Source: Hyphomicrobium denitrificans ATCC 51888
Lineage (GTDB): Bacteria; Pseudomonadota; Alphaproteobacteria; Rhizobiales; Hyphomicrobiaceae
Assembly: GCF_000143145.1 (NCBI RefSeq)
Contig: NC_014313.1
Coordinates: 3,286,001 to 3,350,000, forward strand
Reading direction: 5' to 3'
DNA: 64,000 nt
Position numbers and translations under genes: made by a program
The notes under the pieces: generated by a model
Seen by the model: the letters and a program-made list of their open reading frames with translations, nothing else
What the model was told of the DNA's origin: nothing
Databases searched by the model: none
In this document: positions 1 to 64,000 of the stretch, in pieces
Numbering within the stretch: position 1 is the first letter of the stretch
How the letters are laid out: each line of letters starts with the position of its first letter

Positions 1-2
1 AA

Positions 3-440
3 CGCGGCGGCGGCGTGCGCAGCTATCACGTGGCAGGTAGCACCGTCTCCGAGGTCATTCCGATTGTGAACGCCAACGTTCGCAAAGAAACTTTCATCAT
101 GACCGACAGCGCCCAACTCTATAAGCGCCAGCTTTCGAACTTCGCCAGCCATGATCGGGTAGACCACAGCGCCTACGAATATGTCCGTTACGCCGAAGGC
201 GCTCCGACCATTCATACCAATACCGTTGAAGGGTACTTCTCAGTCTTCAAGCGCGGCATGCGTGGCACCTACCAGCATTGCGCAGAGAAGCACCTGCATC
301 GGTATCTGGCGGAGTTTGACTTCCGTTACAATGCTCGCATCGCGTTGGGCGTGGATGATGCAGCACGCGCCGAAAAGGCGCTTAAGGGCATCAAGGGCAA
401 GCGTCTGACTTATCGAAAAGCTGGTACAGCCGAAGCTTAG
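3..440 (+). CDS. IS1595-family (ISXO2-like) transposase, 3' part, cut by the window edge
   Basis: The frame is open from the left edge, so only the C-terminal ~146 residues are visible. They look like the end of the ISXO2-like DDE domain: a TDS motif (Asp at base ~105) fits the second catalytic Asp, and an H-x-N-x-V-E-G-Y-F block (bases ~216-240) followed by KRGMRGTYQH is typical of the IS1595 C-terminus with its Asn/Glu pair. The protein would cut and paste its own insertion sequence. It is followed by a 9-bp-stem palindrome and a convergent unknown gene. Whether the element is intact cannot be judged, because the 5' half and left terminal repeat lie outside the window. Family assignment is confident; the exact IS name is unknown. 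Confidence 0.85.
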   Translation, partial: RGGGVRSYHVAGSTVSEVIPIVNANVRKETFIMTDSAQLYKRQLSNFASHDRVDHSAYEYVRYAEGAPTIHTNTVEGYFSVFKRGMRGTYQHCAEKHLHRYLAEFDFRYNARIALGVDDAARAEKALKGIKGKRLTYRKAGTAEA

Positions 441-451
441 CAAGAGGCGGA

Positions 452-476
452 CCAAGCCCCATAAGTAGGGGCTTGG
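452..476. terminator. Palindrome between convergent genes, probable bidirectional terminator
   Basis: CCAAGCCCC at 452-460 pairs perfectly with GGGGCTTGG at 468-476 around a 7-base AT-rich loop. It lies 12 bases after the transposase stop and 7 bases before the stop of the convergent gene at 483. There is no long T-run, so termination is inferred. It could also be part of the right end of the insertion sequence. Confidence 0.5.
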
Positions 477-482
477 CAATTG

Positions 483-983
483 CTAATGGGCGCCATTCAC
501 CTGCGCTGGCGACACCGCTTCGGGTTTTCGCCAATTCCTTCCAACCTTTTCCACGTCCCCGGAAATTTTGCATCTGTGGTCTAAGGCCGACCAAACATTG
601 GCAGTCGGATTTTTCGTATTCAGCACGAAGCCTGATTCCAAGAGCAGATCGGTCACCTGCCTTGTCGAAAGGCCTTGCTTGTTCGCATGCCGTTCGACGA
701 TTTTCGCGCACGCCTCGCCAATTCCATTGTTACCAGTTGCCGTCCTGGCTTGCGGCGTTGTCGCTATCAACGCTGGCGCAAGAGGAGCCGTTTTGGCGAT
801 TTCTCGGGACGCAACCGTTGGAGGGGCTGTGTTTTGCTTAAGATGCGCTGGTGGTGTCGGTACGGAGACTGGGCCATAGATGCCCTCTAATCCCTTGATG
901 ATACGGTCGAGTTCATCCCGTCGAGCGCGCAAATCTGCAAGCACAGCGGCGGAACTTGCTGTTGAAATTGACTCGCTGCCCAT
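483..983 (-). CDS. Hypothetical protein, possible winged-helix C-terminal domain
   Basis: I do not recognise a named family in this 166-residue protein. Residues ~1-40 (LADLRARRDELDRIIKGLEG) look like a short coiled coil. Residues ~40-90 are Pro/Ala/Thr-rich and probably disordered. Residues ~90-150 carry a compact helical pattern (QGLSTRQVTDLLLESGF... NVWSALDHR) ending in KVGRNWR, reminiscent of small winged-helix modules found near restriction or regulatory proteins. This is pattern resemblance only. It starts at ATG 983 and runs convergently toward the transposase fragment. Placement in an accessory stretch suggests it is horizontally acquired. No function is assigned. Confidence 0.55.
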   Translation of the reverse strand: MGSESISTASSAAVLADLRARRDELDRIIKGLEGIYGPVSVPTPPAHLKQNTAPPTVASREIAKTAPLAPALIATTPQARTATGNNGIGEACAKIVERHANKQGLSTRQVTDLLLESGFVLNTKNPTANVWSALDHRCKISGDVEKVGRNWRKPEAVSPAQVNGAH

Positions 984-1015
984 TGGCTGAGCCCTCCATC
1001 TTGTAGTACGGAAAC

Positions 1016-1043
1016 GGGACGGGCGGCGATTTGCGCCCGTCCC
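1016..1043 (+). terminator. Strong hairpin, terminator-like
   Basis: GGGACGGGCG (1016-1025) pairs perfectly with CGCCCGTCCC (1034-1043) around an 8-base loop and is followed by only three T. It lies about 30 bases upstream of the minus-strand start at 983 in a stretch with no convincing gene. It is one of three hairpins within 190 bases. Confidence 0.35.
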
Positions 1044-1059
1044 TTTGCCCTATTGGGTG

Positions 1060-1076
1060 CCCGCGAGGGCGGGTTT
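1060..1076 (+). terminator. Short GC hairpin followed by TTT
   Basis: CCCGC (1060-1064) pairs with GCGGG (1069-1073) over a 4-base loop, followed by TTT. It is a weak terminator candidate, the second of three hairpins between 984 and 1317. Confidence 0.25.
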
Positions 1077-1160
1077 ATGGTTTGGCCGTCATTCTCACCT
1101 CCGCTTGAAGCTGCTGGGATGGGATGGTGCGCTAGTTGGGCCCGTAACAGGGCTCACCAG

Positions 1161-1197
1161 AGGCGACTTGGGAATCCAACCTCCCTTGTCGCCTTTT
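1161..1197 (+). terminator. Two-step hairpin with trailing T residues
   Basis: AGGCGAC (1161-1167) pairs with GTCGCCT (1188-1194). After a TT/TT internal loop a second stem GGGA/TCCC closes over an 8-base loop. The stem ends in a run of four T. The rest of 984-1317 holds no gene I can support, so which transcript this would end is unclear. Confidence 0.35.
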
Positions 1198-1317
1198 GCT
1201 TATGGCCAAGCACAGATCAGACGGCAATCGACGCCTTGGGGTTTTACACCGGAATCTGGTGGCCCTGATTTCGTCTGATGCCTTGACCGCCAAATAAAAC
1301 AGACTCAGGCTGGTGCG

Positions 1318-1500
1318 ATGGCAAAACCAAAAAGCTCTGATTCGAAATCAAGCGCGCAGCAACAAAAGTTCCTCAACGCCGCGCGAGAACTCGGCTGCTC
1401 TGAAGATGATGAGGCGTTCGAGACGGCCCTGAAGAAAGTCGCTTCAGCGCGCGTGCAGAAGCCAAGCAACAAACCAAAGAAAAAACCTTCGGCATCGTAG
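1318..1500 (+). CDS. Small lysine-rich hypothetical protein
   Basis: This is a 60-residue frame starting at ATG. The N-terminus is Ser/Lys-rich. A central acidic helical segment (FLNAARELGCSEDDEAFETALKKVA, quoted here only as residues ~18-44) is followed by a basic tail full of Lys and Pro. Such charge segregation is seen in small nucleic-acid-associated or antitoxin-like proteins, but I recognise no family. It is oriented with the sce7726-family gene and ends 78 bases before that gene's ATG, so the two could share a transcript unless the palindrome at 1520 marks a new promoter. Coding status is moderately likely. Confidence 0.5.
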   Translation: MAKPKSSDSKSSAQQQKFLNAARELGCSEDDEAFETALKKVASARVQKPSNKPKKKPSAS

Positions 1501-1519
1501 TGCCGTGACTCTACTCAGG

Positions 1520-1534
1520 CATGATAAAATCATG
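1520..1534. promoter_or_regulatory. Operator-like palindrome before the sce7726-family gene
   Basis: CATGAT-AAA-ATCATG is a perfect 6-bp inverted repeat in an AT-rich pocket, 44 bases upstream of the ATG at 1579. The setting fits a repressor or autoregulator site, but no cognate regulator is identified. Confidence 0.35.
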
Positions 1535-1578
1535 ATAACCCAGCCAGAGACTATCTCTGGGGGGTGGGCTCAATAATT

Positions 1579-2682
1579 ATGCGCGATAGCGATGTGCGCG
1601 AGGCGCTTCGTGCGCGATTGGGGGCCGAGCACGCTGGTGCTTCGGATACGCGTCTCGTTGAAGAGATGGGCATTTGGTCTGGCACCGTACGCATTGATGT
1701 TGCCGTTATAAACGGTGAGCTAAGCGGCTACGAACTGAAGAGCGACAGCGATACCTTAGAGCGACTTCCCGCTCAGGCCGACATTTACGGCAAGGTTTTC
1801 GACCGCATGACCCTCGTTGTCGGTAGTAAGCACGCAAAGAAAGCGCTCAAGATTATTCCCAAGTGGTGGGGATGTTTGGAAGCGCGGGTATCCGACAATC
1901 GTCTTGTGTTGAAGCACAAACGAAAAGCTCGGATTAATCCAGGCCGGGACGCTAAGATCATCGCGCAGCTTCTTTGGAAAGAAGAAGCATTAGCGATTCT
2001 TGACTTTCACGGGCTCGCAGGCGGGTGGCGCTCCCGCCGCTCTGCCGAGATTTTGGAGCGTCTTGTGGAGCGGATACCATTTGCTTCACTCACGGCGCAT
2101 GTTCGCGCCGCGCTCAAGGCAAGGCCGTCGTTAGGGCAACGTGTGGCGTGTGATCTCAATATGCCGATTGAGATTCAAGCCAACCCAGACGCCCGGGTTG
2201 CCAACCGAAAAACTAGGGTCGGCATGCATGGCGTCGATCTGACCGTCCGCCCAGCAATGCTTAAGAGCATGCCGCGGCTTCAAGGCGACTATTTGCTTGG
2301 CATAGCTCCGGAGCTGTTGGCTCATGGGCATAGCGCCTGGACCTTTGATCTTGACGCCGCGGAACACGGCGAACTTCTCGGGCAAACTGTACTTGGCATT
2401 AATAGGCACAAGAGCCTCGATCTCGATCGGAGGGCCAGGAGCGATACTGCCGTAATCGCCGAAATCCAGTCTGTAGGGAAGGCCGTGCGTGGTGAGAGTG
2501 CGCCAGAGGATAAATTCGTGCCTCGGCAGCATGGTTCGGCCAAGGCTAAAGCCCGAAAGCGTAGTCGGAATCGAGCAACCAATCAGGGTAACGGTTCTCC
2601 AAGAACTGCCGCTATGAAGGCTGGCAAATGCATTCGCAACAGAGACTCCAAGGGCCGCTACGTTAGCAACGCTGCCACCTAG
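1579..2682 (+). CDS. sce7726 family protein with PD-(D/E)XK-like core and an unusual C-terminal extension
   Basis: Residues ~1-190 match the sce7726 family pattern as I know it: an N-terminal MRDSDVREAL segment, then R-I-D40-V-A-V, G-Y-E52-L-K54-S-D-S-D-T, and later KWWGCLEA and LLWKEEALAIL. D40...E52-x-K54, with Gln66 after it, is the arrangement of PD-(D/E)XK nucleases, so nuclease activity is a reasonable inference but unproven. I chose ATG 1579 over an in-frame GTG at 1564 because family members begin MRDSDVR and a G-rich stretch lies upstream. The remaining ~175 residues run on the antisense of the convergent gene and look unlike the family; natural members are, to my memory, near 200 residues. 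This suggests a lost stop codon. The partner gene is at 2131-3174 on the other strand. Confidence 0.75.
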   Translation: MRDSDVREALRARLGAEHAGASDTRLVEEMGIWSGTVRIDVAVINGELSGYELKSDSDTLERLPAQADIYGKVFDRMTLVVGSKHAKKALKIIPKWWGCLEARVSDNRLVLKHKRKARINPGRDAKIIAQLLWKEEALAILDFHGLAGGWRSRRSAEILERLVERIPFASLTAHVRAALKARPSLGQRVACDLNMPIEIQANPDARVANRKTRVGMHGVDLTVRPAMLKSMPRLQGDYLLGIAPELLAHGHSAWTFDLDAAEHGELLGQTVLGINRHKSLDLDRRARSDTAVIAEIQSVGKAVRGESAPEDKFVPRQHGSAKAKARKRSRNRATNQGNGSPRTAAMKAGKCIRNRDSKGRYVSNAAT

Positions 2683-3174
2683 ATCGACTATGAGATCTGT
2701 ATCTGATGCGGGGTAGGGCCATTTGGGCACCCACGCGCTCGCAGCCGTCATTTCGGGTAGAGAAATCCTCAACCCGATACCCGAACCGCTAGCAGCCGCC
2801 ATCTTCTTCGCGGCGACTTGGTAATTGACCGGCGAGGTCAACTCGACCACCGGAATAATGTTCAAGCCGCCTACACTTGCCGCTTTTGCGATGTCGATCA
2901 GAGGATGTGCGGAGCCATCCACCAGCTGTGATGCGTCCAAGTACACAGGCTCTACGCCCCAGGCATCAGAGACTTGCTTTGCAAAGAATTCGGCCGCCGT
3001 TAGCGGCGTGTGACCCTTCTTTGGTTTTGTTGCTCGCGGGCCGCTGTATTGCTTCGGCCAAAGTTGAATGAGGGGAGCTACGCCGCGTCCGCCTGTAGCG
3101 CTGACGTTCAATAGCCCGGTTCTGTCGTTGAGCTTCCATCGAAGAACAGGCATGTATCGAAATTGCTTGGCCAT
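2131..3174 (-). CDS. Beta family protein (sce7725-type), function unknown
   Basis: This 347-residue protein opens with YMPVLRWKLNDRTGLLNV and continues through PLIQLWP, VEPVYLDASQL and LNIIPVVEL, the start-strand-strand pattern of the beta-protein family (after phage T4 beta) and of the sce7725 proteins that often neighbour sce7726 genes. The repeated beta-alpha units (VYLD, IPVVEL, GIGLRISL, DLIVDLGG) suggest a TIM-barrel-like fold; no catalytic residues are evident. It starts at ATG 3174 and converges on the sce7726 gene, sharing 552 bases on opposite strands. The overlap lies in its C-terminal half (GPPIEIEALVP... RHALKHCWADG), which reads as real protein, so this strand is the likelier coding strand there. 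Family call is moderately sure. Confidence 0.7.
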   Translation of the reverse strand: MAKQFRYMPVLRWKLNDRTGLLNVSATGGRGVAPLIQLWPKQYSGPRATKPKKGHTPLTAAEFFAKQVSDAWGVEPVYLDASQLVDGSAHPLIDIAKAASVGGLNIIPVVELTSPVNYQVAAKKMAAASGSGIGLRISLPEMTAASAWVPKWPYPASDTDLIVDLGGSVANVAALGVSVANAFASLHSGSSWRTVTLIGCSIPTTLSGFSLGRTMLPRHEFILWRTLTTHGLPYRLDFGDYGSIAPGPPIEIEALVPINAKYSLPEKFAVFRGVKIKGPGAMPMSQQLRSYAKQIVALKPRHALKHCWADGQIDAMHADPSFSVGNPGVWVGLNLNRHIEITRHTLP

Positions 3175-3219
3175 AATCCCCCCAAGAAAACGCCCCCCGG
3201 CTTGTTCGTCGCCGGGACT

Positions 3220-3238
3220 TATATCGGTACGCGATATA
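3220..3238. promoter_or_regulatory. Operator-like palindrome before the beta-family gene
   Basis: TATATCG (3220-3226) and CGATATA (3232-3238) form a perfect 7-bp inverted repeat around 5 bases, 45 bases upstream of the minus-strand start at 3174. The arms resemble -10 boxes, so it may combine a promoter with an operator. It differs from the palindrome at 1520. Confidence 0.35.
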
Positions 3239-3306
3239 ACCGATTCTTGGGTGTGTTAAAAGGATAATCCCGTGAGGCCGTAAAGAACAAACAAAGAACG
3301 TCTCTG

Positions 3307-3672
3307 TTAGACGAGAAAGACAGCGGCGAGCAGGCAGGAGAGCGCGAGCGCGAACAGGTGGTCGAGCCACCGCTTGTCGAGCCACGCCGGGAGCTCGCGG
3401 TAGCGCGGCACCTTTCGGATCAGCCAGACCATGCCGTAGGCGATCCAGGTGAGCATGAAGAGCGTAGCAAGCGCCGCTTTCGTGGGCGGCTGGGGTCCCT
3501 CGGCCGATAGCATCAGGACGCCGATACCAACGGCGATGTAGAGCGCGTAGACGCCCATCCATCTGAGCGTTTGCCAGAAGCCTTTTCGATCCCGGCGATA
3601 CTGCTCGACGGCAGGCGGGATCGACATCGCAAACGAGAGAGCGGCGGTCAGGATTGCAAAGAGTGGCCCCAT
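3307..3672 (-). CDS. Small integral membrane protein, unknown function
   Basis: This is a 121-residue protein with three or four hydrophobic segments: residues ~2-18, ~38-57, ~67-85 and ~104-120. A positively charged loop (EQYRRDRKGF) follows the first helix, which would place that loop in the cytoplasm. No family is recognised. It is the last gene of a minus-strand run and starts 23 bases after the stop of the secreted-protein gene, consistent with co-transcription. This is where base composition and gene type return to normal chromosomal character after the accessory stretch. Confidence 0.6.
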   Translation of the reverse strand: MGPLFAILTAALSFAMSIPPAVEQYRRDRKGFWQTLRWMGVYALYIAVGIGVLMLSAEGPQPPTKAALATLFMLTWIAYGMVWLIRKVPRYRELPAWLDKRWLDHLFALALSCLLAAVFLV

Positions 3673-3695
3673 CGCTTCCGAACCACTGTTTGCGG

Positions 3696-4211
3696 TCAGC
3701 CCTTTTTCATCGCCATCGACAGGCCGACGAGGGACGAATTGACGAACTGAATTTCGACGGCCTGCATCGTTCCGCGCACGATGATGTCCATGTTCGCCGT
3801 GATGTCGGCGCCCTTGACGATGATGCGAAATCCTTTCGGCGTGACTTCGCCCGTCAGATCGCCTTCGAAATTATGGATCGTTTCTTTCCAGTGCCCGGTG
3901 AGCTTGCCGGCGTCTTCCTTGAGATTGCTGATAACCTCGACGGCGCCCGACGAGGTCGCGCAGCGGATGGTCTGCTTCAACTCGTTCTGCGCGGCGGGAT
4001 CGAGCAGATAGGTCGCGCGGCATTTGACGCGTTCGGGCTTGCTCTCCTTGAAGCCCAGGATGCCGTCGCCGGTCCAACGTCCGATGAGTGCATCGAACGG
4101 CGAGGTTGCGATCGCGTCGGCGCTTGGCGACGCGAGACTTCCCGCGGTGAAGAAAAGCGCCGCGAGAGCAACGCGCGATGCAGTCCGGTATCCGAAAGTT
4201 CCTGGCATCAT
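3696..4211 (-). CDS. Secreted hypothetical protein
   Basis: A 171-residue protein is predicted when started at the double ATG at 4211. That start gives a clean signal peptide (basic YRTASR, hydrophobic VALAALFFTAGSLA, cleavage near SADA), has GGAAGG 11 bases upstream and avoids overlap with gshB; the longer frame to 4274 would bury the signal. The mature part begins SPFDALIGRWTGDG and is a beta-rich pattern (LTGHWKETIHNFEGDLTGEV... GFRIIVKG) like lipocalin-type DUF proteins that start with an IGxWxGxG motif. The function is unknown; it is probably periplasmic. It follows gshB on the same strand. Confidence 0.65.
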   Translation of the reverse strand: MMPGTFGYRTASRVALAALFFTAGSLASPSADAIATSPFDALIGRWTGDGILGFKESKPERVKCRATYLLDPAAQNELKQTIRCATSSGAVEVISNLKEDAGKLTGHWKETIHNFEGDLTGEVTPKGFRIIVKGADITANMDIIVRGTMQAVEIQFVNSSLVGLSMAMKKG

Positions 4212-4263
4212 GGATTGTCCAACCTTCCGATTGCGATTGGGCGCGCGTCTTCCGGTTGGAACG

Positions 4264-5214
4264 TCACGCAGCATGGGCTTTTTTCTTTTCGATAACGTCC
4301 CAGATCATCGCGGCGATATCGTTGCCGCCGAACGCCTTGACCTGGCGAATTCCCGTTGGCGACGTGACATTAATCTCGGTCAGATACGGACCGATGACAT
4401 CGATGCCGGTGAAGATCAGTCCGCGCTTCTTGAGTTCTGGTTTCAGCCGGGCGCAGATTTCCTCGTCGCGCTTTGTCAGCTTGGCGGCGACGGCCGTTCC
4501 GCCGACGTGCAGGTTCGAGCGCGTTTCTCCGGCTTGCGGCACACGATTGAGCGCGCCTGCGACTTCGCCATCGACGAGAATGATGCGCTTGTCGCCGTCT
4601 TTCACTTCGGGACGGAATTCCTGAACCATGAACGGCTCACGGAAAACAGTCTGAAAGAGTTCCACCAGGGACGCGAGGTTGCCGTCGTCCGGCTTGATGC
4701 GGAACACGGCTGCGCCGCCGTTGCCATACAGCGGCTTGATGATGATGTCCTTGTATTCTTTGCGGAACGCCTGAACGTCGGCGAGCGAGCGCGTGACGAG
4801 CGTCGGCGGCATCAGATCAAGGAAGTCGAGGACGAACAGCTTTTCCGGCGCGTTGCGCACGTGCGCGGGATCGTTGACGACGAGCGTTTTCGGATGGATG
4901 CGCTCAAGAAGATGCGTGGTCGTGATGTAGGCCATATCGAACGGCGGGTCCTGCCGCAGCAAGACGACGTCGAGGTCCCCGAGATTTTCAACGCGCGCGT
5001 TCGAAAGCGCGAAGTGTGCGCCGTGCTTGTCTTCGACGTTCAGGCTCTGGCCGCGCGCCAGAAGCTTATCGCCGTGCAGCGAGAGATCGGCGGGCGTGTA
5101 ATAGAAAATGTCGTGCCCGCGCTTTTGCGCTTCGAGCAGGATCGCGAACGTCGAATCGCCCTTGATGTCGATGCGATCGATCGGGTCCATTTGCACGGCA
5201 ATGCGTAGGGGCAT
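4264..5214 (-). CDS. gshB: Glutathione synthetase
   Basis: Joins gamma-glutamylcysteine and glycine to make glutathione using ATP, in the cytoplasm. The 316-residue length is typical. The N-terminal domain begins [12 protein letters not shown] with the family's D-P-I-D-x-I-x-x-x-x-D-S-T-F pattern (residues ~10-22). The ATP-grasp core follows: [17 protein letters not shown] (~150-166), MVQEF (~195), [15 protein letters not shown] (~208-222), R-x-N-L-H-x-G-G (~232-239), and the metal-binding [17 protein letters not shown] near the end. It starts at ATG 5214 and is separated from priA by 174 bases in which I see no other gene. Confidence 0.96.
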
Positions 5215-5388
5215 GGGAGTCTTTCGAATGCGTAAGGGTCGCTGATTTCGTGTCGCCCTGATGCCGCGACACCCGCTCGTCGTTTAGCCGATTTGCTGTG
5301 CCTGCGAAACGCCGCTTGCTGCGGTCTCTGGGGCTGGCCGCTGCCTATGGCAAACATGCCGCATTTGACCGCTGCCAAGCGAGCGCCG

Positions 5389-7623
5389 TCAGAGGAAATT
5401 ATAGGGGTCGATATCGACGGTTATGCGGACGTCGCTTTTCAGTTTTGGAATGGTTCCAGCCCAGGCGCGGAGATATGCCTGCAGGTCGACGTCGCGCGGG
5501 GCCTTGACCAGTAGCCTCCAGCGGTGGCGTCCGCGCACGACGGCAATCGGCGCTTCGACGGGTCCCAAGACCGAGATCACCTCTGATTGCGGCGCACGGC
5601 GTGCGATGTCGCGCGCGGTGACTTCGGTCAGGGCTTTGTCGCGCGCCGAGATGACGATCGCAGCCAAACGTCCGTAGGGCGGGAGCAAACCGGACTGGCG
5701 CGTCTTCACCTCGTAATTCAGAAACGCATCACGGTCACCGGCGACGATCGCCTGCATCACCGGATGATCGGTCGAATACGTTTGCACGAAACCGCGGCCG
5801 ACGAAGCTCGTGCGGCCGGCGCGGCCCGTCACCTGGTGAAGCAATTGGAACGTGCGTTCTGCCGAGCGTGGATCGGCGCCGTGCGCGAGGCCCAAGTCGC
5901 CGTCGACGACGCCGACCAGCGCGAGGCCCGGAAAGTTATGACCCTTGGCGACGATCTGCGTGCCGATGATGATGTCGAATTCGCGCGCTTCGATTCCACG
6001 AATGATTTCGCGCATTTCCGCCAGACCAGGAATGAGATCCGATGACAGCAGCGCGACGCGTGCGTCGGGAAAGCGCTCTTTCACTTCCTCCTGCACGCGC
6101 TCGACGCCGGGGCCGCACGCGACGAGTGTTCCGGGCTCGCCGCACTTCGGGCACTTCTCTGGGAGCGATAGCGAAAAACCGCAGTGGTGGCAGGTCAGCT
6201 TTTTCTTGAAGCGGTGCTCGACGAGCCACGCGGTGCACTGCGGACATTCGAGGCGATGGCCGCAGGCACGGCAAAGCGTCAACGGCGCGTATCCTCGACG
6301 ATTGAGAAAGAGCAGTGTTTGCTGGTCTTTTTCGAGCGTTTCGGTGATTGCGCCGACGAGGCGCTGCGCCAGCCATTTGCCCGGTTCGAGCTTCTCGGCC
6401 TTGAGGTCGATCAGCGACACGTCCGGCATCGCGACGCCCGAAAAGCGTCCAGGCAGCACGGCATGGCGATAGCGTCCGACGAGCGCGTTGACGTGGCTTT
6501 CGATCGACGGGGTCGCGGACGCGAGCACAACCGGAAACTTGCCGAGATTGCCGCGCACGACCGCCATATCGCGCGCCTGATAGTGGACGCGGTCTTCCTG
6601 CTTGAAGCCCTGGTCGTGTTCTTCGTCGATGACGATCAGGCCGAGTTGCACGAAGGGGAGGAACAGCGCCGAACGTGCGCCGACGACACAACGCACGTCA
6701 CCGCGCGCGACGCCTTTCCAGATGCGTCCGCGCTCGGCCGGGCTCAAGGCCGAGTGCCATTCGACCGGCGGCGCGCCGAAGCGTTGCGCGAAACGGTCGA
6801 GGAATTGGCTCGTCAGCGCGATTTCGGGGAGCATGATCAGCGCTTGATCACCCACTTCGAGAGCGCGCGCGACGGCCTCGAAATAGACTTCGGTCTTGCC
6901 TGATCCCGTCACGCCATCGAGTAACGTGACGGAAAAATTCTTCGCATCCACCGCGGCGACGAGGGTGGCGACGGCTTGCGCTTGCTTGTCGGTGAAGTCG
7001 GTCGTCGCGTGCGCGGGTTGCGGGCGCGGAAAGACGCGTTCTGGAATTGCGACTTCGACGAGGTTGCCGGAGGCCGCCAATCCATCGATCACGCCGGTCG
7101 AGCACGCCGCGAGATTCGCGAGGTCCGATTTTACGCGAATGAGACCGTCGGCGGCGATCTCAAGAACGCGCGTGCGCGCTTGCGTCATCTTCGGCGGCAA
7201 CGGCGCGCCTTCCACCAGCCTGACGCCGAAGCGATGTTTCGGCGGCTCGAAGGCGGCGTCGGCGCTCATCATCATGCGCGCGACCATGCCGAGCGGCGCC
7301 AGCGTGTAGCGCGCCACCCATTCCGCAAAGCGCATCGAGATTTCGGGAAGCCGCGGTGCATCGATCAGGCTGGTCAGGGATTTCAGCTTCTTCGGGTCGA
7401 CGGCCTTGCCGTCGCCACGTTGGCCGTCCCATACAATGCCGATGCGCGTTTGCGGCCCGAATGGGACGAGCACGAACGAACCTGGGGGCACCTCGACGCC
7501 GTCCGGCACGAGATAGTCGTACGTCTGATCGAGCGCGACCGGCATCAGCACGGGCACGCTGCGGGCGCCGGAAAGGGCGCCGTTATCCAGGATTTCGAGC
7601 AGACTATCCAAAGGGACGTTCAA
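5389..7623 (-). CDS. priA: Primosomal protein N' (replication restart helicase)
   Basis: PriA recognises stalled or recombined forks and reloads the replisome. This 744-residue protein has the N-terminal DNA-binding domain (residues ~25-120), Walker A DGVTGSGKTEV (~236-246), the DEEH box of superfamily 2 helicases (333-336), and zinc-binding cysteines in pairs: CRAC (451/454), C460, C463, C478, C481, C491 and C494. The helicase C-domain follows with GTQIVAKGH and QVTGRAGR (motif VI). In many relatives priA is followed by the ATP synthase operon; that is not so here. It starts at 7623, divergent from the aldolase gene 103 bases away. Confidence 0.96.
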   Translation of the reverse strand: MNVPLDSLLEILDNGALSGARSVPVLMPVALDQTYDYLVPDGVEVPPGSFVLVPFGPQTRIGIVWDGQRGDGKAVDPKKLKSLTSLIDAPRLPEISMRFAEWVARYTLAPLGMVARMMMSADAAFEPPKHRFGVRLVEGAPLPPKMTQARTRVLEIAADGLIRVKSDLANLAACSTGVIDGLAASGNLVEVAIPERVFPRPQPAHATTDFTDKQAQAVATLVAAVDAKNFSVTLLDGVTGSGKTEVYFEAVARALEVGDQALIMLPEIALTSQFLDRFAQRFGAPPVEWHSALSPAERGRIWKGVARGDVRCVVGARSALFLPFVQLGLIVIDEEHDQGFKQEDRVHYQARDMAVVRGNLGKFPVVLASATPSIESHVNALVGRYRHAVLPGRFSGVAMPDVSLIDLKAEKLEPGKWLAQRLVGAITETLEKDQQTLLFLNRRGYAPLTLCRACGHRLECPQCTAWLVEHRFKKKLTCHHCGFSLSLPEKCPKCGEPGTLVACGPGVERVQEEVKERFPDARVALLSSDLIPGLAEMREIIRGIEAREFDIIIGTQIVAKGHNFPGLALVGVVDGDLGLAHGADPRSAERTFQLLHQVTGRAGRTSFVGRGFVQTYSTDHPVMQAIVAGDRDAFLNYEVKTRQSGLLPPYGRLAAIVISARDKALTEVTARDIARRAPQSEVISVLGPVEAPIAVVRGRHRWRLLVKAPRDVDLQAYLRAWAGTIPKLKSDVRITVDIDPYNFL

Positions 7624-7726
7624 CGGACTAGAAGCTTCTCCCGAGAATCGAGCGTGCTAGGTTTGCCTTAAGTTGCGGCGCACCGAAGGCAAGCCGAAAA
7701 GTTAAGAGACGAACCAGGAGCAGGAT

Positions 7727-8383
7727 ATGAAATTTTTCGTCGATACCGCCGACGTGGCCGAGATCAAGGAGTTAGCCGCCACTGGCCTGCTCGACGGCGT
7801 GACGACGAACCCGACGCTGGTCGCCAAGGCCGGGCGCGATTTCAAGGATATCATCAAGGAAATCTGCGCCGTGGTTCCGGGCCCGGTTTCGGCGGAAGTC
7901 GCGGCAACCGACTATGCCGGCATGATGCGCGAAGCGGAAGTGCTGCGGAAGATCGCCAAGAACGTGACGATCAAGGTGCCGCTGACGATGGACGGCCTCA
8001 AAGCGTGCAAGGCGCTGACCAGCGACGGCACGATGGTCAACGTGACGCTGTGCTTCTCGGCCAATCAGGCGCTGCTTGCGGCGAAGGCCGGCGCGACGTT
8101 CGTTTCGCCGTTCATCGGGCGGCTCGACGACATCGGATTGAACGGCATGGACGTCATCCGCGAGATCCGGACGATCTACGACAACTATCCCGATCTTTCG
8201 ACGGACATTCTCGCAGCCTCGATCCGGACCGTGAACCATGTCCGGGAAGCGGCGATGATCGGCGCAGACGTCGCAACCATTCCGCCCGCGATCCTGAAAG
8301 CGCTGGTCAAGCATCCGCTGACGGATGCGGGCCTCACGGCATTCGTCAACGACTGGAAGAAGACCGGGCAGACAATCGTGTGA
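7727..8383 (+). CDS. fsa: Transaldolase-like fructose-6-phosphate aldolase
   Basis: A 218-residue TalC/FSA-type TIM-barrel enzyme that makes a Schiff base with a dihydroxyacetone unit. It is either a true transaldolase of the pentose phosphate pathway or a fructose-6-phosphate aldolase; short members of the family cannot be separated by eye. The start MKFFVDTAD, the GVTTNPTL motif (~28-35), the Schiff-base lysine in NVTIKVPLT (~84-92), and the [11 protein letters not shown] block (~130-140) are all present. An AGGAG ribosome-binding site lies just upstream of ATG 7727. The next gene starts 34 bases after its stop on the same strand. Confidence 0.9.
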
Positions 8384-8417
8384 TCGCGGCGTCGGCCGCT
8401 GTTTCGGATCAACGCGC

Positions 8418-9833
8418 GTGGCAACGAAAATCTTTTCTCCCGAATTGATTTCACGCTTCGCCGACATCGTCGGCGCGGCGAACGCGTTGACCGGCACGGA
8501 CGACAAGGCGCCGTATCTCCGCGAATGGCGTGACCGCTATACGGGCAAGACGCCGGTCGTGCTGCGTCCTCAGACGACGGACGAAGTCTCGCGCATTCTG
8601 GCGCTCGCGCACGATGAAGGAATCGGCATCGTCGCGCAGGGCGGGAATACGGGGCTCGTCGGCGGCCAGATTCCGTCGCCCGCCGGCGATCAGATCGTGC
8701 TGTCGCTGACGCGCATGAAAAAGGTCCGCGACGTCGATGCGGCGGGCGGCACGATGATTGTCGAAGCAGGCGTGACGCTGGCCGAGGCGCAGCATGCGGC
8801 CGAGGGCGCGGGACGGCTGTTTCCGCTCAGTCTCGCGTCCGAAGGCAGCGCAACGATCGGCGGCGTGCTGGCGACGAATGCGGGCGGCACCGCCGTTCTC
8901 GCCTACGGTAACGCGCGCAATCTCGCGCTCGGGCTTGAAGCCGTGCTTGCGGACGGACGCGTCTGGAACGGGCTTCGGCGCTTGAAAAAAGACAACACCG
9001 GTTACGATCTGCGCGACCTGCTGATCGGATCGGAAGGTACGCTCGGCGTCATCACGGCGGCGAGTCTCAAGCTCTTTCCCATACCGGCGGAACGCGAGAC
9101 GGCCATCGTTGCGCTCGAATCCCCGGCGGCCGCGTTGAAGCTATTTCGGATTGCGGAAGCCGAAGCTGGATCAGCGCTGACGGCGTTCGAGCTTTGGGCG
9201 CATCAGGCTCAGGACTTCGCGCTGCGCTACATGTCGAACACGCGCGACGCGTTCGCCGATGCGCATCCGTGGTACGTGCTGATCGAGCTTTCGCATGGCG
9301 GGCGTTCCAGCAGCGCACTCGAACAGCTTTTGACTATCGCTCATGGGCAGGAGCTTATCCGCGACGCCGCGCTGGCTCGATCTCTCGGCCAGGCGCAAGA
9401 TTTCTGGCGTTTGCGAGAGGCATTCTCCGAAGCGCAGAAAGGTGCGGGCGGGAGCATCAAGCACGACATCTCGGTGCCGATCGCGCGCATTCCGGAATTT
9501 CTTTCGCACGCGGCGGAGATCGTCGAGCAGGTTGCGCCGGGCGCGCGACCTGTGCCGTTCGGGCACTTCGGCGACGGCAATCTGCATTACAACATCAGCC
9601 AGCCCGAAGGCGGCGACAAAGCGCAATTCCTGTCGCTGTGGGAGACGATGTCGGATGCGATCTTCGAGCTTGTCTCGGAGCTTGGCGGGTCGATCTCAGC
9701 AGAGCACGGCATCGGGCAGATGAAGCGCGAGGCGCTGCGGCAGCACAAATCCGCGATCGAACTCGACATGATGCGCGCGATCAAACAGGCGCTCGATCCC
9801 AAAGGCATTCTGAATCCGGGCAAAGTGCTGTAG
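8418..9833 (+). CDS. FAD-binding oxidoreductase (D-2-hydroxyacid dehydrogenase type)
   Basis: A 471-residue member of the vanillyl-alcohol-oxidase/GlcD family, flavoproteins that oxidise D-2-hydroxyacids such as D-lactate or D-2-hydroxyglutarate. The FAD-binding half shows VVLRPQTTDEVS, VAQGGNTGLVGGQ and SLASEGSATIGGVLATNAGG, followed by LLIGSEGTLGVIT. The C-terminal half has the cap and metal-site region GHFGDGNLHYN and ends with SAEHGIGQMKRE, as in D-2-hydroxyglutarate dehydrogenases. I chose the GTG at 8418; a longer frame from 8325 would overlap the aldolase gene. The sdh/suc setting elsewhere in the window makes a 2-hydroxyglutarate role attractive, but the substrate is not proven. Confidence 0.85.
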   Translation: MATKIFSPELISRFADIVGAANALTGTDDKAPYLREWRDRYTGKTPVVLRPQTTDEVSRILALAHDEGIGIVAQGGNTGLVGGQIPSPAGDQIVLSLTRMKKVRDVDAAGGTMIVEAGVTLAEAQHAAEGAGRLFPLSLASEGSATIGGVLATNAGGTAVLAYGNARNLALGLEAVLADGRVWNGLRRLKKDNTGYDLRDLLIGSEGTLGVITAASLKLFPIPAERETAIVALESPAAALKLFRIAEAEAGSALTAFELWAHQAQDFALRYMSNTRDAFADAHPWYVLIELSHGGRSSSALEQLLTIAHGQELIRDAALARSLGQAQDFWRLREAFSEAQKGAGGSIKHDISVPIARIPEFLSHAAEIVEQVAPGARPVPFGHFGDGNLHYNISQPEGGDKAQFLSLWETMSDAIFELVSELGGSISAEHGIGQMKREALRQHKSAIELDMMRAIKQALDPKGILNPGKVL

Positions 9834-9886
9834 GGATTGCGTCCGTTAACGGTTCGTTAACCGCGTCGGAGAAGGCTCAATCCGAC

Positions 9887-10870
9887 ATGAGGGCGCTGCC
9901 GGTGACTTCACTCGACGAAATCCTGACGACGGATGCGGAGTTACCGCTCGGCGGCGACCTCAAACGCGCGGTCGAGGATTGGCTGGCGCATCTCATCAAT
10001 GAGCGCGGACAGAGCGCCGCGACGCGCGAAGCCTATGCGCGCGACGTCACTCAGTTTCTGGCGTTTCTGAAAACGCACCTTGGACGTGCACCATGTCTCG
10101 GCGATTTGAGTCGAGTCGACACCAAGGTGTTTCGGGCGTTTCTCGCGCATCGGCGCAAATCGGATGTCGTGTCGCGATCGCTGGCGCGCTCTCTTTCATC
10201 GCTCAGGACTTTTTTTCGATGGCTGGAACGTGAAGGCAGGCTGCAGAATCGCGCCGTGCTGCAGGTCGCCTTGCCGAAGATACCGCATTCGGTGCCGAAG
10301 CCGCTGACCGTCGACGGCGCAGCGGAACTCGTTGCGACGAAAAATGATGATCGGGCCGAGTGGATCAACGCACGCGACACGGCGGTTCTGCTGCTGCTCT
10401 ATGGCGCTGGTCTGCGCATCAGCGAAGCGCTGAGCCTGACGCCGAATTCGGCGCCGCTCAACGGTCGCGACGTGATGCACATCACCGGCAAGGGCGGCAA
10501 GGATCGGCTCGTCCCGGCACTTCCGATCATTTCGGAGGCGATCGCAAAGTACATGCGGCTTTGCCCGTTCCCGCTTTCCGGCGACGGGCCGCTGTTTCTT
10601 GGTGCGCGCGGCGGGCCGCTGTCGCCGCGTCTCATTCAACTCGCGATGGCACGCATGCGCCGGGAGCTTGGCCTGCCGGAAACGGCGACGCCGCACGCGC
10701 TCCGGCATTCGTTTGCGACGCATCTGCTCTCGGCGGGGGCCGATTTACGGCAAATTCAGGAGCTTTTGGGCCACGCCTCGCTTTCGACCACACAAGTCTA
10801 TACGGAAGTCGATCGAGACCGCCTGCTGTCCGTCTATGATCAAGCGCATCCGCGGACGGCTCGCAGCTAG
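9887..10870 (+). CDS. xerC: Tyrosine recombinase XerC
   Basis: Resolves chromosome dimers at dif, normally with XerD. The 327-residue protein has the SAM-like core-binding domain (~25-115) and the catalytic domain with Arg177 (AGLRISEAL), Lys205 (GKGGKDR), His270/Arg273 (HALRHSFATH), His296 (LLGHASLSTTQ) and nucleophile Tyr305. XerC rather than XerD is favoured by the neighbourhood (between priA and lpdA, as in many Rhizobiales) and not by a decisive residue. It starts at ATG 9887, 54 bases after the oxidoreductase stop. The same frame is open much further upstream across the oxidoreductase gene, but that extension is a shadow. Confidence 0.92.
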   Translation: MRALPVTSLDEILTTDAELPLGGDLKRAVEDWLAHLINERGQSAATREAYARDVTQFLAFLKTHLGRAPCLGDLSRVDTKVFRAFLAHRRKSDVVSRSLARSLSSLRTFFRWLEREGRLQNRAVLQVALPKIPHSVPKPLTVDGAAELVATKNDDRAEWINARDTAVLLLLYGAGLRISEALSLTPNSAPLNGRDVMHITGKGGKDRLVPALPIISEAIAKYMRLCPFPLSGDGPLFLGARGGPLSPRLIQLAMARMRRELGLPETATPHALRHSFATHLLSAGADLRQIQELLGHASLSTTQVYTEVDRDRLLSVYDQAHPRTARS

Positions 10871-10897
10871 CCTGAGCGTTTCCATTTCGAGTGCCAC

Positions 10898-11914
10898 ATG
10901 ACAACGCATGTCCGGACATTCCTATTCTTTTGTTTCGCGCTGCTGATCGCGGCCAGCGCGACGGCTCGGGCGGATGATGTGCCTGTCCCCTGCCGCGGCA
11001 CGGACATGCTGGCGGAGTTGCAGACGCGATCGCCGGACGCCTACAAAACCGTCATCGAAGAAAGCCGGCAGACGTCAAACACCGAAGCGGTACTGTGGAA
11101 GATCGAGAAGTCCGGCGTCGCTCCGTCGTATCTGCTCGGAACGATGCACCTTTCCGACCCGCGTATTTCGCGATTGTCGGCGAGGCAGCAGGACTTCATC
11201 GCGCATTCGAAGTCCGTGGCACTTGAAGTTGCCGACCTTTCGGAAAAGGCCGTCGGCGAAGCGATGGCGAAGGCCGGCCACCTTCTGCTTTACACGGATG
11301 GGCACACGCTCAACGCGCAGCTTACGGACGATGAATTCAAAGTCGTGCAACGTCTCGTCAAAGAGGCGGGGATGCCGGAAGAAGCATCGGGGCTCGTCAA
11401 GCCGTGGCTCGTCAGCATGCTGCTTGCGACGTCGGACTGCGAACGCAAGCAGGTCGTGGCGGGCGCCAAGGTGCTCGATTTGCAAGTTGCGGAGGAAGCG
11501 AAAAAGCACGGGCTGACCGTCAAGGGTCTCGAGACCATCGAACAGCAACTCGAATCCTTGGCTTCGATCGCCGATGATCAGCAGGTCGCCATGTTGAAGG
11601 TTGGGATCAAGTATGCCGATCGTACCGACGATCTGATGGAATCGATCGTCCAGATGTATTTGCGACGCGAGATCGGCGCGGCGATGCCGTTCCAGTTGGC
11701 GCTCGCGGCCGAATCCGGCGTTCCGGCTTCGGCTTTTGACGACTTCAAGAAGGGGCTTCTATCGGATCGCAACGTCCGAATGCGCGATGCCGCCGAGCCG
11801 CTGCTTCAGGACGGCAGCGCCTTTATCGCGGTCGGAGCGCTGCACCTCGTCGGGCCGACGGGGCTCGTCGCGCTGCTGCGCGAGCGCGGCTACACAGTCA
11901 CGGCCGTGGAATAA
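10898..11914 (+). CDS. TraB/GumN family protein, exported
   Basis: A 338-residue protein with a signal peptide (hydrophobic TFLFFCFALLIAASATA, cleavage near ARA). The mature domain shows the family hallmark YLLGTMHLSDPR (GTxH, ~residue 80), the central SKSVALEVADLSE segment, and the second motif FIAVGALHLVGPTGL-VALL near the C-terminus. TraB/GumN proteins are predicted metalloproteases related to TIKI and erythromycin-esterase-like enzymes; substrates in bacteria are unknown. It starts 27 bases after the xerC stop on the same strand and ends in front of a strong hairpin shared with the convergent lpdA gene. Confidence 0.85.
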   Translation: MTTHVRTFLFFCFALLIAASATARADDVPVPCRGTDMLAELQTRSPDAYKTVIEESRQTSNTEAVLWKIEKSGVAPSYLLGTMHLSDPRISRLSARQQDFIAHSKSVALEVADLSEKAVGEAMAKAGHLLLYTDGHTLNAQLTDDEFKVVQRLVKEAGMPEEASGLVKPWLVSMLLATSDCERKQVVAGAKVLDLQVAEEAKKHGLTVKGLETIEQQLESLASIADDQQVAMLKVGIKYADRTDDLMESIVQMYLRREIGAAMPFQLALAAESGVPASAFDDFKKGLLSDRNVRMRDAAEPLLQDGSAFIAVGALHLVGPTGLVALLRERGYTVTAVE

Positions 11915-11922
11915 CCGCACCA

Positions 11923-11947
11923 CGTGGCCGGGCTCAACCCGGCCACG
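11923..11947. repeat. REP-like palindrome between TraB/GumN gene and lpdA
   Basis: CGTGGCCGGG pairs with CCCGGCCACG over a 5-base loop: a perfect 10-bp stem between two convergent stops. A nearly identical core (TGGCCGGG-5-CCCGGCCA) occurs at 42417-42439, which marks it as a dispersed repeat. It may also work as a terminator, although it has no T-run. Confidence 0.65.
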
Positions 11948-11953
11948 AAGGTC

Positions 11954-13366
11954 TCAGAAGTGGATCGCGCGTTTGCCGACCGCGAGAGCCGCTTCCTTGA
12001 CGGACTCGCTCAATGTCGGATGCGCGTGGCATGTGCGCGCGAGGTCTTCTGCCGAGCCGCCGAATTCCATCAGCACGCACGCTTCCGCAATAAGCTCGCC
12101 CGCGTTGGCCCCGATGATGTGGACGCCCAGCACGCGATCCGTCGCAGCATCGGCAAGGATTTTGACGAAGCCGTCCGTCATGCGGATCGATTTCGCACGG
12201 CCGTTGGCGGTGAACGGAAACTTGCCGACGTTGTAGGCAATTCCAGCCGCTTTCAGTTCCTCTTCGGATTTGCCGACGCTCGCGACTTCGGGCGAGGTGT
12301 AAATGACGTTCGGGATCACATCGTAGTTCACGTGCCCAGCTTGGCCCGCGATGATTTCGGCGACGGCGACGCCTTCGTCCTCGGCTTTGTGCGCCAGCAT
12401 CGGACCGGCGATGACGTCGCCGATCGCGAAAATGCCGGATGCGCTGGTCTGGAAATGGCCATCGGTCAGGATGCGCTTTTTCGCATCGAGCGCGACGCCA
12501 GCTTCAGCAAGGCCCAATCCGTCGGTGTAAGGAACGCGCCCGACCGCAACGAGAACGACGTCGGCTTCGACCGTCTCGGTGGCTCCGCCAGCCGCCGGTT
12601 CGATCTGAACGCTGAGCGGCTTGCCCGGGGTTTCGGGGCCGGTGACGCCCGTGACCTTGCTCGCCAACCGGAACGCAATGCCCTGCTTGTCGAGCAGACG
12701 CTGGAACGCGCGCGCGACTTCCTTGTCGATGCCCGGCAGAATGCGATCGAGATATTCGACGACCAACACGTCCGCGCCAAGGCGACGCCACACCGAGCCG
12801 AGTTCGAGGCCGATGACGCCAGCGCCGATCACCAGCAGCTTGCGCGGCACGGACGCGAGTTCCAGCGCGCCGGTCGATGACACGACGCGCTTTTCGTCGA
12901 TCTCGATTCCCGGCAGACGCGTAACATCGGAACCGGTGGCGATGACGATCGACTTGGCTTCGAGCGTTTCAGTCTCGCCGCCGGGCGAGGTGACCGCAAC
13001 TTGACCGCTTTTCACGATGCGGCCAGTGCCAAAGTACGTCTGGACCTTATTTTTCTTCAGCAGGTAGGCGACGCCTTCGACGTTGCCTTTGACGCCTTCG
13101 CGCTTGAATGCCTGCATCTTCGGCAGATCGAGGACGGGCGACGCATCGATGCCCATCGCGCCGAACGCGTGCTTGGCTTCGTCGTAGGCGTGCGAGGCAT
13201 GCAGCAGGGCTTTCGAGGGGATGCAGCCGACATTCAAGCACGTGCCGCCGTGCGTGCCGCGCTTTTCGACGACGGCGACTTTCAGCCCGAGCTGCGCGGC
13301 GCGAATGGCGCAGACGTAGCCGCCGGGGCCCGTGCCGATCACGATCAAATCATATGATGCTGTCAT
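11954..13366 (-). CDS. lpdA: Dihydrolipoyl dehydrogenase (E3)
   Basis: Reoxidises dihydrolipoamide of the 2-oxoglutarate dehydrogenase complex, passing electrons through FAD to NAD+. The 470-residue protein has the FAD Rossmann motif G-T-G-P-G-G (11-16), redox disulfide Cys43/Cys48 in [13 protein letters not shown], the NAD-binding [12 protein letters not shown] (~185), the second FAD segment [21 protein letters not shown] (~315), and the catalytic His-Glu pair in CHAHPTLSE near the C-terminus. It is the last gene of sucCDAB-lpdA, starting 3 bases after the sucB stop, which supports dedication to 2-oxoglutarate dehydrogenase. Confidence 0.96.
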
Positions 13367-13369
13367 TCC

Positions 13370-14704
13370 TCAGAGCTCCAGGATGAAGCGCTGCGGATCT
13401 TCGAGACATTCCTTGATGCGGACAAGGAACGTCACCGCCTCTTTGCCATCGACGATGCGATGATCGTAGGACAGCGCGAGATACATCATCGGGCGCGCAA
13501 CGATCTGGCCGTTGCGGACGACCGGGCGTTCCTCGATGCGATGCATGCCGAGAATACCGGATTGCGGCGCGTTCAGGATCGGCGTCGACATCAGCGAGCC
13601 GTAGACGCCGCCGTTCGAGATCGTGAACGTACCGCCCTGCATGTCCTCGATCGACAGTTTGCCGTCGCGGGCGCGCTTGCCGAATTCGGTGATCTTCTGC
13701 TCGATCTCGGCGAGGCTGAGGCGGTCGGCTTCGCGCACGACCGGCACGACGAGGCCCTTCTCCGTCCCGACCGCGACGCCGATGTGATAGTAATTCTTGT
13801 AAACGATCTCGTCGTGATCGATCTCGGCGTTGACGGAGGGCACGTCGCGGAGCGCCTGAATGGCGGCCTTCACGAACAGGCCCATGAAGCCGAGCTTCAC
13901 GCCGTGCCGTTTCTCGAACACATCCTTGTACTGCGCGCGCAGCGCCATGATGGCGCTCATGTCGACGTCGTTGAACGTCGTCAGCATTGCGGCGGCGTTC
14001 TGCGCTTCCTTCAGGCGGCGCGCGATGGTCTGGCGAAGCTTCGACATCCGGACGCGTTCTTCGCGCGTCGCATCGTTGGCGGGTGACGGCAGGCGCACGT
14101 CGCGCATCACAATCGTCGCCGGCGCTTCTTGAATGGTGACCGCGTTGGGCGAGACCGGCGCGGCCGTTGGTTCACGCAGAGGCGGCGGAGATGCCGCCGG
14201 TTTTGCGGCCGTGGCTGCAACGGCATTGATGACGTCTTCCTTCAGGATTTGCCCGCGGCGGCCGGTACCACGCACGTCGGAGGGTTCCAAGCCAGCTTCC
14301 GTCAGCGCCTTGAGGGCGGCGGGCGGCGGGCGAGGGGCGTCTGCCGCTGGAGCGCTTTCCGGAGCTTTCGCTGCGACATGCTCGGGCTTCGGCTGCGAAG
14401 GGGGCGCGGACGGCTTTGCCGCCTGGGGCGCCGTCGTTTGAGAATTGCCTGCCGATGACTTCGCCGCGCCATCTTTCAAGGCCGCGAGCAGAGATCCGAC
14501 CGCCACCGTCGTACCCGACTTGACGAGAATGTCGCCCAGCACGCCGGCCGCGGGAGCGGGAACTTCGACGGTCACTTTGTCGGTTTCGAGCTCGACCAGC
14601 GGCTCGTCGACATTCACGGCGTCGCCGGTCTGTTTGAACCACTTGCCAACGGTCGCCTCCGTGACGCTTTCCCCAAGCGCGGGAACGCGAATCTCAATCG
14701 ACAT
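13370..14704 (-). CDS. sucB: Dihydrolipoyllysine succinyltransferase (E2 of 2-oxoglutarate dehydrogenase)
   Basis: Transfers the succinyl group from E1 to CoA. The 444-residue protein begins with one lipoyl domain (lipoyl-Lys43 in ETDKVTVEV). An Ala/Pro-rich linker follows, then the peripheral-subunit-binding domain ([23 protein letters not shown]..., about residues 135-170), a second linker, and the catalytic domain ending with S-Y-D-H-R-I-V-D-G, which holds the active-site His and Asp. I chose ATG 14704 ([13 protein letters not shown]); the frame stays open 90 bases further, but that part lies in the palindromic repeat array. It sits between sucA and lpdA. Confidence 0.96.
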
Positions 14705-14722
14705 CTCAGTCCTCACACCTTT

Positions 14723-14965
14723 GATTGCGATCGGCGACTCCGCTTCGCGGAGCCGGCCGCCGATCGCGGTTGCTCGTCTTGCTCCGGTGCGCATCGGCAG
14801 CGAGCCCGGAGTTTCGTTGATTGCGATCGGCGACTTCGCTTAGCGGAGTCGGCCGCCGATCGTGGTTGTTCGTCTTGCTCCGGTGCGCATCGGCAGCGAG
14901 CCGGAGTGTCTTTGATTGCGATCGGCGTGTCCGCTGAACGGAACCGGCGCCGAACGCGGCTATTG
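14723..14965. repeat. Tandem ~96-bp palindromic repeat array between sucA and sucB
   Basis: Units start at 14723, 14819 and 14914 with the word GATTGCGATCGGCG, giving periods of 96 and 95 bases; the third is partial and more diverged. Each unit folds: in unit 1, GCGATCGGCG pairs with CGCCGATCGC, enclosing CTCCGC-TTC-GCGGAG, and a second stem CTCCGG/CCGGAG follows. Units 1 and 2 differ at several positions but keep the palindromes. The array fills nearly the whole sucA-sucB gap. Confidence 0.85.
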
Positions 14966-17926
14966 CTATGTTCCGAGCGCGTCGGCGACGAGCGCGGTCT
15001 GTTCCTTGATATGCTGAGACAGGAGGCCGGTCGCGGTCGACGCGGACGCCGCCCGCCCGGCATAGCGTGGGCGACGGTGAATATACCCCAAATGGGTCAA
15101 GACCCATTCGATATTCGCGTCCATGAAGTACCAAGCGCCCATATTTTTGGGCTCTTCCTGGCACCAGACGATTTCAGCGAATTTGAATCGGCCGAGTTCC
15201 TGAATCAGCGCACGCGCCGGGAACGGATAGAGCTGCTCGACGCGGAGCAGGTAAACATCGTCACGCCCCTGGGCATCGCGTGCCTGCAGCAGGTCGTAAT
15301 AGACCTTGCCGGAACAGACGACGACGCGCTTGATCTCATCGTCCGGGCGAAGCTTGAGCGAGGAGACGCCACGTTCGGCGTCGTCCCAAAGCAAGCGGTG
15401 GAAGCTCGTTCCCGGCCCGAACTCCTCGATCTTCGACGTGACGCGCTTGTGCCGGAGCAGCGATTTCGGCGTCATCAAGATCAGCGGCTTGCGGAAGTTG
15501 CGGTGCAGCTGACGGCGGAGAATGTGGAAGTAGTTCGCGGGCGTCGTGCAGTTGGCGACCTGCCAGTTGTCTTCGGCGCAGAGCTGCAGATAACGCTCGA
15601 GGCGCGCGGAAGAATGTTCCGGTCCCTGGCCTTCGTAGCCGTGGGGCAGAAGACAGACGAGGCCGGACATGCGCAGCCACTTGCGCTCGGCGGAGGAGAC
15701 GAACTGATCGAACACGACCTGCGCGCCGTTGGCGAAGTCGCCGAACTGCGCTTCCCAAAGCGTCAGCGCGTTGGGCTCGGCGAGCGAATAGCCATATTCG
15801 AAGCCGAGCACGGCTTCCTCCGAAAGCATCGAATTGACGATCTCGAAGTTGGCCTGATTTGGCGCCAAGTGCTTGAGCGGCGCGAAGCGGCGATCCGTTT
15901 CCTGGTCGATGAAAACGGCGTGGCGCTGCGAGAACGTCCCGCGTTCGCAATCCTGCCCGGACAGCCGGACGCGGAAGCGCTCCATCAACAGCGACGCGAA
16001 CGCGAGGTGCTCGCCCATCGCCCAATCGATGCCGACGCCCGACTCCGTCATTTCACGCCGGCGTTCGAGAAGCTTGGCGATCGTTTTATGAATGTGGAAG
16101 TCGTTGGGAATGGACGTCAGACGGCGGCCGAGATCTTTCAGGGTCTCGATCGGGATCCCGGTGTTGCCGCGCCAATCATCGCTGTCGGAGCGCGTGATGC
16201 CCGACCAGCGGCCGTCGAGCCAGTCCGCCTTGTTCGGCTTATAGCCATCGGAGACGGCGAACTCGTTATCGAGATTGGAGCGCACCGAGGCTTTGATCTC
16301 GTCGAATTCGGCGACCGTGATGACCTCTTCGTCGATGAGCGATTGCGAGTAGATTTCGACGGCGGTCGGATGCGCCTTGATCCGCTTGTACATCGCCGGC
16401 TGCGTGAACATCGGCTCGTCGGTCTCGTTGTGACCGTGACGGCGATAGCAGAACATGTCGATGACGACAGGTTTCTGGAAGCGCTGGCGAAATTCGGTTG
16501 CGATCTTCGCGACGTGAACGACGGCTTCGGGATTGTCGCCGTTGACGTGGAAAATCGGCGCTTCGATCATCAGCGCGACGTCGGAGCAGTAGGGCGACGA
16601 GCGCGAGTGATGCGGCGCCGTCGTGAAACCGATCTGGTTGTTGATGATGAAATGAATTGAGCCTGCCGTGCGGTGACCGCGCAGTCCCGACAGGCCGAAG
16701 CATTCCGCGACGACGCCCTGGCCCGCGAACGCCGCGTCGCCGTGAATGAGCAGCGGCAGCACCGGAGTCCGGTCGCCGCCGGAGCAGCCTTGCTGATCCT
16801 GCTTCGCGCGCACCTTGCCGAGCACGACAGGATCGACGATTTCGAGATGCGACGGGTTTGCCGTCAGCGAGAGATGCACGCCGTTGCCGTCGAACATGCG
16901 GTCCGACGATGCGCCGAGGTGATATTTGACGTCGCCCGAACCTTCGACGTCGTCGGGCTTGAATGAGCCGCCCTTGAACTCCTTAAAGATCGCGCGCAGC
17001 GGCTTCGCCATGACGTTGGCGAGAACGTTGAGACGGCCGCGATGCGCCATGCCCAGCGCGATTTCACGCACGCCCAAATGACCGCCGCGCTTGATGATCT
17101 GCTCAAGCGCCGGGATCATCGCTTCCGCGCCTTCGAGGCCGAAGCGCTTCGTGCCGGTGTATTTCAGGTCGCAGAATTTCTCGAAGGTTTCGGTTTCGAC
17201 GAGCTTGCGCAAAATCGCCTTGCGCCCCTCGGGCGTGAAGCTGATGTCCTTTTCCGGTCCTTCGATGCGCTCCTGAATCCAGCTTTTCTGCGCCGGATCC
17301 GTGATGTGCATGAACTGGAAGCCGATCTGGCGGCAATACGTGCGGCGCAGGATCGTCAGGATCTGTCGCATGGTCGCCGTTTCGAGGCCCATGACGTGAT
17401 CGATGAAAATCGGCCGGTCGAGATCGGCTTCGGTGAAGCCGTAGGTTTCCGCCAACAGTTCGCGATGGACGCGGCGATCGGCAATGCCGAGCGGATCGAG
17501 GTCGGCGGCAAGGTGGCCGATGACGCGATAGGCGCGGATCAGCATCAAGGCGCGGATCGAATCCTGCGTCGCGCGAAGCGAAGCGGCGGGCGTGATCTCG
17601 AAGCCCGCCAGCTGCGCGCGCCGCTCGATCTTGTCGCGAATCGCGCGCTCGGTTGCGCCGTAGTCGCCCGTCAACGCGCCGACCAGATCGCGATCGGTGC
17701 CGGTATCGTTCAATAGCGCTTCGAGCGGCGGCGCCCAGGCCGGGCCACTGGAAACGGATGGCCCCGCGGCCGGCTCCTTGATGCTGTCGAAAAACAATCG
17801 CCATTCGTCGCTGACGGCGCCCGGGTTGCGCTCGTACTCGGCCTGCATGTCTTCGATGTAGGGTGCATTCGCAGCGCTCAGGAACGAGGTGCGGAGAAAC
17901 GCTTCGTTCTGGCCATTTCGTGACAT
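14966..17926 (-). CDS. sucA: 2-oxoglutarate dehydrogenase E1 component
   Basis: A thiamine-diphosphate enzyme that decarboxylates 2-oxoglutarate and succinylates the lipoyl arm of SucB. At 986 residues it has the expected size. Visible features are the N-terminal FLSAANAPYIEDMQAEYE segment, the GMAHRGRLNVLANV motif (~270), the ThDP/Mg region HGDAAFAGQGVVAE (~390) and FIINNQIGFTT, and the C-terminal domain with LLPHGYEGQGPEHSSARLERYLQLCAEDNW. ATG 17926 is preceded by an AAGGACGAAG ribosome-binding site. The leader contains a 13-base word also present before sucD. Confidence 0.97.
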   Translation of the reverse strand: MSRNGQNEAFLRTSFLSAANAPYIEDMQAEYERNPGAVSDEWRLFFDSIKEPAAGPSVSSGPAWAPPLEALLNDTGTDRDLVGALTGDYGATERAIRDKIERRAQLAGFEITPAASLRATQDSIRALMLIRAYRVIGHLAADLDPLGIADRRVHRELLAETYGFTEADLDRPIFIDHVMGLETATMRQILTILRRTYCRQIGFQFMHITDPAQKSWIQERIEGPEKDISFTPEGRKAILRKLVETETFEKFCDLKYTGTKRFGLEGAEAMIPALEQIIKRGGHLGVREIALGMAHRGRLNVLANVMAKPLRAIFKEFKGGSFKPDDVEGSGDVKYHLGASSDRMFDGNGVHLSLTANPSHLEIVDPVVLGKVRAKQDQQGCSGGDRTPVLPLLIHGDAAFAGQGVVAECFGLSGLRGHRTAGSIHFIINNQIGFTTAPHHSRSSPYCSDVALMIEAPIFHVNGDNPEAVVHVAKIATEFRQRFQKPVVIDMFCYRRHGHNETDEPMFTQPAMYKRIKAHPTAVEIYSQSLIDEEVITVAEFDEIKASVRSNLDNEFAVSDGYKPNKADWLDGRWSGITRSDSDDWRGNTGIPIETLKDLGRRLTSIPNDFHIHKTIAKLLERRREMTESGVGIDWAMGEHLAFASLLMERFRVRLSGQDCERGTFSQRHAVFIDQETDRRFAPLKHLAPNQANFEIVNSMLSEEAVLGFEYGYSLAEPNALTLWEAQFGDFANGAQVVFDQFVSSAERKWLRMSGLVCLLPHGYEGQGPEHSSARLERYLQLCAEDNWQVANCTTPANYFHILRRQLHRNFRKPLILMTPKSLLRHKRVTSKIEEFGPGTSFHRLLWDDAERGVSSLKLRPDDEIKRVVVCSGKVYYDLLQARDAQGRDDVYLLRVEQLYPFPARALIQELGRFKFAEIVWCQEEPKNMGAWYFMDANIEWVLTHLGYIHRRPRYAGRAASASTATGLLSQHIKEQTALVADALGT

Positions 17927-18033
17927 CTGCTTCGTCCTTTTGAGGCTCGGTTGCCTATCGAGGTCTCGGGATGACGCGCACGGTCGAGATCAAAAAAATG
18001 CCCGATTGGTTCGGCCATGTGCTGACTGAGACC

Positions 18034-18933
18034 TTACGCGCGCAAGATATCAATTAGTGTACGGCCGAGAGCAGCGGGACTTGGCGAAATGGCGATGCCT
18101 GCGGCCTGCATCGCCGCGAGCTTGTCTTCCGCCTTGCCCTTGCCGCCGGAGATGATCGCGCCCGCGTGACCCATGCGCCGTCCGGGCGGCGCGGTTACGC
18201 CGGCGATGAATCCGGCCATCGGTTTCTTTCTGCCTTTGCGAGCTTCCCGCGTCAGAAATTCCGAAGCATCTTCCTCGGCGGAACCGCCGATTTCGCCGAT
18301 CATAATGATCGATTGTGTTTCATCGTCCGACAGGAAGAGGTCGAGGACGTCGATGAATTCGGTGCCTTTCACCGGATCGCCGCCGATGCCAACAGCGGTC
18401 GTCTGACCAAGGCCGACGTCCGTCGTCTGCTTCACTGCCTCATATGTGAGGGTTCCCGAACGGGATACAATGCCGACGCTGCCGTGCTTGAAGATGTTTC
18501 CGGGCATGATGCCGATCTTGCATTGATCGGGCGTCAGGATGCCGGGGCAGTTCGGTCCGACGAGTCGCGATTTCGATCCATCGAGAGCGCGCTTGACGCG
18601 CACCATGTCCATCACCGGAATGCCCTCGGTGATGCAAACGATCAGCGGCACTTCCGCGTCGATCGCTTCCAGGATCGCGTCAGCGGCGAACGGGGGCGGC
18701 ACATAGATCGACGACGCCGTGGCGCCGGTCCTGGCGACCGCTTCCGCCACGCTGTCGAAAAGAGGCACGTCGGCAAGCTCGGCGTCGGGGTGCTTGCTGC
18801 CGCCCTTACCGGGGGTTACGCCGCCGACGATCTTCGTCCCGTAGGCCCGCGCCTGCTTCGTGTGAAACGTGCCTTGGCTGCCTGTTATGCCCTGGCAGAT
18901 GACCTTCGTCGCCTTGTCGACCAGAATTGACAT
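18034..18933 (-). CDS. sucD: Succinyl-CoA synthetase alpha subunit
   Basis: With SucC it converts succinyl-CoA to succinate with substrate-level phosphorylation. The 299-residue protein shows the CoA-binding Rossmann motif [16 protein letters not shown] (~13-28), GGVTPGKGG, the GPNCPGI segment (~125), a [12 protein letters not shown] loop (~190), and the phosphohistidine loop [15 protein letters not shown] (His in the ~240s). It is separated from sucC by 111 bases and from sucA by 107, wider gaps than usual for these genes. GGGGACGGA precedes the ATG at 18933. Confidence 0.97.
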
Positions 18934-19044
18934 TCCGTCCCCGCATTGACTGTCTTTTTGAGGCTCGGAATGTCGCGCATCTTTTGCGGTGCAGCAAGAC
19001 CAACTATCGTGCCAATGCGAGATATTTCGGCATTCCGGCGAAGA

Positions 19045-20244
19045 TCAGGCGACCTGTTTCAACTCGTCGGTGATCTTTTTGGCGGCATCCGCAAGGTCGT
19101 CGGCGGGAATGATCTTGAGACCCGACTCCTTTAGGATTTTCTTACCCAGATCGACGTTGGTGCCTTCAAGGCGCACGACGAGGGGCACTTTGATGTCCAT
19201 TTCGCGGGCCGCCGCGATCACGCCTTCCGCGATGATGTCACAACGCATGATGCCGCCGAAGATATTGACCAGGATGCCCTTCACGGACGGGTCGGCGAGG
19301 ATGATCTTGAAGGCTTCGCGCACCTTTTCCTTCGACGCACCGCCGCCGACGTCGAGGAAGTTGGCGGGCTCCGCACCATAAAGCTTGATGATGTCCATCG
19401 TCGCCATTGCGAGGCCGGCACCGTTGACGAGGCAGCCGATGTTGCCGTCGAGCTTGACGAACGCGAGGTCGTGCTTCGAGGCTTCGATCTCGGTCTGATC
19501 TTCTTCGCCGAGGTCGCGCAGCTCGACGATTTCGGGGTGCCGATAAAGGGCGTTGGAGTCGAAATTCATCTTGCCGTCGAGGCAGATGAGCTTGCCGTCC
19601 TTGGTGACGACCAGCGGATTGATCTCGAGCAGACTCATGTCCTTCTCGACGACCATGCGGTAGAGGTTCTCGACGAGCTTGCCCGCCGCCTTCACCTGAT
19701 CACCCTTGAGGCCCAGCGCGAAGGCAACCTTGCGGCCGTGAAACGGCTGATAGCCGGTGGCGGGATCGATCGTCAGAGTGTGAATTTTTTCCGGCGTTTC
19801 GTGCGCGACGTCTTCGATGTTCATGCCGCCCGCCTGGCTGACGATGAAGGCGACACGCGACGTCGAACGATCGACGAGCGCGGAGAGATAAAGCTCGCGA
19901 TCGATCGCGGAGCCGTCCTCGATATAGAGCCGATTGACGACGCGCCCGGCGTTTCCGGTCTGGACCGTGACGAGCGTTTTACCCAGCATCTGCTCGGCGA
20001 ATTCCTTCACCTCGTCGATCGATTTGGCGAGGCGAACCCCGCCTTTGTCGCCTGCAGACGCTTCAAGGAATTTGCCTTTGCCGCGGCCTCCGGCATGAAT
20101 TTGCGCTTTGACCACCCACACCGGCCCGGGAAGTTTCTTCGCCGCTTCAACCGCTTCGGCGACCGAGAACGCCGCGAAACCGTTCGGCGTCGGGACGCCA
20201 TAGGCGCGATACAGCTCTTTGGCCTGATATTCGTGGATGTTCAT
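19045..20244 (-). CDS. sucC: Succinyl-CoA synthetase beta subunit
   Basis: The ATP-grasp subunit of succinyl-CoA synthetase. The 399-residue protein begins [18 protein letters not shown]; the ATP-grasp part contains [18 protein letters not shown] (~43-60), and the C-terminal CoA-ligase domain has [16 protein letters not shown] (~210), [20 protein letters not shown] (~265) and a GGxxxCD-like motif (FGGIMRCD, ~330). It is the first of the sucCDAB-lpdA run and starts at ATG 20244. The opposite strand carries a divergent oxygenase gene, so the 203-base gap 20245-20447 should hold both promoters. Confidence 0.97.
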
Positions 20245-20447
20245 GCTTGGACTCCATTCCGCAGCAAATTTTGAGAATTTGGCACACGCATTTTACCGCG
20301 CACGCCGTGATTAGGCCGCTTTTTCGGCCAGTAAAATCGATGTTGGCGCCTGGTCCCTGCAGTTTCGGACCGGCGTCCTATGAGGCGCATTCGGCACCGC
20401 CGCGAATCCAGTTGGAAGAATGGGATGGTCTGCAACGGGAGATATTC

Positions 20448-21092
20448 ATGTCTCAGGAATTTGCATGCATCGACATCGAAAGCTTGAAATCCGCGCGCAC
20501 AGGGCACGATCCTTATAACTTCCTCATCGGCGAGAACTTCATTCGACCGCAGGCGATAAAGCCTTTGAAGGCCGACTATCCGGATCTTAGAGAACCCGGC
20601 TTCTTCACCGAGGCCGACGTCGGCAGCGGCGCGCACGGAGAGTTCGCGAAGCTGCTGCAAGATCTCAAAAGCCCCGAGGTGTCGGAGATCGTTTCCGAGA
20701 AGCTCGATATCGATCTCGTCGACAAACCTAAGATGATTACGATCCGCCGCGTCTCGCAGGCGAAAGACGGCCGCATCCACACGGATGGAGAAGCCAAGAT
20801 CGCGACCATGCTGACGTACCTGAACGACAAATGGGACGGCACGGCCGCCGGCTGCCTTCGCGTCCTGCGCAATGGCAAGGACTTCGAAGACTATGTCGAG
20901 CAAATCAGCCCTTTGACCGGAACGGTGTTCGCCTTCCGCCGGTCCGACTGTTCCTGGCATGGCCACACGCCTTTCGTCGGCGAGCGCCGCGTCGTCCAAA
21001 TGACGTGGCTTCGCAGTGAAGAAGATGTCGCCCGGAAGGAAAGACGCGGTTCCCTGTCCCACAGCCTGAAGAAGATCTTTCATTTCGGCTGA
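20448..21092 (+). CDS. 2OG-Fe(II) oxygenase family protein
   Basis: Such enzymes hydroxylate or otherwise oxidise a substrate while converting 2-oxoglutarate to succinate. The 214-residue protein has the H-x-D iron motif His111-Thr-Asp113, a distal His (161 or 163, in SWHGHTPF) and Arg170/171 to bind 2-oxoglutarate, inside a jelly-roll strand pattern like prolyl-4-hydroxylase homologues. I chose ATG 20448 because GGGAG lies 6-7 bases upstream; the open frame to 20247 has no supporting features. It stands alone on the plus strand between sucC and mdh. The substrate is unknown. Confidence 0.8.
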   Translation: MSQEFACIDIESLKSARTGHDPYNFLIGENFIRPQAIKPLKADYPDLREPGFFTEADVGSGAHGEFAKLLQDLKSPEVSEIVSEKLDIDLVDKPKMITIRRVSQAKDGRIHTDGEAKIATMLTYLNDKWDGTAAGCLRVLRNGKDFEDYVEQISPLTGTVFAFRRSDCSWHGHTPFVGERRVVQMTWLRSEEDVARKERRGSLSHSLKKIFHFG

Positions 21093-21157
21093 AGCGAACG
21101 CTTGCGCGTTCGCGTGACCGTGCCTGAGGCGGATCGCGTGCACAGCGCGCTCCGCCC

Positions 21158-22192
<1,035 letters not shown>

Positions 22193-22289
22193 CTAATCAA
22201 GTTCGTTGGCGGCTCAAAGGCAAGCCGCAACTTTGGTATCAAACCGATTGCAGCGGACATACGACGCCCACATTGCATCAATGAATAAA

Positions 22290-22325
22290 TTCAGTGCCTG
22301 GTTCAGTGTCTGGTTCAGTGTCTGG
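22290..22325. repeat. Three tandem 12-bp repeats across the zapE stop codon
   Basis: TTCAGTG[C/T]CTGG is repeated three times (22290, 22302, 22314). The repeat nearest the gene contains the TGA stop of zapE. Because the unit is a multiple of three, each unit carries the same in-frame TGA, so the gene has three stops in series. Confidence 0.8.
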
Positions 22326-23418
22326 CCCGGCCGCCCGAATGACCCGCAAGATAGGCCTCCGAGCGCATTTCTGTGAGGCGCGACGCCGTGCGCTGGAACG
22401 CTTCCGATCCGCTCCCCTCCGGATAGAGGGCGGACGGCTCGGCGGCGGCGGACGCGATCAAACAGATACGGCTGTCGTAAAGGGAGTCGACCAGGTTGAT
22501 GAACCGCCGCGCCACGTCGCGACGTTCCGGCGTCAAAACCGGGATGTCGTCGATGATGACCGTGTGAAAGGCGTGGGCGATATGGAGATAATCGTTGGCG
22601 CCGAGCGGACGATTGCAAAGTTCATCGAAGCTGAAGCGCGCGACACCGACGGACGCCAGCGGAACGACGAGCTTCCGTCCCTTGACCTCGAGGGTTTGGG
22701 GTTTTCCCGGATGCTTGCCGGTGAGGCGGTCCCAGTGGGCATCGAGCGACGCGCGCGCGACGGCATCGGCGGGATAAAAATAGAGCTGCGCGCCTGACAG
22801 CTTGTCGAGCCGGAAATCTTTCTCGGACTGCAACTCGACCACATCCATGTGTGCGCCGATAAGATCAATGAACGGGAGAAAGAGCTGGCGGTTGAGGCCG
22901 TTTTTATAGAGGTCCGATGGCCGCGCATTCGACGTCGCGACGACGGTCACGCCAGCTGCGAAAAGATTTTGAAACAGACGGCCGAGGATCATCGCGTCGG
23001 CGATATCGGAAACGTGCATCTCATCGAAGCATAAGAGACGCGCCTCGCGTGCGATGGCGCTCGCGACATGCGGGATCGGATCGCCGGGCGTCTCGTCTCG
23101 CGCCGCGCCGATGCGATCGTGTACGTCGGCCATGAACTCGTGAAAGTGCGCGCGCCGCTTCGGTTCGAATTCGATGGTCTCGAAAAAAAGGTCCATCAGC
23201 ATGGTCTTGCCACGGCCGACGGCGCCCCAGACGTAGAGCCCTTTCGGGGTCTCGGAGGATCTTCCGAGCAGACGCGAGAATACACTGCGGTTGCGATGGC
23301 TGGCGACGAGGCTCGCCTGCAATTCGTCGAGCCGGGCTGCGAGGAAAGCCTGCGCCGGATCGGGCTCGATCTCGTGCTCCGCCAGACGTTGTCGGTAACC
23401 GTCGATAATCGTGCCCAT
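22315..23418 (-). CDS. zapE: AFG1-type ATPase, cell division protein ZapE
   Basis: ZapE is a peripheral AAA-like ATPase linked to Z-ring function in E. coli; the mitochondrial homologue is AFG1/LACE1. The protein has Walker A GAVGRGKTMLMDLFFE, Walker B RLLCFDEMHV, sensor 1 VVATSNARPSDLYKNGLNR and the C-terminal SFDELCNRPLGANDYL block. About 367 residues result from ATG 23418 (MGTIIDGYRQRLAEHEI); ATG at 23439 and 23475 in the same frame are alternatives, and no ribosome-binding site is decisive. Location upstream of mdh is conserved in Rhizobiales. Confidence 0.9.
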   Translation of the reverse strand: MGTIIDGYRQRLAEHEIEPDPAQAFLAARLDELQASLVASHRNRSVFSRLLGRSSETPKGLYVWGAVGRGKTMLMDLFFETIEFEPKRRAHFHEFMADVHDRIGAARDETPGDPIPHVASAIAREARLLCFDEMHVSDIADAMILGRLFQNLFAAGVTVVATSNARPSDLYKNGLNRQLFLPFIDLIGAHMDVVELQSEKDFRLDKLSGAQLYFYPADAVARASLDAHWDRLTGKHPGKPQTLEVKGRKLVVPLASVGVARFSFDELCNRPLGANDYLHIAHAFHTVIIDDIPVLTPERRDVARRFINLVDSLYDSRICLIASAAAEPSALYPEGSGSEAFQRTASRLTEMRSEAYLAGHSGGRARH

Positions 23419-23713
23419 GCGCCCAGCCCAAATTGCCATGCCTCGGTAGTCGGGATGATGCTCGGCACGCAACACCGGGCGGGCTCCGCCGGTGTGAGGG
23501 GTGCGCGACCGAATGTCACCTCTGCGACGAACGGTGGAACCAAGGGCGCCGAAAAGCGCCGTCGGCTGAGGTTTTCAGACATCCGTCGCCCAAAAATGCA
23601 CTACTGCGTTGCAGCAAGTCCTTGTTGCTTCGCACAAATTAAGCATCATTTCCCAATAGATTACGAGGGCTTGGCGACCCGGCGGCGCCGAGCTCCGACT
23701 TAAGAGGCTAGTC

Positions 23714-24310
23714 ATGCTTGATGATGCTCACGTCGAAAGCGACGCGCATTTTGGATTTATTCGGCGTCTCCTCGCCAGCGAAAGCTATCTGTTCAGGGAT
23801 CACCTGCAGCGGCTCGACGGCGACGCGCGCCATCGCCGGTTCGGTCATGACGTTTCAGATGCCTTCATCGCAACCTATGCGGCGCACGCTAGCGACTTCG
23901 GAAACGTGACGTTCGGATATTTCGTCGACGGCGTCGTTCGCGGCGTTGCCGAATTGCGTCCCGGCACTTTGATGCGCGAGGCAAATGCCGAAGTTGCATT
24001 CTCGGTCGAAAGAGCGTTCGCCAATCGCGGTATCGCAACGCAATTGATGGGGCGCGTCATTCGCACTGCACGCAATCGCGGCTACAGCCACCTCACACTC
24101 GTCTGCATGCCAAGCAATGCGAAGATGCAGGCGATCGCGCGTCACTACGGTGCCGACCTCAAGATCGAGGATGGATCCATCTTCGCCGACATCGTTCCCA
24201 ATCGCGCTGATTACAGATCGCTTGTCGCCGACATGATCGATGAGCCGATGACATACTTGCACTCGGCGCTCGACATGCAGGCGCGCATCAACGGAGTGAA
24301 GCCGTTTTGA
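23714..24310 (+). CDS. GNAT family N-acetyltransferase
   Basis: A 198-residue protein with the GNAT acetyl-CoA site: VAELRPG (strand 4), then AFSVERAFANRGIATQLMGRVI (~95-116), in which an N-R-G-I-A-T loop stands in for the Q/R-x-x-G-x-G/A pyrophosphate motif, and the later segment NRGYSHLTLVCMPSNAKMQAIARHYGA. The N-terminal half (HRRFGHDVSDAFIATYAAHAS) is as in acetyltransferases annotated near basic metabolism in alphaproteobacteria. The acceptor substrate is unknown. It begins at ATG 23714 after a 238-base gap from the zapE upstream region, which holds no gene I can support. Confidence 0.85.
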   Translation: MLDDAHVESDAHFGFIRRLLASESYLFRDHLQRLDGDARHRRFGHDVSDAFIATYAAHASDFGNVTFGYFVDGVVRGVAELRPGTLMREANAEVAFSVERAFANRGIATQLMGRVIRTARNRGYSHLTLVCMPSNAKMQAIARHYGADLKIEDGSIFADIVPNRADYRSLVADMIDEPMTYLHSALDMQARINGVKPF

Positions 24311-24574
24311 TCCGTTCACGGCGCAACGGGACGGCGAAAGCGCGAATCGTGATTCGAAATTGGGAATCAAAAATCGGGGAAATTCGCATCTCCCAATCTC
24401 CCGAAAGGGGAATAGGGCGGCGAAAATAAGAAAAATTGCGACATTTACGCAACAATTCGCGTTAATAAACTCCTTTTTATGCGATATATCAAACTTCTTT
24501 GTCTACAAACTTCGCGAATTTGCTCATGTTTGTTGAGTTCGAGCTGATTCGAACTCTAGAGGGAGACTAAACCT

Positions 24575-24691
24575 ATGGCTAAAGCAGCTAAGAAGGCACC
24601 TGCGAAGAGAAAGAAGCCGGTCGCGAAGAAAGCCGCCAAGAAGACGGTTCGCAAGGCAGTGAAGAAGACGGCGAAGCGCAAAGCCGCCTAA
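24575..24691 (+). CDS. Histone H1-like lysine/alanine-rich small protein
   Basis: A 38-residue protein made almost only of Lys, Ala, Arg, Pro, Thr and Val (begins MAKAAKKAPAKRK, ends KTAKRKAA). It has the KKxxKK/PAK style of eukaryotic H1 tails and bacterial Hc1-like proteins; such proteins bind DNA non-specifically and compact the nucleoid or tune expression. ATG 24575 has AGAGGGAGAC 9 bases upstream. A 264-base AT-rich gap (24311-24574) precedes it, unusually long here, and a terminator follows at 24777. The short length and biased code make it easy to overlook. DNA binding is inferred from composition. Confidence 0.75.
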   Translation: MAKAAKKAPAKRKKPVAKKAAKKTVRKAVKKTAKRKAA

Positions 24692-24776
24692 TTCGGATTG
24701 GTACTCCCGGGTTCCGGATTGGGCATTCGAGCTTGGGAGTAAACCGATTACCGGCACTTCGGTGTCCAATACTTTC

Positions 24777-24821
24777 AAATGGTCGGCGACAGCGATTAGC
24801 GTCACCGGCCATTTCTTTTTT
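24777..24821 (+). terminator. Rho-independent terminator after the histone-like gene
   Basis: AAATGG (24777-24782) pairs with CCATTT (24809-24814), continued inward by CGG/CCG and GAC/GTC with one wobble and one mismatch, and followed by CTTTTTT. It lies 86 bases past the stop of the histone-like gene. Confidence 0.6.
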
Positions 24822-24863
24822 CAGAGCCGCTTCGAACAGATTTTGAGACGTTGCCGGGCCGCC

Positions 24864-25258
24864 CTATTCGGGCAAATGGGTCACCGCTTCGATGTTGTGA
24901 CCGTCCGGGTCCAGAACGAAAGCGCCGTAATAATTCTCATGATAATGGGGTCTTAGGCCCGGCGGGCCGTTGTCACGGCCGCCTGCGGTGAGCGCTGCTT
25001 CGTAAAAAGCTTGAACCTGTTCGCGGCTGGTCGCGGCGAACGCCACATGTAGACGGCCTTTTAGCGGCGATCCTGTCCCGATCCAGAATTGGGGCCGTTG
25101 ACGCCCGAACCCGGCGTAGCCGTCGGCGCCGTCCTCCGACAGGCTCACTTCCTTCAGCATCACGATGCCAAGCGGCGCCAGGGACTGCTTATAGAACGCG
25201 AGAGAGAGCGCCCATAATCGGTGATGGGGAAGCCGATGTGATCGAGGATGTCCTGCAT
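24864..25258 (-). pseudogene. VOC/glyoxalase-fold protein, frameshifted
   Basis: The minus strand encodes a start MQDILDHIGFPITDYGRSL from ATG 25258, then the frame changes and continues FYKQSLAPLGIVMLKEV to the normal C-terminal part with FWIGTG, HVAFAA and FVLDPDGHNIEAVTH. Together they make one vicinal-oxygen-chelate (glyoxalase/bleomycin-resistance) domain. The total span is 395 bases, one short of 132 codons, which points to loss of a single base in or next to the CTCTCTC tract near 25200. It is either a recent pseudogene or a base-call error. The metal ligands His8, His in HVAF and Glu in IEAV are all present across the two frames. Confidence 0.8.
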
Positions 25259-25305
25259 GGCATGACCTTTCTCTGATCCGGCGCGCTCAGCCCATCTTCA
25301 ATGCT

Positions 25306-26085
25306 TCAGACGCGGCGTTCGACCATCAGTTTTTTCAGCTCCGCAATCGCCTTGGCGGGCGACAGACCCTTTGGGCAGGCCTTGGCGCAATTCATGATCG
25401 TGTGGCAGCGATAGAGGCGGAACGGGTCTTCGAGATTGTCGAGACGCTCGCCCGTCGCTTCGTCACGGCTGTCGATGACCCAGCGATAGGCCTGCAGAAG
25501 GATCGCGGGGCCGAGGTAGCGATCGGAATTCCACCAGTAGCTTGGGCACGACGTCGAGCAGCACGCGCACAGAATGCATTCGTAGAGACCGTCAAGCTTG
25601 CTGCGATCATCGCGCGACTGCTTCCATTCCTTCGGCGGCGTCGCGGTGTCGGTCTTGAGCCACGGTTCGATCGAGCGGTGCTGCGCGTAGAAGTTGGTCA
25701 GGTCGGGAACCAGATCCTTCACGACCTCGAGATGGGGCAGCGGATAGACCTTCACCGGACCTTTGATGTCGTCCATGCCCTTGAGGCAGGCGAGCGTATT
25801 CGTGCCGTCGATGTTCATCGCGCAGGAGCCGCAGATGCCTTCGCGGCAGGAACGGCGGAACGTCAGCGTCGGGTCGATCTCGTTCTTAATCTTGATCAGC
25901 GCGTCGAGCACCATCGGCCCGCACTGCTTGCGATCAACCTGATAGGTGTCGATGCGAGGATTTTCGCTGTCGTCCGGATTCCAGCGATAAATGCGAAATT
26001 CTTTCCAGTCGCCTTCGCGGTCGGGCTGGTTCCAGGTTTTGCCGCGCGTGAGCTTGGAATTTTTCGGAAGTGTGAGCTGAACCAT
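25306..26085 (-). CDS. sdhB: Succinate dehydrogenase iron-sulfur subunit
   Basis: Carries electrons from SdhA to quinone. The 259-residue protein has the plant-type [2Fe-2S] ligands in [15 protein letters not shown] and the later TLAC (~80-105), then the bacterial ferredoxin-type clusters in [16 protein letters not shown] (~170-185) and [17 protein letters not shown] (~225-245). It is last in the sdhCDA-x-sdhB run and is separated from sdhA by an unknown gene. It starts at 26085 ([12 protein letters not shown]). Confidence 0.97.
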
Positions 26086-26223
26086 GTGATTGCCGAATGA
26101 CCGCGTGACGAGAAAAGATCGCCACGACAGAAGCGCCTATCGGGCCACCCTGTCAACGGCAGCGCTCGTCGCGGGAGGCCGTTCTTTGGTGCCTAAAGCC
26201 GATCGGCTTTTCAGCGAAGCGCG

Positions 26224-26823
26224 TTAAGCAGGCTTCTGATACGTCTTGAGCTCGGCCACCAAGGCGACCAGACGCTCGGCGATGTCCGCGCCCGTGTCGA
26301 CGGCCGCGCGCAGCGTCACGCGCGTCTGAAGGACGGTGTTGAGACGATCCTGCTGCTCGCCGAAGGCAAAGAAGATCTCTTCCGGCGCGTCGATGTCGCC
26401 GTCTTCGATCGAGGTCATCACGTCGAACGCGTTCTGAGCGGCGAGAACCAGCATCGATGCGATATCGTTCATGAGTTGCAGGTAGAGGCGTTGCGCATCG
26501 GCGCGGATGCGCTGCCCGTGCACGCCGAACTTCAACGGAGCGGAGGCCTGGCCGCCTTCACCCGCGAAGACGCGCGGATGACGCTGGAAGCGGCGGAAAA
26601 TCTCGGCGAGCCCCATGCAGCACGTTTCCAGATCGCGGAGCGCGGCGGACGTCTTGCGTTTCGTTCGCGTACGCGTCGCGAGCTTTCCCTCGCCCGACCA
26701 GTTGATCGCCGCGATCGAGGTTATCGCGCCCAGCGCCGCGAGCGCGGGCAGCACGGCCGCGAACGGATCGGGCGGCATACGGGTGTCGGATTCATCGACC
26801 GGTTCGGATGTGGACTTGCTCAA
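26224..26823 (-). CDS. Hypothetical protein between sdhA and sdhB
   Basis: I recognise no family. The protein has a hydrophobic N-terminal segment (PFAAVLPALAALGAITSIAAI, split here as residues ~18-38) that may be a membrane anchor, then a helical domain (~60-199) with a basic start TRTRTKRK, a Cys pair (LETCCMG) and regular heptads (FAFGEQQDRLNTVLQTRVTLRAAVDTGADIAERLVALVAEL, described by position ~140-190). The start is chosen as TTG 26823 because GAGGAG lies 11 bases upstream; ATG 26853 is possible. Its place inside the sdh operon suggests a role in assembly or regulation, which is only an inference from context. Confidence 0.6.
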   Translation of the reverse strand: MSKSTSEPVDESDTRMPPDPFAAVLPALAALGAITSIAAINWSGEGKLATRTRTKRKTSAALRDLETCCMGLAEIFRRFQRHPRVFAGEGGQASAPLKFGVHGQRIRADAQRLYLQLMNDIASMLVLAAQNAFDVMTSIEDGDIDAPEEIFFAFGEQQDRLNTVLQTRVTLRAAVDTGADIAERLVALVAELKTYQKPA

Positions 26824-26908
26824 TGGATGCGGCTCCTCAAGGCGCCGCACCATACCGCGTCTTCATGGCGACGCGCTATTTCTACCCGCCGCACGCATAA
26901 CGAAACGA

Positions 26909-28756
26909 TCAATAAACGCGTGCTTTCGGTTCGATGTACTTGACTTCGTTGGTCATCGTCCGGGTGTGCACGGGCCGCTCGTCGAGCTTCACCGTCTTCG
27001 TGGCGTAGTCCGCCCAGGCGAGCGTGTGCTTCATCCAGTTGACGTCATCGCGCTTGGGATAGTCTTCGCGTGCGTGCGCGCCGCGGCTTTCCTTGCGATT
27101 TTCGGCGCCGGTAACCGTCACGGCGGCTTGCGCGATGAGGTTATCGAACTCGAGCGTTTCGACGAGATCGGAATTCCAGATCAGCGACCGGTCGGTGACG
27201 GAAATATCCGCCGCGTCGCGCCAGACGGCGGCGATCTTTTCGACGCCTTCTTTCAGAACCGGACCATCGCGGAAGACGGCGCAGTTCGCCTGCATTGTTT
27301 TCTGCATGCGCAGGCGGAGCGCCGAGGTCGGCGTCGATCCCTTCGCAAAGCGGAACCTGTCGAGCCGGTCGAGGATCTTGTCGTCGGCGTCCTTCGGCAG
27401 TTCCGTCTGCATCGCGCCGGTTTCGATCGTCTCGGCGCAACGAAGACCCGCCGCGCGGCCGAAGACCACGAGGTCGATGAGCGAGTTCGAGCCGAGCCGG
27501 TTGGCGCCATGCACCGAGACGCACGCGGCCTCGCCGATCGCCATCAATCCCGGCACGACATGATCGGGATTGCCGTCTTTCTTGGTCAGAACCTCGCCGT
27601 GATAGTTCGTCGGAATGCCGCCCATGTTGTAGTGGACCGTCGGCAGCACGGGGATCGGCTGACGGCGCAGATCGACGCCCGCGAAGACCTTGGCGCTCTC
27701 TGTGATGCCAGGCAGGCGCTCGGCCAGGATCTTCGGATCGAGGTGGTCGAGATGCAGAAAGATATGATCGCCTTCGGCGCCGACGCCGCGGCCTTCGCGA
27801 ATTTCAACCGTCATCGAGCGCGAGACGACATCGCGGGATGCCAGATCCTTGGCGTGCGGCGCGTAGCGCTCCATGAAGCGCTCGCCTTTGGAATTCGTCA
27901 GATAACCGCCTTCGCCGCGTGCGCCTTCGGTAATCAGAACGCCCGCGCCGTAGATGCCGGTCGGGTGGAACTGCACGAACTCCATGTCCTGCAGCGGCAG
28001 TCCGGCGCGGAGCACCATGGCGTTGCCGTCACCGGTGCAGGTGTGCGCCGACGTGCATGAGAAATACGTGCGGCCATAGCCGCCGGTCGCGAGGATGGTT
28101 TTCTTGGCGCGGAAGCGGTGCAGCGTTCCGTCTTCGAGGCTCAGCGCGATGATTCCGCGGCAGGCGCCGTCGCGATCCATGATCAGATCGAGCGCGAAGT
28201 ATTCGACGAAGAATTCCGCCGCGTAGCGCAGTGACTGCCCATAAAGCGTGTGCAGCATCGCGTGGCCGGTACGGTCGGCGGCGGCGCAGGTGCGCTGTGC
28301 GGGCGGACCTTCGCCGAAGTCGGTCGTCATGCCGCCGAACGGGCGCTGATAGATCTTCCCGTCTTCGGTGCGCGAGAACGGCACGCCGTAGTGCTCGAGC
28401 TCGTACACGGCGGCCGGCGCGTGGCGGCAGAGATATTCGATCGCGTCCTGGTCTCCGAGCCAGTCGGAGCCCTTGACCGTATCGTACATGTGCCAGCGCC
28501 AATCATCCGGACCCATGTTGCCGAGGGCCGCCGCGACGCCGCCTTGCGCGGCAACGGTGTGCGAACGCGTCGGGAAAACCTTCGTCACGCACGCCGTTTT
28601 CAGTCCGGCTTCGGCGCAGCCGAGCGTGGCGCGCAGACCGGCGCCGCCCGCGCCGACGACAACCACGTCATATTGATGATCGACGATCGGATAGGCCTTG
28701 CCGCCGACAGCCGGTGCGGCCGAGGCTCCGTTCGTTTTGCCGTTCGTATTCGCCAT
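26909..28756 (-). CDS. sdhA: Succinate dehydrogenase flavoprotein subunit
   Basis: Oxidises succinate to fumarate with covalently bound FAD. The 615-residue protein has the dinucleotide motif [14 protein letters not shown] (~33-46), the flavinylation motif [18 protein letters not shown] (His in the ~60s), the [15 protein letters not shown] segment (~255), the catalytic Arg region [19 protein letters not shown] (~285), the [12 protein letters not shown] loop (~385) and [21 protein letters not shown] (~425). It is divided from sdhD by 4 bases and is co-directional with sdhCD. Confidence 0.98.
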
Positions 28757-28760
28757 GTCC

Positions 28761-29141
28761 CTAAGCCCCGAAGCTCAGCTTCAGCACGGAGAAGATGCTG
28801 ACGAGCGCAACGACAATTGTGAAAAAGGTATTGAGCATCAGCGCGACGATCTTCGCCCCTTCGCCGTGCACGTAGTCTTCGATGATCGTCTGCATGCCAA
28901 GGCGCATGTGGATCGCGCCGGATAGCACGAGCGAGAGCAGGCCCAGCGCAACGAGCGGATTGCCAAGCTGACGCTTGACGGTTGCGTAATCGGCGCCGGT
29001 CAGCGAGACCACCAGCCAGACGAGGAACACTGCCAGGACAACGTTCGCCACCGCAGTAACGCGCTGCTTCCAGAAGTGGTCGGCGCCTTCTTTCGCGGAG
29101 CCGAGGTATCTCGCCGTTTTGAGAGGCGTTCGCATCGTCAT
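28761..29141 (-). CDS. sdhD: Succinate dehydrogenase membrane anchor subunit
   Basis: A 126-residue three-helix membrane anchor that with SdhC binds quinone and haem b. The helices are ~30-50 ([20 protein letters not shown], 20 residues), ~65-85 and ~103-123. His in [17 protein letters not shown] fits the haem ligand region, with a D-Y motif after it. I chose ATG 29141 ([24 protein letters not shown]); the longer open frame overlaps sdhC in another frame. The start follows the sdhC stop by 2 bases. Confidence 0.93.
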
Positions 29142-29143
29142 GA

Positions 29144-29557
29144 TCAAAGCCCTCCCGACATGGCGACGCCGATCCAGATCAGCGCTGTCAGGACGAGCGA
29201 TCCGGCCAGCGTTCCCCAGGAGAGCAGATCGACGGTCTTGAGATCGTAGCCGCGCCCCGTGTCCCAGATGAAATGCCGGAGACCGCCGAGCAGGTGATGC
29301 ATGAGCGCCCAGGTATATCCGAGCAGGACGATCTTTCCTGGCCACGATCCGAGCAGGCCGGCGACGTAATCGTAATAGTCCGGCCCCGAGGCCGCCGCGA
29401 GGAGCCACACCGCCAGCAGAAGCGAGCCGACATACAGCGCAACGCCGGTTATGCGATGCACGATCGACATCATCATGTTGATCAGCGGCGAATAGATCTG
29501 GAGGTGGGGAGAAAGCGGCCGCTCCGGTCGCGAACTACGCCCTGGGATGGCTTGCAT
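29144..29557 (-). CDS. sdhC: Succinate dehydrogenase cytochrome b556 subunit
   Basis: A 137-residue membrane subunit with the N-terminal signature RPLSPHLQIYSP, a first helix starting SIVHRITGVALYVG, and the haem-ligand motif HHLLGGLRHFIWDTG before the third helix. It opens the sdhCDAB run. I chose ATG 29557 (MQAIPGRSS); an in-frame extension to 29704 adds residues without similarity. Upstream on the same strand is the MaoC hydratase gene, 187 bases away. Confidence 0.94.
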   Translation of the reverse strand: MQAIPGRSSRPERPLSPHLQIYSPLINMMMSIVHRITGVALYVGSLLLAVWLLAAASGPDYYDYVAGLLGSWPGKIVLLGYTWALMHHLLGGLRHFIWDTGRGYDLKTVDLLSWGTLAGSLVLTALIWIGVAMSGGL

Positions 29558-29743
29558 TGGATACCTTCTAATCTCGGAGCAGCGTTTTAGCGTCTCGCAG
29601 GCCACGCGGCAATTCTCCAAATGCCACATAACCCGAACGTCGAAACGGACAAACAAAATCGGCGAGGCCCGGCGCGCACGAATGCGAACGCACGCCGACG
29701 CCAAGATAGAACGTATCGTCAGCCGATCGCAACGATCAGCCGG

Positions 29744-30802
29744 TCAGCGCGGAAGGACGAGCCACGTGTCGAGATCGAGCACGACGCCTTCGGCATACTC
29801 GCCTTTTTCGTTCTTCAGCGGCAGCGTCGAGCAATCCTGATTCTTGACGCCGACCATGCGGACGCGCAGCGCGCCAATGTCCTTGCGATCCGGAATCTCG
29901 GCCTTTTCGAGTATTTCCGACCACGCGTAGATCGTGTCGCCGGCGAACGTCGGGGCGACGTGACGGCCGCCGTTGATCGCGGCCAGATGGAATGCGTTGC
30001 CGAGGCCGTTGTAGGAAAGCGCGCGAACGAGCGAGATAACGACGCCGCCATAAACGATGCGCTTGCCGAACCGGCCCTTGGCCTCGGTGTGCTGATTGAA
30101 GTGAACCTTCGCGGTGTTCTGATAGAGGCGTGTCGCGGTCTGATGCTCGGCTTCCTCGAGCGTCATGCCGTCGACGTGATCGATTTTCTCGCCCGCTTTG
30201 TAGTCGCCCCAACGATGCGGCGAGCCCGCGAGCGCGAGATCGTATTTCGAGATGTCGAGCGGGGGAACGGCCGACGCGATGTCCTTCGGATCGACGCGGT
30301 CGGCCAGTTTCGGCACGACGGCTTCCGGCGCGGGCGATCCCTTCGTGCGCTTTCTCACCATCACCCAGCGGCAATATTCGAGGACGACCTGGCCATCCTG
30401 ATTGCGCCCGGTGGAGCGGACGTAAACCGTGCCGGTTTCTCCGTTGGAATTTTCTTTTAGTCCGATGACTTCCGATGTGGAGGTCAGCGTGTCGCCGGGA
30501 TAGACCGCCTTCAGGAAGCGGCAATCGGCGTAGCCGAGGTTGGCGATGGCGTTGAGCGAGATATCCGGCGTCGTCTTTCCGAAGACGACATGAAACGTCA
30601 GAAGGTCATCGAGCGGCGCTTTCGGATAGCCGATCGCCTTAGCGAAGGTGTCGGCCGATTGCACAGCGAACCGTGAACCATAAAGCGCCGTATAAAGCGC
30701 GACGTCGCCATCAGTGACGGTGCGCGGCGTTGCGTGCTGAATGACCTGACCGAAGCGAAAATCCTCGAAGAAATTGCCTGCGTTGGTTTTCGTGTCCGTC
30801 AT
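29744..30802 (-). CDS. MaoC family dehydratase, probable mesaconyl-CoA hydratase
   Basis: A 352-residue two-hotdog protein. The segments FFEDFRFGQVIQHATPRTVTDGD, DLLTFHVVFGKTTPDISLNAIANLGYADCRFLKAVYPGDTL (given by position ~65-108) and the second hotdog with VHFNQHTEAKGRFGKRIVYGG resemble the mesaconyl-CoA hydratase of the ethylmalonyl-CoA pathway, which turns mesaconyl-CoA into beta-methylmalyl-CoA. The CitE-type gene next upstream supports that assignment, because Mcl-type enzymes handle the product. This is an inference from family and context; other hydratase roles are possible. It starts at ATG 30802. Confidence 0.8.
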   Translation of the reverse strand: MTDTKTNAGNFFEDFRFGQVIQHATPRTVTDGDVALYTALYGSRFAVQSADTFAKAIGYPKAPLDDLLTFHVVFGKTTPDISLNAIANLGYADCRFLKAVYPGDTLTSTSEVIGLKENSNGETGTVYVRSTGRNQDGQVVLEYCRWVMVRKRTKGSPAPEAVVPKLADRVDPKDIASAVPPLDISKYDLALAGSPHRWGDYKAGEKIDHVDGMTLEEAEHQTATRLYQNTAKVHFNQHTEAKGRFGKRIVYGGVVISLVRALSYNGLGNAFHLAAINGGRHVAPTFAGDTIYAWSEILEKAEIPDRKDIGALRVRMVGVKNQDCSTLPLKNEKGEYAEGVVLDLDTWLVLPR

Positions 30803-30927
30803 CGGTCTCGCCTTCGTTGCCGCCGGTTGTTGCGGTTCTTTTTCCGGATGTGGGACGTGAACCGCAACCCTTTTCGGGACTGCGAGACGCGATCAAGGGC
30901 CGCAGACGCCTCGGTTTCTATGCGGGC

Positions 30928-31827
30928 TCAGAACCACGGCTCCTCGATGCGCGCTCGCGCATCGATGGCGTCGGCAATGGCGGCAACCCTTTTCGCCATG
31001 ACGAGATGCAAGCGCTCAACCATCCGTCCCTCGACGGTTATGACGCCTTTGCGGGCGTTTTCCGGTTGTTCGAAGGCTTTGATGATCTTGGTCGCCCAGG
31101 TGACCTCGTCGTCGCTTGGCGAGAAAATTTCGTTGCAGGGCGCGACCTGCGAGGGATGGATCAGGGTCTTGCCGTCCATGCCGAGCGTGCGACCGTGTTC
31201 GCATTCGGCGCGAAAACCAGAATCATCCTTAAAATCGTTGTACACACCGTCAATAACGTCCAACCCGTACGCGCGCGCCGCGACGAGCGTCATCGCCAGC
31301 CAGGGCACGACGGCGAAGCGGTTGCTGCCGGCCCTTGCGCGGCTTTCCTTCAAGAGATCGTTGGTGCCGACGACGAAGCACGCGAGACGGTTGTCGGGGT
31401 CAGGTCCGCACGCCGCGATTTCGCGGGCGTTGATGATGCCCATCGGCGTTTCGATCATGGCCCAGAGCCGAATGCGCGCGTCGGCATCGGCGGCCTTCAA
31501 CACCTTCGCCGTGCCGACGATATCGCCGGACTGAGATACCTTCGGAACGAGGATCGCATCGGGTACGGCCGCGATCGCCGCCTGAAGATCGGCCATACCC
31601 CACGGCGTCTCGATGGGATTGACGCGCAGAATGACTTCGTGCGAGCCGAATTCGCCTGCGTGAATGGCGGCGACCGTCTGCTTGCGGGCCAACTCCTTGT
31701 TCGCGGGCGCGACGGAGTCCTCGAGATCGAGAATGATCGAGTCCGCGGCAAGCGTCTTGGCTTTGTCGATGGCGCGTTCGTTATCTCCTGGAACGTAGAG
31801 AACGCTGCGTCTTGGTCTCATCGCCAT
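30928..31827 (-). CDS. CitE-family CoA ester lyase or (3S)-malyl-CoA thioesterase
   Basis: A 299-residue TIM-barrel protein of the HpcH/HpaI-CitE superfamily: RRSVLYVPGDNERAIDKA (~4-21), the metal-site ILDLEDSVAPANK (~33-45), the substrate Arg/Glu strand RLWAMIETPMGIINAREIA, FVVGTNDLLK and GMDGKTLIHPSQV. It is nearer CitE/Mcl2-type proteins (which hydrolyse malyl-CoA in Rhodobacter) than the longer Mcl1 lyase. With the MaoC hydratase beside it, acetyl-CoA assimilation is a likely job. I chose ATG 31827 (CGGAG 9 bases upstream) over ATG 31869. Confidence 0.8.
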   Translation of the reverse strand: MAMRPRRSVLYVPGDNERAIDKAKTLAADSIILDLEDSVAPANKELARKQTVAAIHAGEFGSHEVILRVNPIETPWGMADLQAAIAAVPDAILVPKVSQSGDIVGTAKVLKAADADARIRLWAMIETPMGIINAREIAACGPDPDNRLACFVVGTNDLLKESRARAGSNRFAVVPWLAMTLVAARAYGLDVIDGVYNDFKDDSGFRAECEHGRTLGMDGKTLIHPSQVAPCNEIFSPSDDEVTWATKIIKAFEQPENARKGVITVEGRMVERLHLVMAKRVAAIADAIDARARIEEPWF

Positions 31828-32030
31828 CGGCGTCGGCTCCGGAGCTGCGGGGATGGTGCGGCGCACCATAACGCATCCGAGCGCGAGGCATACCTCAACT
31901 TTCGAGCCAAGCGATAAACGTCACGGCGCGCATTAACGCGGATGCGCTGCTGAGGAGCCGTGTTAGAACGCTTTGCTCGCCCAGTTTGAATGGGTGCGCC
32001 TCCGCACGATCTTCAAGCGTAATCAGGACC

Positions 32031-32831
32031 ATGCGCCGAATTCTCGTTATTTCATCGCACGTCGCGCAAGATACGGTCGGGCTGAGCCCTACCATCGCTC
32101 CGCTGCAACGGGCGGGGATCGAGGTCGTGGCGCTGCCGACCGTGGTGCTGTCGAACCATCCGGCGCGCGAGAAATGCGCGGGCGTCATTCTCGAGCCGGC
32201 TGCGCTGGAAAAGATGAGCGCCGCGCTTGAGGCGAACGGCTGGCTCGGTACGTTCGATGCTGTGCTTTCCGGATATCTGCCGTCGGTCGGGCATGCGACG
32301 TGGGTCGCGAGGCTCGTCAAGCGGATGCGCGAGATCAGTCCGCAGATCATTTACGTATGCGATCCAATTCTTGGCGACGATCCGGAGGGCCTTTACATCG
32401 ATGCGGCCGCGGCGGCGGTGGTGCGCGACGCGCTGGTTCCACTTGCCGACGTCGCCACGCCCAACCGGTTCGAGCTGAGCTGGCTCGCACGTCAGGACGT
32501 GCAATCGCCCGAGGATGCGGCGCAGGTGGCGTTGACGCTCGCCTGTCCGATCGTGGCTGCGACGTCCATTCCGTCGGGGCCTGATGAGTTGGCAAACGTA
32601 CTCGTCCAGAGCGGGAACGTTCAAATCAGTACCGTGAAAAAGCTTGCGGACGTTCCCCACGGCACGGGGGACCTGTTTACCGGCTTCCTGACCGCACGCC
32701 TGCTCAACGGCGCGTCCGTATCGGATGCATGGAACCATGCAACGCAAGGCGTTGCCTTCGGCGTGGAAGCCAGCCGCGGCAGCGATCGTCTCATGCTGCC
32801 GCTGATCGACTGGGCCTGGCTTTCAACATGA
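32031..32831 (+). CDS. pdxY: Pyridoxal kinase-like protein (PdxY type)
   Basis: Phosphorylates pyridoxal to pyridoxal 5'-phosphate in the salvage pathway. The 266-residue ribokinase-fold protein begins MRRILVISSHVAQDTVG, has the SGYLPSVGH loop (~78), the CDPILGDDPEGLYI block typical of pyridoxal kinases (~110), and the anion-hole/catalytic base motif HGTGDLFTGFLTARLL (~205-220). The genuine enzyme is inferred; hydroxymethylpyrimidine kinases share the fold. I chose ATG 32031 with AGGA just upstream. arsC follows after 22 bases, so they may be co-transcribed. Confidence 0.8.
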   Translation: MRRILVISSHVAQDTVGLSPTIAPLQRAGIEVVALPTVVLSNHPAREKCAGVILEPAALEKMSAALEANGWLGTFDAVLSGYLPSVGHATWVARLVKRMREISPQIIYVCDPILGDDPEGLYIDAAAAAVVRDALVPLADVATPNRFELSWLARQDVQSPEDAAQVALTLACPIVAATSIPSGPDELANVLVQSGNVQISTVKKLADVPHGTGDLFTGFLTARLLNGASVSDAWNHATQGVAFGVEASRGSDRLMLPLIDWAWLST

Positions 32832-32853
32832 GGAAAGCCGGAAAGGACGCCTA

Positions 32854-33225
32854 ATGACGATTACGATTTATCACAACCCGGCTTGCGGTACGTCGCGCAC
32901 GACGCTGGCAACGATCCGCGAGCACGGCGAAGAGCCGCGCGTGATCGAATATCTGAAGACGCCGCCAACGCGCAAAGAGCTCGTGCAGCTCATCACGGCG
33001 ATGGGCATCACCCCGCGTGCTCTACTTCGGCAAAAAGGGGCGCTATATGAGGAACTTGGGCTCGCCGATCCGGGCCTTGGCGACGACGCGATCATCGACG
33101 CGATGATGGCGCATCCGATCCTGATCAACCGCCCGATCGTCGTAACACCGCTCGGTACGCGCCTCTGCCGTCCGGCGGACACCGTGCTTGAAATCTTACC
33201 GAAGCGGCGCGCCTCTCAAGCATAA
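32854..33225 (+). CDS. arsC: Arsenate reductase, glutaredoxin-dependent
   Basis: Reduces arsenate to arsenite with glutathione/glutaredoxin. The 123-residue ArsC-fold protein has the active-site motif YHNPACGTSR with Cys11 in the expected position, EYLKTPPTRKEL, and the Arg-rich substrate site R-x-K-G with a downstream LINRPIVVT motif. No other ars gene is nearby, so it may act in general thiol/arsenate stress. It has a ribosome-binding site GAAAGGACG before ATG 32854. Confidence 0.93.
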   Translation: MTITIYHNPACGTSRTTLATIREHGEEPRVIEYLKTPPTRKELVQLITAMGITPRALLRQKGALYEELGLADPGLGDDAIIDAMMAHPILINRPIVVTPLGTRLCRPADTVLEILPKRRASQA

Positions 33226-33348
33226 GGTTTCATCCGCTTACACGCCCGTAGCCGCAGTCCACGATGCGGCGATGCGGTCCAACGTTTCGCTTGCCCCGAC
33301 AGGCCGTGCTACCTACGACTTCCCTATTTGAGAAATCAAAGGTCATAA

Positions 33349-34542
33349 ATGAAGCCGGAAACGACTACGACGGGCGTCAGCCGTGAAGCCGCCGCAGGAT
33401 TGGCGCTGCTCGGTGCCGCGGTTCTCGCACTCATCATCGCGAATTCATCGTATGCCGATGCTTACGACCGGGCGCTCGCACTGCCGTTAGCCGTCGGCAT
33501 CGCGCCGTTCGCGCTGTCCAAGTCGCTGTTGCACTGGATCAACGACGCCTTGATGGTGATCTTCTTTTTCGTCGTCGGGCTCGAGATCAAGCGCGAGATG
33601 CTGCGCGGCGCGTTGTCGAACCGCAAGGCCGCACTGCTTCCAGTGATCGCGGCATTGGGCGGTATGATCGTGCCTGCGCTCATCTATGCAGCGATCAATT
33701 GGAACAACAATATCGCGCTTCGCGGGTGGGCGATCCCGGCCGCGACCGATATCGCGTTTGCCGTCGGGGTTCTAGCGTTGCTCGGTTCGCGCGTGCCGCA
33801 AAGCCTCAAGGTTTTTCTTTTGGCGCTCGCGATCATCGATGATCTCGGCGCCATTCTGATCATCGCGTTTTTCTACACCGGCGACCTGTCGCTGTCGGCG
33901 CTGGCGCTCGCCTTTGCCGGTGTTGCGGGCCTTGTACTTCTCAACCGCTACGGGGTGATGCGGATGTGGGCGTATGCTCTCGTCGGCGCGTTCGTCTGGT
34001 TGTGCGTGTTGAAATCCGGCGTCCACGCGACGCTTGCCGGTGTCGTGACCGCGCTCGCTGTACCGCTGACAGACGGCCGGGGCCGCGAAGGGCCGCTCGA
34101 AGCGACCGAGCATCGACTCGGGCCGTGGGTCAGCTTTCTCATTCTGCCGATTTTCGCACTCGCCAATGCGGGGGTTTCGTTTGCGGCGATTTCGCTGCGG
34201 GACTTCACCTCGCCGATTTCGCTCGGCATCGCGCTCGGCCTGCTCATCGGCAAGCCGCTCGGGATTTACTCTTTTGCCAAGGCTGCGATGACGAGCGGGC
34301 TCGGTGCGCGACCGGATGGCGCAACGGAGATGCAGCTATTCGGCACAGCCATTCTCGGCGGTATTGGCTTCACGATGAGCCTGTTCATCGGCATGCTGGC
34401 ATTCCCTGATGCGCAGGTGAACGGTCACGTGAAACTCGGTGTACTGAGCGGTTCGCTGATGTCGGCCATTCTCGGATACAGCGTGCTTTTGAGGACCAAC
34501 ACCCGTTTGCGCAAAGGCGCGACGCTGCGCGGCGGCTCGTAA
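33349..34542 (+). CDS. nhaA: Na+/H+ antiporter NhaA
   Basis: Exchanges two protons for one sodium ion across the inner membrane. The 397-residue protein has about twelve membrane segments, the family segments FFFVVGLEIKREML, the ion-binding Asp pair in WAIPAATDIAFAVGVLALLG and LAIIDDLGAILIIAFFYT (adjacent Asp-Asp), and the discontinuous helix region GIGFTMSLFIGMLAF near the C-terminus. It starts at ATG 33349 after a 123-base gap. A carbonic anhydrase gene follows by 19 bases; the pairing is consistent with pH and bicarbonate homeostasis. Confidence 0.95.
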   Translation: MKPETTTTGVSREAAAGLALLGAAVLALIIANSSYADAYDRALALPLAVGIAPFALSKSLLHWINDALMVIFFFVVGLEIKREMLRGALSNRKAALLPVIAALGGMIVPALIYAAINWNNNIALRGWAIPAATDIAFAVGVLALLGSRVPQSLKVFLLALAIIDDLGAILIIAFFYTGDLSLSALALAFAGVAGLVLLNRYGVMRMWAYALVGAFVWLCVLKSGVHATLAGVVTALAVPLTDGRGREGPLEATEHRLGPWVSFLILPIFALANAGVSFAAISLRDFTSPISLGIALGLLIGKPLGIYSFAKAAMTSGLGARPDGATEMQLFGTAILGGIGFTMSLFIGMLAFPDAQVNGHVKLGVLSGSLMSAILGYSVLLRTNTRLRKGATLRGGS

Positions 34543-34561
34543 GAAGGAGAACCCACGGACA

Positions 34562-35200
34562 ATGAAGAGCTTTCCCGACTCCCTTTCCGATCGCTATCGC
34601 CGCTTCAAGTTTCGGCACTTCACGCCGAACGCCGCGCACTACGAGAGGCTCGCGACGCAGGGTCAGGACCCGCAGACGATGATCATCTCGTGCTCCGACA
34701 GCCGCGTCGATCCGGAAACGATCTTCAGCGCCATGCCGGGCGAGCTGTTCGTGCTGCGCAACATCGCCAATCTCGTTCCGCCCTACGAAACGGGCGGCAA
34801 CTTCCACGGCGTCAGTTCGGCGATCGAATTCGCGATCCTCAATCTCAATCTCCGTCATCTGATCGTTATCGGGCATTCCGGCTGCGGCGGCATCAAGGCG
34901 GCGTGGGACGAGAAAGCCGCCGTGCAGACGGAAGCTCATTTCGTCTCGCGCTGGATGTCGATGCTGGACGAAGCGCGTTTGGAAGTTCAGCGCAATCATC
35001 CGGATGCTTCGCCTGAGTTCAAACAGCGTGCGCTCGAGCAAGAAGGCGTCATGCAGTCGCTGAAAAATCTGCGGACGTTTCCGTTCGTGCGCGAGCGCGA
35101 GGAGAAGGGCTTGCTGCAGCTGCACGGCGCGCACTTCGACATCGCGACGGGCATGCTCACCGTCTATGACAACGAGACGAAGAAATTTCAGTCGCTCTGA
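34562..35200 (+). CDS. can: Beta-class carbonic anhydrase
   Basis: Interconverts carbon dioxide and bicarbonate. The 212-residue protein carries zinc ligands Cys44, His105 and Cys108 and the Asp46/Arg48 dyad in S-C-S-D-S-R (44-48), with GHSGCGG (~104-110) completing the site. It follows nhaA on the same strand by 19 bases. A GC-rich terminator with five T residues lies about 54 bases past the stop, inside the convergent ccmG gene. Type-II beta-CA regulation cannot be judged from sequence alone. Confidence 0.95.
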   Translation: MKSFPDSLSDRYRRFKFRHFTPNAAHYERLATQGQDPQTMIISCSDSRVDPETIFSAMPGELFVLRNIANLVPPYETGGNFHGVSSAIEFAILNLNLRHLIVIGHSGCGGIKAAWDEKAAVQTEAHFVSRWMSMLDEARLEVQRNHPDASPEFKQRALEQEGVMQSLKNLRTFPFVREREEKGLLQLHGAHFDIATGMLTVYDNETKKFQSL

Positions 35201-35232
35201 GTTGAGTTTTTCGTCGGACGGCGCCCGGTCGA

Positions 35233-35823
35233 TCAGGACCCGGACGCTGTCGAGCCCGCCTCCGCGCGGGCTTTTTCTATTGCGGGAAGCAATTTCGCCG
35301 TCAGCGCGCCTTCGGAAATCGGACCGACGTGCTTGTAGACGATCTGGCCTTTGCCATTCACGACGAACGTCTCGGGCGTTCCGTAGACGCCCCAGTCGAT
35401 GGCGGCCCGGCCCGACGAGTCCGTGCCAACCGCCGTATAGGGATTGCCGAAGCGGCCGATGAACCGGCGCGCCGCGTCCGCGCGATCCTTATAGTTGATG
35501 CCGTAAATGTCGACGTTCGCCATGCTTTTCAGTTTTTCGAGGAACGGGTGCTCCTCGATGCAGGGCACACACCACGATGCCCAGTAGTTGACGACGGAAA
35601 CCTTGCCCTTGGCGAGGTCGGCGCTGGTGAAGCCAGCTTCGGGTGTCCCGTTCGCGGATTCCAGACCTTCGATGGGTGGGAACACGCCCTGCGGAACCTG
35701 CCGGCCGACGAGCGTCGAGGGAAGAAGCGACGGATCGCCGGTGTGCAGCGCTATCGCGAAAAAGCCCGCGACGGCGGCAAAAAGCAAAACCGGCAACAGA
35801 CGTAGAAATTTCGATCGATTCAC
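35233..35823 (-). CDS. ccmG: Cytochrome c biogenesis thiol:disulfide oxidoreductase CcmG/DsbE
   Basis: A membrane-anchored periplasmic thioredoxin that reduces apocytochrome c haem-binding cysteines. The 196-residue protein has an N-terminal anchor (FLRLLPVLLFAAVAGFFAI, ~5-23), the CcmG-typical VGRQVPQGVFPPIEG region, the redox motif WCVPC in NYWASWCVPCIEEH (~85-98), and the cis-Pro region GVYGTPETFVV. I chose GTG 35823, which has GGAG 8 bases upstream. It is last in the ccm run. Its 3' end converges on the carbonic anhydrase gene. Confidence 0.93.
   Translation of the reverse strand: MNRSKFLRLLPVLLFAAVAGFFAIALHTGDPSLLPSTLVGRQVPQGVFPPIEGLESANGTPEAGFTSADLAKGKVSVVNYWASWCVPCIEEHPFLEKLKSMANVDIYGINYKDRADAARRFIGRFGNPYTAVGTDSSGRAAIDWGVYGTPETFVVNGKGQIVYKHVGPISEGALTAKLLPAIEKARAEAGSTASGS
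35254..35276 (+). terminator. Terminator for carbonic anhydrase embedded in ccmG coding sequence
   Basis: GCCCGC (35254-35259) pairs with GCGGGC (35266-35271) over a 6-base loop, followed by TTTTT (35272-35276). It acts on the plus strand, about 54 bases after the carbonic anhydrase stop, yet lies within the last codons of ccmG on the other strand. Confidence 0.7.
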
Positions 35824-35827
35824 AGTC

Positions 35828-35998
35828 TTACTCCACGGCGCCTGCCGAGCGGCGTCTCGCGCCACGCTTTTCGAGTTCCTCCATCGCGGCGGCTTGCCTT
35901 CTGCCATCGAAGACGAGCCAGGCGATGAGGGCCGCGACGACGATGGTCACGGCGGCATAGGAAATCCAGATGAAAGCGGCGTGCGGTCCGAGGTCCAT
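35828..35998 (-). CDS. ccmD: Haem exporter protein CcmD
   Basis: A 56-residue single-helix membrane protein that helps release haem-loaded CcmE from the CcmABC complex. It begins MDLGPHAAFIWISYAAVTIVV, has one membrane segment (~8-30), and a basic, helical C-terminus (RRQAAAMEELEKRGARRR) as usual in CcmD. I chose ATG 35998, which slightly precedes the ccmC stop; the longer frame to 36034 overlaps ccmC coding without similarity. ccmG starts 5 bases downstream of the stop. Confidence 0.9.
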   Translation of the reverse strand: MDLGPHAAFIWISYAAVTIVVAALIAWLVFDGRRQAAAMEELEKRGARRRSAGAVE

Positions 35999-35999
35999 G

Positions 36000-36755
36000 C
36001 TAGGTCGCCGACCCCGACGCTGCGAGCCGGTCACGGCCGGCGACGACCTGCGCGCGCATGGCCTTCACGCGGCGACGCATGATTTCGTTGCGCATGGCCT
36101 TTAGATGCATGGCGAAGAACAGCAGCGTAAATCCCAGCGCCATGATGATCAGCGGCCAGCGCATGCTGGGATCGACGGTCGATGTGAAATCGGTCGATGG
36201 CTGATGCAGCGTGTTCCACCAGTTGACCGAAAACTTGATGATCGGAAGGATCGTGACGCCGACGAGCGCGAGCACCGCCGTCAGCTTCGCCGCGGCCGAT
36301 TCATCTTCGAGCGCGGCGCGGAGCGCCATCAATCCGAGATAGAGGAAGAACAGGATCAGCACCGACGTCAGGCGCGCGTCCCACACCCAATAGGTGCCCC
36401 ACATCGGCTTACCCCAGAGCGACCCCGTCAGCAGCGCCAGAAACGTGAAGGCGGCGCCGATCGGCGCGGCGGCCTTGGCAGAAACGTCGGCAAGGGGATG
36501 CCTGAATACGAGAAGCCCGAAGCTCGATACGGCGATCAGGCCGTAGATCATCATCGAGAGCCACGCGCAGGGCACGTGGATATACATGATGCGCACCGTC
36601 TCGCCCTGCTGATAGTCGGCGGGCGAGTCGAAAAACGACAGGTAAAATCCGACGGCAATCAAGATTGCGGCCGCGGCCCACGCCCACGGAAGCACTCTCG
36701 CGGAGAGCCCCATGAAACGGGTCGGGTTGGCCAGTTGCTGCGTCAGCGTTTGCAT
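36000..36755 (-). CDS. ccmC: Haem exporter protein CcmC
   Basis: A six-helix membrane protein of the haem-handling family that presents haem to CcmE. The 251-residue protein has the tryptophan-rich signature in GKPMWGTYWVWDARLTS (periplasmic loop) flanked by conserved histidines (IHVPCAWLSM and NWWNTLHQPSTDF). I chose ATG 36755 (MQTLTQQLANPTRFMGLSARVLPW), which fits homologues; TTG 36791 is open in the same frame. An extra small frame lies between it and ccmB, so the usual ccmB-ccmC junction is interrupted by 296 bases. Confidence 0.95.
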   Translation of the reverse strand: MQTLTQQLANPTRFMGLSARVLPWAWAAAAILIAVGFYLSFFDSPADYQQGETVRIMYIHVPCAWLSMMIYGLIAVSSFGLLVFRHPLADVSAKAAAPIGAAFTFLALLTGSLWGKPMWGTYWVWDARLTSVLILFFLYLGLMALRAALEDESAAAKLTAVLALVGVTILPIIKFSVNWWNTLHQPSTDFTSTVDPSMRWPLIIMALGFTLLFFAMHLKAMRNEIMRRRVKAMRAQVVAGRDRLAASGSAT

Positions 36756-36803
36756 GGACGGGGATGTAAGGCTTTCGCCAATTTTAAGCAATGAATGGCT
36801 GGC

Positions 36804-36941
36804 CTAGCGAGACTTAAAAATCTGAAACATTGCAAGGTGAAGAGAGAACAGGAAAAGCAGCTTTTCCTGCCAGGGCATCTCGGATTTTATCAACATTGCC
36901 AGATGCACCACATAAAGTAGGAAAACGAAAGATTTCCGCAT
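36804..36941 (-). CDS. Possible small hydrophobic protein between ccmB and ccmC
   Basis: An intact 45-codon frame begins at ATG 36941 with GGGAG about 7 bases upstream. The product starts MRKSFVFLLYVVHLAMLIKSE and has a second hydrophobic stretch (LLFLFSLHLAMF) separated by an acidic/Trp hinge (EMPWQEK), so it could be a two-segment membrane peptide. It lies between ccmB and ccmC in the same direction, in a region of lower GC than its neighbours, and ends 48 bases before the CcmC ATG. No family recognised. A perfect 9-bp hairpin (CAGGAAAAG/CTTTTCCTG, 36849-36869) falls inside the frame. Coding status is uncertain. Confidence 0.4.
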   Translation of the reverse strand: MRKSFVFLLYVVHLAMLIKSEMPWQEKLLFLFSLHLAMFQIFKSR

Positions 36942-37051
36942 TTGATAGCTCCCATCTAGCCGCCACCGCGCCGAATTTACGCGCGTCGCGGAGGTGTCAA
37001 CCGGAGGCGAGCCTGCGGCCGAGATGGTTGCCGTTCAAAATTTCCCGACAA

Positions 37052-37717
37052 TTATTGAAGTTGTATGCGGAGGGCGGCGGCGGCGGCGATGGGTCCGAGG
37101 ACGACGGCGGCGAGCGATATCGCGGTCAGGATCAGAAACGCCGCACCGATGCCGGAAGGTCCCATCGTGGCGCTGACGGCCGATATGCCGAAAATCAAGG
37201 TCGGGACATAAAGCGGCAGCACGACGAGCGCCAGCAGCAAGCCGCCGCGCCGCGCCTTCACCGTCAAGGCGGCGCCGATGGCTCCGAGGAAACTGACCGC
37301 CGGGGTGCCGGCGAGCGTCGTTGCGACGAGGACCGGATAAGCTCCGAGGTCCAGGTTGAGCAAAATCCCAAGCACAGGCGCGAGCAGCGCCAGCGGGATG
37401 CCGGTCGTCAGCCAGTGCGCCAGCGCTTTCGCGGCGGCGACGAGTTCGAGCGGCAGGCGGCCGGTTGCGAGGACATCGAGCGTGCCGTCCTCGTAGTCGG
37501 CTTCGAAAATGCGGTTGAGCGACAGCAGCGCCGCCAGCAGCAGCGCGATCCACAAAATGCCGGCCGCAATGCGCGCCAGCAGATTGAGGTCCGGCCCGAG
37601 GCCGAGCGGCATCAGCGAGACGACGACGAGAAAGAAGCCCAGCGCCGTGCCGATCGCGCCGCCTTCGCGGACAGCCAATCGCAGGTCGCGGCGAACGAGT
37701 GCCCAGAAACTCGTCAC
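37052..37717 (-). CDS. ccmB: Haem exporter membrane protein CcmB
   Basis: The permease of the CcmAB ATPase that releases haem from CcmE. The 221-residue protein has six hydrophobic segments, starting with [22 protein letters not shown] and including FEADYEDGTLDVLATGRLPLELVAAAKALAHW (~75-105), the family's characteristic cytoplasmic loop. Its start codon overlaps the ccmA stop by 4 bases (37714-37717), so the two are translationally coupled. It is followed by the small frame and ccmC. Confidence 0.94.
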   Translation of the reverse strand: MTSFWALVRRDLRLAVREGGAIGTALGFFLVVVSLMPLGLGPDLNLLARIAAGILWIALLLAALLSLNRIFEADYEDGTLDVLATGRLPLELVAAAKALAHWLTTGIPLALLAPVLGILLNLDLGAYPVLVATTLAGTPAVSFLGAIGAALTVKARRGGLLLALVVLPLYVPTLIFGISAVSATMGPSGIGAAFLILTAISLAAVVLGPIAAAAALRIQLQ

Positions 37718-38337
37718 GCGGCCATCCTTTGCGAAGCGATTGTCAACGTGCGGGCGCGCTCCAGCGCCAGCGGGACATGCGTCGCGACGATCGCGATGCC
37801 ACCCTCGCGCGTATGATCATTGACCGCGGCCACGAGCCGGTCGGACGACGCGATATCGAGCGATACGGTCGGCTCGTCGAGAAGCCAGAGCGTGCGTGGC
37901 GCAAGCAAAAGACGCGCGAGGCCAAGCCGCCGCCGTTGTCCGGCTGAAAGATAAGCCGCCGGAAATTCCACGAGATCTTCCAAGCCGAAGTGATGAAGCG
38001 CGCGCTCGATCCGCTCGGTGCTCGCCGCTTGTCCGCCGAGATATTCCGCCCAGAAGACAGCGTTTTCGAAAACCGTCATGCTCGACTTGATAGCGTTGGC
38101 ATGACCAACGACGTGCGCCTGCTCCGTGATCGTCAGTTCGCCGTCACCGCCGTCGAGCCGGACCGTTCCGCTCGCGGGGCGGATGAAACCCGCAATCGTT
38201 CGGAGCAAGGTCGTCTTGCCCGCGCCGTTCGCTCCCGACAGGACCAGGGTTTCCCCCTCGGAAACCGAAAACGACAGGCCATCGATAACGATGCGGCCGC
38301 CCCGCTCTATGACCAAGTCTTCGGCAATGAGTTGCAC
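37714..38337 (-). CDS. ccmA: Haem exporter ATP-binding protein CcmA
   Basis: An ABC ATPase that powers CcmB. Walker [13 protein letters not shown] (~38-49), signature [17 protein letters not shown] (~125-141), Walker [13 protein letters not shown] (~147-158) and switch His in VATHVPL are present. The start is uncertain: GTG 38337 gives a 207-residue product with the family's [17 protein letters not shown] opening; the frame extends to GTG 38421 without similarity. It faces acnA across about 235 bases holding the promoters for both. Confidence 0.93.
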
Positions 38338-38427
38338 AGGGACGGTTTCCGTGACTGCAAAATGAACGATGGCTGCTGCATTTTGCCTGCGACGCCATCG
38401 CCAAAACGTGAAGGGGTTCACTTTTTT

Positions 38428-38571
38428 GAAGGATTATATAAAAGGCACGTTGTATCCTTCGCTAGCGCAAAAGCGGGGATCGCGCGGCATCGTCAGCGAT
38501 GTCGCGGGATGTCCTCGATCCGCCGGCACTCCGGCGGCGCAGCCCTTCGTCCTAACTTCGGAGGCCTGACC
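38428..38571 (+). promoter_or_regulatory. Structured leader and putative operator in front of acnA
   Basis: GAAGGAT (38428-38434) and ATCCTTC (38454-38460) form an inverted repeat flanking a TATATAAAA box, resembling a promoter with an operator. Downstream, CCGCCGG-CACT-CCGGCGG (38520-38537) is a perfect 7-bp hairpin ending 24 bases before the GGAGG ribosome-binding site, placed to control ribosome access. Regulation by iron or redox state is only an inference. Confidence 0.45.
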
Positions 38572-41286
38572 TTGAGCGCACTCACACCTACATCCAACGA
38601 CAGCTTCAATTGCCGCAAGACCCTCACTGTCGAGGGCAAGCCCTACGTTTACTATTCGCTGCCCGATGCCGAGGCCAACGGCCTCAAGGGCATTTCCAAG
38701 CTCCCTTATTCGATGAAGGTTCTGCTCGAGAACCTGCTGCGTCATGAAGACGGACGCACGGTGACGAAAGCCGACATCGCGGCCATGGCCGATTGGCTCG
38801 ATAACAAGGGCAAAAAGGAAAAGGAGATCGGCTTCCGTCCGGCGCGGGTCCTGATGCAGGACTTCACCGGCGTTCCGGCCGTCGTCGATCTCGCGGCGAT
38901 GCGCGACGGCATGACGAAGCTCGGCGGCGATCCGTCCAAGATCAATCCGCTGGTGCCGGTCGATCTCATCATCGACCATTCGGTCATCGTCGATGAATTC
39001 GGAACGCCGAAGGCGCTCGCCGACAACGTGGCGCTGGAATACGCGCGCAACGGCGAACGCTATAACTTCCTGAAATGGGGCCAGGGCGCGTTTCATAATT
39101 TCCGCGTCGTGCCGCCCGGCACCGGCATCTGCCATCAGGTCAATCTCGAATACCTGGCGCAAACGGTCTGGACGAAGCAGTTGCCCGACGGCTCGACCGT
39201 CGCCTATCCCGACACGCTCGTCGGCACCGACAGCCATACGACGATGGTCAACGGCCTTGCCGTGCTCGGCTGGGGCGTCGGCGGCATCGAAGCGGAAGCG
39301 GCGATGCTCGGGCAGGCGCAGTCGATGCTCATTCCGGAAGTCATCGGCTTCCGCCTGACTGGCAAGCTCAACGAAGGCGTGACGGCGACGGACCTCGTCC
39401 TGACCGTTACGCAGATGCTGCGCAAAAAGGGCGTCGTCGGCAAATTCGTCGAATTCTACGGTCCCGGCCTCGACAGCATGACGCTCGCCGACCGGGCGAC
39501 GATCGGCAACATGGCGCCGGAATACGGTGCGACGTGCGGGTTCTTCCCGGTCGACTCGGAGACCATCAATTATCTCATGATCTCGGGACGCGATGCGCAT
39601 CGCATTGCGCTCGTCGAAGCCTACTCGAAGGCGCAGGGCCTGTTCCGCGAGTCGGGCTCCGCCGATCCGGTGTTCAGCGACACGCTGGCGCTCGATCTCG
39701 GCGACGTGGTGCCGTCGATGGCTGGACCGAAGCGGCCGGAAGGCCGGCTCGCGCTCGGCGACATCAAGAGCGGGTTCGAGACCGCGCTGGCGTCGGAATA
39801 CAAGAAGCCGGGCGAGCTTGAGAAGCGCGTTCCGGTCGAGGGCAAAGCCTACGACATCGGGCATGGCGACGTCGTCATCGCGGCGATCACGAGCTGCACG
39901 AACACGTCGAACCCGAGCGTTCTGATCGCAGCCGGGCTTCTCGCCCGCAATGCCGTCGCGCGCGGATTGACGAGCAAGCCGTGGGTGAAAACATCGCTCG
40001 CGCCTGGATCGCAGGTCGTCGCCGCTTATCTCGCGCAGTCGGGATTGCAGACCTATCTCGACAAGATCGGTTTCAATCTCGTCGGCTTCGGCTGCACCAC
40101 CTGCATCGGGAACTCGGGACCGCTGGCGCCGGAGTTGTCGAAGGCGATTAACGACAACGGCATCGTCGCGGCGGCGGTTCTTTCGGGCAACCGCAATTTT
40201 GAAGGCCGTGTCAGCCCTGACGTGCAGGCAAACTATCTCGCCTCGCCGCCGCTCGTCGTCGCGCATGCGTTGGCGGGGACCGTGCTCAAGGATCTGACGA
40301 AAGATCCAATCGGAACCGGCAGCGACGGCAAGGCCGTCTATCTCAAGGACATCTGGCCGACCTCGCAGGAAATCCAGAAGTTCATCGCCGAGAACATCAC
40401 GCGCGACATGTTCAAGGCGCGCTACGCCGACGTGTTCAAGGGTGACACGAACTGGCAGTCGATCGCGATCGGCGGCGGGCTCACCTACGGCTGGAACGGC
40501 GAGTCGACCTACGTTCAGAACCCGCCCTACTTCCAGAGCATCGCGCGCGATGCGAAGCCGGTCGGCGATGTCGTGAATGCGCGCATTCTCGGGCTGTTCG
40601 GCGACAAGATCACCACCGACCACATCTCGCCCGCCGGATCGATCAAGACGTCCAGCCCGGCCGGACGCTATCTGCTCGATCACGGCGTGCAGCCCGTCGA
40701 CTTCAACCAGTACGGTACGCGGCGCGGCAACCACGAAGTCATGATGCGCGGCACGTTCGCCAACATCCGCATCAAGAACGCGATGGTGAAGGACGCCAAC
40801 GGCAACGTGAAGGAAGGCGGCCTGACGATCCATTATCCGTCGGGCAAGGAGATGGCGATCTACGATGCCGCCATGCTCTACGAACAGGAGAACGTGCCGC
40901 TGGTCGTGTTCGCCGGTATCGAATACGGCAACGGCTCATCGCGCGACTGGGCAGCAAAAGGCACCAACCTGCTTGGCGTGCGCGCCGTCGTTGCGCAGTC
41001 GTTCGAGCGCATCCATCGTTCGAACCTCGTCGGCATGGGCGTCGCGCCGTTCACGTTCCAGGATGGCACCTCGTGGCAGACGCTCGGGCTCAAGGGCGAC
41101 GAGACGGTCACGATCCGGGGCCTCGCCAAGGTGAAGCCGCGCGAGACCGTCAATCTGTCGATCACGCGGGCCGATGGAACGTCGTTTGACGTGCCGGTGC
41201 TCTGCCGTATCGATACGCTGGACGAGATCGAGTACTTCAAGAACGGCGGCATTCTGCATTACGTGCTGCGCAATCTGGCGGCGTAA
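38572..41286 (+). CDS. acnA: Aconitate hydratase A
   Basis: Isomerises citrate and isocitrate using a [4Fe-4S] cluster. The 904-residue product, the usual size, begins at TTG 38572 with a strong GGAGG 7 bases upstream; the frame is open far into the ccmA region, which has no similarity and is rejected. Cluster cysteines are visible in the [12 protein letters not shown] segment and [12 protein letters not shown] (~505-515). The substrate-binding [21 protein letters not shown] (by position ~220-240) and the C-terminal swivel domain [10 protein letters not shown]...RSNLVGMGV are intact. A terminator follows. It is divergent from ccmA, a common alphaproteobacterial arrangement. Confidence 0.96.
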
Positions 41287-41314
41287 GCAGGTTTTCACCG
41301 ATCGCGATAAACAA

Positions 41315-41337
41315 AGGGGCGCGCTGCGCCCCTTTTT
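41315..41337 (+). terminator. Rho-independent terminator of acnA
   Basis: AGGGGCGC-GCT-GCGCCCCT forms a near-perfect 8-bp stem with a 3-base loop, followed by TTTT, 29 bases after the acnA stop. Confidence 0.85.
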
Positions 41338-41447
41338 GCTGCCGGCGTCGTCGCGTTAAGATGAATACCGCGCTCCTCACCCGTTCGTGACAGGGCTTTC
41401 CGGGCTTTCACTTTCTGGCCATCACGCTAGAGAGTAAGAAAGATCAG

Positions 41448-41535
41448 AGGTGACAGCATCACCTCGCTGGGGTTTTCCGACTGCGGAAAGACTTCGGCTC
41501 TTTTGTTTTGTCGTGCTTCCCATACGAAGCACGAC
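41448..41535 (+). promoter_or_regulatory. Three consecutive hairpins upstream of the DUF1223 gene
   Basis: AGGTGA/TCACCT (41448-41464), TTTCCG/CGGAAA (41474-41489) and GTCGTGCTTC/GAAGCACGAC (41510-41535, perfect 10-bp stem with a 6-base loop) follow one another and end 15 bases before the ATG at 41550. The last hairpin shares its TTTTGTTTTGTCGTGCTTC setting with the repeat at 52081-52185, so it may be a degraded copy of that element. Confidence 0.5.
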
Positions 41536-41549
41536 TAGGGCGAGCAGAA

Positions 41550-42323
41550 ATGCGTTTTCGCGATAGTCTTCTGGCAGCAGTCCTGGCGCCCGTATTCGCC
41601 GTCGCCACCGCGTCGTCTCTCGCAGCTCAACCCGCTGGCGAGGAGGGACAGCCCGCTACGCCCGTGCGAGCTGTCGTCGAGCTGTACACGAGCCAAGGTT
41701 GCTCATCTTGCCCGCCGGCGGATGCGCTGCTCGACAAGCTTGCCGCTGACCCGTCGATCATCGCGCTGACGTTCCCCGTCGATTACTGGAATTATCTCGG
41801 CTGGAAAGACACGTTTGGTTCACCGCGCAACAGCGAGCGGCAGCGCAACTATGCCCGCGCCCGTGGCGACGGCGCCATCTATACGCCGCAAGCGATCGTC
41901 AACGGCGAAGTTCACGTCAACGGCGCATCGGAAGCCGAAATTCAGAGCGCAATCGAGCGGACGTCGGACAAGGTCGGACCGCGGCACATTCCGATCCGTT
42001 TCTGGCAGGAGCGGAACACGCTGAACTTCGCGCTCGGCGGAGAGGAAGCCGGGCACGGACCGCGCGAGGCGACGATCTGGCTTGGTGTCGTGCAAACGTC
42101 CGGTACGGTCGACGTCAAGGACGGCGAGAACCAGGGCAAGCAGCTTACGTACAAGAACATCGTGCGTGAGCTGACGCCGATCGGAATCTGGAAGGGACAG
42201 CCGCTTGCGATCCAGCTTCCGCGCGCTGCATTGATGCAGGCCGAAGTTCAGAAGATCGTGGTGCTCCTGCAGGAGGACCGCAGCGGCCCGATCATCGGCG
42301 GAACTCTCGCGGGCCTGTGGTAG
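41550..42323 (+). CDS. DUF1223 domain protein, exported thioredoxin-like
   Basis: A 257-residue protein with a signal peptide (RDSLLAAVLAPVFAVATASSLAAQ). The DUF1223 domain follows directly: VVELYTSQGCSSCPPADALLDKLA with a CxxC-type pair in a thioredoxin-like context, VDYWNYLGWKDTFGSP, and YTPQAIVNGEVHVNGAS, the family's cis-Pro-like loop. The function is unknown; a periplasmic redox role is a fair inference. I chose ATG 41550; the frame opens at 41508 inside the leader hairpin. The gene follows acnA with a terminator and a long structured leader between. Confidence 0.85.
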   Translation: MRFRDSLLAAVLAPVFAVATASSLAAQPAGEEGQPATPVRAVVELYTSQGCSSCPPADALLDKLAADPSIIALTFPVDYWNYLGWKDTFGSPRNSERQRNYARARGDGAIYTPQAIVNGEVHVNGASEAEIQSAIERTSDKVGPRHIPIRFWQERNTLNFALGGEEAGHGPREATIWLGVVQTSGTVDVKDGENQGKQLTYKNIVRELTPIGIWKGQPLAIQLPRAALMQAEVQKIVVLLQEDRSGPIIGGTLAGLW

Positions 42324-42352
42324 GCTCTGACGCTTGTTGCCCTCTATACGGC

Positions 42353-42439
42353 ATGGCCGCCCTCCGAGGCGGCCATCCAGAGCGCGACACTCAATCTCCG
42401 GAACAATCGGCTCTGGATGGCCGGGTCAAGCCCGGCCAT
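42353..42439. repeat. Composite palindromic element (REP/BIME-like)
   Basis: Three nested palindromes occur in 87 bases: ATGGCCGCC-CTCCGA-GGCGGCCAT (42353-42376), the pair CCAGAGC (42377-42383) with GCTCTGG (42410-42416), and ATGGCCGGG-TCAAG-CCCGGCCAT (42417-42439). The last matches the core of the palindrome at 11923-11947. It separates the convergent DUF1223 and M3 peptidase genes. Confidence 0.75.
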
Positions 42440-42465
42440 GGCGTCGAATTTAAATGCGCAAAAAG

Positions 42466-44565
42466 TTAAGCCGCCAGGCCTCGCTTTTTCAGCAACCCAT
42501 CGATCTTCGGCGGACGGCCGCGGAACGCGACATAGGCCGCATGCGGATCGCGGCGATTGCCCGCCGAATAGATGAACTCATAGAGCTTTTTCGCGGTCGG
42601 ACGATGGAACACGTCGCCCGCTTCCTCAAACGCTTCGAACGCATCGGCGTCCATCACTTCGGACCACAGATAGCTGTAGTAGCCCGCCGCATAGCCCGAC
42701 ATGATGTGCATGAAATGCGGGATGCGGTGGCGCATCACGATCTCGTCCGGCATGCCGATGTCTTTGAGCGTCTCGCGCTCGAAGCCTTCGACGTCGCCGA
42801 TGGGATTGCCATTGGCAGAATAGAGCGCCATGTCGACCAGCGCCGACGACGTATATTCGACCGTCGCAAAACCCTGATTGAAATTACGCGCGGCGAACAG
42901 GCGATTGCGCAGCGCTTTCGGCATCGGCTTGCCGGTCTTGTAATGCAGCGCGTGCTTTTCGAGCACTTCCGGCGTCGACAGCCAATGCTCATAAAGCTGC
43001 GATGGCAGTTCGACGAAATCGCGCGAGACGGCGGTTCCGGAGATCGACGGATAGCTGACATCCGACAACAGGCCGTGCAGAGCGTGGCCGAATTCGTGGA
43101 ATAGCGTGCGCGCATCGTCGAATGACAGCAGAGCAGGTTCGCCGTCAGCGCCCTTGGCGAAGTTCAGGACATTGATGATGACCGGCGACTGGCCTTTCGC
43201 CAGCTTATGCTGCGAGCGGAATGCCGACATCCAGGCGCCGGACCGCTTCGAGGGCCGTGCGAAATAATCGCCCATGAAGATGCCGACATGATCGCCGGAC
43301 TTGTTCAGGACTTCCCAGACCCGGACTTCGGGATGATAGCGCGGCAGGTCGGTCCGTTCCTTGAATCGCAGGCCGAACAGCCGCGTCGCGCAACCGAATG
43401 CGGCGCGGATCATGTTGTCGAGCTGCAGGTACGGCCGGAGCTTCGACTCGTCGAAATCGAATTTGGCTTTGCGCACCTTCTCGGCGTAGTAGCGCCAGTC
43501 CCACGGCATGATGAGCGAATTATCGCCGCTTGCACGGGCTTCGGCGAGAAGCGCATCGTGCTCTTCGCCAGCGCGCTTGACGGCTTTGCGCCAGACGCCT
43601 TGCAGCAGATCGTCGACCGCGTCCGGCGTTTTCGCCATCGTGTCCTGCAGGCTGAACTCGGCGAAGGATTTGAATCCCATCAGCCGCGCATATTCGCTGC
43701 GGAGCGCAACGGCCTCGGCAACGATCTGACGGTTGTCGGTATCGCCGTCGTGAGCGCCGCGCTTGACCCAGGCTTCGAAAGCCTGCTCGCGCAGATCGCG
43801 GCGGCTGGAAAACGTCAAAAATCCTTCGACGCTGGAGCGTGCCAGCGTGATCATTCCCTTGCCATCGACCTTGGCATCGGCGGCGGCACGCTCGGCGCTT
43901 TCCTGCAGCGTCGACGGCAGGCCCGCGAGATCGGTCTCGTCTTCGAGAACGAGCCGCCAGGACTGCTCGTCCTTCAGAACGTTCTGCATGAACTGCGTGA
44001 CGAGCGTCGCGAGCCGGGCGTTGATTTCCTTGACGCGCGATTTTTCCGCAGGCGACAGGCGCGCCCCGGCGCGGACGAATTCGAGATGATGGCGTTCCAG
44101 CACGCGGCGATCTTCGTCGCTGAGCTTCAGCGACTCGCGGCGCTCGTAAAGGTCAGCGATTCGCTTGAACAGACGCTTGTCGAGGAGAATTCGCGTTTCA
44201 TGTGCCGCGAACCGCGGAGCCATATCGCGCGCGACTTCCTGCAATTCCGGAGTCGAGTTGGAGCCCTCGATATTCCAGAAAACGGAGGCGATGCTGGAGA
44301 GCTGCCAGCCGCTCTTCTCGAGGGCCAGAATCGTATTTGCGAATGTCGGCTTGGCCGGATTCGACGCGATCTTTTCGATCTCTTCCTTGTGCTGGCGGAA
44401 GGCGGCTTCGAGCGCGGGCTTGAAGTGGCGAGCTTCGATTTTGTCGAATGGCGGAAGCCCGAACTCGCTATTCCATTTGGCCGTCAACGGGTTGATTGCA
44501 GACTTGGGCGGCGCCTTGGCGGCCGGTTTCCGTGCACGTGCTATCATCCTGCGATCGCTATCCAT
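42466..44565 (-). CDS. M3 family metallopeptidase (oligopeptidase A/Dcp type)
   Basis: A cytoplasmic zinc peptidase that degrades short peptides. The 699-residue protein has the zinc-binding HEFGH motif in LFHEFGHALHGLLSDV with the downstream Glu in FVELPSQLYEHW, and the SGYAAGYYSYLWSEVMDADAF block of the PrlC/Dcp group near the C-terminus. It is not decided whether it is oligopeptidase A or peptidyl-dipeptidase Dcp. I chose ATG 44565 (MDSDRRMIARARK); an extension to 44631 is open. Convergent with DUF1223, with a REP-like element between. Confidence 0.92.
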   Translation of the reverse strand: MDSDRRMIARARKPAAKAPPKSAINPLTAKWNSEFGLPPFDKIEARHFKPALEAAFRQHKEEIEKIASNPAKPTFANTILALEKSGWQLSSIASVFWNIEGSNSTPELQEVARDMAPRFAAHETRILLDKRLFKRIADLYERRESLKLSDEDRRVLERHHLEFVRAGARLSPAEKSRVKEINARLATLVTQFMQNVLKDEQSWRLVLEDETDLAGLPSTLQESAERAAADAKVDGKGMITLARSSVEGFLTFSSRRDLREQAFEAWVKRGAHDGDTDNRQIVAEAVALRSEYARLMGFKSFAEFSLQDTMAKTPDAVDDLLQGVWRKAVKRAGEEHDALLAEARASGDNSLIMPWDWRYYAEKVRKAKFDFDESKLRPYLQLDNMIRAAFGCATRLFGLRFKERTDLPRYHPEVRVWEVLNKSGDHVGIFMGDYFARPSKRSGAWMSAFRSQHKLAKGQSPVIINVLNFAKGADGEPALLSFDDARTLFHEFGHALHGLLSDVSYPSISGTAVSRDFVELPSQLYEHWLSTPEVLEKHALHYKTGKPMPKALRNRLFAARNFNQGFATVEYTSSALVDMALYSANGNPIGDVEGFERETLKDIGMPDEIVMRHRIPHFMHIMSGYAAGYYSYLWSEVMDADAFEAFEEAGDVFHRPTAKKLYEFIYSAGNRRDPHAAYVAFRGRPPKIDGLLKKRGLAA

Positions 44566-44639
44566 TTTCGCTTCAGCGTAACTTGATATAATCACAGTTT
44601 TTCTCGTTGTCTCAAATAACGATCCTGTCATGCGACACG

Positions 44640-44831
44640 AAAAAAGGGCCGGATCGATCCGGCCCTTGAAGGGTATCTGGCAGGGATTGTCTTGGACGGG
44701 GAAGCCAAGACAGGAGAGGGTAATCAGGAGGGTTGCCGAGACCTAGCTCCGAAACTGTGGCCCCGGGGGGCTGGGGGGCTGAGTGTCCAGAGCCGGTTGT
44801 GAAGCAAGGTCTCGGTCAACCGTTATCTCTA
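44640..44831 (-). ncRNA. Putative structured small RNA with three hairpins and terminator
   Basis: Read on the minus strand, this gap folds into hairpin 1 (CCGAGACCT at the 5' side and AGGTCTCGG; 44737-44815, 9-bp closing stem), a C-rich linker containing CCCTCCTGA (44725-44733, complementary to a Shine-Dalgarno sequence), hairpin 2 (TGTCTTGG-CTTCCCCGT-CCAAGACA; 44689-44713) and a 12-bp perfect palindrome AAGGGCCGGATC/GATCCGGCCCTT (44645-44668) followed by seven U-encoding positions (44640-44646). No minus-strand gene lies upstream, so the terminator should end a non-coding transcript. The 5' end near 44831 rests on a poor TATTAA -10 match and is uncertain. Remaining bases of 44566-44955 hold no gene I can support. 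Confidence 0.6.
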
Positions 44832-44955
44832 TCGCGTTTTAATACGGCGGATTGTGGCCAGTTGGTCGTCGCGAATTTGTCGGATGCGAGGTAATTCGGT
44901 GCAAAGGAGTCTCTACAAGCTATCGCAATAAGCGAGTTCTTGCTTTCGCCAAGTA

Positions 44956-45384
44956 TTGGGGCGATCCTCAGAAAAGGTCAGCAACGGACGACTCGATTTG
45001 AGCGAGACAACCGATCCGATAGTTTTCCGCCCGCGACGCGCGGGGCATCACGCGGCTCCCGAAACGCACGGTTCCGAGCCAAACCGGCCGACTTCCTTCG
45101 ACAGGCATGAACTTGCCGCCATCCTTGATCTTTACGGGCGCAAGGTCGCGTCCGGAGCATGGCGCGATTACGCGATCGATCTGTTGCGCGATAAAGCCGT
45201 TTTTTCCGTCTTCCGGCGCTCGTGCGAATATCCGCTCTACCGGATCGAGAAGGATTTGCGCCTCGCGCGCAAGCAGGGCGCCTATAGCGTCATCGCGGCG
45301 GGTGGCCTGATCATGAAGCGCGGGCACGATCTCAAACGCGTGCTCAGCGTGCTCGAAGACAGGCTCGATCTGGTCAATTCCTGA
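44956..45384 (+). CDS. DUF2794 domain protein
   Basis: A 142-residue alphaproteobacterial protein of unknown function. The conserved part FDRHELAAILDLYGRKVASGAWRDYAIDLLRDKAVFSVFRRSCEYPLYRIEKDLRLARKQGAYSVIAAGGLIMKRGHDLKRVL (about residues 48-130, listed as a region) is the DUF2794 hallmark. The start is the TTG at 44956; a second TTG at 44998 has a GGA 10 bases upstream and would remove the variable N-terminus. Convergent with the BI-1 gene across a bidirectional terminator. Confidence 0.85.
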   Translation: MGRSSEKVSNGRLDLSETTDPIVFRPRRAGHHAAPETHGSEPNRPTSFDRHELAAILDLYGRKVASGAWRDYAIDLLRDKAVFSVFRRSCEYPLYRIEKDLRLARKQGAYSVIAAGGLIMKRGHDLKRVLSVLEDRLDLVNS

Positions 45385-45410
45385 GCAGCGACGGTAGCGC
45401 GGATATAAAA

Positions 45411-45434
45411 AAGGCCCCGAATTTTCGGGGCCTT
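45411..45434. terminator. Bidirectional terminator between DUF2794 and BI-1 genes
   Basis: AAGGCCCCGAA (45411-45421) pairs with TTCGGGGCCTT (45424-45434). On the minus strand it is followed by six U-encoding positions (45407-45412), serving the BI-1 gene best; on the plus strand only by TTT. Confidence 0.85.
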
Positions 45435-45458
45435 TCGCATTCGATATTTCGTCTGACG

Positions 45459-46226
45459 TTAATTGCTGTCGCTGTTCATCAGACCCAGGATGTTCAGGAT
45501 GTGGATGAACATCGTGATGAAAGAACCGTACAGCATGAACGCACCGAAGATCGAAGAGCGCTTCAGGGCATCCTCGCTGCCGTGAGACGCATTCTCGATG
45601 TACATCGACTTGATCGCCTGCGTCTCAAACGCCGTCATGACCGAGAAGAGCAGCACGACGACCGACGAGATGAGCAGGCTGACGGTCTTGCTCGTACCCG
45701 GGTCGGTGATGAAGAAGAAGCTCACCAGCATCGCGATGATCAGGCCGATCGACGCCATCGACAGGAAGCCGCTCCAGCCGGTCATGTCCTTCTTGGTCGT
45801 GTAACCGATGAGGCTCGTCGCCGCGAACGTCGCCGCCGCGATGAAGAAGGCCTGACCGATCAGGCCCGAAAGGCCGCGCGCGACGAACATTTCGATCATC
45901 GGCGAGATCAGGACGCCCCAGAGTGCGCAGTACGCCCAGAAGGCGCCGTGCGCGAGCGCGGTGCTACCCGAGAAGAACAGACGGGGGGCAAACCAGCCGA
46001 GACCCAGAAGCGCGGCGAAGATCACCCACTTCATCGGTCCGAGCGCGATCGCCTGCATGACGGCCGGGTTGGCCATCAACAGCATCACGACGACAGCGGT
46101 GCCGGCCACGCCGAGAGCCATATAGTTGTAGGTGCCGAGCATGAAGGAGCGCAGCCCCTGGTCTAATGCGCCGGATGTTCTCGCGCCGCCGATTGGCCCA
46201 GTCGGACGCGTAAAAACTTCAGCCAT
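45459..46226 (-). CDS. Bax inhibitor-1/YccA family membrane protein
   Basis: A 255-residue, seven-helix inner-membrane protein. It has the family's first helix with FMLGTYNYMALGVAGT, the later GYTTKKDMTGWSGFLSMASIGLIIA region and the C-terminal GAFMLYGSFITMFIHILNILG with the conserved YGSF..F...L..L pattern. Bacterial members modulate membrane stress and FtsH proteolysis; this is family knowledge. I chose ATG 46226 (MAEVFTRPTGPIGG); the open frame to 46268 precedes it. Terminator at 45411. Confidence 0.93.
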   Translation of the reverse strand: MAEVFTRPTGPIGGARTSGALDQGLRSFMLGTYNYMALGVAGTAVVVMLLMANPAVMQAIALGPMKWVIFAALLGLGWFAPRLFFSGSTALAHGAFWAYCALWGVLISPMIEMFVARGLSGLIGQAFFIAAATFAATSLIGYTTKKDMTGWSGFLSMASIGLIIAMLVSFFFITDPGTSKTVSLLISSVVVLLFSVMTAFETQAIKSMYIENASHGSEDALKRSSIFGAFMLYGSFITMFIHILNILGLMNSDSN

Positions 46227-46332
46227 TGTCGTAAAATCCTCGTTTGAAGCGGCGCAAATCCGCCGCACCTGCGCAAGATATGATCTCAGTGGGCCAAGCT
46301 TTCAAGGCCTCTGAAACCCAGAGTTTAATTTT

Positions 46333-48915
46333 TTACTCCGTCCGGAGATATGGCACGGGTGGGGCCCTCAGAACGGCCCAGGTGCCGATGCCGCCGAACG
46401 CGGTGATCATCAGGGCGGCGACGGCGAGCGTCTCCAAAACGGCATTCACCGAGAAAACGAAGTCGATCTCCATGATCCAGGTGACCGCGACCCAGGCGAT
46501 CAGGCCGCCGAGAGCGATGGCGACGAGCGCCGCGATCAGCGCCAGCAGCGCATATTCAAACGCGTGCGCCTTCAGAATCTGGCGCCGGCGGGCGCCGATC
46601 GTCTTCAAGATGACGGCTTCCAGGATGCGGCGGCGCTGAGCCGTCGCGAGGGCGCCCGCCAGCACCAAAGCGCCCGCCGCCAGAGTCACGCTGCCCGCCG
46701 CCTGCACGGCAATCATGACTTTGGCGAGGATCTTGTTGAACTGGTCGATGGCGTCGCGCACGCGGATCGCGGTGACGGACGGGTAGGCCTTGCCCATGTC
46801 GCGCACCATCGCGGTTTCCGCCGATCGTGGCGTTCCGTGCGGAAGCCGCAGGGTCGCCAGCATGTTATGCGGCGCGCCCTGCAGCGTGTTGGGCGAAAAG
46901 ACCATGATGAAGTTGAGCGCCAGGCTCTCCCAATTGACTTCGCGCAGGTTGGCGACTTTGGCCTCGACGTTGCGGCCAAGGACGTTGACCGTCACGCCGT
47001 CGCCGATTTCGAGGCCAAGCTTTTTGGCGAGATCGCGTTCGAACGACACCAGCGGCGGACCTTGGTAGTCCTTCGCCCACCATGTGCCGGCGGTCAGCGT
47101 CGATCCCTCGGGAATTGCGTCGGCGTAACTCAGGCCGCGGTCGCCGTTGAGCACCCACTGGGCGTCGGCTGGAACTTTCGCCTGCTCGACCGGCGTTCCT
47201 TTGATCGCGACGAGGCGGCCGCGCAGCATCGGTGCGTCGATGAGCTTGGTGCCGGAAATGTCGCCAAGGATTTTGGCTTTCACCGCATCGAACTCATCGG
47301 GCGGGATGTCGAGCAGGAAGTAATCCGGCGCTTGCTCGGGAAGGCGGTCATTGAGATCCGACACGAGCGAGGCATTCGCCAACGCAACGGCGACCAGCAA
47401 TGACAGGCCTGTTCCAAGCGATAGAATGACGGAGCGCGTCAGGCCATCGGGGGCCGCGATGTTGCGCAAAGCTAACGCGAGTTCCGGCGACTTCGGCCGT
47501 GGAACCCGTCTGACGAGACGCGCGATGGCGCCGCCAAGCCATCCGAAAACCGAGAGCATCACCACAAGGCTGATCGCAATGTAGACGGCGATGTAATGCG
47601 GCTCGGACGTCGCAACGGCAACGGCGAACAACAAGGTTGCCAATGATACGGTCGCGACGACGATCGAGCGGCGCGGCCAACCGGTGACCGCGTTGATCGA
47701 ATCCCGGAAAAGAACGGCGGCGCGGACGTTTTCGACGCGGCCCAACGGCCAAAGCGCGAAAATGAGCGCCACCAGCAAGCCATAGAGCGCCGCGAGGCCG
47801 AGGCTCTGAGGCGAAACTTCAATTCCGGTGCGGACGGGCAGCAGGTCGCCATAGAAGTTCTCGACCAGCGGCGGCACGGCGACGCCGAGCGCTAGGCCGA
47901 TGGCGATACCGATCGCGCTCATCAAGATGATCTGCACCAGAAAGATGCCGATGATCTGCGTGCCGGACGCCCCGAGGCTGCGCAGCGTTGCGACGACCTT
48001 CACGCGTTTGTCGATGAAGGTTGCGACGGCGCTGGCGATGCCGACGCCGCCGACCAGCAGCGAGGCCAGCCCGATCAGAATCAGGAACTGACGCAGGCGA
48101 TCGAGCGTGCGCGTGATCTGGGGTGACGGATCGTAACGGTCGAGACTTGTAAAGCCAGCCGCCGGCATTTTCTGCTCGACGGATTTGCGCAGGTTCGTGA
48201 GCGTTTCCTTATCCGACGGCGCATCGGGCGGAAGCTTGACCGCGTAGCGCCAGCGGATGAGCGTTCCGGGTTTCACGAGCGCGGTTTTATCGAGCGTCGC
48301 CAGCGAAACAAATATGCGCGGACCGTACGTCAGGCGATCTGCGACGGCATCGGGTTCGGCCTGCAAGACGCCCGTGACGTCGATCTCCGCCTGCCCGACG
48401 CGAAAGCGATCCCCGACCTTCAGGCCCAGCCGCTCGAGCAGAATCGGATCGACGACTCCGCCGTTGTCGACGATGGCTTCGCGGAAGGATTTGCCGCCTT
48501 CGATCGTCGTCTCGCCGGAGAGCGGATAAGCGGCGTCGACGGCTTTCAGCTCCGCAAGAGCCTGATCCGATCCATCGAGGCGGCGCGCCATCGTGCGCAA
48601 TGTCGAAGTTTCGCTGACGCGACCGAGATTTTGGAAGTTCGACCGCTCGTCGGGCGTGGCGCGGATGTGCATGCGCGCGAACGTGACATCGCCGCCGAGA
48701 ATGGTTTCACCCTGACTTGCGAGGCCCGCGCGCAAGGCGTCGGCAAGGGCTCCGACGGCTGCGATCACCATCACGCCCAGCGCGAGGCAGGCGATGAAGA
48801 TGCGAAAGCCTTTGAGCCCGCCGCGCAACTCGCGAACGCCGAGTTTCAGGACGGTTTTCAAGCTTGCCCAGCGAGACGGTGCGAGGTTTACACGCGGATC
48901 CAAGACGAGCGTCAC
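46333..48915 (-). CDS. ABC transporter permease (YbbP-like, FtsX/MacB type)
   Basis: An 860-residue membrane protein with two FtsX-type permease modules: an N-terminal helix (ELRGGLKGFRIFIACLALGVMVIAAVGALAD region, ~30-62) plus a large periplasmic domain, four-helix sets around ~280-400 (LIGLASLLVGGVGIASAVATF, FLVQIILMSAIGIAIGLALG), and a second set near the C-terminus (TLAAGALVLAGALATAQRRRI). With its ATPase partner it forms the YbbAP family exporter; substrates are unknown, possibly hydrophobic compounds. The start overlaps the ATPase stop by 4 bases, indicating coupling. Confidence 0.92.
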   Translation of the reverse strand: MTLVLDPRVNLAPSRWASLKTVLKLGVRELRGGLKGFRIFIACLALGVMVIAAVGALADALRAGLASQGETILGGDVTFARMHIRATPDERSNFQNLGRVSETSTLRTMARRLDGSDQALAELKAVDAAYPLSGETTIEGGKSFREAIVDNGGVVDPILLERLGLKVGDRFRVGQAEIDVTGVLQAEPDAVADRLTYGPRIFVSLATLDKTALVKPGTLIRWRYAVKLPPDAPSDKETLTNLRKSVEQKMPAAGFTSLDRYDPSPQITRTLDRLRQFLILIGLASLLVGGVGIASAVATFIDKRVKVVATLRSLGASGTQIIGIFLVQIILMSAIGIAIGLALGVAVPPLVENFYGDLLPVRTGIEVSPQSLGLAALYGLLVALIFALWPLGRVENVRAAVLFRDSINAVTGWPRRSIVVATVSLATLLFAVAVATSEPHYIAVYIAISLVVMLSVFGWLGGAIARLVRRVPRPKSPELALALRNIAAPDGLTRSVILSLGTGLSLLVAVALANASLVSDLNDRLPEQAPDYFLLDIPPDEFDAVKAKILGDISGTKLIDAPMLRGRLVAIKGTPVEQAKVPADAQWVLNGDRGLSYADAIPEGSTLTAGTWWAKDYQGPPLVSFERDLAKKLGLEIGDGVTVNVLGRNVEAKVANLREVNWESLALNFIMVFSPNTLQGAPHNMLATLRLPHGTPRSAETAMVRDMGKAYPSVTAIRVRDAIDQFNKILAKVMIAVQAAGSVTLAAGALVLAGALATAQRRRILEAVILKTIGARRRQILKAHAFEYALLALIAALVAIALGGLIAWVAVTWIMEIDFVFSVNAVLETLAVAALMITAFGGIGTWAVLRAPPVPYLRTE

Positions 48916-49667
48916 GGCGACACCGCGCGAACGGCCGAGGACCTCGTCGATTCATCAGACGCAACGGACCCGTCGGACATGCGGATGATGCGGTCGGCCA
49001 TGTGCGCCAGGCGATCATCGTGCGTGACGATCACCAGCGTTGCGTTACGACGGCGGCGCAGACCAAACAGAAGATCGACGATCTGGCGGCCGGTGCCGCC
49101 ATCGAGATTGCCTGTCGGCTCGTCGGCGAAGATGATGCGCGGTTCGCGAACGAGGGCGCGCGCAATGGCGACACGCTGTTGTTCGCCGCCTGACAGCTCG
49201 GCGGGATAGTGTTCCACGCGCGCCGCGAGGCCGACTTCCTTCAAAAGCTCGCGCGCGTTCTTATAGGCGTCCGCTTCGCCCGCCAGCTCCATCGGCAAGG
49301 CGACGTTCTCGAGCGCGGTCATCGTCGGGACGAGATGGAACGATTGGAAGATGATGCCCATCTCGGCGCCGCGAAGCACGGCGAGATCGTCCTCCGACAA
49401 TCGCGTCAGCTCACGCCCTGCAATCGCGACCGACCCGCTGCTCGCGCGTTCGAGGCCCGCCATCACCATCAGGAGCGAGGTTTTTCCGGAGCCCGAAGGA
49501 CCGACGATCGCCGCCGGCTGCCCGGCCGGAATATCGAGCGAGACGCCGCGCAGGATGTGCACCGGGCCGGCTTTGCTCGTCAGCGTCAGATGCACATTGT
49601 CGAGTTGAATAATGGAATCGCTCAAATTCTGGCCGCCTTGCTCAATGCGCACGCTGGATTTTGTCAT
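48912..49667 (-). CDS. ABC transporter ATP-binding protein (YbbA/LolD type)
   Basis: The 251-residue ATPase of the YbbAP-like exporter. Visible are Walker A GPSGSGKTSLLMVMAGLE (~56-73), Q-loop IIFQSFHLVPTMTALENV, signature AELSGGEQQRVAIARALV (~160), Walker B IIFADEPTGNLDGGTG and the switch His in VIVTHDDRLAHMADR. It is the first gene of the two-gene operon and is divergent from the arylesterase gene with 74 bases between, matching the tesA-ybbAP arrangement known in E. coli. Confidence 0.93.
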   Translation of the reverse strand: MTKSSVRIEQGGQNLSDSIIQLDNVHLTLTSKAGPVHILRGVSLDIPAGQPAAIVGPSGSGKTSLLMVMAGLERASSGSVAIAGRELTRLSEDDLAVLRGAEMGIIFQSFHLVPTMTALENVALPMELAGEADAYKNARELLKEVGLAARVEHYPAELSGGEQQRVAIARALVREPRIIFADEPTGNLDGGTGRQIVDLLFGLRRRRNATLVIVTHDDRLAHMADRIIRMSDGSVASDESTRSSAVRAVSP

Positions 49668-49741
49668 TATCCGGGACTTGTCACTCGGAAATCGAAGCTC
49701 TACGTCAGATCAATGATTTGCGTGAACGGTGGGGCCGAAAA

Positions 49742-50443
49742 ATGAACGTGCGCCACAGGCTTCGAACGGCTCCGGCGTTGGTCGTGACATTTGCCCTCTC
49801 AATTCTGGTGGCTGTTGGCGTGGCGGCGATCGTCGCGCCGTTTTCGGTATCGGCCGACGAGGCGCAACCCGTCACCCTCGTCGCGTTCGGCGATAGCCTT
49901 ACGGCAGGCTACGGCGTCAAGGCCAGCGAGTCGTTTCCGGCGCAGCTTCAAATGGCGCTTCAGGCGAAGGGCTACAAGGTCACCGTCGTCAATGCTGGCG
50001 TTTCGGGTGACACGACGGCGGATGGCCTTCGCCGATTCGACTGGGCGATGCAGCCGAAGCCGGACGGCGTCATCCTCGAACTCGGCGCCAACGATGCGTT
50101 GCGCGGGATCGATCCCAAGGAACCCAGCGCCAACCTCGACAAGATGCTCGCTTCGCTCAAGTCGCTGGACGTGCCCGTTCTTCTCACCGGCATGAAAGCG
50201 CCGAACAATTGGGGCGATGATTACGTCAAGGCGTTCGACGCGATCTACACAGGCCTCGCCGCCAAATACGACGTCTCACTGTATCCGTTTTTCCTCGACG
50301 GCGTGGCGCTGGACCCGGGGTTTTCCCAGCCGGACGGGTTGCATCCGACCGCGAGCGGCATCGGCGAAGTCGTCAAACGCATTCTGCCCGACGTGGAAGC
50401 GCTGGTTCAGCGTATCTCGCAGCGGAAGACAGCGGCAAAATAG
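49742..50443 (+). CDS. tesA: Arylesterase / thioesterase I (TesA family), periplasmic
   Basis: An SGNH-hydrolase of 233 residues with a signal anchor (LVVTFALSILVAVGVAAIVA). The catalytic Ser is in FGDSLTAGYG (~44-53), the block III Asn in LGANDAL, and the Asp-x-x-His pair is in DGLHPTASG near the C-terminus; the oxyanion Gly lies in NAGVSGDT. The enzyme hydrolyses acyl-CoA, esters or lysophospholipids. I chose ATG 49742. It sits opposite the YbbAP pair, and thpR follows after 43 bases. Confidence 0.93.
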   Translation: MNVRHRLRTAPALVVTFALSILVAVGVAAIVAPFSVSADEAQPVTLVAFGDSLTAGYGVKASESFPAQLQMALQAKGYKVTVVNAGVSGDTTADGLRRFDWAMQPKPDGVILELGANDALRGIDPKEPSANLDKMLASLKSLDVPVLLTGMKAPNNWGDDYVKAFDAIYTGLAAKYDVSLYPFFLDGVALDPGFSQPDGLHPTASGIGEVVKRILPDVEALVQRISQRKTAAK

Positions 50444-50486
50444 CCGTCACCGTTCTTTCGCTATTCTGCAGATAAGGAGGTTCCCG

Positions 50487-51059
50487 ATGCCTCGCCTTTT
50501 CACCGCCATCGAGATCCCCGACGAAATTCGTGACGAGCTTCATCGTCTGCGTCTGCCATTGCCCGGCGCGCGGTGGATCTCGCCTGAAAACTATCACATC
50601 ACGCTCAGGTTCGCGGGCGACATCGATAATGCCAAGGCGCGCGAGTTCATCGCCAATCTCGCGAGCATCGACGTCGACGGCTTCGAGCTTCGGATTACCG
50701 GGCTCGGCGCATTCGGCGGCGATGATCCGCATTCGATCTGGGCGGGCATGGAGCCCAATGCGAAACTCGACGATCTTGCGCGGGCACATGAGAAGGCCGC
50801 GCGCAACGCCGGTCTTGCGCCCGAAACGCGGGCATTCCGTCCGCATGTGACGCTGGCGCGCCTCAAGCATTCGAATGCGGAGGCTGTGGCGCGGTTTCTG
50901 TCGCGTTACAGCGGATACCGCTCCGAGCCGTTCTTCGTGACGCGCACGTTGTTGATGTCATCGCGGCCGAGCGTCGGCGGCGGGCCGTACGGGATCGAAG
51001 ATCGCTTTCCGGTGCGCGGCATGGAATTTCTGAGCGAGGACGGCGAAGCGAACTGGTGA
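50487..51059 (+). CDS. thpR: RNA 2',3'-cyclic phosphodiesterase (2'-5' RNA ligase family)
   Basis: A 190-residue protein with two HxT/S motifs, YHITLRF (~36-42) and PHVTLARL (~118-125), that form the catalytic centre, and MPRLFTAIEIPDEIRDEL at the N-terminus. It hydrolyses 2',3'-cyclic phosphate RNA ends or joins 2'-5' ends in vitro. The strong AAGGAGG 6-7 bases before ATG 50487 fixes the start; a longer open frame from 50217 lies in tesA. It ends 25 bases before the convergent quinone oxidoreductase. Confidence 0.94.
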   Translation: MPRLFTAIEIPDEIRDELHRLRLPLPGARWISPENYHITLRFAGDIDNAKAREFIANLASIDVDGFELRITGLGAFGGDDPHSIWAGMEPNAKLDDLARAHEKAARNAGLAPETRAFRPHVTLARLKHSNAEAVARFLSRYSGYRSEPFFVTRTLLMSSRPSVGGGPYGIEDRFPVRGMEFLSEDGEANW

Positions 51060-51084
51060 TCACGATGATTAGCGTGCGTGTTGC

Positions 51085-52062
51085 TCAGTCGATCGTCAGC
51101 ACGACTTTTCCCGTTGCCTCGCGACGCTCCAGCACGCCCAGCGCCTCGACGATCTGCTCGAGCGGATAGGTCGCGTGGATGCGCGGCGAAAGCTGGCCCG
51201 CCGCGACCCAATCGAGAAGCTGGCGCATGTTGGCACGGTGGCGATCCGGATCGCGGCGCACCGACTCGCCCCAGAACACGCCCGCCATCTCCGCGCCGCG
51301 CAACAGAAGGAGATTGAGCGGTATCTTCGGAATTTCTCCCGCCGCGAATCCGACGACGAGGAAACGTCCCTGCCAAGCGAGCGCACGAACCATCGGTTCG
51401 GCGGCTTCGCCGCCGATGCAATCGTAGATGACATCGGCACCGTTTCCGGCCGTGCGCGTGCGGATTTCCGATTTGAGATCACCGCCGGGAAAAATGATGG
51501 CTTCGTCGGCACCGGCCCGCATCGCGATTTCGCATTTCTCAGCAGACGAGGCGACGGCAATGACACGGGCGTTCATGAGCTTGGCGATTTCGATGGCCGC
51601 CTGTCCGGCGCCGCCGGCCGCGCCAGTGACGACGACGGTCTCACCTTCCGACAAGCGGCCGCGATCGCGCAGGCCATGCATCGCCGTGCCGTAGGTGACG
51701 GAAAGCCCGGCCGCGACCGCCAAGGGCACATCGTCGGGAACGGGAATGAGAGCTTGTGCGTCGACCGCAATTTTCTCCGCAGCCCCGCCCCAGTTCACAT
51801 AGGCCATCACACGCTGACCGGGCGCGACGCCCGAAGAGCGGTCGGCCACGGCCTCGACGACGCCTGCCATTTCGGCGCCGGGCGCGAACGGCAGCTCGGG
51901 CTTGAACTGGTATTTGCCGCGCGTGATGAGCGTATCGGCGAAGTTCAGCCCGACAGCTTTGACGTTGACCAGCGCCTGGCCTGGTTTAAGCACAGGCTCC
52001 GGCAGTTTTTCGATGATGAGGCTCTGCGGACCATCAAGGCTCTTGCAAAGAGCTGCCTTCAT
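51085..52062 (-). CDS. NADPH:quinone oxidoreductase family protein (zinc-independent MDR)
   Basis: A 325-residue medium-chain reductase with a GroES-like N-terminal domain (LVNVKAVGLNFADTLITRGKYQ, PFAPGAEMAGVVEAV) and a Rossmann domain with VTGAAGGAGQAAIEIAKLM (~145-163) for NADPH. It lacks the zinc-site cysteines of alcohol dehydrogenases, as quinone oxidoreductases do. The substrate is not known. It begins at ATG 52062. A palindromic repeat element lies just upstream. Confidence 0.88.
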   Translation of the reverse strand: MKAALCKSLDGPQSLIIEKLPEPVLKPGQALVNVKAVGLNFADTLITRGKYQFKPELPFAPGAEMAGVVEAVADRSSGVAPGQRVMAYVNWGGAAEKIAVDAQALIPVPDDVPLAVAAGLSVTYGTAMHGLRDRGRLSEGETVVVTGAAGGAGQAAIEIAKLMNARVIAVASSAEKCEIAMRAGADEAIIFPGGDLKSEIRTRTAGNGADVIYDCIGGEAAEPMVRALAWQGRFLVVGFAAGEIPKIPLNLLLLRGAEMAGVFWGESVRRDPDRHRANMRQLLDWVAAGQLSPRIHATYPLEQIVEALGVLERREATGKVVLTID

Positions 52063-52080
52063 ATGTGACGTCCCTTGCCG

Positions 52081-52185
52081 CTAGAGCCTTCCGCGTTTCG
52101 TTGAAACGCTCCCCGACTCTAGCTTTTTGTTTGTCGTGCTTCTTTTCGGAAAACCGGTTCCCGCTTTTCCGGAAGCACTCTAGAC
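52081..52185. repeat. Rhizobiales-type palindromic repeat element
   Basis: CTAGAG (52081-52086) and CTCTAG (52117-52122) enclose GCGTTTC-GTT-GAAACGC (52093-52109). A second half follows with CGGAAAA and TTTTCCG inverted arms and ends in CTCTAGAC. The same 29-base 3' portion with one change occurs at 53251-53279. The CTCTAG-TTTTTGTTTTGTCG architecture is one I have often seen between genes of Rhizobiales; naming an exact family needs a database. Confidence 0.7.
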
Positions 52186-52214
52186 CCATCTCTGACACAC
52201 ACGAGCGCGAGGCA

Positions 52215-52721
52215 ATGTCAAGAAACGCAACGACTTGGCCACCGCATCCGAAGGGCTATTTCGCCATCGGAGCCGAACGCATGTCAAAGTCGCTCAATCT
52301 TGGCAACCTGATGCGATCGGCACATGCGTTCGGGGCAAGTTTTACCTTCACCGTCGGCGCAACCTACAAGGCCGTCGAGGCGCACGCCGATACGTCCAAG
52401 AGCCAATTGCATCTGCCGCATTACAACTGGGCGACGCTCGACGACATGGCGCTGCCGGGCGGCTGCAAGCTGGTCGGGATCGAGCTTCTGGACGGTGCAA
52501 TCGACCTTCCGAGTTTCCGGCATCCGCTGCGCGCCGCTTATGTGCTCGGGCCTGAGCTCGGGTCGCTGTCGGAGCCACTGGTCGAACGCTGCGACTATGT
52601 CATCAAAATCCCCACGCGCTTTTGCATCAATGTTGCGATGGCCGGCGCGATCGTGATGTATGACCGCGTTAAATCTCTGGCACGTTTCGCCGATCGTCCG
52701 ATCGGCGAAGGGGGACCTTGA
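52215..52721 (+). CDS. TrmH/SpoU family RNA methyltransferase
   Basis: A 168-residue SPOUT methyltransferase that 2'-O-methylates a ribose in tRNA or rRNA with S-adenosylmethionine. Motif 1 NLGNLMRSAHAFGA (~27-40), motif 2 YVLGPELGSLSEPLVERCD (~113-131) and motif 3 KIPTRFCINVAMAGAIVMYDR (~135-155) are present in the deep trefoil knot, with Asn-Val in place of the usual S-L-N-V-S. I chose ATG 52215 (MSRNATTW); the frame opens further upstream inside the repeat element. The stop overlaps the next start (TGATG). Confidence 0.88.
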   Translation: MSRNATTWPPHPKGYFAIGAERMSKSLNLGNLMRSAHAFGASFTFTVGATYKAVEAHADTSKSQLHLPHYNWATLDDMALPGGCKLVGIELLDGAIDLPSFRHPLRAAYVLGPELGSLSEPLVERCDYVIKIPTRFCINVAMAGAIVMYDRVKSLARFADRPIGEGGP

Positions 52722-53230
52722 TGCACGGACCGCGGAGCATTCTCGCGGCTTTATGTTTTTTCGTCGCCGCCGCATCGTCGCAGCTTCACGCCGAGACGAT
52801 GGCGCGCGTCGACACGTTCGGAGATTGGGAGCTGCTCACTGATTCCGAGACGCCGCATCTCTTTTGTTTCGTCACGAGCGAGGCGAAGTCGAGCACGTCC
52901 GACAATGCTCAGCGCGAGGCGCCGCGCGCATATATCTCCGCATGGCCGAAGGATGGAATCCGAAGCGAAGTCAGCTTCCGCATGGGATTTCAGATCAAGA
53001 AAAGCACACAGGGGACCGCGTCCGTCGGCGCAGGTGGATTCAAGCTGTTCGGATCGAACGACCGCGCCTTCGTCTCGGACTCGACGCAGGAATTGAAGCT
53101 CATCGAAGCGATGCGCAAGGGCAGCTCGATGACCGTCATGATCGCATCCGATCAAGGAACGGTTACGGATACGTATTCGCTGTCAGGCGTCGGCATTGCG
53201 CTGCAGAAGCTGCAGGAAACGTGTTTCTGA
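52721..53230 (+). CDS. Invasion-associated locus B (IalB)-like exported protein
   Basis: A 169-residue protein with a signal peptide (SILAALCFFVAAASSQLHA). The mature domain WELLTDSETPHLFCFVTSEA, ISAWPKDGIRSEVSFRMGF and SKxxQGTASVG-FKLFG, and the final Cys near QETCF with Cys in LFCF, fit the IalB fold, with two paired Cys. In Bartonella IalB helps erythrocyte invasion, but the family is common in free-living Rhizobiales; no virulence role is implied here. Its ATG overlaps the methyltransferase stop, so the two are coupled. Confidence 0.75.
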   Translation: MHGPRSILAALCFFVAAASSQLHAETMARVDTFGDWELLTDSETPHLFCFVTSEAKSSTSDNAQREAPRAYISAWPKDGIRSEVSFRMGFQIKKSTQGTASVGAGGFKLFGSNDRAFVSDSTQELKLIEAMRKGSSMTVMIASDQGTVTDTYSLSGVGIALQKLQETCF

Positions 53231-53250
53231 CACGATCGCGCTAGATCTTT

Positions 53251-53279
53251 GTTCCCACTTTTCCGGAAGCACTCTAGAC
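53251..53279. repeat. Second partial copy of the palindromic element
   Basis: GTTCCCAC, TTTTCCGGAAGC and ACTCTAGAC at 53251-53279 repeat 52157-52185 with 28 of 29 bases identical. It marks the 3' end of the methyltransferase-IalB pair and lies against the convergent Smr gene stop. Confidence 0.7.
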
Positions 53280-53912
53280 GCGGTGCCGGGCGCGGAGATG
53301 CACGTAGATCGCGCCTTCGCCGCCGTGCTGGATCGCGGCCGTCGTGTAGCTGACGACGATGGTGCGAACGTCCGGCTCTTCCAGCCAGCGGGGAACATTG
53401 CGCTTCAGCACGCCGCGTTCATTCTCCGGATTGCGATAGCCCGCCTCGGACGCCGAGCCGGGCTTGCCCTTGCCGGTGATGACGAGCACGAAGCGCAGAC
53501 CCCGGCTTTGACAGCGGAACAGAAACGCGCGGAGCGCGGCGTGCGCCTCGCTTTGCCGGAGACCGTGAAGGTCGACACGGGCTTCGATCTCGGTGCGGCC
53601 GCCGCGTATCTTACGCACGTGTTTGCGGTCGAAGTCCGCGAGATCCGGCGCAACTCGGCGCGCGGGCGCGATGGGAGCAGCCGGCGCAGGCTTGACGTTA
53701 TCGTGCTTCAAGACCTGCGATTTGTGAGCGTGGTCCTGTTTCGGCGCCATCTTGGCTTTCAGAGGCTCGGTGGTCGCGCGTTCGCTCACATGCAAGCGAC
53801 CCTTGGCGCGTTTCAGCGGCTCGATCGTGGCGGCTGCGTATTTCCAAACGGCGTCATCGTCCTCGTCGGACGCGTGACCTTTGCGGCCGCCTTTGCCGTG
53901 CGGCTTCTTCAC
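53274..53912 (-). CDS. Smr/MutS2-type domain protein
   Basis: A 212-residue protein with a long basic, disordered N-terminal region (~1-100) and a C-terminal Smr domain: ARVDLHGLRQSEAHAALRAFL (DLHG motif ~112), VLVITGKGKPG (TGKG, ~143) and GGEGAIYVHLR at the end. Smr domains are structure-specific nucleases acting on branched DNA or ribosome-bound RNA. The ATG overlaps the mltA stop by 4 bases. This Smr-mltA-Tim44-fxsA-secB order is usual in Rhizobiales. Confidence 0.88.
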   Translation of the reverse strand: MKKPHGKGGRKGHASDEDDDAVWKYAAATIEPLKRAKGRLHVSERATTEPLKAKMAPKQDHAHKSQVLKHDNVKPAPAAPIAPARRVAPDLADFDRKHVRKIRGGRTEIEARVDLHGLRQSEAHAALRAFLFRCQSRGLRFVLVITGKGKPGSASEAGYRNPENERGVLKRNVPRWLEEPDVRTIVVSYTTAAIQHGGEGAIYVHLRARHRV

Positions 53913-55177
53913 GGCACGCCGCCCGCGGCTTGAGGTTTCGCGGCATCGCTGACCGGCAATAAAACGATGAAATGGCCCTTCTGCTTGGTCACGCCCGCGA
54001 GACGGCCCGCCTCATCACCCGAGCCGAAATAGATGTCGCCCCGCTCCGGTCCCTTGATCGCGGAGCCGACGTCGTGGGCGATCATCAGCCGGTGGAAGCC
54101 TCCGGATTTCGTTGCGTGCGTCAGCTCCGGAGCATCGACGAAAATCGGCGTGCCGAGCGCGTAGTACGAGGTATCGACCGCAAGACTGCGCCGGGGCTGC
54201 AACGGGATGTTGTTGGCGCCGATCGGGCCTTTGCCATCGTCGCCGGTCAGCTCACGGAAGAAGACATACGATTCATTCTTCCACATCACGGAGCGGGCGC
54301 GTTCGACGTTGGCGCGCAGCCATTGCTTCAGAGCCTGTAGCGACATGACCTCAGCGCTGATTTCGCGCGATGCGATCAGCGCGCGGCCGATCGACGTGTA
54401 AGGGTATCCGTTCTTGCCGTCGTAGGACACGCGCACCTTCTCGCCGCCGGGCAACTCAACCCGTCCTGAGCCTTGCACCTGCATGAAGAACACGTCGACG
54501 GGGTCCTTGAAGTACATGAGCTCAAGGTCCTGGCCCGCGAGCCCACCCTGCTCGATCTCGGCACGGGTCGGAAACGGCTTCAGTCCCGCATCGGTCTTGC
54601 GCATATGCGTCGGCGCAGACGATTTGGCTCCGCGTTCGCTTTCCGCAACCATGTTCACGAGATCGGGCGGACGGCGATAGATCGGGATGGGGAATTCGGC
54701 TGTGCGGACGCGCGAGCCCTTGAGCAACGGTTCGTAATAGCCGGTCAGCAGGCCCGAATCTTTCGCGCCAGCGACGCTATGCGGGCGGAAGTGGCGCTCG
54801 AAGAAGGCGCGCGCTGCCTTGCGCGTGCGAATGCCGGCAGCCTGGTCCTGGGCAAGAGCCAGTTTGCAGACTTGAAGGAGGTTTTTCTTGTAGGTGGGTT
54901 CACCGGCTTTCGGGCCGGATGCCGACGTGCTCAGAACGGGACCGCACGAGGCGACAAAGGCTTTCCAGGCGGCAAGATGATCATCATCCGCCCAGCCGGG
55001 GATGTCGCTGAACGCTATCGGGTCGAAGTTCACCGCGTTCGTCTTCATAGGGGTCGATGTTCCGGCCATCGCGGGCTCGGCGCCAAGATGAAATCCGGCT
55101 GAGCTTATCAGAATTGCGGCCGCGAACGGGAGACCGGCGCGCCTCCACTGGGACGATCGACACCTTGCGATGCTCAT
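53909..55177 (-). CDS. mltA: Membrane-bound lytic murein transglycosylase A
   Basis: Cleaves peptidoglycan glycan strands with anhydro-bond formation. The 422-residue protein has a signal sequence, the MltA barrel domain (~125-290, beginning GLLTGYYEPLLKGSRVRT and containing VQGSGRVELPGGEKVRVSYDGKNGYPYTSIG) and the 3D domain with the catalytic-Asp block LMIAHDVGSAIKGPERGDIYFGSGDEAG at the end. The start is ATG 55177; the signal may begin a little later, at MARTS-like positions. It overlaps the Smr gene by 4 bases. Confidence 0.93.
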   Translation of the reverse strand: MSIARCRSSQWRRAGLPFAAAILISSAGFHLGAEPAMAGTSTPMKTNAVNFDPIAFSDIPGWADDDHLAAWKAFVASCGPVLSTSASGPKAGEPTYKKNLLQVCKLALAQDQAAGIRTRKAARAFFERHFRPHSVAGAKDSGLLTGYYEPLLKGSRVRTAEFPIPIYRRPPDLVNMVAESERGAKSSAPTHMRKTDAGLKPFPTRAEIEQGGLAGQDLELMYFKDPVDVFFMQVQGSGRVELPGGEKVRVSYDGKNGYPYTSIGRALIASREISAEVMSLQALKQWLRANVERARSVMWKNESYVFFRELTGDDGKGPIGANNIPLQPRRSLAVDTSYYALGTPIFVDAPELTHATKSGGFHRLMIAHDVGSAIKGPERGDIYFGSGDEAGRLAGVTKQKGHFIVLLPVSDAAKPQAAGGVP

Positions 55178-55261
55178 GACGCGCCCCCAGTGCCCGCGCC
55201 GCTATGCCCAACAAAACTTTGGGCGGATCACTCAGTGTGCCGCCCAGAGTTCGATTCTGAT

Positions 55262-56017
55262 CTAATTCGGGGCCTGTGTCGCGACCAATCGCCAGTTTGG
55301 ATTGCTGAGCGCCTTTGCGGACGAGACGTCCCGGCTGAAAATCCAGATGTCGGTCACATCCTTGATCTTCTGCGCATCGCCCGCGATGACCTCGCCGGCC
55401 TTGTCGCGCGTCGCGGAGATCAGTTCGCTGATGAAGCGCACGGTCAACGCGGCGGTGCCGTTCTTGACTTCGGCGTCGACAATGTCGGCCTTCTTGATGC
55501 CGACGAACTGCTGGTCCAGCACCTCGCCGCGCGCTTCCCGATCCGCGATCGCAGAGCTGAACCCGTCAAAGACGTCCTTGCTCAGCAAATCCTTCAGCAT
55601 GCGGCGATTGCCCTCGGCAAACGCGGACACGATCATTTCGTAGGCGCGGCCGGCACCGGTCACGAAGGATTCCGGATCGAATTCCGGGTCCAGCTTAGCC
55701 ACTTGGAGGAGGCCAGCGGTGACATCGGGATTGCTGACAGGATAGGCATTGATGCGCGTTTCGGCGGACGGTCCTGCTGCTTCGGCGGCAGGCGCGGCCG
55801 GGGCCGCATCGCGATCACGCCGCGGCATCGTGATGACGTCGGCTGAAGGGGCGTCGGCCCCAGCGCGCTGGCTGGCCTCCCGCTCACGGGCGCGCAGACG
55901 CTCGACGCGCTGCTCGTCCTCGTCCGTACGGTGGCCGAGCACGCTTCTCAGCTTGATGATCGCCGCAACCGCCACAATAAGCGCGATCAGCGTGATAAGG
56001 TCAAATTGGCCAGACAT
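55262..56017 (-). CDS. Tim44/TimA domain protein
   Basis: A 251-residue inner-membrane-anchored protein homologous to the C-terminal domain of mitochondrial Tim44. The N-terminal helix (FDLITLIALIVAVAAIIKL, ~3-21) is followed by a charged linker, Pro/Ala-rich (~60-95), then the Tim44-like domain with FVTGAGRAYEMIVSAFAEGNRRMLKDLLSKDVFDGF (~115-150) and VTDIWIFSRDVSSANPNWRLVAT (domain end). The function is unclear in bacteria; it is often linked with membrane or secretion processes. It lies upstream of mltA on the same strand. Confidence 0.9.
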   Translation of the reverse strand: MSGQFDLITLIALIVAVAAIIKLRSVLGHRTDEDEQRVERLRAREREASQRAGADAPSADVITMPRRDRDAAPAAPAAEAAGPSAETRINAYPVSNPDVTAGLLQVAKLDPEFDPESFVTGAGRAYEMIVSAFAEGNRRMLKDLLSKDVFDGFSSAIADREARGEVLDQQFVGIKKADIVDAEVKNGTAALTVRFISELISATRDKAGEVIAGDAQKIKDVTDIWIFSRDVSSAKALSNPNWRLVATQAPN

Positions 56018-56058
56018 TCTTAAGGCTTGAGCCTCCGGTATCGTGGCGGGCTAAAGTG

Positions 56059-56289
56059 TCACGTCGAACTGCCCGAGTACGGCTTCGTATCTAAGGCCTC
56101 GCGGCCGACTTTTGTAGGTTTGACTTTATAACAGTTGTCGAGCGTGAAGTCTCGCAGGGGGACTTTGCTCGGATCTTTTACCCCTTGGCAGCCACTTATG
56201 GCGAATGTGGTGAATAGCGTTGAAAACGCGCAGGTCGCCCCCAGGTCAGACAGTGGTTCGGCCGACCCATCCGCGCTAAGGTGCCGCAA
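56059..56289 (-). CDS. Possible small lipoprotein opposite fxsA (weak)
   Basis: A 76-codon frame contains STLFTTFAISGCQG, which resembles a lipobox (I-S-G-C) at codons ~27-34, then a polar tail with one further Cys. The frame's TTG start at 56289 lies against the start region of the divergent fxsA gene and the required basic n-region is missing, so a shorter start would have to be used. I list it only because the gap 56018-56309 otherwise holds no gene. Confidence 0.2.
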   Translation of the reverse strand: MRHLSADGSAEPLSDLGATCAFSTLFTTFAISGCQGVKDPSKVPLRDFTLDNCYKVKPTKVGREALDTKPYSGSST

Positions 56290-56309
56290 TGTATTGGCGA
56301 GAGCTGATG

Positions 56310-56837
56310 TCTCAACCCTTTAAAATTGCGATCATCCTGCTTTTTGCGGCTTTTCCACTTGTGGAGATCGGCCTGCTCATCCGGCTTGGCCGCATGATCG
56401 GGGTCGGCTGGCTGGCCGTCATCGTCATCGGAACAGCCTTTCTCGGGGCCTACGTGATCCGAAAGGTCGGGCTTTCGGTCTTTGAGCGCGCCTTGTCCCG
56501 GCTCGGTTCGGAGCGCCAAGGCGTTTCCCCACTGTTCGACGGCTTCGTGCAAGTACTGGCCGGCGTGTTGCTGATCTTTCCCGGCGTGATTTCCGATGTG
56601 ATCGGACTGCTGTTGCTTGTGCCCCAGATCCGCAGAGCGCTGATCCGCACCGGCCTGTTGAAACTCGTCACGCTGTTTCACTATCAAGCCGAGGTCGATC
56701 GCGGTTCCTTCCATGCGGCCCACACCGAAGCTCAGGAAGAAACGGACGGACCGGTCATCGAAGGCGAATACGAGCGGCTCAGCGAGAAACCGCTCAGGCA
56801 AGGGCGCTCGGTGCAGCAACGGCGCTATCGCTCGTGA
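56310..56837 (+). CDS. fxsA: FxsA family membrane protein
   Basis: A 175-residue inner-membrane protein with the FxsA pattern: three hydrophobic segments (IAIILLFAAFPLVEIGLLI; GVGWLAVIVIGTAFLGAYVI; GVLLIFPGVISDVIGLLLLVPQIR) and a polar C-terminal tail. In E. coli FxsA relieves F-factor exclusion of phage T7 when overproduced; its normal function is unknown. I chose ATG 56310; ATG 56289 is also possible with AAGGTG upstream. secB follows on the same strand, after 108 bases. Confidence 0.88.
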   Translation, partial: SQPFKIAIILLFAAFPLVEIGLLIRLGRMIGVGWLAVIVIGTAFLGAYVIRKVGLSVFERALSRLGSERQGVSPLFDGFVQVLAGVLLIFPGVISDVIGLLLLVPQIRRALIRTGLLKLVTLFHYQAEVDRGSFHAAHTEAQEETDGPVIEGEYERLSEKPLRQGRSVQQRRYRS

Positions 56838-56945
56838 AATGCGATCCAACGTTTTGTTGACGCGACTGTAAAAGCACGCGTTGCGCGCGTAGGGCCAGCG
56901 TGCTAGCCAGCCGCCTTCGACGGGCGGGAAGCATAAGAGGATAAC

Positions 56946-57452
56946 ATGGCTGAAAACGGTAGCTCAGGAAACGGCTCGGCCGAAGCAGTTGCGGCGGAAG
57001 GCCAGCAGCCGATTCAAGCCAAGATCGTCAGCCAGTACATCAAGGATCTGTCGTTCGAGAACCCGAACTTCCGCAAGCTCATCACGAGCCCGGGCGATCA
57101 GCCGAACCTCAAGGTCGAGGTCAATGTCGGCGCCCAGCGCATCGAAAACGATCTTTTCGAATCGGCGATCGAATTCAAAGCGACGGCGTCGAACAATCTC
57201 GGCACGATTTATGTTCTCGAGACCGTCTATGCAGGCGTTCTGAAAATCGAGAGCATTCCGGAGCAGGCGCTCGAGCCGTTCCTGCTGATCTCCGGCCCGA
57301 CCATGATCTTCCCGTTCCTGCGCCGTCTGGTAGCCGACATCACGCGCGAAGGCGGCTTCCCGCCGCTGCTGCTCGATCCGATCGATTTCGGCGGGCTGTA
57401 TGTGCGCCGCCAGCAGCAGCTCGCGCAGTCTGCGGGAAAGACGGTGGCCTGA
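56946..57452 (+). CDS. secB: Protein-export chaperone SecB
   Basis: Keeps preproteins unfolded and delivers them to SecA. The 168-residue product has the variable polar N-terminus, the core KIVSQYIKDLSFENPNFRKL (~26-45), the YxxVLETVYAGV segment (~90), and the C-terminal LISGPTMIFPFLRRLVADITREGGFPPLLLDPIDFGGLY region (~120-158) for SecA docking. It lies next to fxsA and convergent with dnaQ by 22 bases. This position is standard for Rhizobiales. Confidence 0.97.
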   Translation: MAENGSSGNGSAEAVAAEGQQPIQAKIVSQYIKDLSFENPNFRKLITSPGDQPNLKVEVNVGAQRIENDLFESAIEFKATASNNLGTIYVLETVYAGVLKIESIPEQALEPFLLISGPTMIFPFLRRLVADITREGGFPPLLLDPIDFGGLYVRRQQQLAQSAGKTVA

Positions 57453-57473
57453 GGCCACCGCTTTTTTCAAAAC

Positions 57474-58187
57474 TCAGGACGTAACCGCTCCCCAGAAGCG
57501 GTTCCAGATCGCCTTCGCGCCCATCTTTTCGATGAAGCTGCGATGCGCGACGAGGTCCGCTTCGGTCAGCCGGGACGGCAGCGGTTCGGGCCGTTGCTTC
57601 GCGGCTGCGCGTTTGCCGTTACGGCGTTCGCTGGTCGCCGCGCCACTGCCGATCGTCTGCAGCCCGAACGTCGCCTGACGCTCGCCAAGCAGTTCAACGT
57701 AGACTTCCGCGAGAAGCAGACTGTCGACGATGGCGCCGTGCTTCGTGCGCTGGGAAGTGTCGATGCCGTAACGCTTGCAGAGCGCGTCGAGCGAGTTCGG
57801 ACCGGCCGGATGACGGCGGCGCGCCAAGGCCAGCGTGTCGACGACGCGATCGAAGCTCAGCGGTTTCTCGCCGACAAGACCCAGCTCGTGATTGAGGAAG
57901 TTGACGTCGAACTGAGCGTTGTGAATGACGAGGATGTCGTCGCCGATAAACGCCAGGAAATCGCGATAGACTTCGCGGAACAGCGGCTTGCCGATCAGGA
58001 ATTCGGTCGAGATGCCGTGGACGTTCTGCGCCTCCATCGGCACATTGCGTTCGGGATTGATGAAGCGGTGAAACTCGACGCCTGTCGGGATGCGATTGAT
58101 GATCTCGATGCCGCCGATTTCGATCAGGCGGTCGCCGGTTTTCGGATCGAGACCCGTCGTTTCGGTATCGAGCACGATTTCGCGCAT
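57474..58187 (-). CDS. dnaQ: DNA polymerase III epsilon subunit (proofreading exonuclease)
   Basis: The 3'-5' exonuclease of the replicative polymerase. The 237-residue product has ExoI D-T-E in MREIVLDTETTGLDPKTGD (~7-10), ExoII IHNAQFDVNFLNHEL (~95-109) and ExoIIIe H-G-A-I-V-D-S-L-L-L (~155), all with catalytic acids; the C-terminal part (~190-237) should bind the polymerase. I chose ATG 58187; the frame to 58241 would overlap the coaE stop. Convergent with secB, downstream of coaE. Confidence 0.96.
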   Translation of the reverse strand: MREIVLDTETTGLDPKTGDRLIEIGGIEIINRIPTGVEFHRFINPERNVPMEAQNVHGISTEFLIGKPLFREVYRDFLAFIGDDILVIHNAQFDVNFLNHELGLVGEKPLSFDRVVDTLALARRRHPAGPNSLDALCKRYGIDTSQRTKHGAIVDSLLLAEVYVELLGERQATFGLQTIGSGAATSERRNGKRAAAKQRPEPLPSRLTEADLVAHRSFIEKMGAKAIWNRFWGAVTS

Positions 58188-58228
58188 GAGAACGCTGGTC
58201 TCCCAGGAAAATTCAGTCGCGGCGATTT

Positions 58229-58846
58229 CTAATCGCGCCAATGGCGATCGAAGGCATCGCCGTCGCGGCCTCTCAGCTTATCGATAACGGCATCGATTTG
58301 GCTGTTGCAGCTCTCGACGGTTCCGGCTGTTTCCACAACGAAATCCGCGAGAGCGCGCTTTTTTTCTTCTGAGAGCTGGCGGCTGCGAATTGTCGCGAAT
58401 TTCGATTCCGTCATTCCCGGGCGCGACAGAACACGCGCGCGTTGCGTCGCCTCGTCCGCGCTGACCACCACGATGACGTCGACCGCGCCATAGCCGCCAG
58501 CCTCGAAAAGCAGGGGCACTTCGAGGACGGCGATCGGGGTGCCCTTGGCGTGCTCGGCTTGAATGAAGCGGCGTTCGCCTGCGCGGATTCTCGGATGCAC
58601 GATCCGTTCAAGGTCAGCGAATTTTTCCGGCTTGCCGAGCAGTAGCGCCGACAATTTCGCGCGATCGACTTTGCCGTCCGTTGTCGCGCCGGGAAACGCC
58701 TGCTCGATCTCGTCGGCCAGCGGTCCGGCGTAAAGCCGGTGCACTTCGCGGTCGGCGTCGAAAACGGGAATGCCACGTTCGAGAAACCGCGCGGCGGCCG
58801 TGGATTTTCCCATGCCGATCGAGCCCGTCAGGCCGACGATCAGCAT
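58229..58846 (-). CDS. coaE: Dephospho-CoA kinase
   Basis: Catalyses the last step of coenzyme A synthesis. The 205-residue product has the P-loop GLTGSIGMGKSTAAARF (~5-21), the lid/substrate region FDADREVHRLY (~31-41) and E-V-P-L-L-F-E-A-G (~113-121). Its ATG (58846) lies inside the last codons of aroE (7-base overlap), suggesting translational coupling. The open frame runs to 58918 in aroE sequence but this is rejected. Confidence 0.95.
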   Translation of the reverse strand: MLIVGLTGSIGMGKSTAAARFLERGIPVFDADREVHRLYAGPLADEIEQAFPGATTDGKVDRAKLSALLLGKPEKFADLERIVHPRIRAGERRFIQAEHAKGTPIAVLEVPLLFEAGGYGAVDVIVVVSADEATQRARVLSRPGMTESKFATIRSRQLSEEKKRALADFVVETAGTVESCNSQIDAVIDKLRGRDGDAFDRHWRD

Positions 58847-59676
58847 TTGGCACCGCCGATATCGCGCGCGATGATCTGATAGAGCTCGGACGTAACGACG
58901 GGGCGCACGCCGAACCATTTTTCAAAGCCGGGGACGGCCTGGTGCAGCAACATGCCGAGGCCATCGACACCGATCAGTCCGTTGGCGCGCGCCGTTTGCA
59001 AGAATTCCGTTTCGAGCGGCACGTAAACGAGATCAGCGGCGACGGCACCTGACTGCGCGCGCGTGAACTCGATGCCGACGGAGCCGGCGCCGTTCATGCC
59101 CAACGTCGTCGTGTTGACGATGACGGCAGCTTCCGGGACGTGCTCGTTTCTGTCGTCCCAGGCATGGGCCGAGACGCGCGCGCCGAAATGACGGACAAGG
59201 TCCTGTGCACGATCCAGCGTGCGATTGAAGACGCGAACATCGCCGATACCGGCTTCGAGAAATCCGTAGACGACGGCGCGCGCCGAGCCGCCGGCGCCGA
59301 GGATCAGAACCGGCCCGGCTCGTTTGCGCCAATCGGGCGCGGCGGCATCGAGATTGGCCATGAAGCCGTAGGTATCGGTGTTCGCGCAGGCCAAGCGACC
59401 GCCTTCGAGCCAGAGCGTATTCGCGGCGCTGACGGCGACGGCTGAGAGATCACGAATGGCGGCAAGTGCGAATGCCGTCTCCTTATGCGGGACCGTGACG
59501 TTGCAGCCCGCGAGTCCCAGCGCTTGCAACGACTGCAAAAAGGTTTGCAGATCTTCGGGCTTCACCGGCTCACGCGTATAGGAGCCATCAATCCCGTATT
59601 GCCGCAGCCAGTGATTGTGAATGAGCGGCGAGCGCGAGTGCGCGATCGGCCAGCCGATGACACAGGCGCGCGTCAT
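58840..59676 (-). CDS. aroE: Shikimate dehydrogenase
   Basis: Reduces 3-dehydroshikimate in aromatic amino acid synthesis. The 278-residue protein has the shikimate-site motif GWPIAHSRSPLIHNHWL (~8-24, Ser-x-Ser), Lys66 in VPHKET, the NADP motif LGAGGSARAVVYGFLEAG (~130-147) and the NTTxLGM block (NTTTLGMNG). It is between maf and coaE with 4- and 7-base overlaps, forming a maf-aroE-coaE-dnaQ operon. Confidence 0.96.
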   Translation of the reverse strand: MTRACVIGWPIAHSRSPLIHNHWLRQYGIDGSYTREPVKPEDLQTFLQSLQALGLAGCNVTVPHKETAFALAAIRDLSAVAVSAANTLWLEGGRLACANTDTYGFMANLDAAAPDWRKRAGPVLILGAGGSARAVVYGFLEAGIGDVRVFNRTLDRAQDLVRHFGARVSAHAWDDRNEHVPEAAVIVNTTTLGMNGAGSVGIEFTRAQSGAVAADLVYVPLETEFLQTARANGLIGVDGLGMLLHQAVPGFEKWFGVRPVVTSELYQIIARDIGGAKC

Positions 59677-60284
59677 GCCGTGACCATGCCTTCGTGACGG
59701 AGGCGCGCCAGAAGCTCCAGCAGCGGGATACCGAGGATCGTGAAATAATCGCCGTCGATTTCCTCGAACAGCTGCACGCCCGGACCTTCGATTTCATAGC
59801 AGCCGACGATCTGAAGCGCCCGCTCGCCCATTTTTTCGAGGTAGCAGCCGAGAAATTCGTCGGAGAACGAGCGCATCGTCATCTCGGCCGTCGCGCTTGT
59901 TTGCCAATGGACTTCGCCATTGCGCGCCAGTGCAACCGCCGAGACGAGTTCATGCGTTCGGCCGCGCAGCATCGACAGAATTTCGCGGGCTTCGGCGAGA
60001 TTTTCAGCTTTGGAGAAAAATTTGCCGCCCAGCGTCAGGACCTGATCGGCGCCCACGACGAGAGCATTCGGGTGCTCGATCGAAACGAGGCGGGCTTTTT
60101 CCGCCGCGAGAACGCTGGCGATGTCGCTGCCTTCGACGTTTGCGGTCGCGCCTACGATGGCGTCGCGAATTTTGCCTTCATCGATGTTTGCCGGAATGAC
60201 ATCGAAGATCAGCCCCGTCGCTTCGAGAAGGGTTCGGCGCGCCGCGCTGCCGGACGCCAGAATCAAACGGGTGGCTTCAGGCAC
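59673..60284 (-). CDS. maf: Maf family nucleotide pyrophosphatase
   Basis: Hydrolyses non-canonical or excess nucleoside triphosphates. The 203-residue protein has the N-terminal LILASGSAARRTLLEATGL (~6-24) with the phosphate-binding S-x-S-x-x-R, the GADQVLTL motif (~78-85) with catalytic Asp, and the C-terminal YEIEGPGVQLFEEIDGDYFTILGIPLLELL pattern. It overlaps aroE by 4 bases and starts 8 bases inside the end of the DUF299 gene (60277-60284), so the run is tightly coupled. Confidence 0.95.
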   Translation of the reverse strand: MPEATRLILASGSAARRTLLEATGLIFDVIPANIDEGKIRDAIVGATANVEGSDIASVLAAEKARLVSIEHPNALVVGADQVLTLGGKFFSKAENLAEAREILSMLRGRTHELVSAVALARNGEVHWQTSATAEMTMRSFSDEFLGCYLEKMGERALQIVGCYEIEGPGVQLFEEIDGDYFTILGIPLLELLARLRHEGMVTA

Positions 60285-61128
60285 GAGGTGACTCCGATTC
60301 CGATTTCAAGCCGGATTTGCGATCCTGCAAAAGCTTCAAGATCATTGTCGCGGCTTCTTCGATCGAACGGCGCGTGACGTCGATGATGGGCCAGCTGTAT
60401 TGCGCCGCGAGTTTCCGCGTGTAGGCGATTTCGGCGGAGATCAGATCACGATCGACATAGGATTCGAGATCGCGATCGGCCATCAGCACGGCGCGATTGC
60501 GACGCACGTCGGCGATGCGATCGACGTTGGCGATCAGGCACACGATGAACGCGGAGTGCGGTTCGAGCAGTTGTTCGGGCAACGGCACCTGCGGGACGAG
60601 CGGCAGGTTGGTCGTCTTGTAGCCGCGCTGGGCGAGATAGAGACTGGTCGGCGTTTTCGAAGTGCGCGAAATGCCGAGAAGCACGATATCGGCATCGCTC
60701 AGGTTGTCCGGCAGGCGGCCGTCGTCGTGCGCCATCGTGAAATTCATCGCATCGATGCGGCGGAAATAATCGGCATCGAGCACGTGCTGGCCGGCAACGG
60801 TCGGCGTTTGCGGCGCGCCGAGATAACTCTCGAACACCTGCATGATCGGTTGCAGCACCGCGAGGCATGGAATTTTGAGTTGCTGGCAATGCGTCTCGAG
60901 TTCATCCGCCAGCGCCTTGTTGACCACGGTGTAGAGAACGATGCCCGGTTCCTGCGCAATGTCGCTCAGCACGCGCTTCAGCTGGCGTTGCGTGCGCACA
61001 AGCGGATGCACATGCTCGATGGCGCGTATGTTCTGATACTGGACCGTCGCCGCCTTCGCGATCGCAACCAATGTCTCTCCGGTCGCGTCCGAGACGAGGT
61101 GCATGTGGAACATGCTCGGCAATGCCAT
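60277..61128 (-). CDS. Pyruvate dikinase regulatory-type kinase/pyrophosphorylase (DUF299)
   Basis: A bifunctional ADP-dependent kinase and Pi-dependent pyrophosphorylase that regulates pyruvate phosphate dikinase or PEP synthase by threonine phosphorylation. The 283-residue product begins MFHMHLVSDATGETL and has the P-loop-like LGISRTSKTPTSLYLAQRG (~150-168) typical of DUF299. I chose ATG 61128 (MALPSMFHMHL); ATG 61113 is equally acceptable, and the open frame to 61350 is noncoding. It is the first gene of the maf-aroE-coaE-dnaQ run and lies next to the hemE-side intergenic region. Confidence 0.93.
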   Translation of the reverse strand: MALPSMFHMHLVSDATGETLVAIAKAATVQYQNIRAIEHVHPLVRTQRQLKRVLSDIAQEPGIVLYTVVNKALADELETHCQQLKIPCLAVLQPIMQVFESYLGAPQTPTVAGQHVLDADYFRRIDAMNFTMAHDDGRLPDNLSDADIVLLGISRTSKTPTSLYLAQRGYKTTNLPLVPQVPLPEQLLEPHSAFIVCLIANVDRIADVRRNRAVLMADRDLESYVDRDLISAEIAYTRKLAAQYSWPIIDVTRRSIEEAATMILKLLQDRKSGLKSESESPRA

Positions 61129-61560
61129 CGACGGTGCCTGTCTCTTAAATTGCGAACGGAGCCTGTTTAAAAGTCGGACGTTATGCACGCCAGGGGGCGA
61201 GACGGAGAAGGTTGAGATAACAACCGCCGTTTCACCCACGGCGATACCCACATCTCGGCGAAAACGGAAGAGATTGTTCGACGAAACGTCATCCCTATGG
61301 ACAACCGATCTGTCCAATGCCCATACGCGGGTTGTCAACAAGGTCTGCAATCGTTGCCGATACGCAGGGCATCGACAAGCCGTTGATTAACGTGAGGCTT
61401 ATCGGTCTATTGCTTTGGGAAGCGAAAACACACTATCGATCGTAGGGAGATTGGTTGCGTGTTGGCAGGCTGTTGATCGGCGGAGGATGAAGGACTGATC
61501 CCCGATTACCACGGCGCTAAGAGTCTTAAAAATAACTTTCAAGAAATTCTGGATTTCTAA
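61129..61560. other. Candidate chromosomal origin of replication (oriC) beside hemE
   Basis: The long gap between the DUF299 gene and hemE corresponds to the hemE-side origin region known in Caulobacter and some Rhizobiales. It contains TTGTCAACA (~61331-61340) and TTGTCCATA (reverse strand), each two mismatches from the DnaA box TTATCCACA, and TTAACGTGAGGCTTA (~61387-61401), one change from the CtrA site TTAA-N7-TTAA, plus an AT-rich tract CTTAAAAATAACTTTC (~61523) just before hemE. No clear cluster of perfect DnaA boxes is visible. Confidence 0.4.
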
Positions 61561-61578
61561 GTGAAGGGAAGTGACGTG

Positions 61579-62631
61579 GTGCGTGAGGCAGATGGCGGCG
61601 TTTCAGAACGGCGCTTTCTAAAACCGTTTTCGGGGAAGGCGGTTTCACCGCCACCCGTGTGGCTGATGCGTCAGGCTGGCCGCTATCTTCCCGAATACCG
61701 GCAGGTGCGCGCCGAAGCCGGGAGTTTTCTCAAGCTGTGCTACACGCCGCGCCTCGCGGCCGAGGTCACGCTGCAGCCGATCCGGCGGTTCGGTTTCGAT
61801 GCCGCGATTTTGTTTTCCGATATTCTGGTCGTTCCCGATGCGCTCGGACAGACGGTGCGGTTCGAGGAAGGCGAAGGCCCACGGCTCGATCCGATTCAGA
61901 CGCTTGCTGACCTCGACCGACTCGCCCTATCGAACACCGAGACGAAGTTTTCGCTTGTTTGCGAAACGGTCGAGCGGCTCCGGCGAGAGCTGCCGCGTGA
62001 AACGGCATTGATTGGATTTTGCGGGGCTCCGTGGACGGTTGCGACGTATGTGGCGGAAGGCAGGGGATCGTCCGATCAGAGCGCGGCGCGGCAGTGGGCG
62101 TATCGCGATCCGGATGGGTTCCAGCGGCTCATCGCGCTGCTGACGGATGCGTCGATCGAATACTTGTCGGGTCAGGTGCGTGCTGGCGCCGATGCGCTGC
62201 AGATTTTCGATAGCTGGGCTGGAAGTCTTGCCGAAGATCAATTCCAGCGCTGGGTGATTGCTCCGACGGCGAAGATTGTTCGCGAAGTTCGCGCCCGGCA
62301 TCCGGACGTGCCGATCATCGGATTTCCACGCGGGTCAGCGGCGTTGCTCGACAGCTATCTCGAGGGAACGGGCGTCGACGGTGTGAGCTGCGATACATCG
62401 TGTCCCCTGGGCTTGATGCAGGAGACGGCGCGCAAAGGCCGGGTCGTGCAGGGCAACCTCGATCCGTTGCTGCTGGCGGCCGGCGGCGAAGCTCTCGACA
62501 AGCGCGTCGATGACATCCGCGATGCGATGACCGGGCTGCCGTTCGTATTCAATCTTGGGCACGGGATCGTCCCGCACACGCCACCCGAAAACGTTGCGCG
62601 CCTGGTTGAGCGGTTGCGCAGGAGCCGTTGA
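61579..62631 (+). CDS. hemE: Uroporphyrinogen decarboxylase
   Basis: Removes four acetate carboxyls from uroporphyrinogen III in haem synthesis. The protein (~350 residues) has the N-terminal PVWLMRQAGRYLPEYR (~28-43), the substrate-binding AAILFSDILVVPDALGQTV (~80-98), and GFCGAPWTVATYV with the acidic pocket. Start: GTG 61579 has AAGGGAAG 7 bases upstream; GTG 61561 and 61576 are alternatives. hemJ follows 16 bases after the stop. In many alphaproteobacteria hemE flanks the origin, as here. Confidence 0.95.
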   Translation: MREADGGVSERRFLKPFSGKAVSPPPVWLMRQAGRYLPEYRQVRAEAGSFLKLCYTPRLAAEVTLQPIRRFGFDAAILFSDILVVPDALGQTVRFEEGEGPRLDPIQTLADLDRLALSNTETKFSLVCETVERLRRELPRETALIGFCGAPWTVATYVAEGRGSSDQSAARQWAYRDPDGFQRLIALLTDASIEYLSGQVRAGADALQIFDSWAGSLAEDQFQRWVIAPTAKIVREVRARHPDVPIIGFPRGSAALLDSYLEGTGVDGVSCDTSCPLGLMQETARKGRVVQGNLDPLLLAAGGEALDKRVDDIRDAMTGLPFVFNLGHGIVPHTPPENVARLVERLRRSR

Positions 62632-62647
62632 GACGAAAGGGACTGCG

Positions 62648-63157
62648 ATGACCTCACCGATGGTTCGAGCGGTGCTCTCGCTGGTCATAACGGCGGTCGC
62701 TGCCGGCGTGCTGATCATTGCGGGCAGCGACGCGCTCTATCCGTGGGTCAAGGCTTTCCACGTTATCGCGGTGATCGCGTGGATGGCGGGCATGCTCTAT
62801 CTGCCGCGACTTTTTGTCTACCATGCCGACACGCCGGTCGGTTCCGCTCAGTCCGAGACCTTCAAGGTGATGGAGGGGCGGCTGCTCAACGTCATCACGT
62901 CGCCGGCGATGATCGTCGCCTGGGTGCTGGGCATCTGGCTTGTATGGCAAAGCGGTTATTGGGCGGCGCCCTGGTTCCACGCCAAGCTCACCTGTGTGCT
63001 GCTTCTCTCAGGCGTGCACGGATACCTCTCGGCCGCGACGCGGGCTTTCCGGGAAGACCGCAACACCAAATCGGCCCGGCACTGGCGGATCATCAACGAG
63101 ATTCCGACCGTGCTCATGATCATCATCGTGATCATGGTGATCGTGAAGCCGTTTTGA
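62648..63157 (+). CDS. hemJ: Protoporphyrinogen oxidase HemJ
   Basis: A 169-residue membrane protein with four hydrophobic segments and the HemJ signature KAFHVIAVIAWMAGMLYLPRLFVYH (by position, ~30-55; His33 is the haem-ligand candidate), then WFHAKLTCVLLLSGVHGYLSA and NEIPTVLMIIIVIMVIV. It oxidises protoporphyrinogen IX in bacteria lacking HemG/HemY. It follows hemE on the same strand. Start at ATG 62648. Confidence 0.92.
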   Translation: MTSPMVRAVLSLVITAVAAGVLIIAGSDALYPWVKAFHVIAVIAWMAGMLYLPRLFVYHADTPVGSAQSETFKVMEGRLLNVITSPAMIVAWVLGIWLVWQSGYWAAPWFHAKLTCVLLLSGVHGYLSAATRAFREDRNTKSARHWRIINEIPTVLMIIIVIMVIVKPF

Positions 63158-63269
63158 CACTCTAGGCAGGATCGCGGCGACCTGCTATAAGCGTGCGTCC
63201 TCATATGGATTTTGGCAGACGGCACGTTCTGACGTGGTCATGAAACCCGTTGACGTCCGCAGCATTATG

Positions 63270-63287
63270 ACAGAGCGCCCGCTCTGT
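63270..63287. promoter_or_regulatory. Hairpin in the rho leader
   Basis: ACAGAGCG (63270-63277) and CGCTCTGT (63280-63287) form a perfect 8-bp inverted repeat in the 210-base leader between hemJ and rho. E. coli rho has an autoregulated leader; a similar role here is only inferred. The rest of 63158-63367 shows no gene. Confidence 0.35.
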
Positions 63288-63367
63288 CGCCGTCGGGCCA
63301 TCTCATTCACCTCACCACATCCACGATGCCACCGCCCGAGTGGCGCCCCCCGCGGAGTTCTTTTTCA

Positions 63368-64000
63368 ATGAAACAAATGAAGCTCGAGGACCTGAAGCGG
63401 AAATCTCCCGCCGAGCTTGTCACGTTTGCCGAAGAAACCGGGGTCGAGAACGCTTCGACCCTGCGGAAGCAGGAACTGATGTTCGCGACGCTGAAGCAGC
63501 TCGCGACGCAGGAAACCGAAATCACGGCGACTGGAGTCGTCGAGGTTCTGCAGGACGGTTTCGGCTTTTTGAGATCGCCGGAAGCGAACTATCTTCCCGG
63601 TCCCGACGATATTTATGTGTCGCCGTCGCAGATCCGGCGATTTGCGCTTCGGACCGGTGATACGGTCGAAGGCCAGATCCGGTCGCCGAAGGATGGCGAG
63701 CGCTATTTCGCGCTGCTCAAAGTCTCGAACATCAACTTCGAAGACCCCGAGAAGGCCAAACATAAGAGCCATTTCGACAACCTAACGCCGCTCTATCCGA
63801 CGAAGTGGCTGAAGCTCGAGATCGAAGATCCGACGATCAAGGATTTCTCTTCGCGCGTCATCGATATCGTGTCGCCGCTCGGCAAAGGCCAGCGCGCCCT
63901 GATCGTCGCGCCGCCGCGCACCGGTAAGACCGTGCTGTTGCAGAACATCGCGCACTCGATCACGGCCAATCATCCCGAGTGCTATCTGATCGTGCTGCTG
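63368..64000 (+). CDS. rho: Transcription termination factor Rho, 5' part, cut by the window edge
   Basis: A hexameric RNA helicase that ends transcription. From ATG 63368 the frame is open to the window edge (211 codons of about 420). It begins [23 protein letters not shown] (N-terminal helix bundle), then the cold-shock-like RNA-binding fold: [29 protein letters not shown] (~65-93) with the family RNA-binding Phe-x-Phe, the linker [11 protein letters not shown], then Walker A in [11 protein letters not shown] (~178-188). ATPase motifs B and Q/R loops lie beyond the window. It follows hemE-hemJ as in other Rhizobiales. Confidence 0.96.

Follow-up and report, generated by a model that had tools for sequence, protein, structure and literature searches.

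The convergent cII (sce7726) and beta genes in the window (the whole 64,000-nucleotide stretch that was analyzed, positions 3286001 to 3350000 of a single 3.64-Mb contig, G000:C1) are, almost certainly as far as the anatomy goes, passenger genes of a complete IS1595-family transporter insertion sequence (IS). On balance, we favor the reading that this module, which has no gop gene, is transposon cargo in which a nuclease and a sensor or regulator would form a defense system, perhaps boosted by the SOS response. The features of the locus, which is labeled L006 when the DNA upstream of the window is included, are as follows:

1..3272: in-window part of the transposon; the whole is L006 7378-11272, equal to window -622 to 3272 (3,895 bp)
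1..440, plus strand: 3' part of the IS1595 transposase gene (PF12762, NF033547); the whole gene is L006 7448-8440, equal to window -552 to 440
L006 7370-7377: left copy of the target duplication TGAGGCCG, followed by the left inverted repeat from L006 7378, both beyond the window
483..983, minus strand: ORF of 166 aa, of no family, with homologues in two further IS1595 elements (L178 and L185)
946..1237: first segment common to two prophages, where it is contiguous with 1548-2172 (99.3 to 99.7% identity)
1318..1500, plus strand: gene for a 60-aa basic accessory protein of the window element's IS1595 subgroup
1548..2172: second prophage-shared segment, spanning the cII domain and the final 42 bp of beta
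1579..2130, plus strand: cII/sce7726 core, predicted PD-(D/E)XK nuclease domain with E29, D40, E52, K54, Q66, and Y70 (profile, alignment, predicted fold)
2131..2682, plus strand: probable read-through from cII, lying antisense to beta, its length unconserved in relatives
2131..3174, minus strand: beta gene (PF14350) for a full-length protein of 347 aa, a predicted TIM barrel (profile, model)
3249..3272, minus strand: right terminal inverted repeat
3273..3280: right copy of the 8-bp target duplication TGAGGCCG
3285..3299, minus strand: LexA/SOS-type box GTTCTTTGTTTGTTC (GTTCN7GTTC), starting 12 bp outside the right end
L007 4487-5403 and L008 4434-5350 (G000:C1, about 148.5 kb and 1,598.4 kb): orphan cII copies

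The in-window part of the transposase exceeds the cut-offs of both PF12762 and NF033547. With the upstream DNA fetched, the protein proved to be complete (330 aa), its gene being cut by the window edge alone, and it is single-copy in the genome. The DNA to the left of the transposase was scanned for inverted repeats shared with the DNA to the right of beta, and the search was repeated automatically. Imperfect repeats of 24 bp were found, GGCAATTATCCATTTGACAAACCC (from L006 7378 on) and CGGGATTATCCTTTTAACACACCC (window 3249-3272, reverse complement), and the 8-bp target duplication is perfect on both sides. These repeats, together with the identical 8-bp flanking copies, delimit an element of 3,895 bp that contains the transposase, the 166-aa and 60-aa ORFs, cII, and beta. 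The initial annotation had seen an IS1595 fragment in accessory DNA with two small unknown genes beside the pair. The two small genes are the 166-aa and 60-aa ORFs, and mobile DNA was the right setting; the supposed fragment is a complete transposase in an equally complete element that carries the pair as cargo, and in place of general "accessory DNA" there is an exactly bounded transposon. An element of 4,018 bp in Mesorhizobium sp. WSM4311 (L019), with a transposase of 61% identity, matching repeats, and the duplication TATCACAA, has both cII and beta, ordered and oriented as in the window. L017 has a third transposase close to a cII-beta pair; the contig stops beside cII, and the ends could not be delimited.

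Relatives of the transposase were sought within the same family and order. Loci in which the transposase ends could not be delimited were dropped (8, 7, and 6 in the first, second, and third element sets), and so were L201, which was treated as the same contig as L019 because the two contigs are equally long, and two distant transposase matches inside L208. The first set comprised 35 delimited elements of 1,952 to 7,100 bp, all with one or more ORFs of at least 60 aa between the transposase and the right repeat. Among their 117 cargo ORFs, DUF3800 was found in 12, alongside beta, methyltransferases, HigB, HTH, PIN, NYN, Clp protease, and others, and PADLOC models matched by these ORFs included PDC-M04A, cll, PD-Lambda-2_C, PD-Lambda-5 A/B, and methyltransferases. 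In the flank control, 115 of 117 drawn ORFs were scanned (the other two were cargo of a sibling element and were removed), and DUF3800 was not among the best 25 families by count, which leaves at most one occurrence. The 60-aa protein recurs in these elements: its local profile matches 33 of the 35 rows of the first set and 7 of the 35 rows of the second (40 of 70 in all), with the gene on the transposase strand in all 40, and gave 4 matches in 667 kb outside elements, at least 2 of them within the neighboring element of L186. This recurrence comes from local profiles, as a homology search with the 60-aa protein returned only itself; the window protein matched nothing in Pfam, NCBIfam, PADLOC, or PHROG. 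We regard it as a candidate transposition or target-choice factor.

Two side observations concern insertion sites in this family. AGG-N8-CCT sites occur in 20 of 70 element rows, many of them in the second set (e.g., L299 and L303) and largely with the inverted repeat CCTAATTATATAC; this is a different target rule inside the same IS family. In L186 (G056:C24), two IS1595 elements almost abut, with TGACCTTT common between them, and the outer copy of one duplication differs by one base.

The cII ORF starts at GTG 1564 or ATG 1579 and stops at 2682; residues are counted here from ATG 1579. It scored 166.3 bits in a search with NF033832 (sce7726 family; curated cut-off, 70), and the D40...E52-x-K54 motif that had been picked out at first is invariant across 48 aligned sequences. 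Structure prediction, which had been named as a check, returned a confident model with PD-(D/E)XK matches and the alpha-beta-beta-beta-alpha-beta core bearing D...E-x-K. By its motifs and predicted fold, cII is thus a PD-(D/E)XK nuclease, and it would be expected to cleave nucleic acid. The sce7726 profile covers only residues 6 to 188 (to about 2128), and residues 189 to 372 lie antisense to beta. The resulting 552-bp overlap exceeds that of all 55 single-piece relative pairs (9 to 336 bp; median, 59) and was attained by 0.74% of 5,000 synonymous shuffles. Another reading of this C terminus, a genuine long antisense gene, was rejected, since the extension is unconserved among relatives despite the shuffle result. 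Because the relatives overlap by only 9 to 336 bp and two prophage copies encode 202 aa from the same ATG, the long C terminus is probably not a real domain, and we treat it as read-through.

These copies lie in two regions of the same genome that the neighboring ORFs mark as prophage-like and that are 99.93% identical over 11.95 kb. In both, the cII domain is intact, and beta, the accessory gene, and the transposase are missing. They retain the last 42 bp of beta, which indicates that they descend from a beta-bearing form; the genome has a single chromosomal beta.

The beta protein of the window matches PF14350 (Beta_protein) with 123 bits (cut-off, 27) over profile positions 1 to 338 of 342. 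Its model is confident, with TIM-barrel matches and acidic residues conserved at the strand ends, in keeping with the barrel-like look remarked on earlier. The two genes lie on opposite strands, tail to tail and overlapping, and the claim that their families neighbor each other was borne out in a collection of 82 cII loci (72 from genomes and 10 viral). Beta was present in 61, in one piece in 55 (a few truncated by contig ends) and in pieces in 6, and every one of the 55 single-piece betas was convergent with cII and overlapped it. Beta went undetected in the other 21 loci, mostly of divergent Clostridia and Hymenobacter; 2 of the contigs stop right past cII. When 19 loci were instead collected by beta, the local profile recovered it in 14, with a convergent cII in 9 and none in 5. 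An M78/HigA-like gene stands directly upstream of beta on the same strand in 21 of 81 beta loci, and HigB does so in 12 of 81. A convergent cII accompanies 18 of these 21, of which 14 had been collected via cII; among the 7 M78-bearing loci collected via beta, it accompanies 4. PD-lambda-2-like operons (M78 upstream of beta) closed by a convergent cII were seen in part of L036-L058 and in L218, L219, L221, L223, and L237. A scan of ORFs neighboring cII and beta copies (148 of 213 ORFs, 59 loci) gave PD-Lambda-2_B 11 times and PD-Lambda-2_A 6 times, as well as SIR2, methyltransferase, and restriction models. Taken together, the locus surveys place beta-cII in three settings: alone, with gop, or with HigB-M78.

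The families are not uncharacterized, as had been supposed, since P4 cII and beta are homologues with published antiphage activity. In the P4 record, the cII product is labeled "sce7726 family protein" and the beta product "beta family protein"; gop and beta share a strand, and cII faces them. Of the PADLOC models, "cll" matches the cII protein of the window and "PD-Lambda-2_C" (PDLC03983, 2.1e-18) its beta protein. Judged by sequence, the window pair is homologous to cII and beta of satellite phage P4. In the available text of PMC9122126, P4 gop-beta-cII is described as protecting against lambda and P1, gop as toxic without beta, and all three genes as non-essential; the accessible portion of PMC9519451 describes the beta relative PD-lambda-2C as needed for defense and not for neutralizing its toxin. 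The suggestion that the pair forms a defense or conflict system accordingly fared well by homology with gop-beta-cII and PD-lambda-2, and defense models stand among the neighbors of other copies. On this homology, we consider a defense role of beta-cII probable.

The pair might instead stabilize its carrier in the manner of a toxin-antitoxin system, with cII as the toxin and beta as the antitoxin, so that the transposon or prophage is retained and any effect on phages is secondary. The toxicity of P4 gop without beta, as described in PMC9122126, would fit this, as would the HigB, HTH, and PIN families in IS1595 cargo elsewhere. However, two prophages of this genome hold cII without beta, where an unrestrained toxin would kill unless the single chromosomal beta restrains it, and 21 of 82 cII loci have no detectable beta. 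Convergent, separately transcribed genes are also unusual for toxin-antitoxin pairs, which we count against this reading. Since, moreover, PD-lambda-2C is reported in the parts of PMC9519451 at hand to be dispensable for neutralizing its toxin, we consider toxin-antitoxin stabilization unlikely.

Less probable still is that the pair is decayed cargo that no longer functions in this genome. The antisense read-through, longer than the overlap in any of the 55 single-piece pairs and reached in only 0.74% of the synonymous shuffles, could be taken as a sign of decay, but beta is full length, the invariant cII residues are present, and the ends vary among relatives too (9 to 336 bp of overlap). We give the least weight to cII and beta serving the mobile element itself (e.g., in excision, replication, or target choice) and not defense, since related IS1595 elements with other cargo have clean ends as well and since P4 gop, beta, and cII are characterized in the available part of PMC9122126 as non-essential and antiphage. 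A defense module carried as cargo remains the reading that we prefer.

The insertion site suggests how such a module could be regulated. A strict box GTTCN7GTTC, which we take to be the LexA consensus of the class, stands at the exact 12-bp spacing in 11 of the 35 first-set elements (7 at the right end and 4 at the left). Because the offset was first noticed in this set, only the later sets test it; the box was found there in 1 of 34 distinct elements of the second set (35 rows, with L301 counted twice) and in 1 of 10 of the third (L338 being doubtful). Altogether, 13 of 79 distinct elements have a strict box at this spacing, 2 of them from the 44-element holdout, and its orientation relative to the element is identical in all 13. 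The expectation for one given offset is about 0.003 matches over the 140 flanks of the first 70 rows and, from the same rate, about 0.002 for the holdout. Other strict boxes within 110 bp of any end numbered only 4 in the first 70 rows. L019 and L199 have a palindromic variant, GTTCN7GAAC, both times at the 12-bp offset and at one common mmcB-like site; these cases are excluded from the 13. As the transposases of the later sets are more distant and the box is rare there, the pattern belongs mainly to the closer transposase relatives.

Eight of the 13 strict-box sites lie in the promoter region of a Mg-chelatase/ChlI-family gene, presumably yifB/comM, with the families confirmed at the four sites tested. 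The others are L180 (ssb), L182, L211, L317, and L328, the first four being among the sites that were read. In five genomes of the same genus, including that of the window, an element lies upstream of yifB; all five have a perfect target duplication, and no two of these duplications are alike. Of a further 15 loci from this genus, 14 were checked (L274 was set aside, its yifB start being unmapped); none has a transposase within the up to 2.5 kb read upstream of yifB, and all 14 empty sites keep the box 46 to 61 bp upstream of the yifB start. In the window genome, a strict box lies some 122 bp upstream of lexA, and recA has only a box with 1 mismatch.

Five elements (L186, L193, L195, L204, and L278) are inserted before rpsI, with GGTAN6TACC at offset 11 (the S9 family was confirmed for one). 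With this recurrent place beside the yifB cases, conserved promoters may be a more general target of the element family. A hybrid SOS promoter, with the box as the -35 and the inverted repeat as the -10 element, was also considered; the -10 match was 3.64 at box ends versus 3.61 at the other ends, and a promoter scan found no such promoter, so the idea remains speculation. It is quite conceivable, if somewhat short of probable, that this IS1595 subgroup lands by LexA/SOS boxes, at 12 bp and in fixed orientation, guided by the transposase, the 60-aa protein, or LexA, and that it thereby delivers defense and toxin-antitoxin cargo, including beta-cII, beside SOS operators. Our literature search found no report of an IS that targets LexA boxes or keeps a fixed 12-bp spacing to them.

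In the mechanism that we propose, cII would act, once a phage infects, as a metal-dependent PD-(D/E)XK nuclease against nucleic acid of the phage or of the cell, and the beta TIM barrel would sense infection or restrain cII. Insertion of the transposon has separated yifB/comM from its SOS-type box, and beta, reading inward from that end, now adjoins a LexA-type operator. Infection or DNA damage might then relieve this candidate operator, recognized from its sequence, whereupon beta and cII would act jointly and cII would cleave nucleic acid. LexA would in this way control the module, which would be switched on or boosted by the SOS response; such relief of the operator as the switch is a tentative proposal, which we hold with clearly less confidence than the defense role. 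The outcome would be abortive or direct antiphage defense, as in P4 and PD-lambda-2.

These results tie two conserved and poorly described families to P4-type antiphage genes and show cII to be a regular convergent partner of beta, PD-lambda-2-like loci included. They also reveal a small transposon as the carrier of the pair, which suggests how such defenses may travel and become wired into a host. If the 12-bp spacing reflects targeting, it would represent a route of site choice for mobile DNA of which we found no report in the literature searched and would suggest how cargo defenses could come under DNA damage control.

Defense genes of the gop-beta-cII kind are known; what appears from the sequence to be new is a transposon-borne variant that lacks gop. 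Like P4, the window locus has homologous beta and cII genes that converge tail to tail, but it lies in a chromosomal transposon and not in a satellite, its genes overlap whereas those of P4 are annotated 27 bp apart, and gop is absent: a search that recovers P4 gop in L012 at 1e-85 finds none in L006, and a gop search of the window's genome gave no match. With PD-lambda-2 (HigB, a HigA-peptidase, and a beta-like C component), the likeness is that the window beta matches the C component. The locus differs in having neither HigB nor HigA-M78 upstream of beta in L006, by the same profiles that, across 81 beta loci, detect M78 in 21 and HigB in 12; the published three-gene description, in the portion of PMC9519451 available to us, does not mention cII. 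That transporter ISs can carry passenger genes is already known, a concept that the available text of PMC3129680 credits to the 2009 IS1595 paper of Siguier. The window element resembles IS1595-family transporter ISs in its transposase domain, inverted repeats, 8-bp duplication, and passenger genes and differs from them by its beta-cII cargo, the conserved 60-aa gene, and the 12-bp box spacing. A link between LexA and an IS is likewise described for the SOS-regulated ISCR elements, in which, according to the accessible part of PMC13393415, the LexA box lies inside the element and controls the transposase; here, in contrast, the box belongs to the host DNA and stands at a fixed distance beyond the element end.
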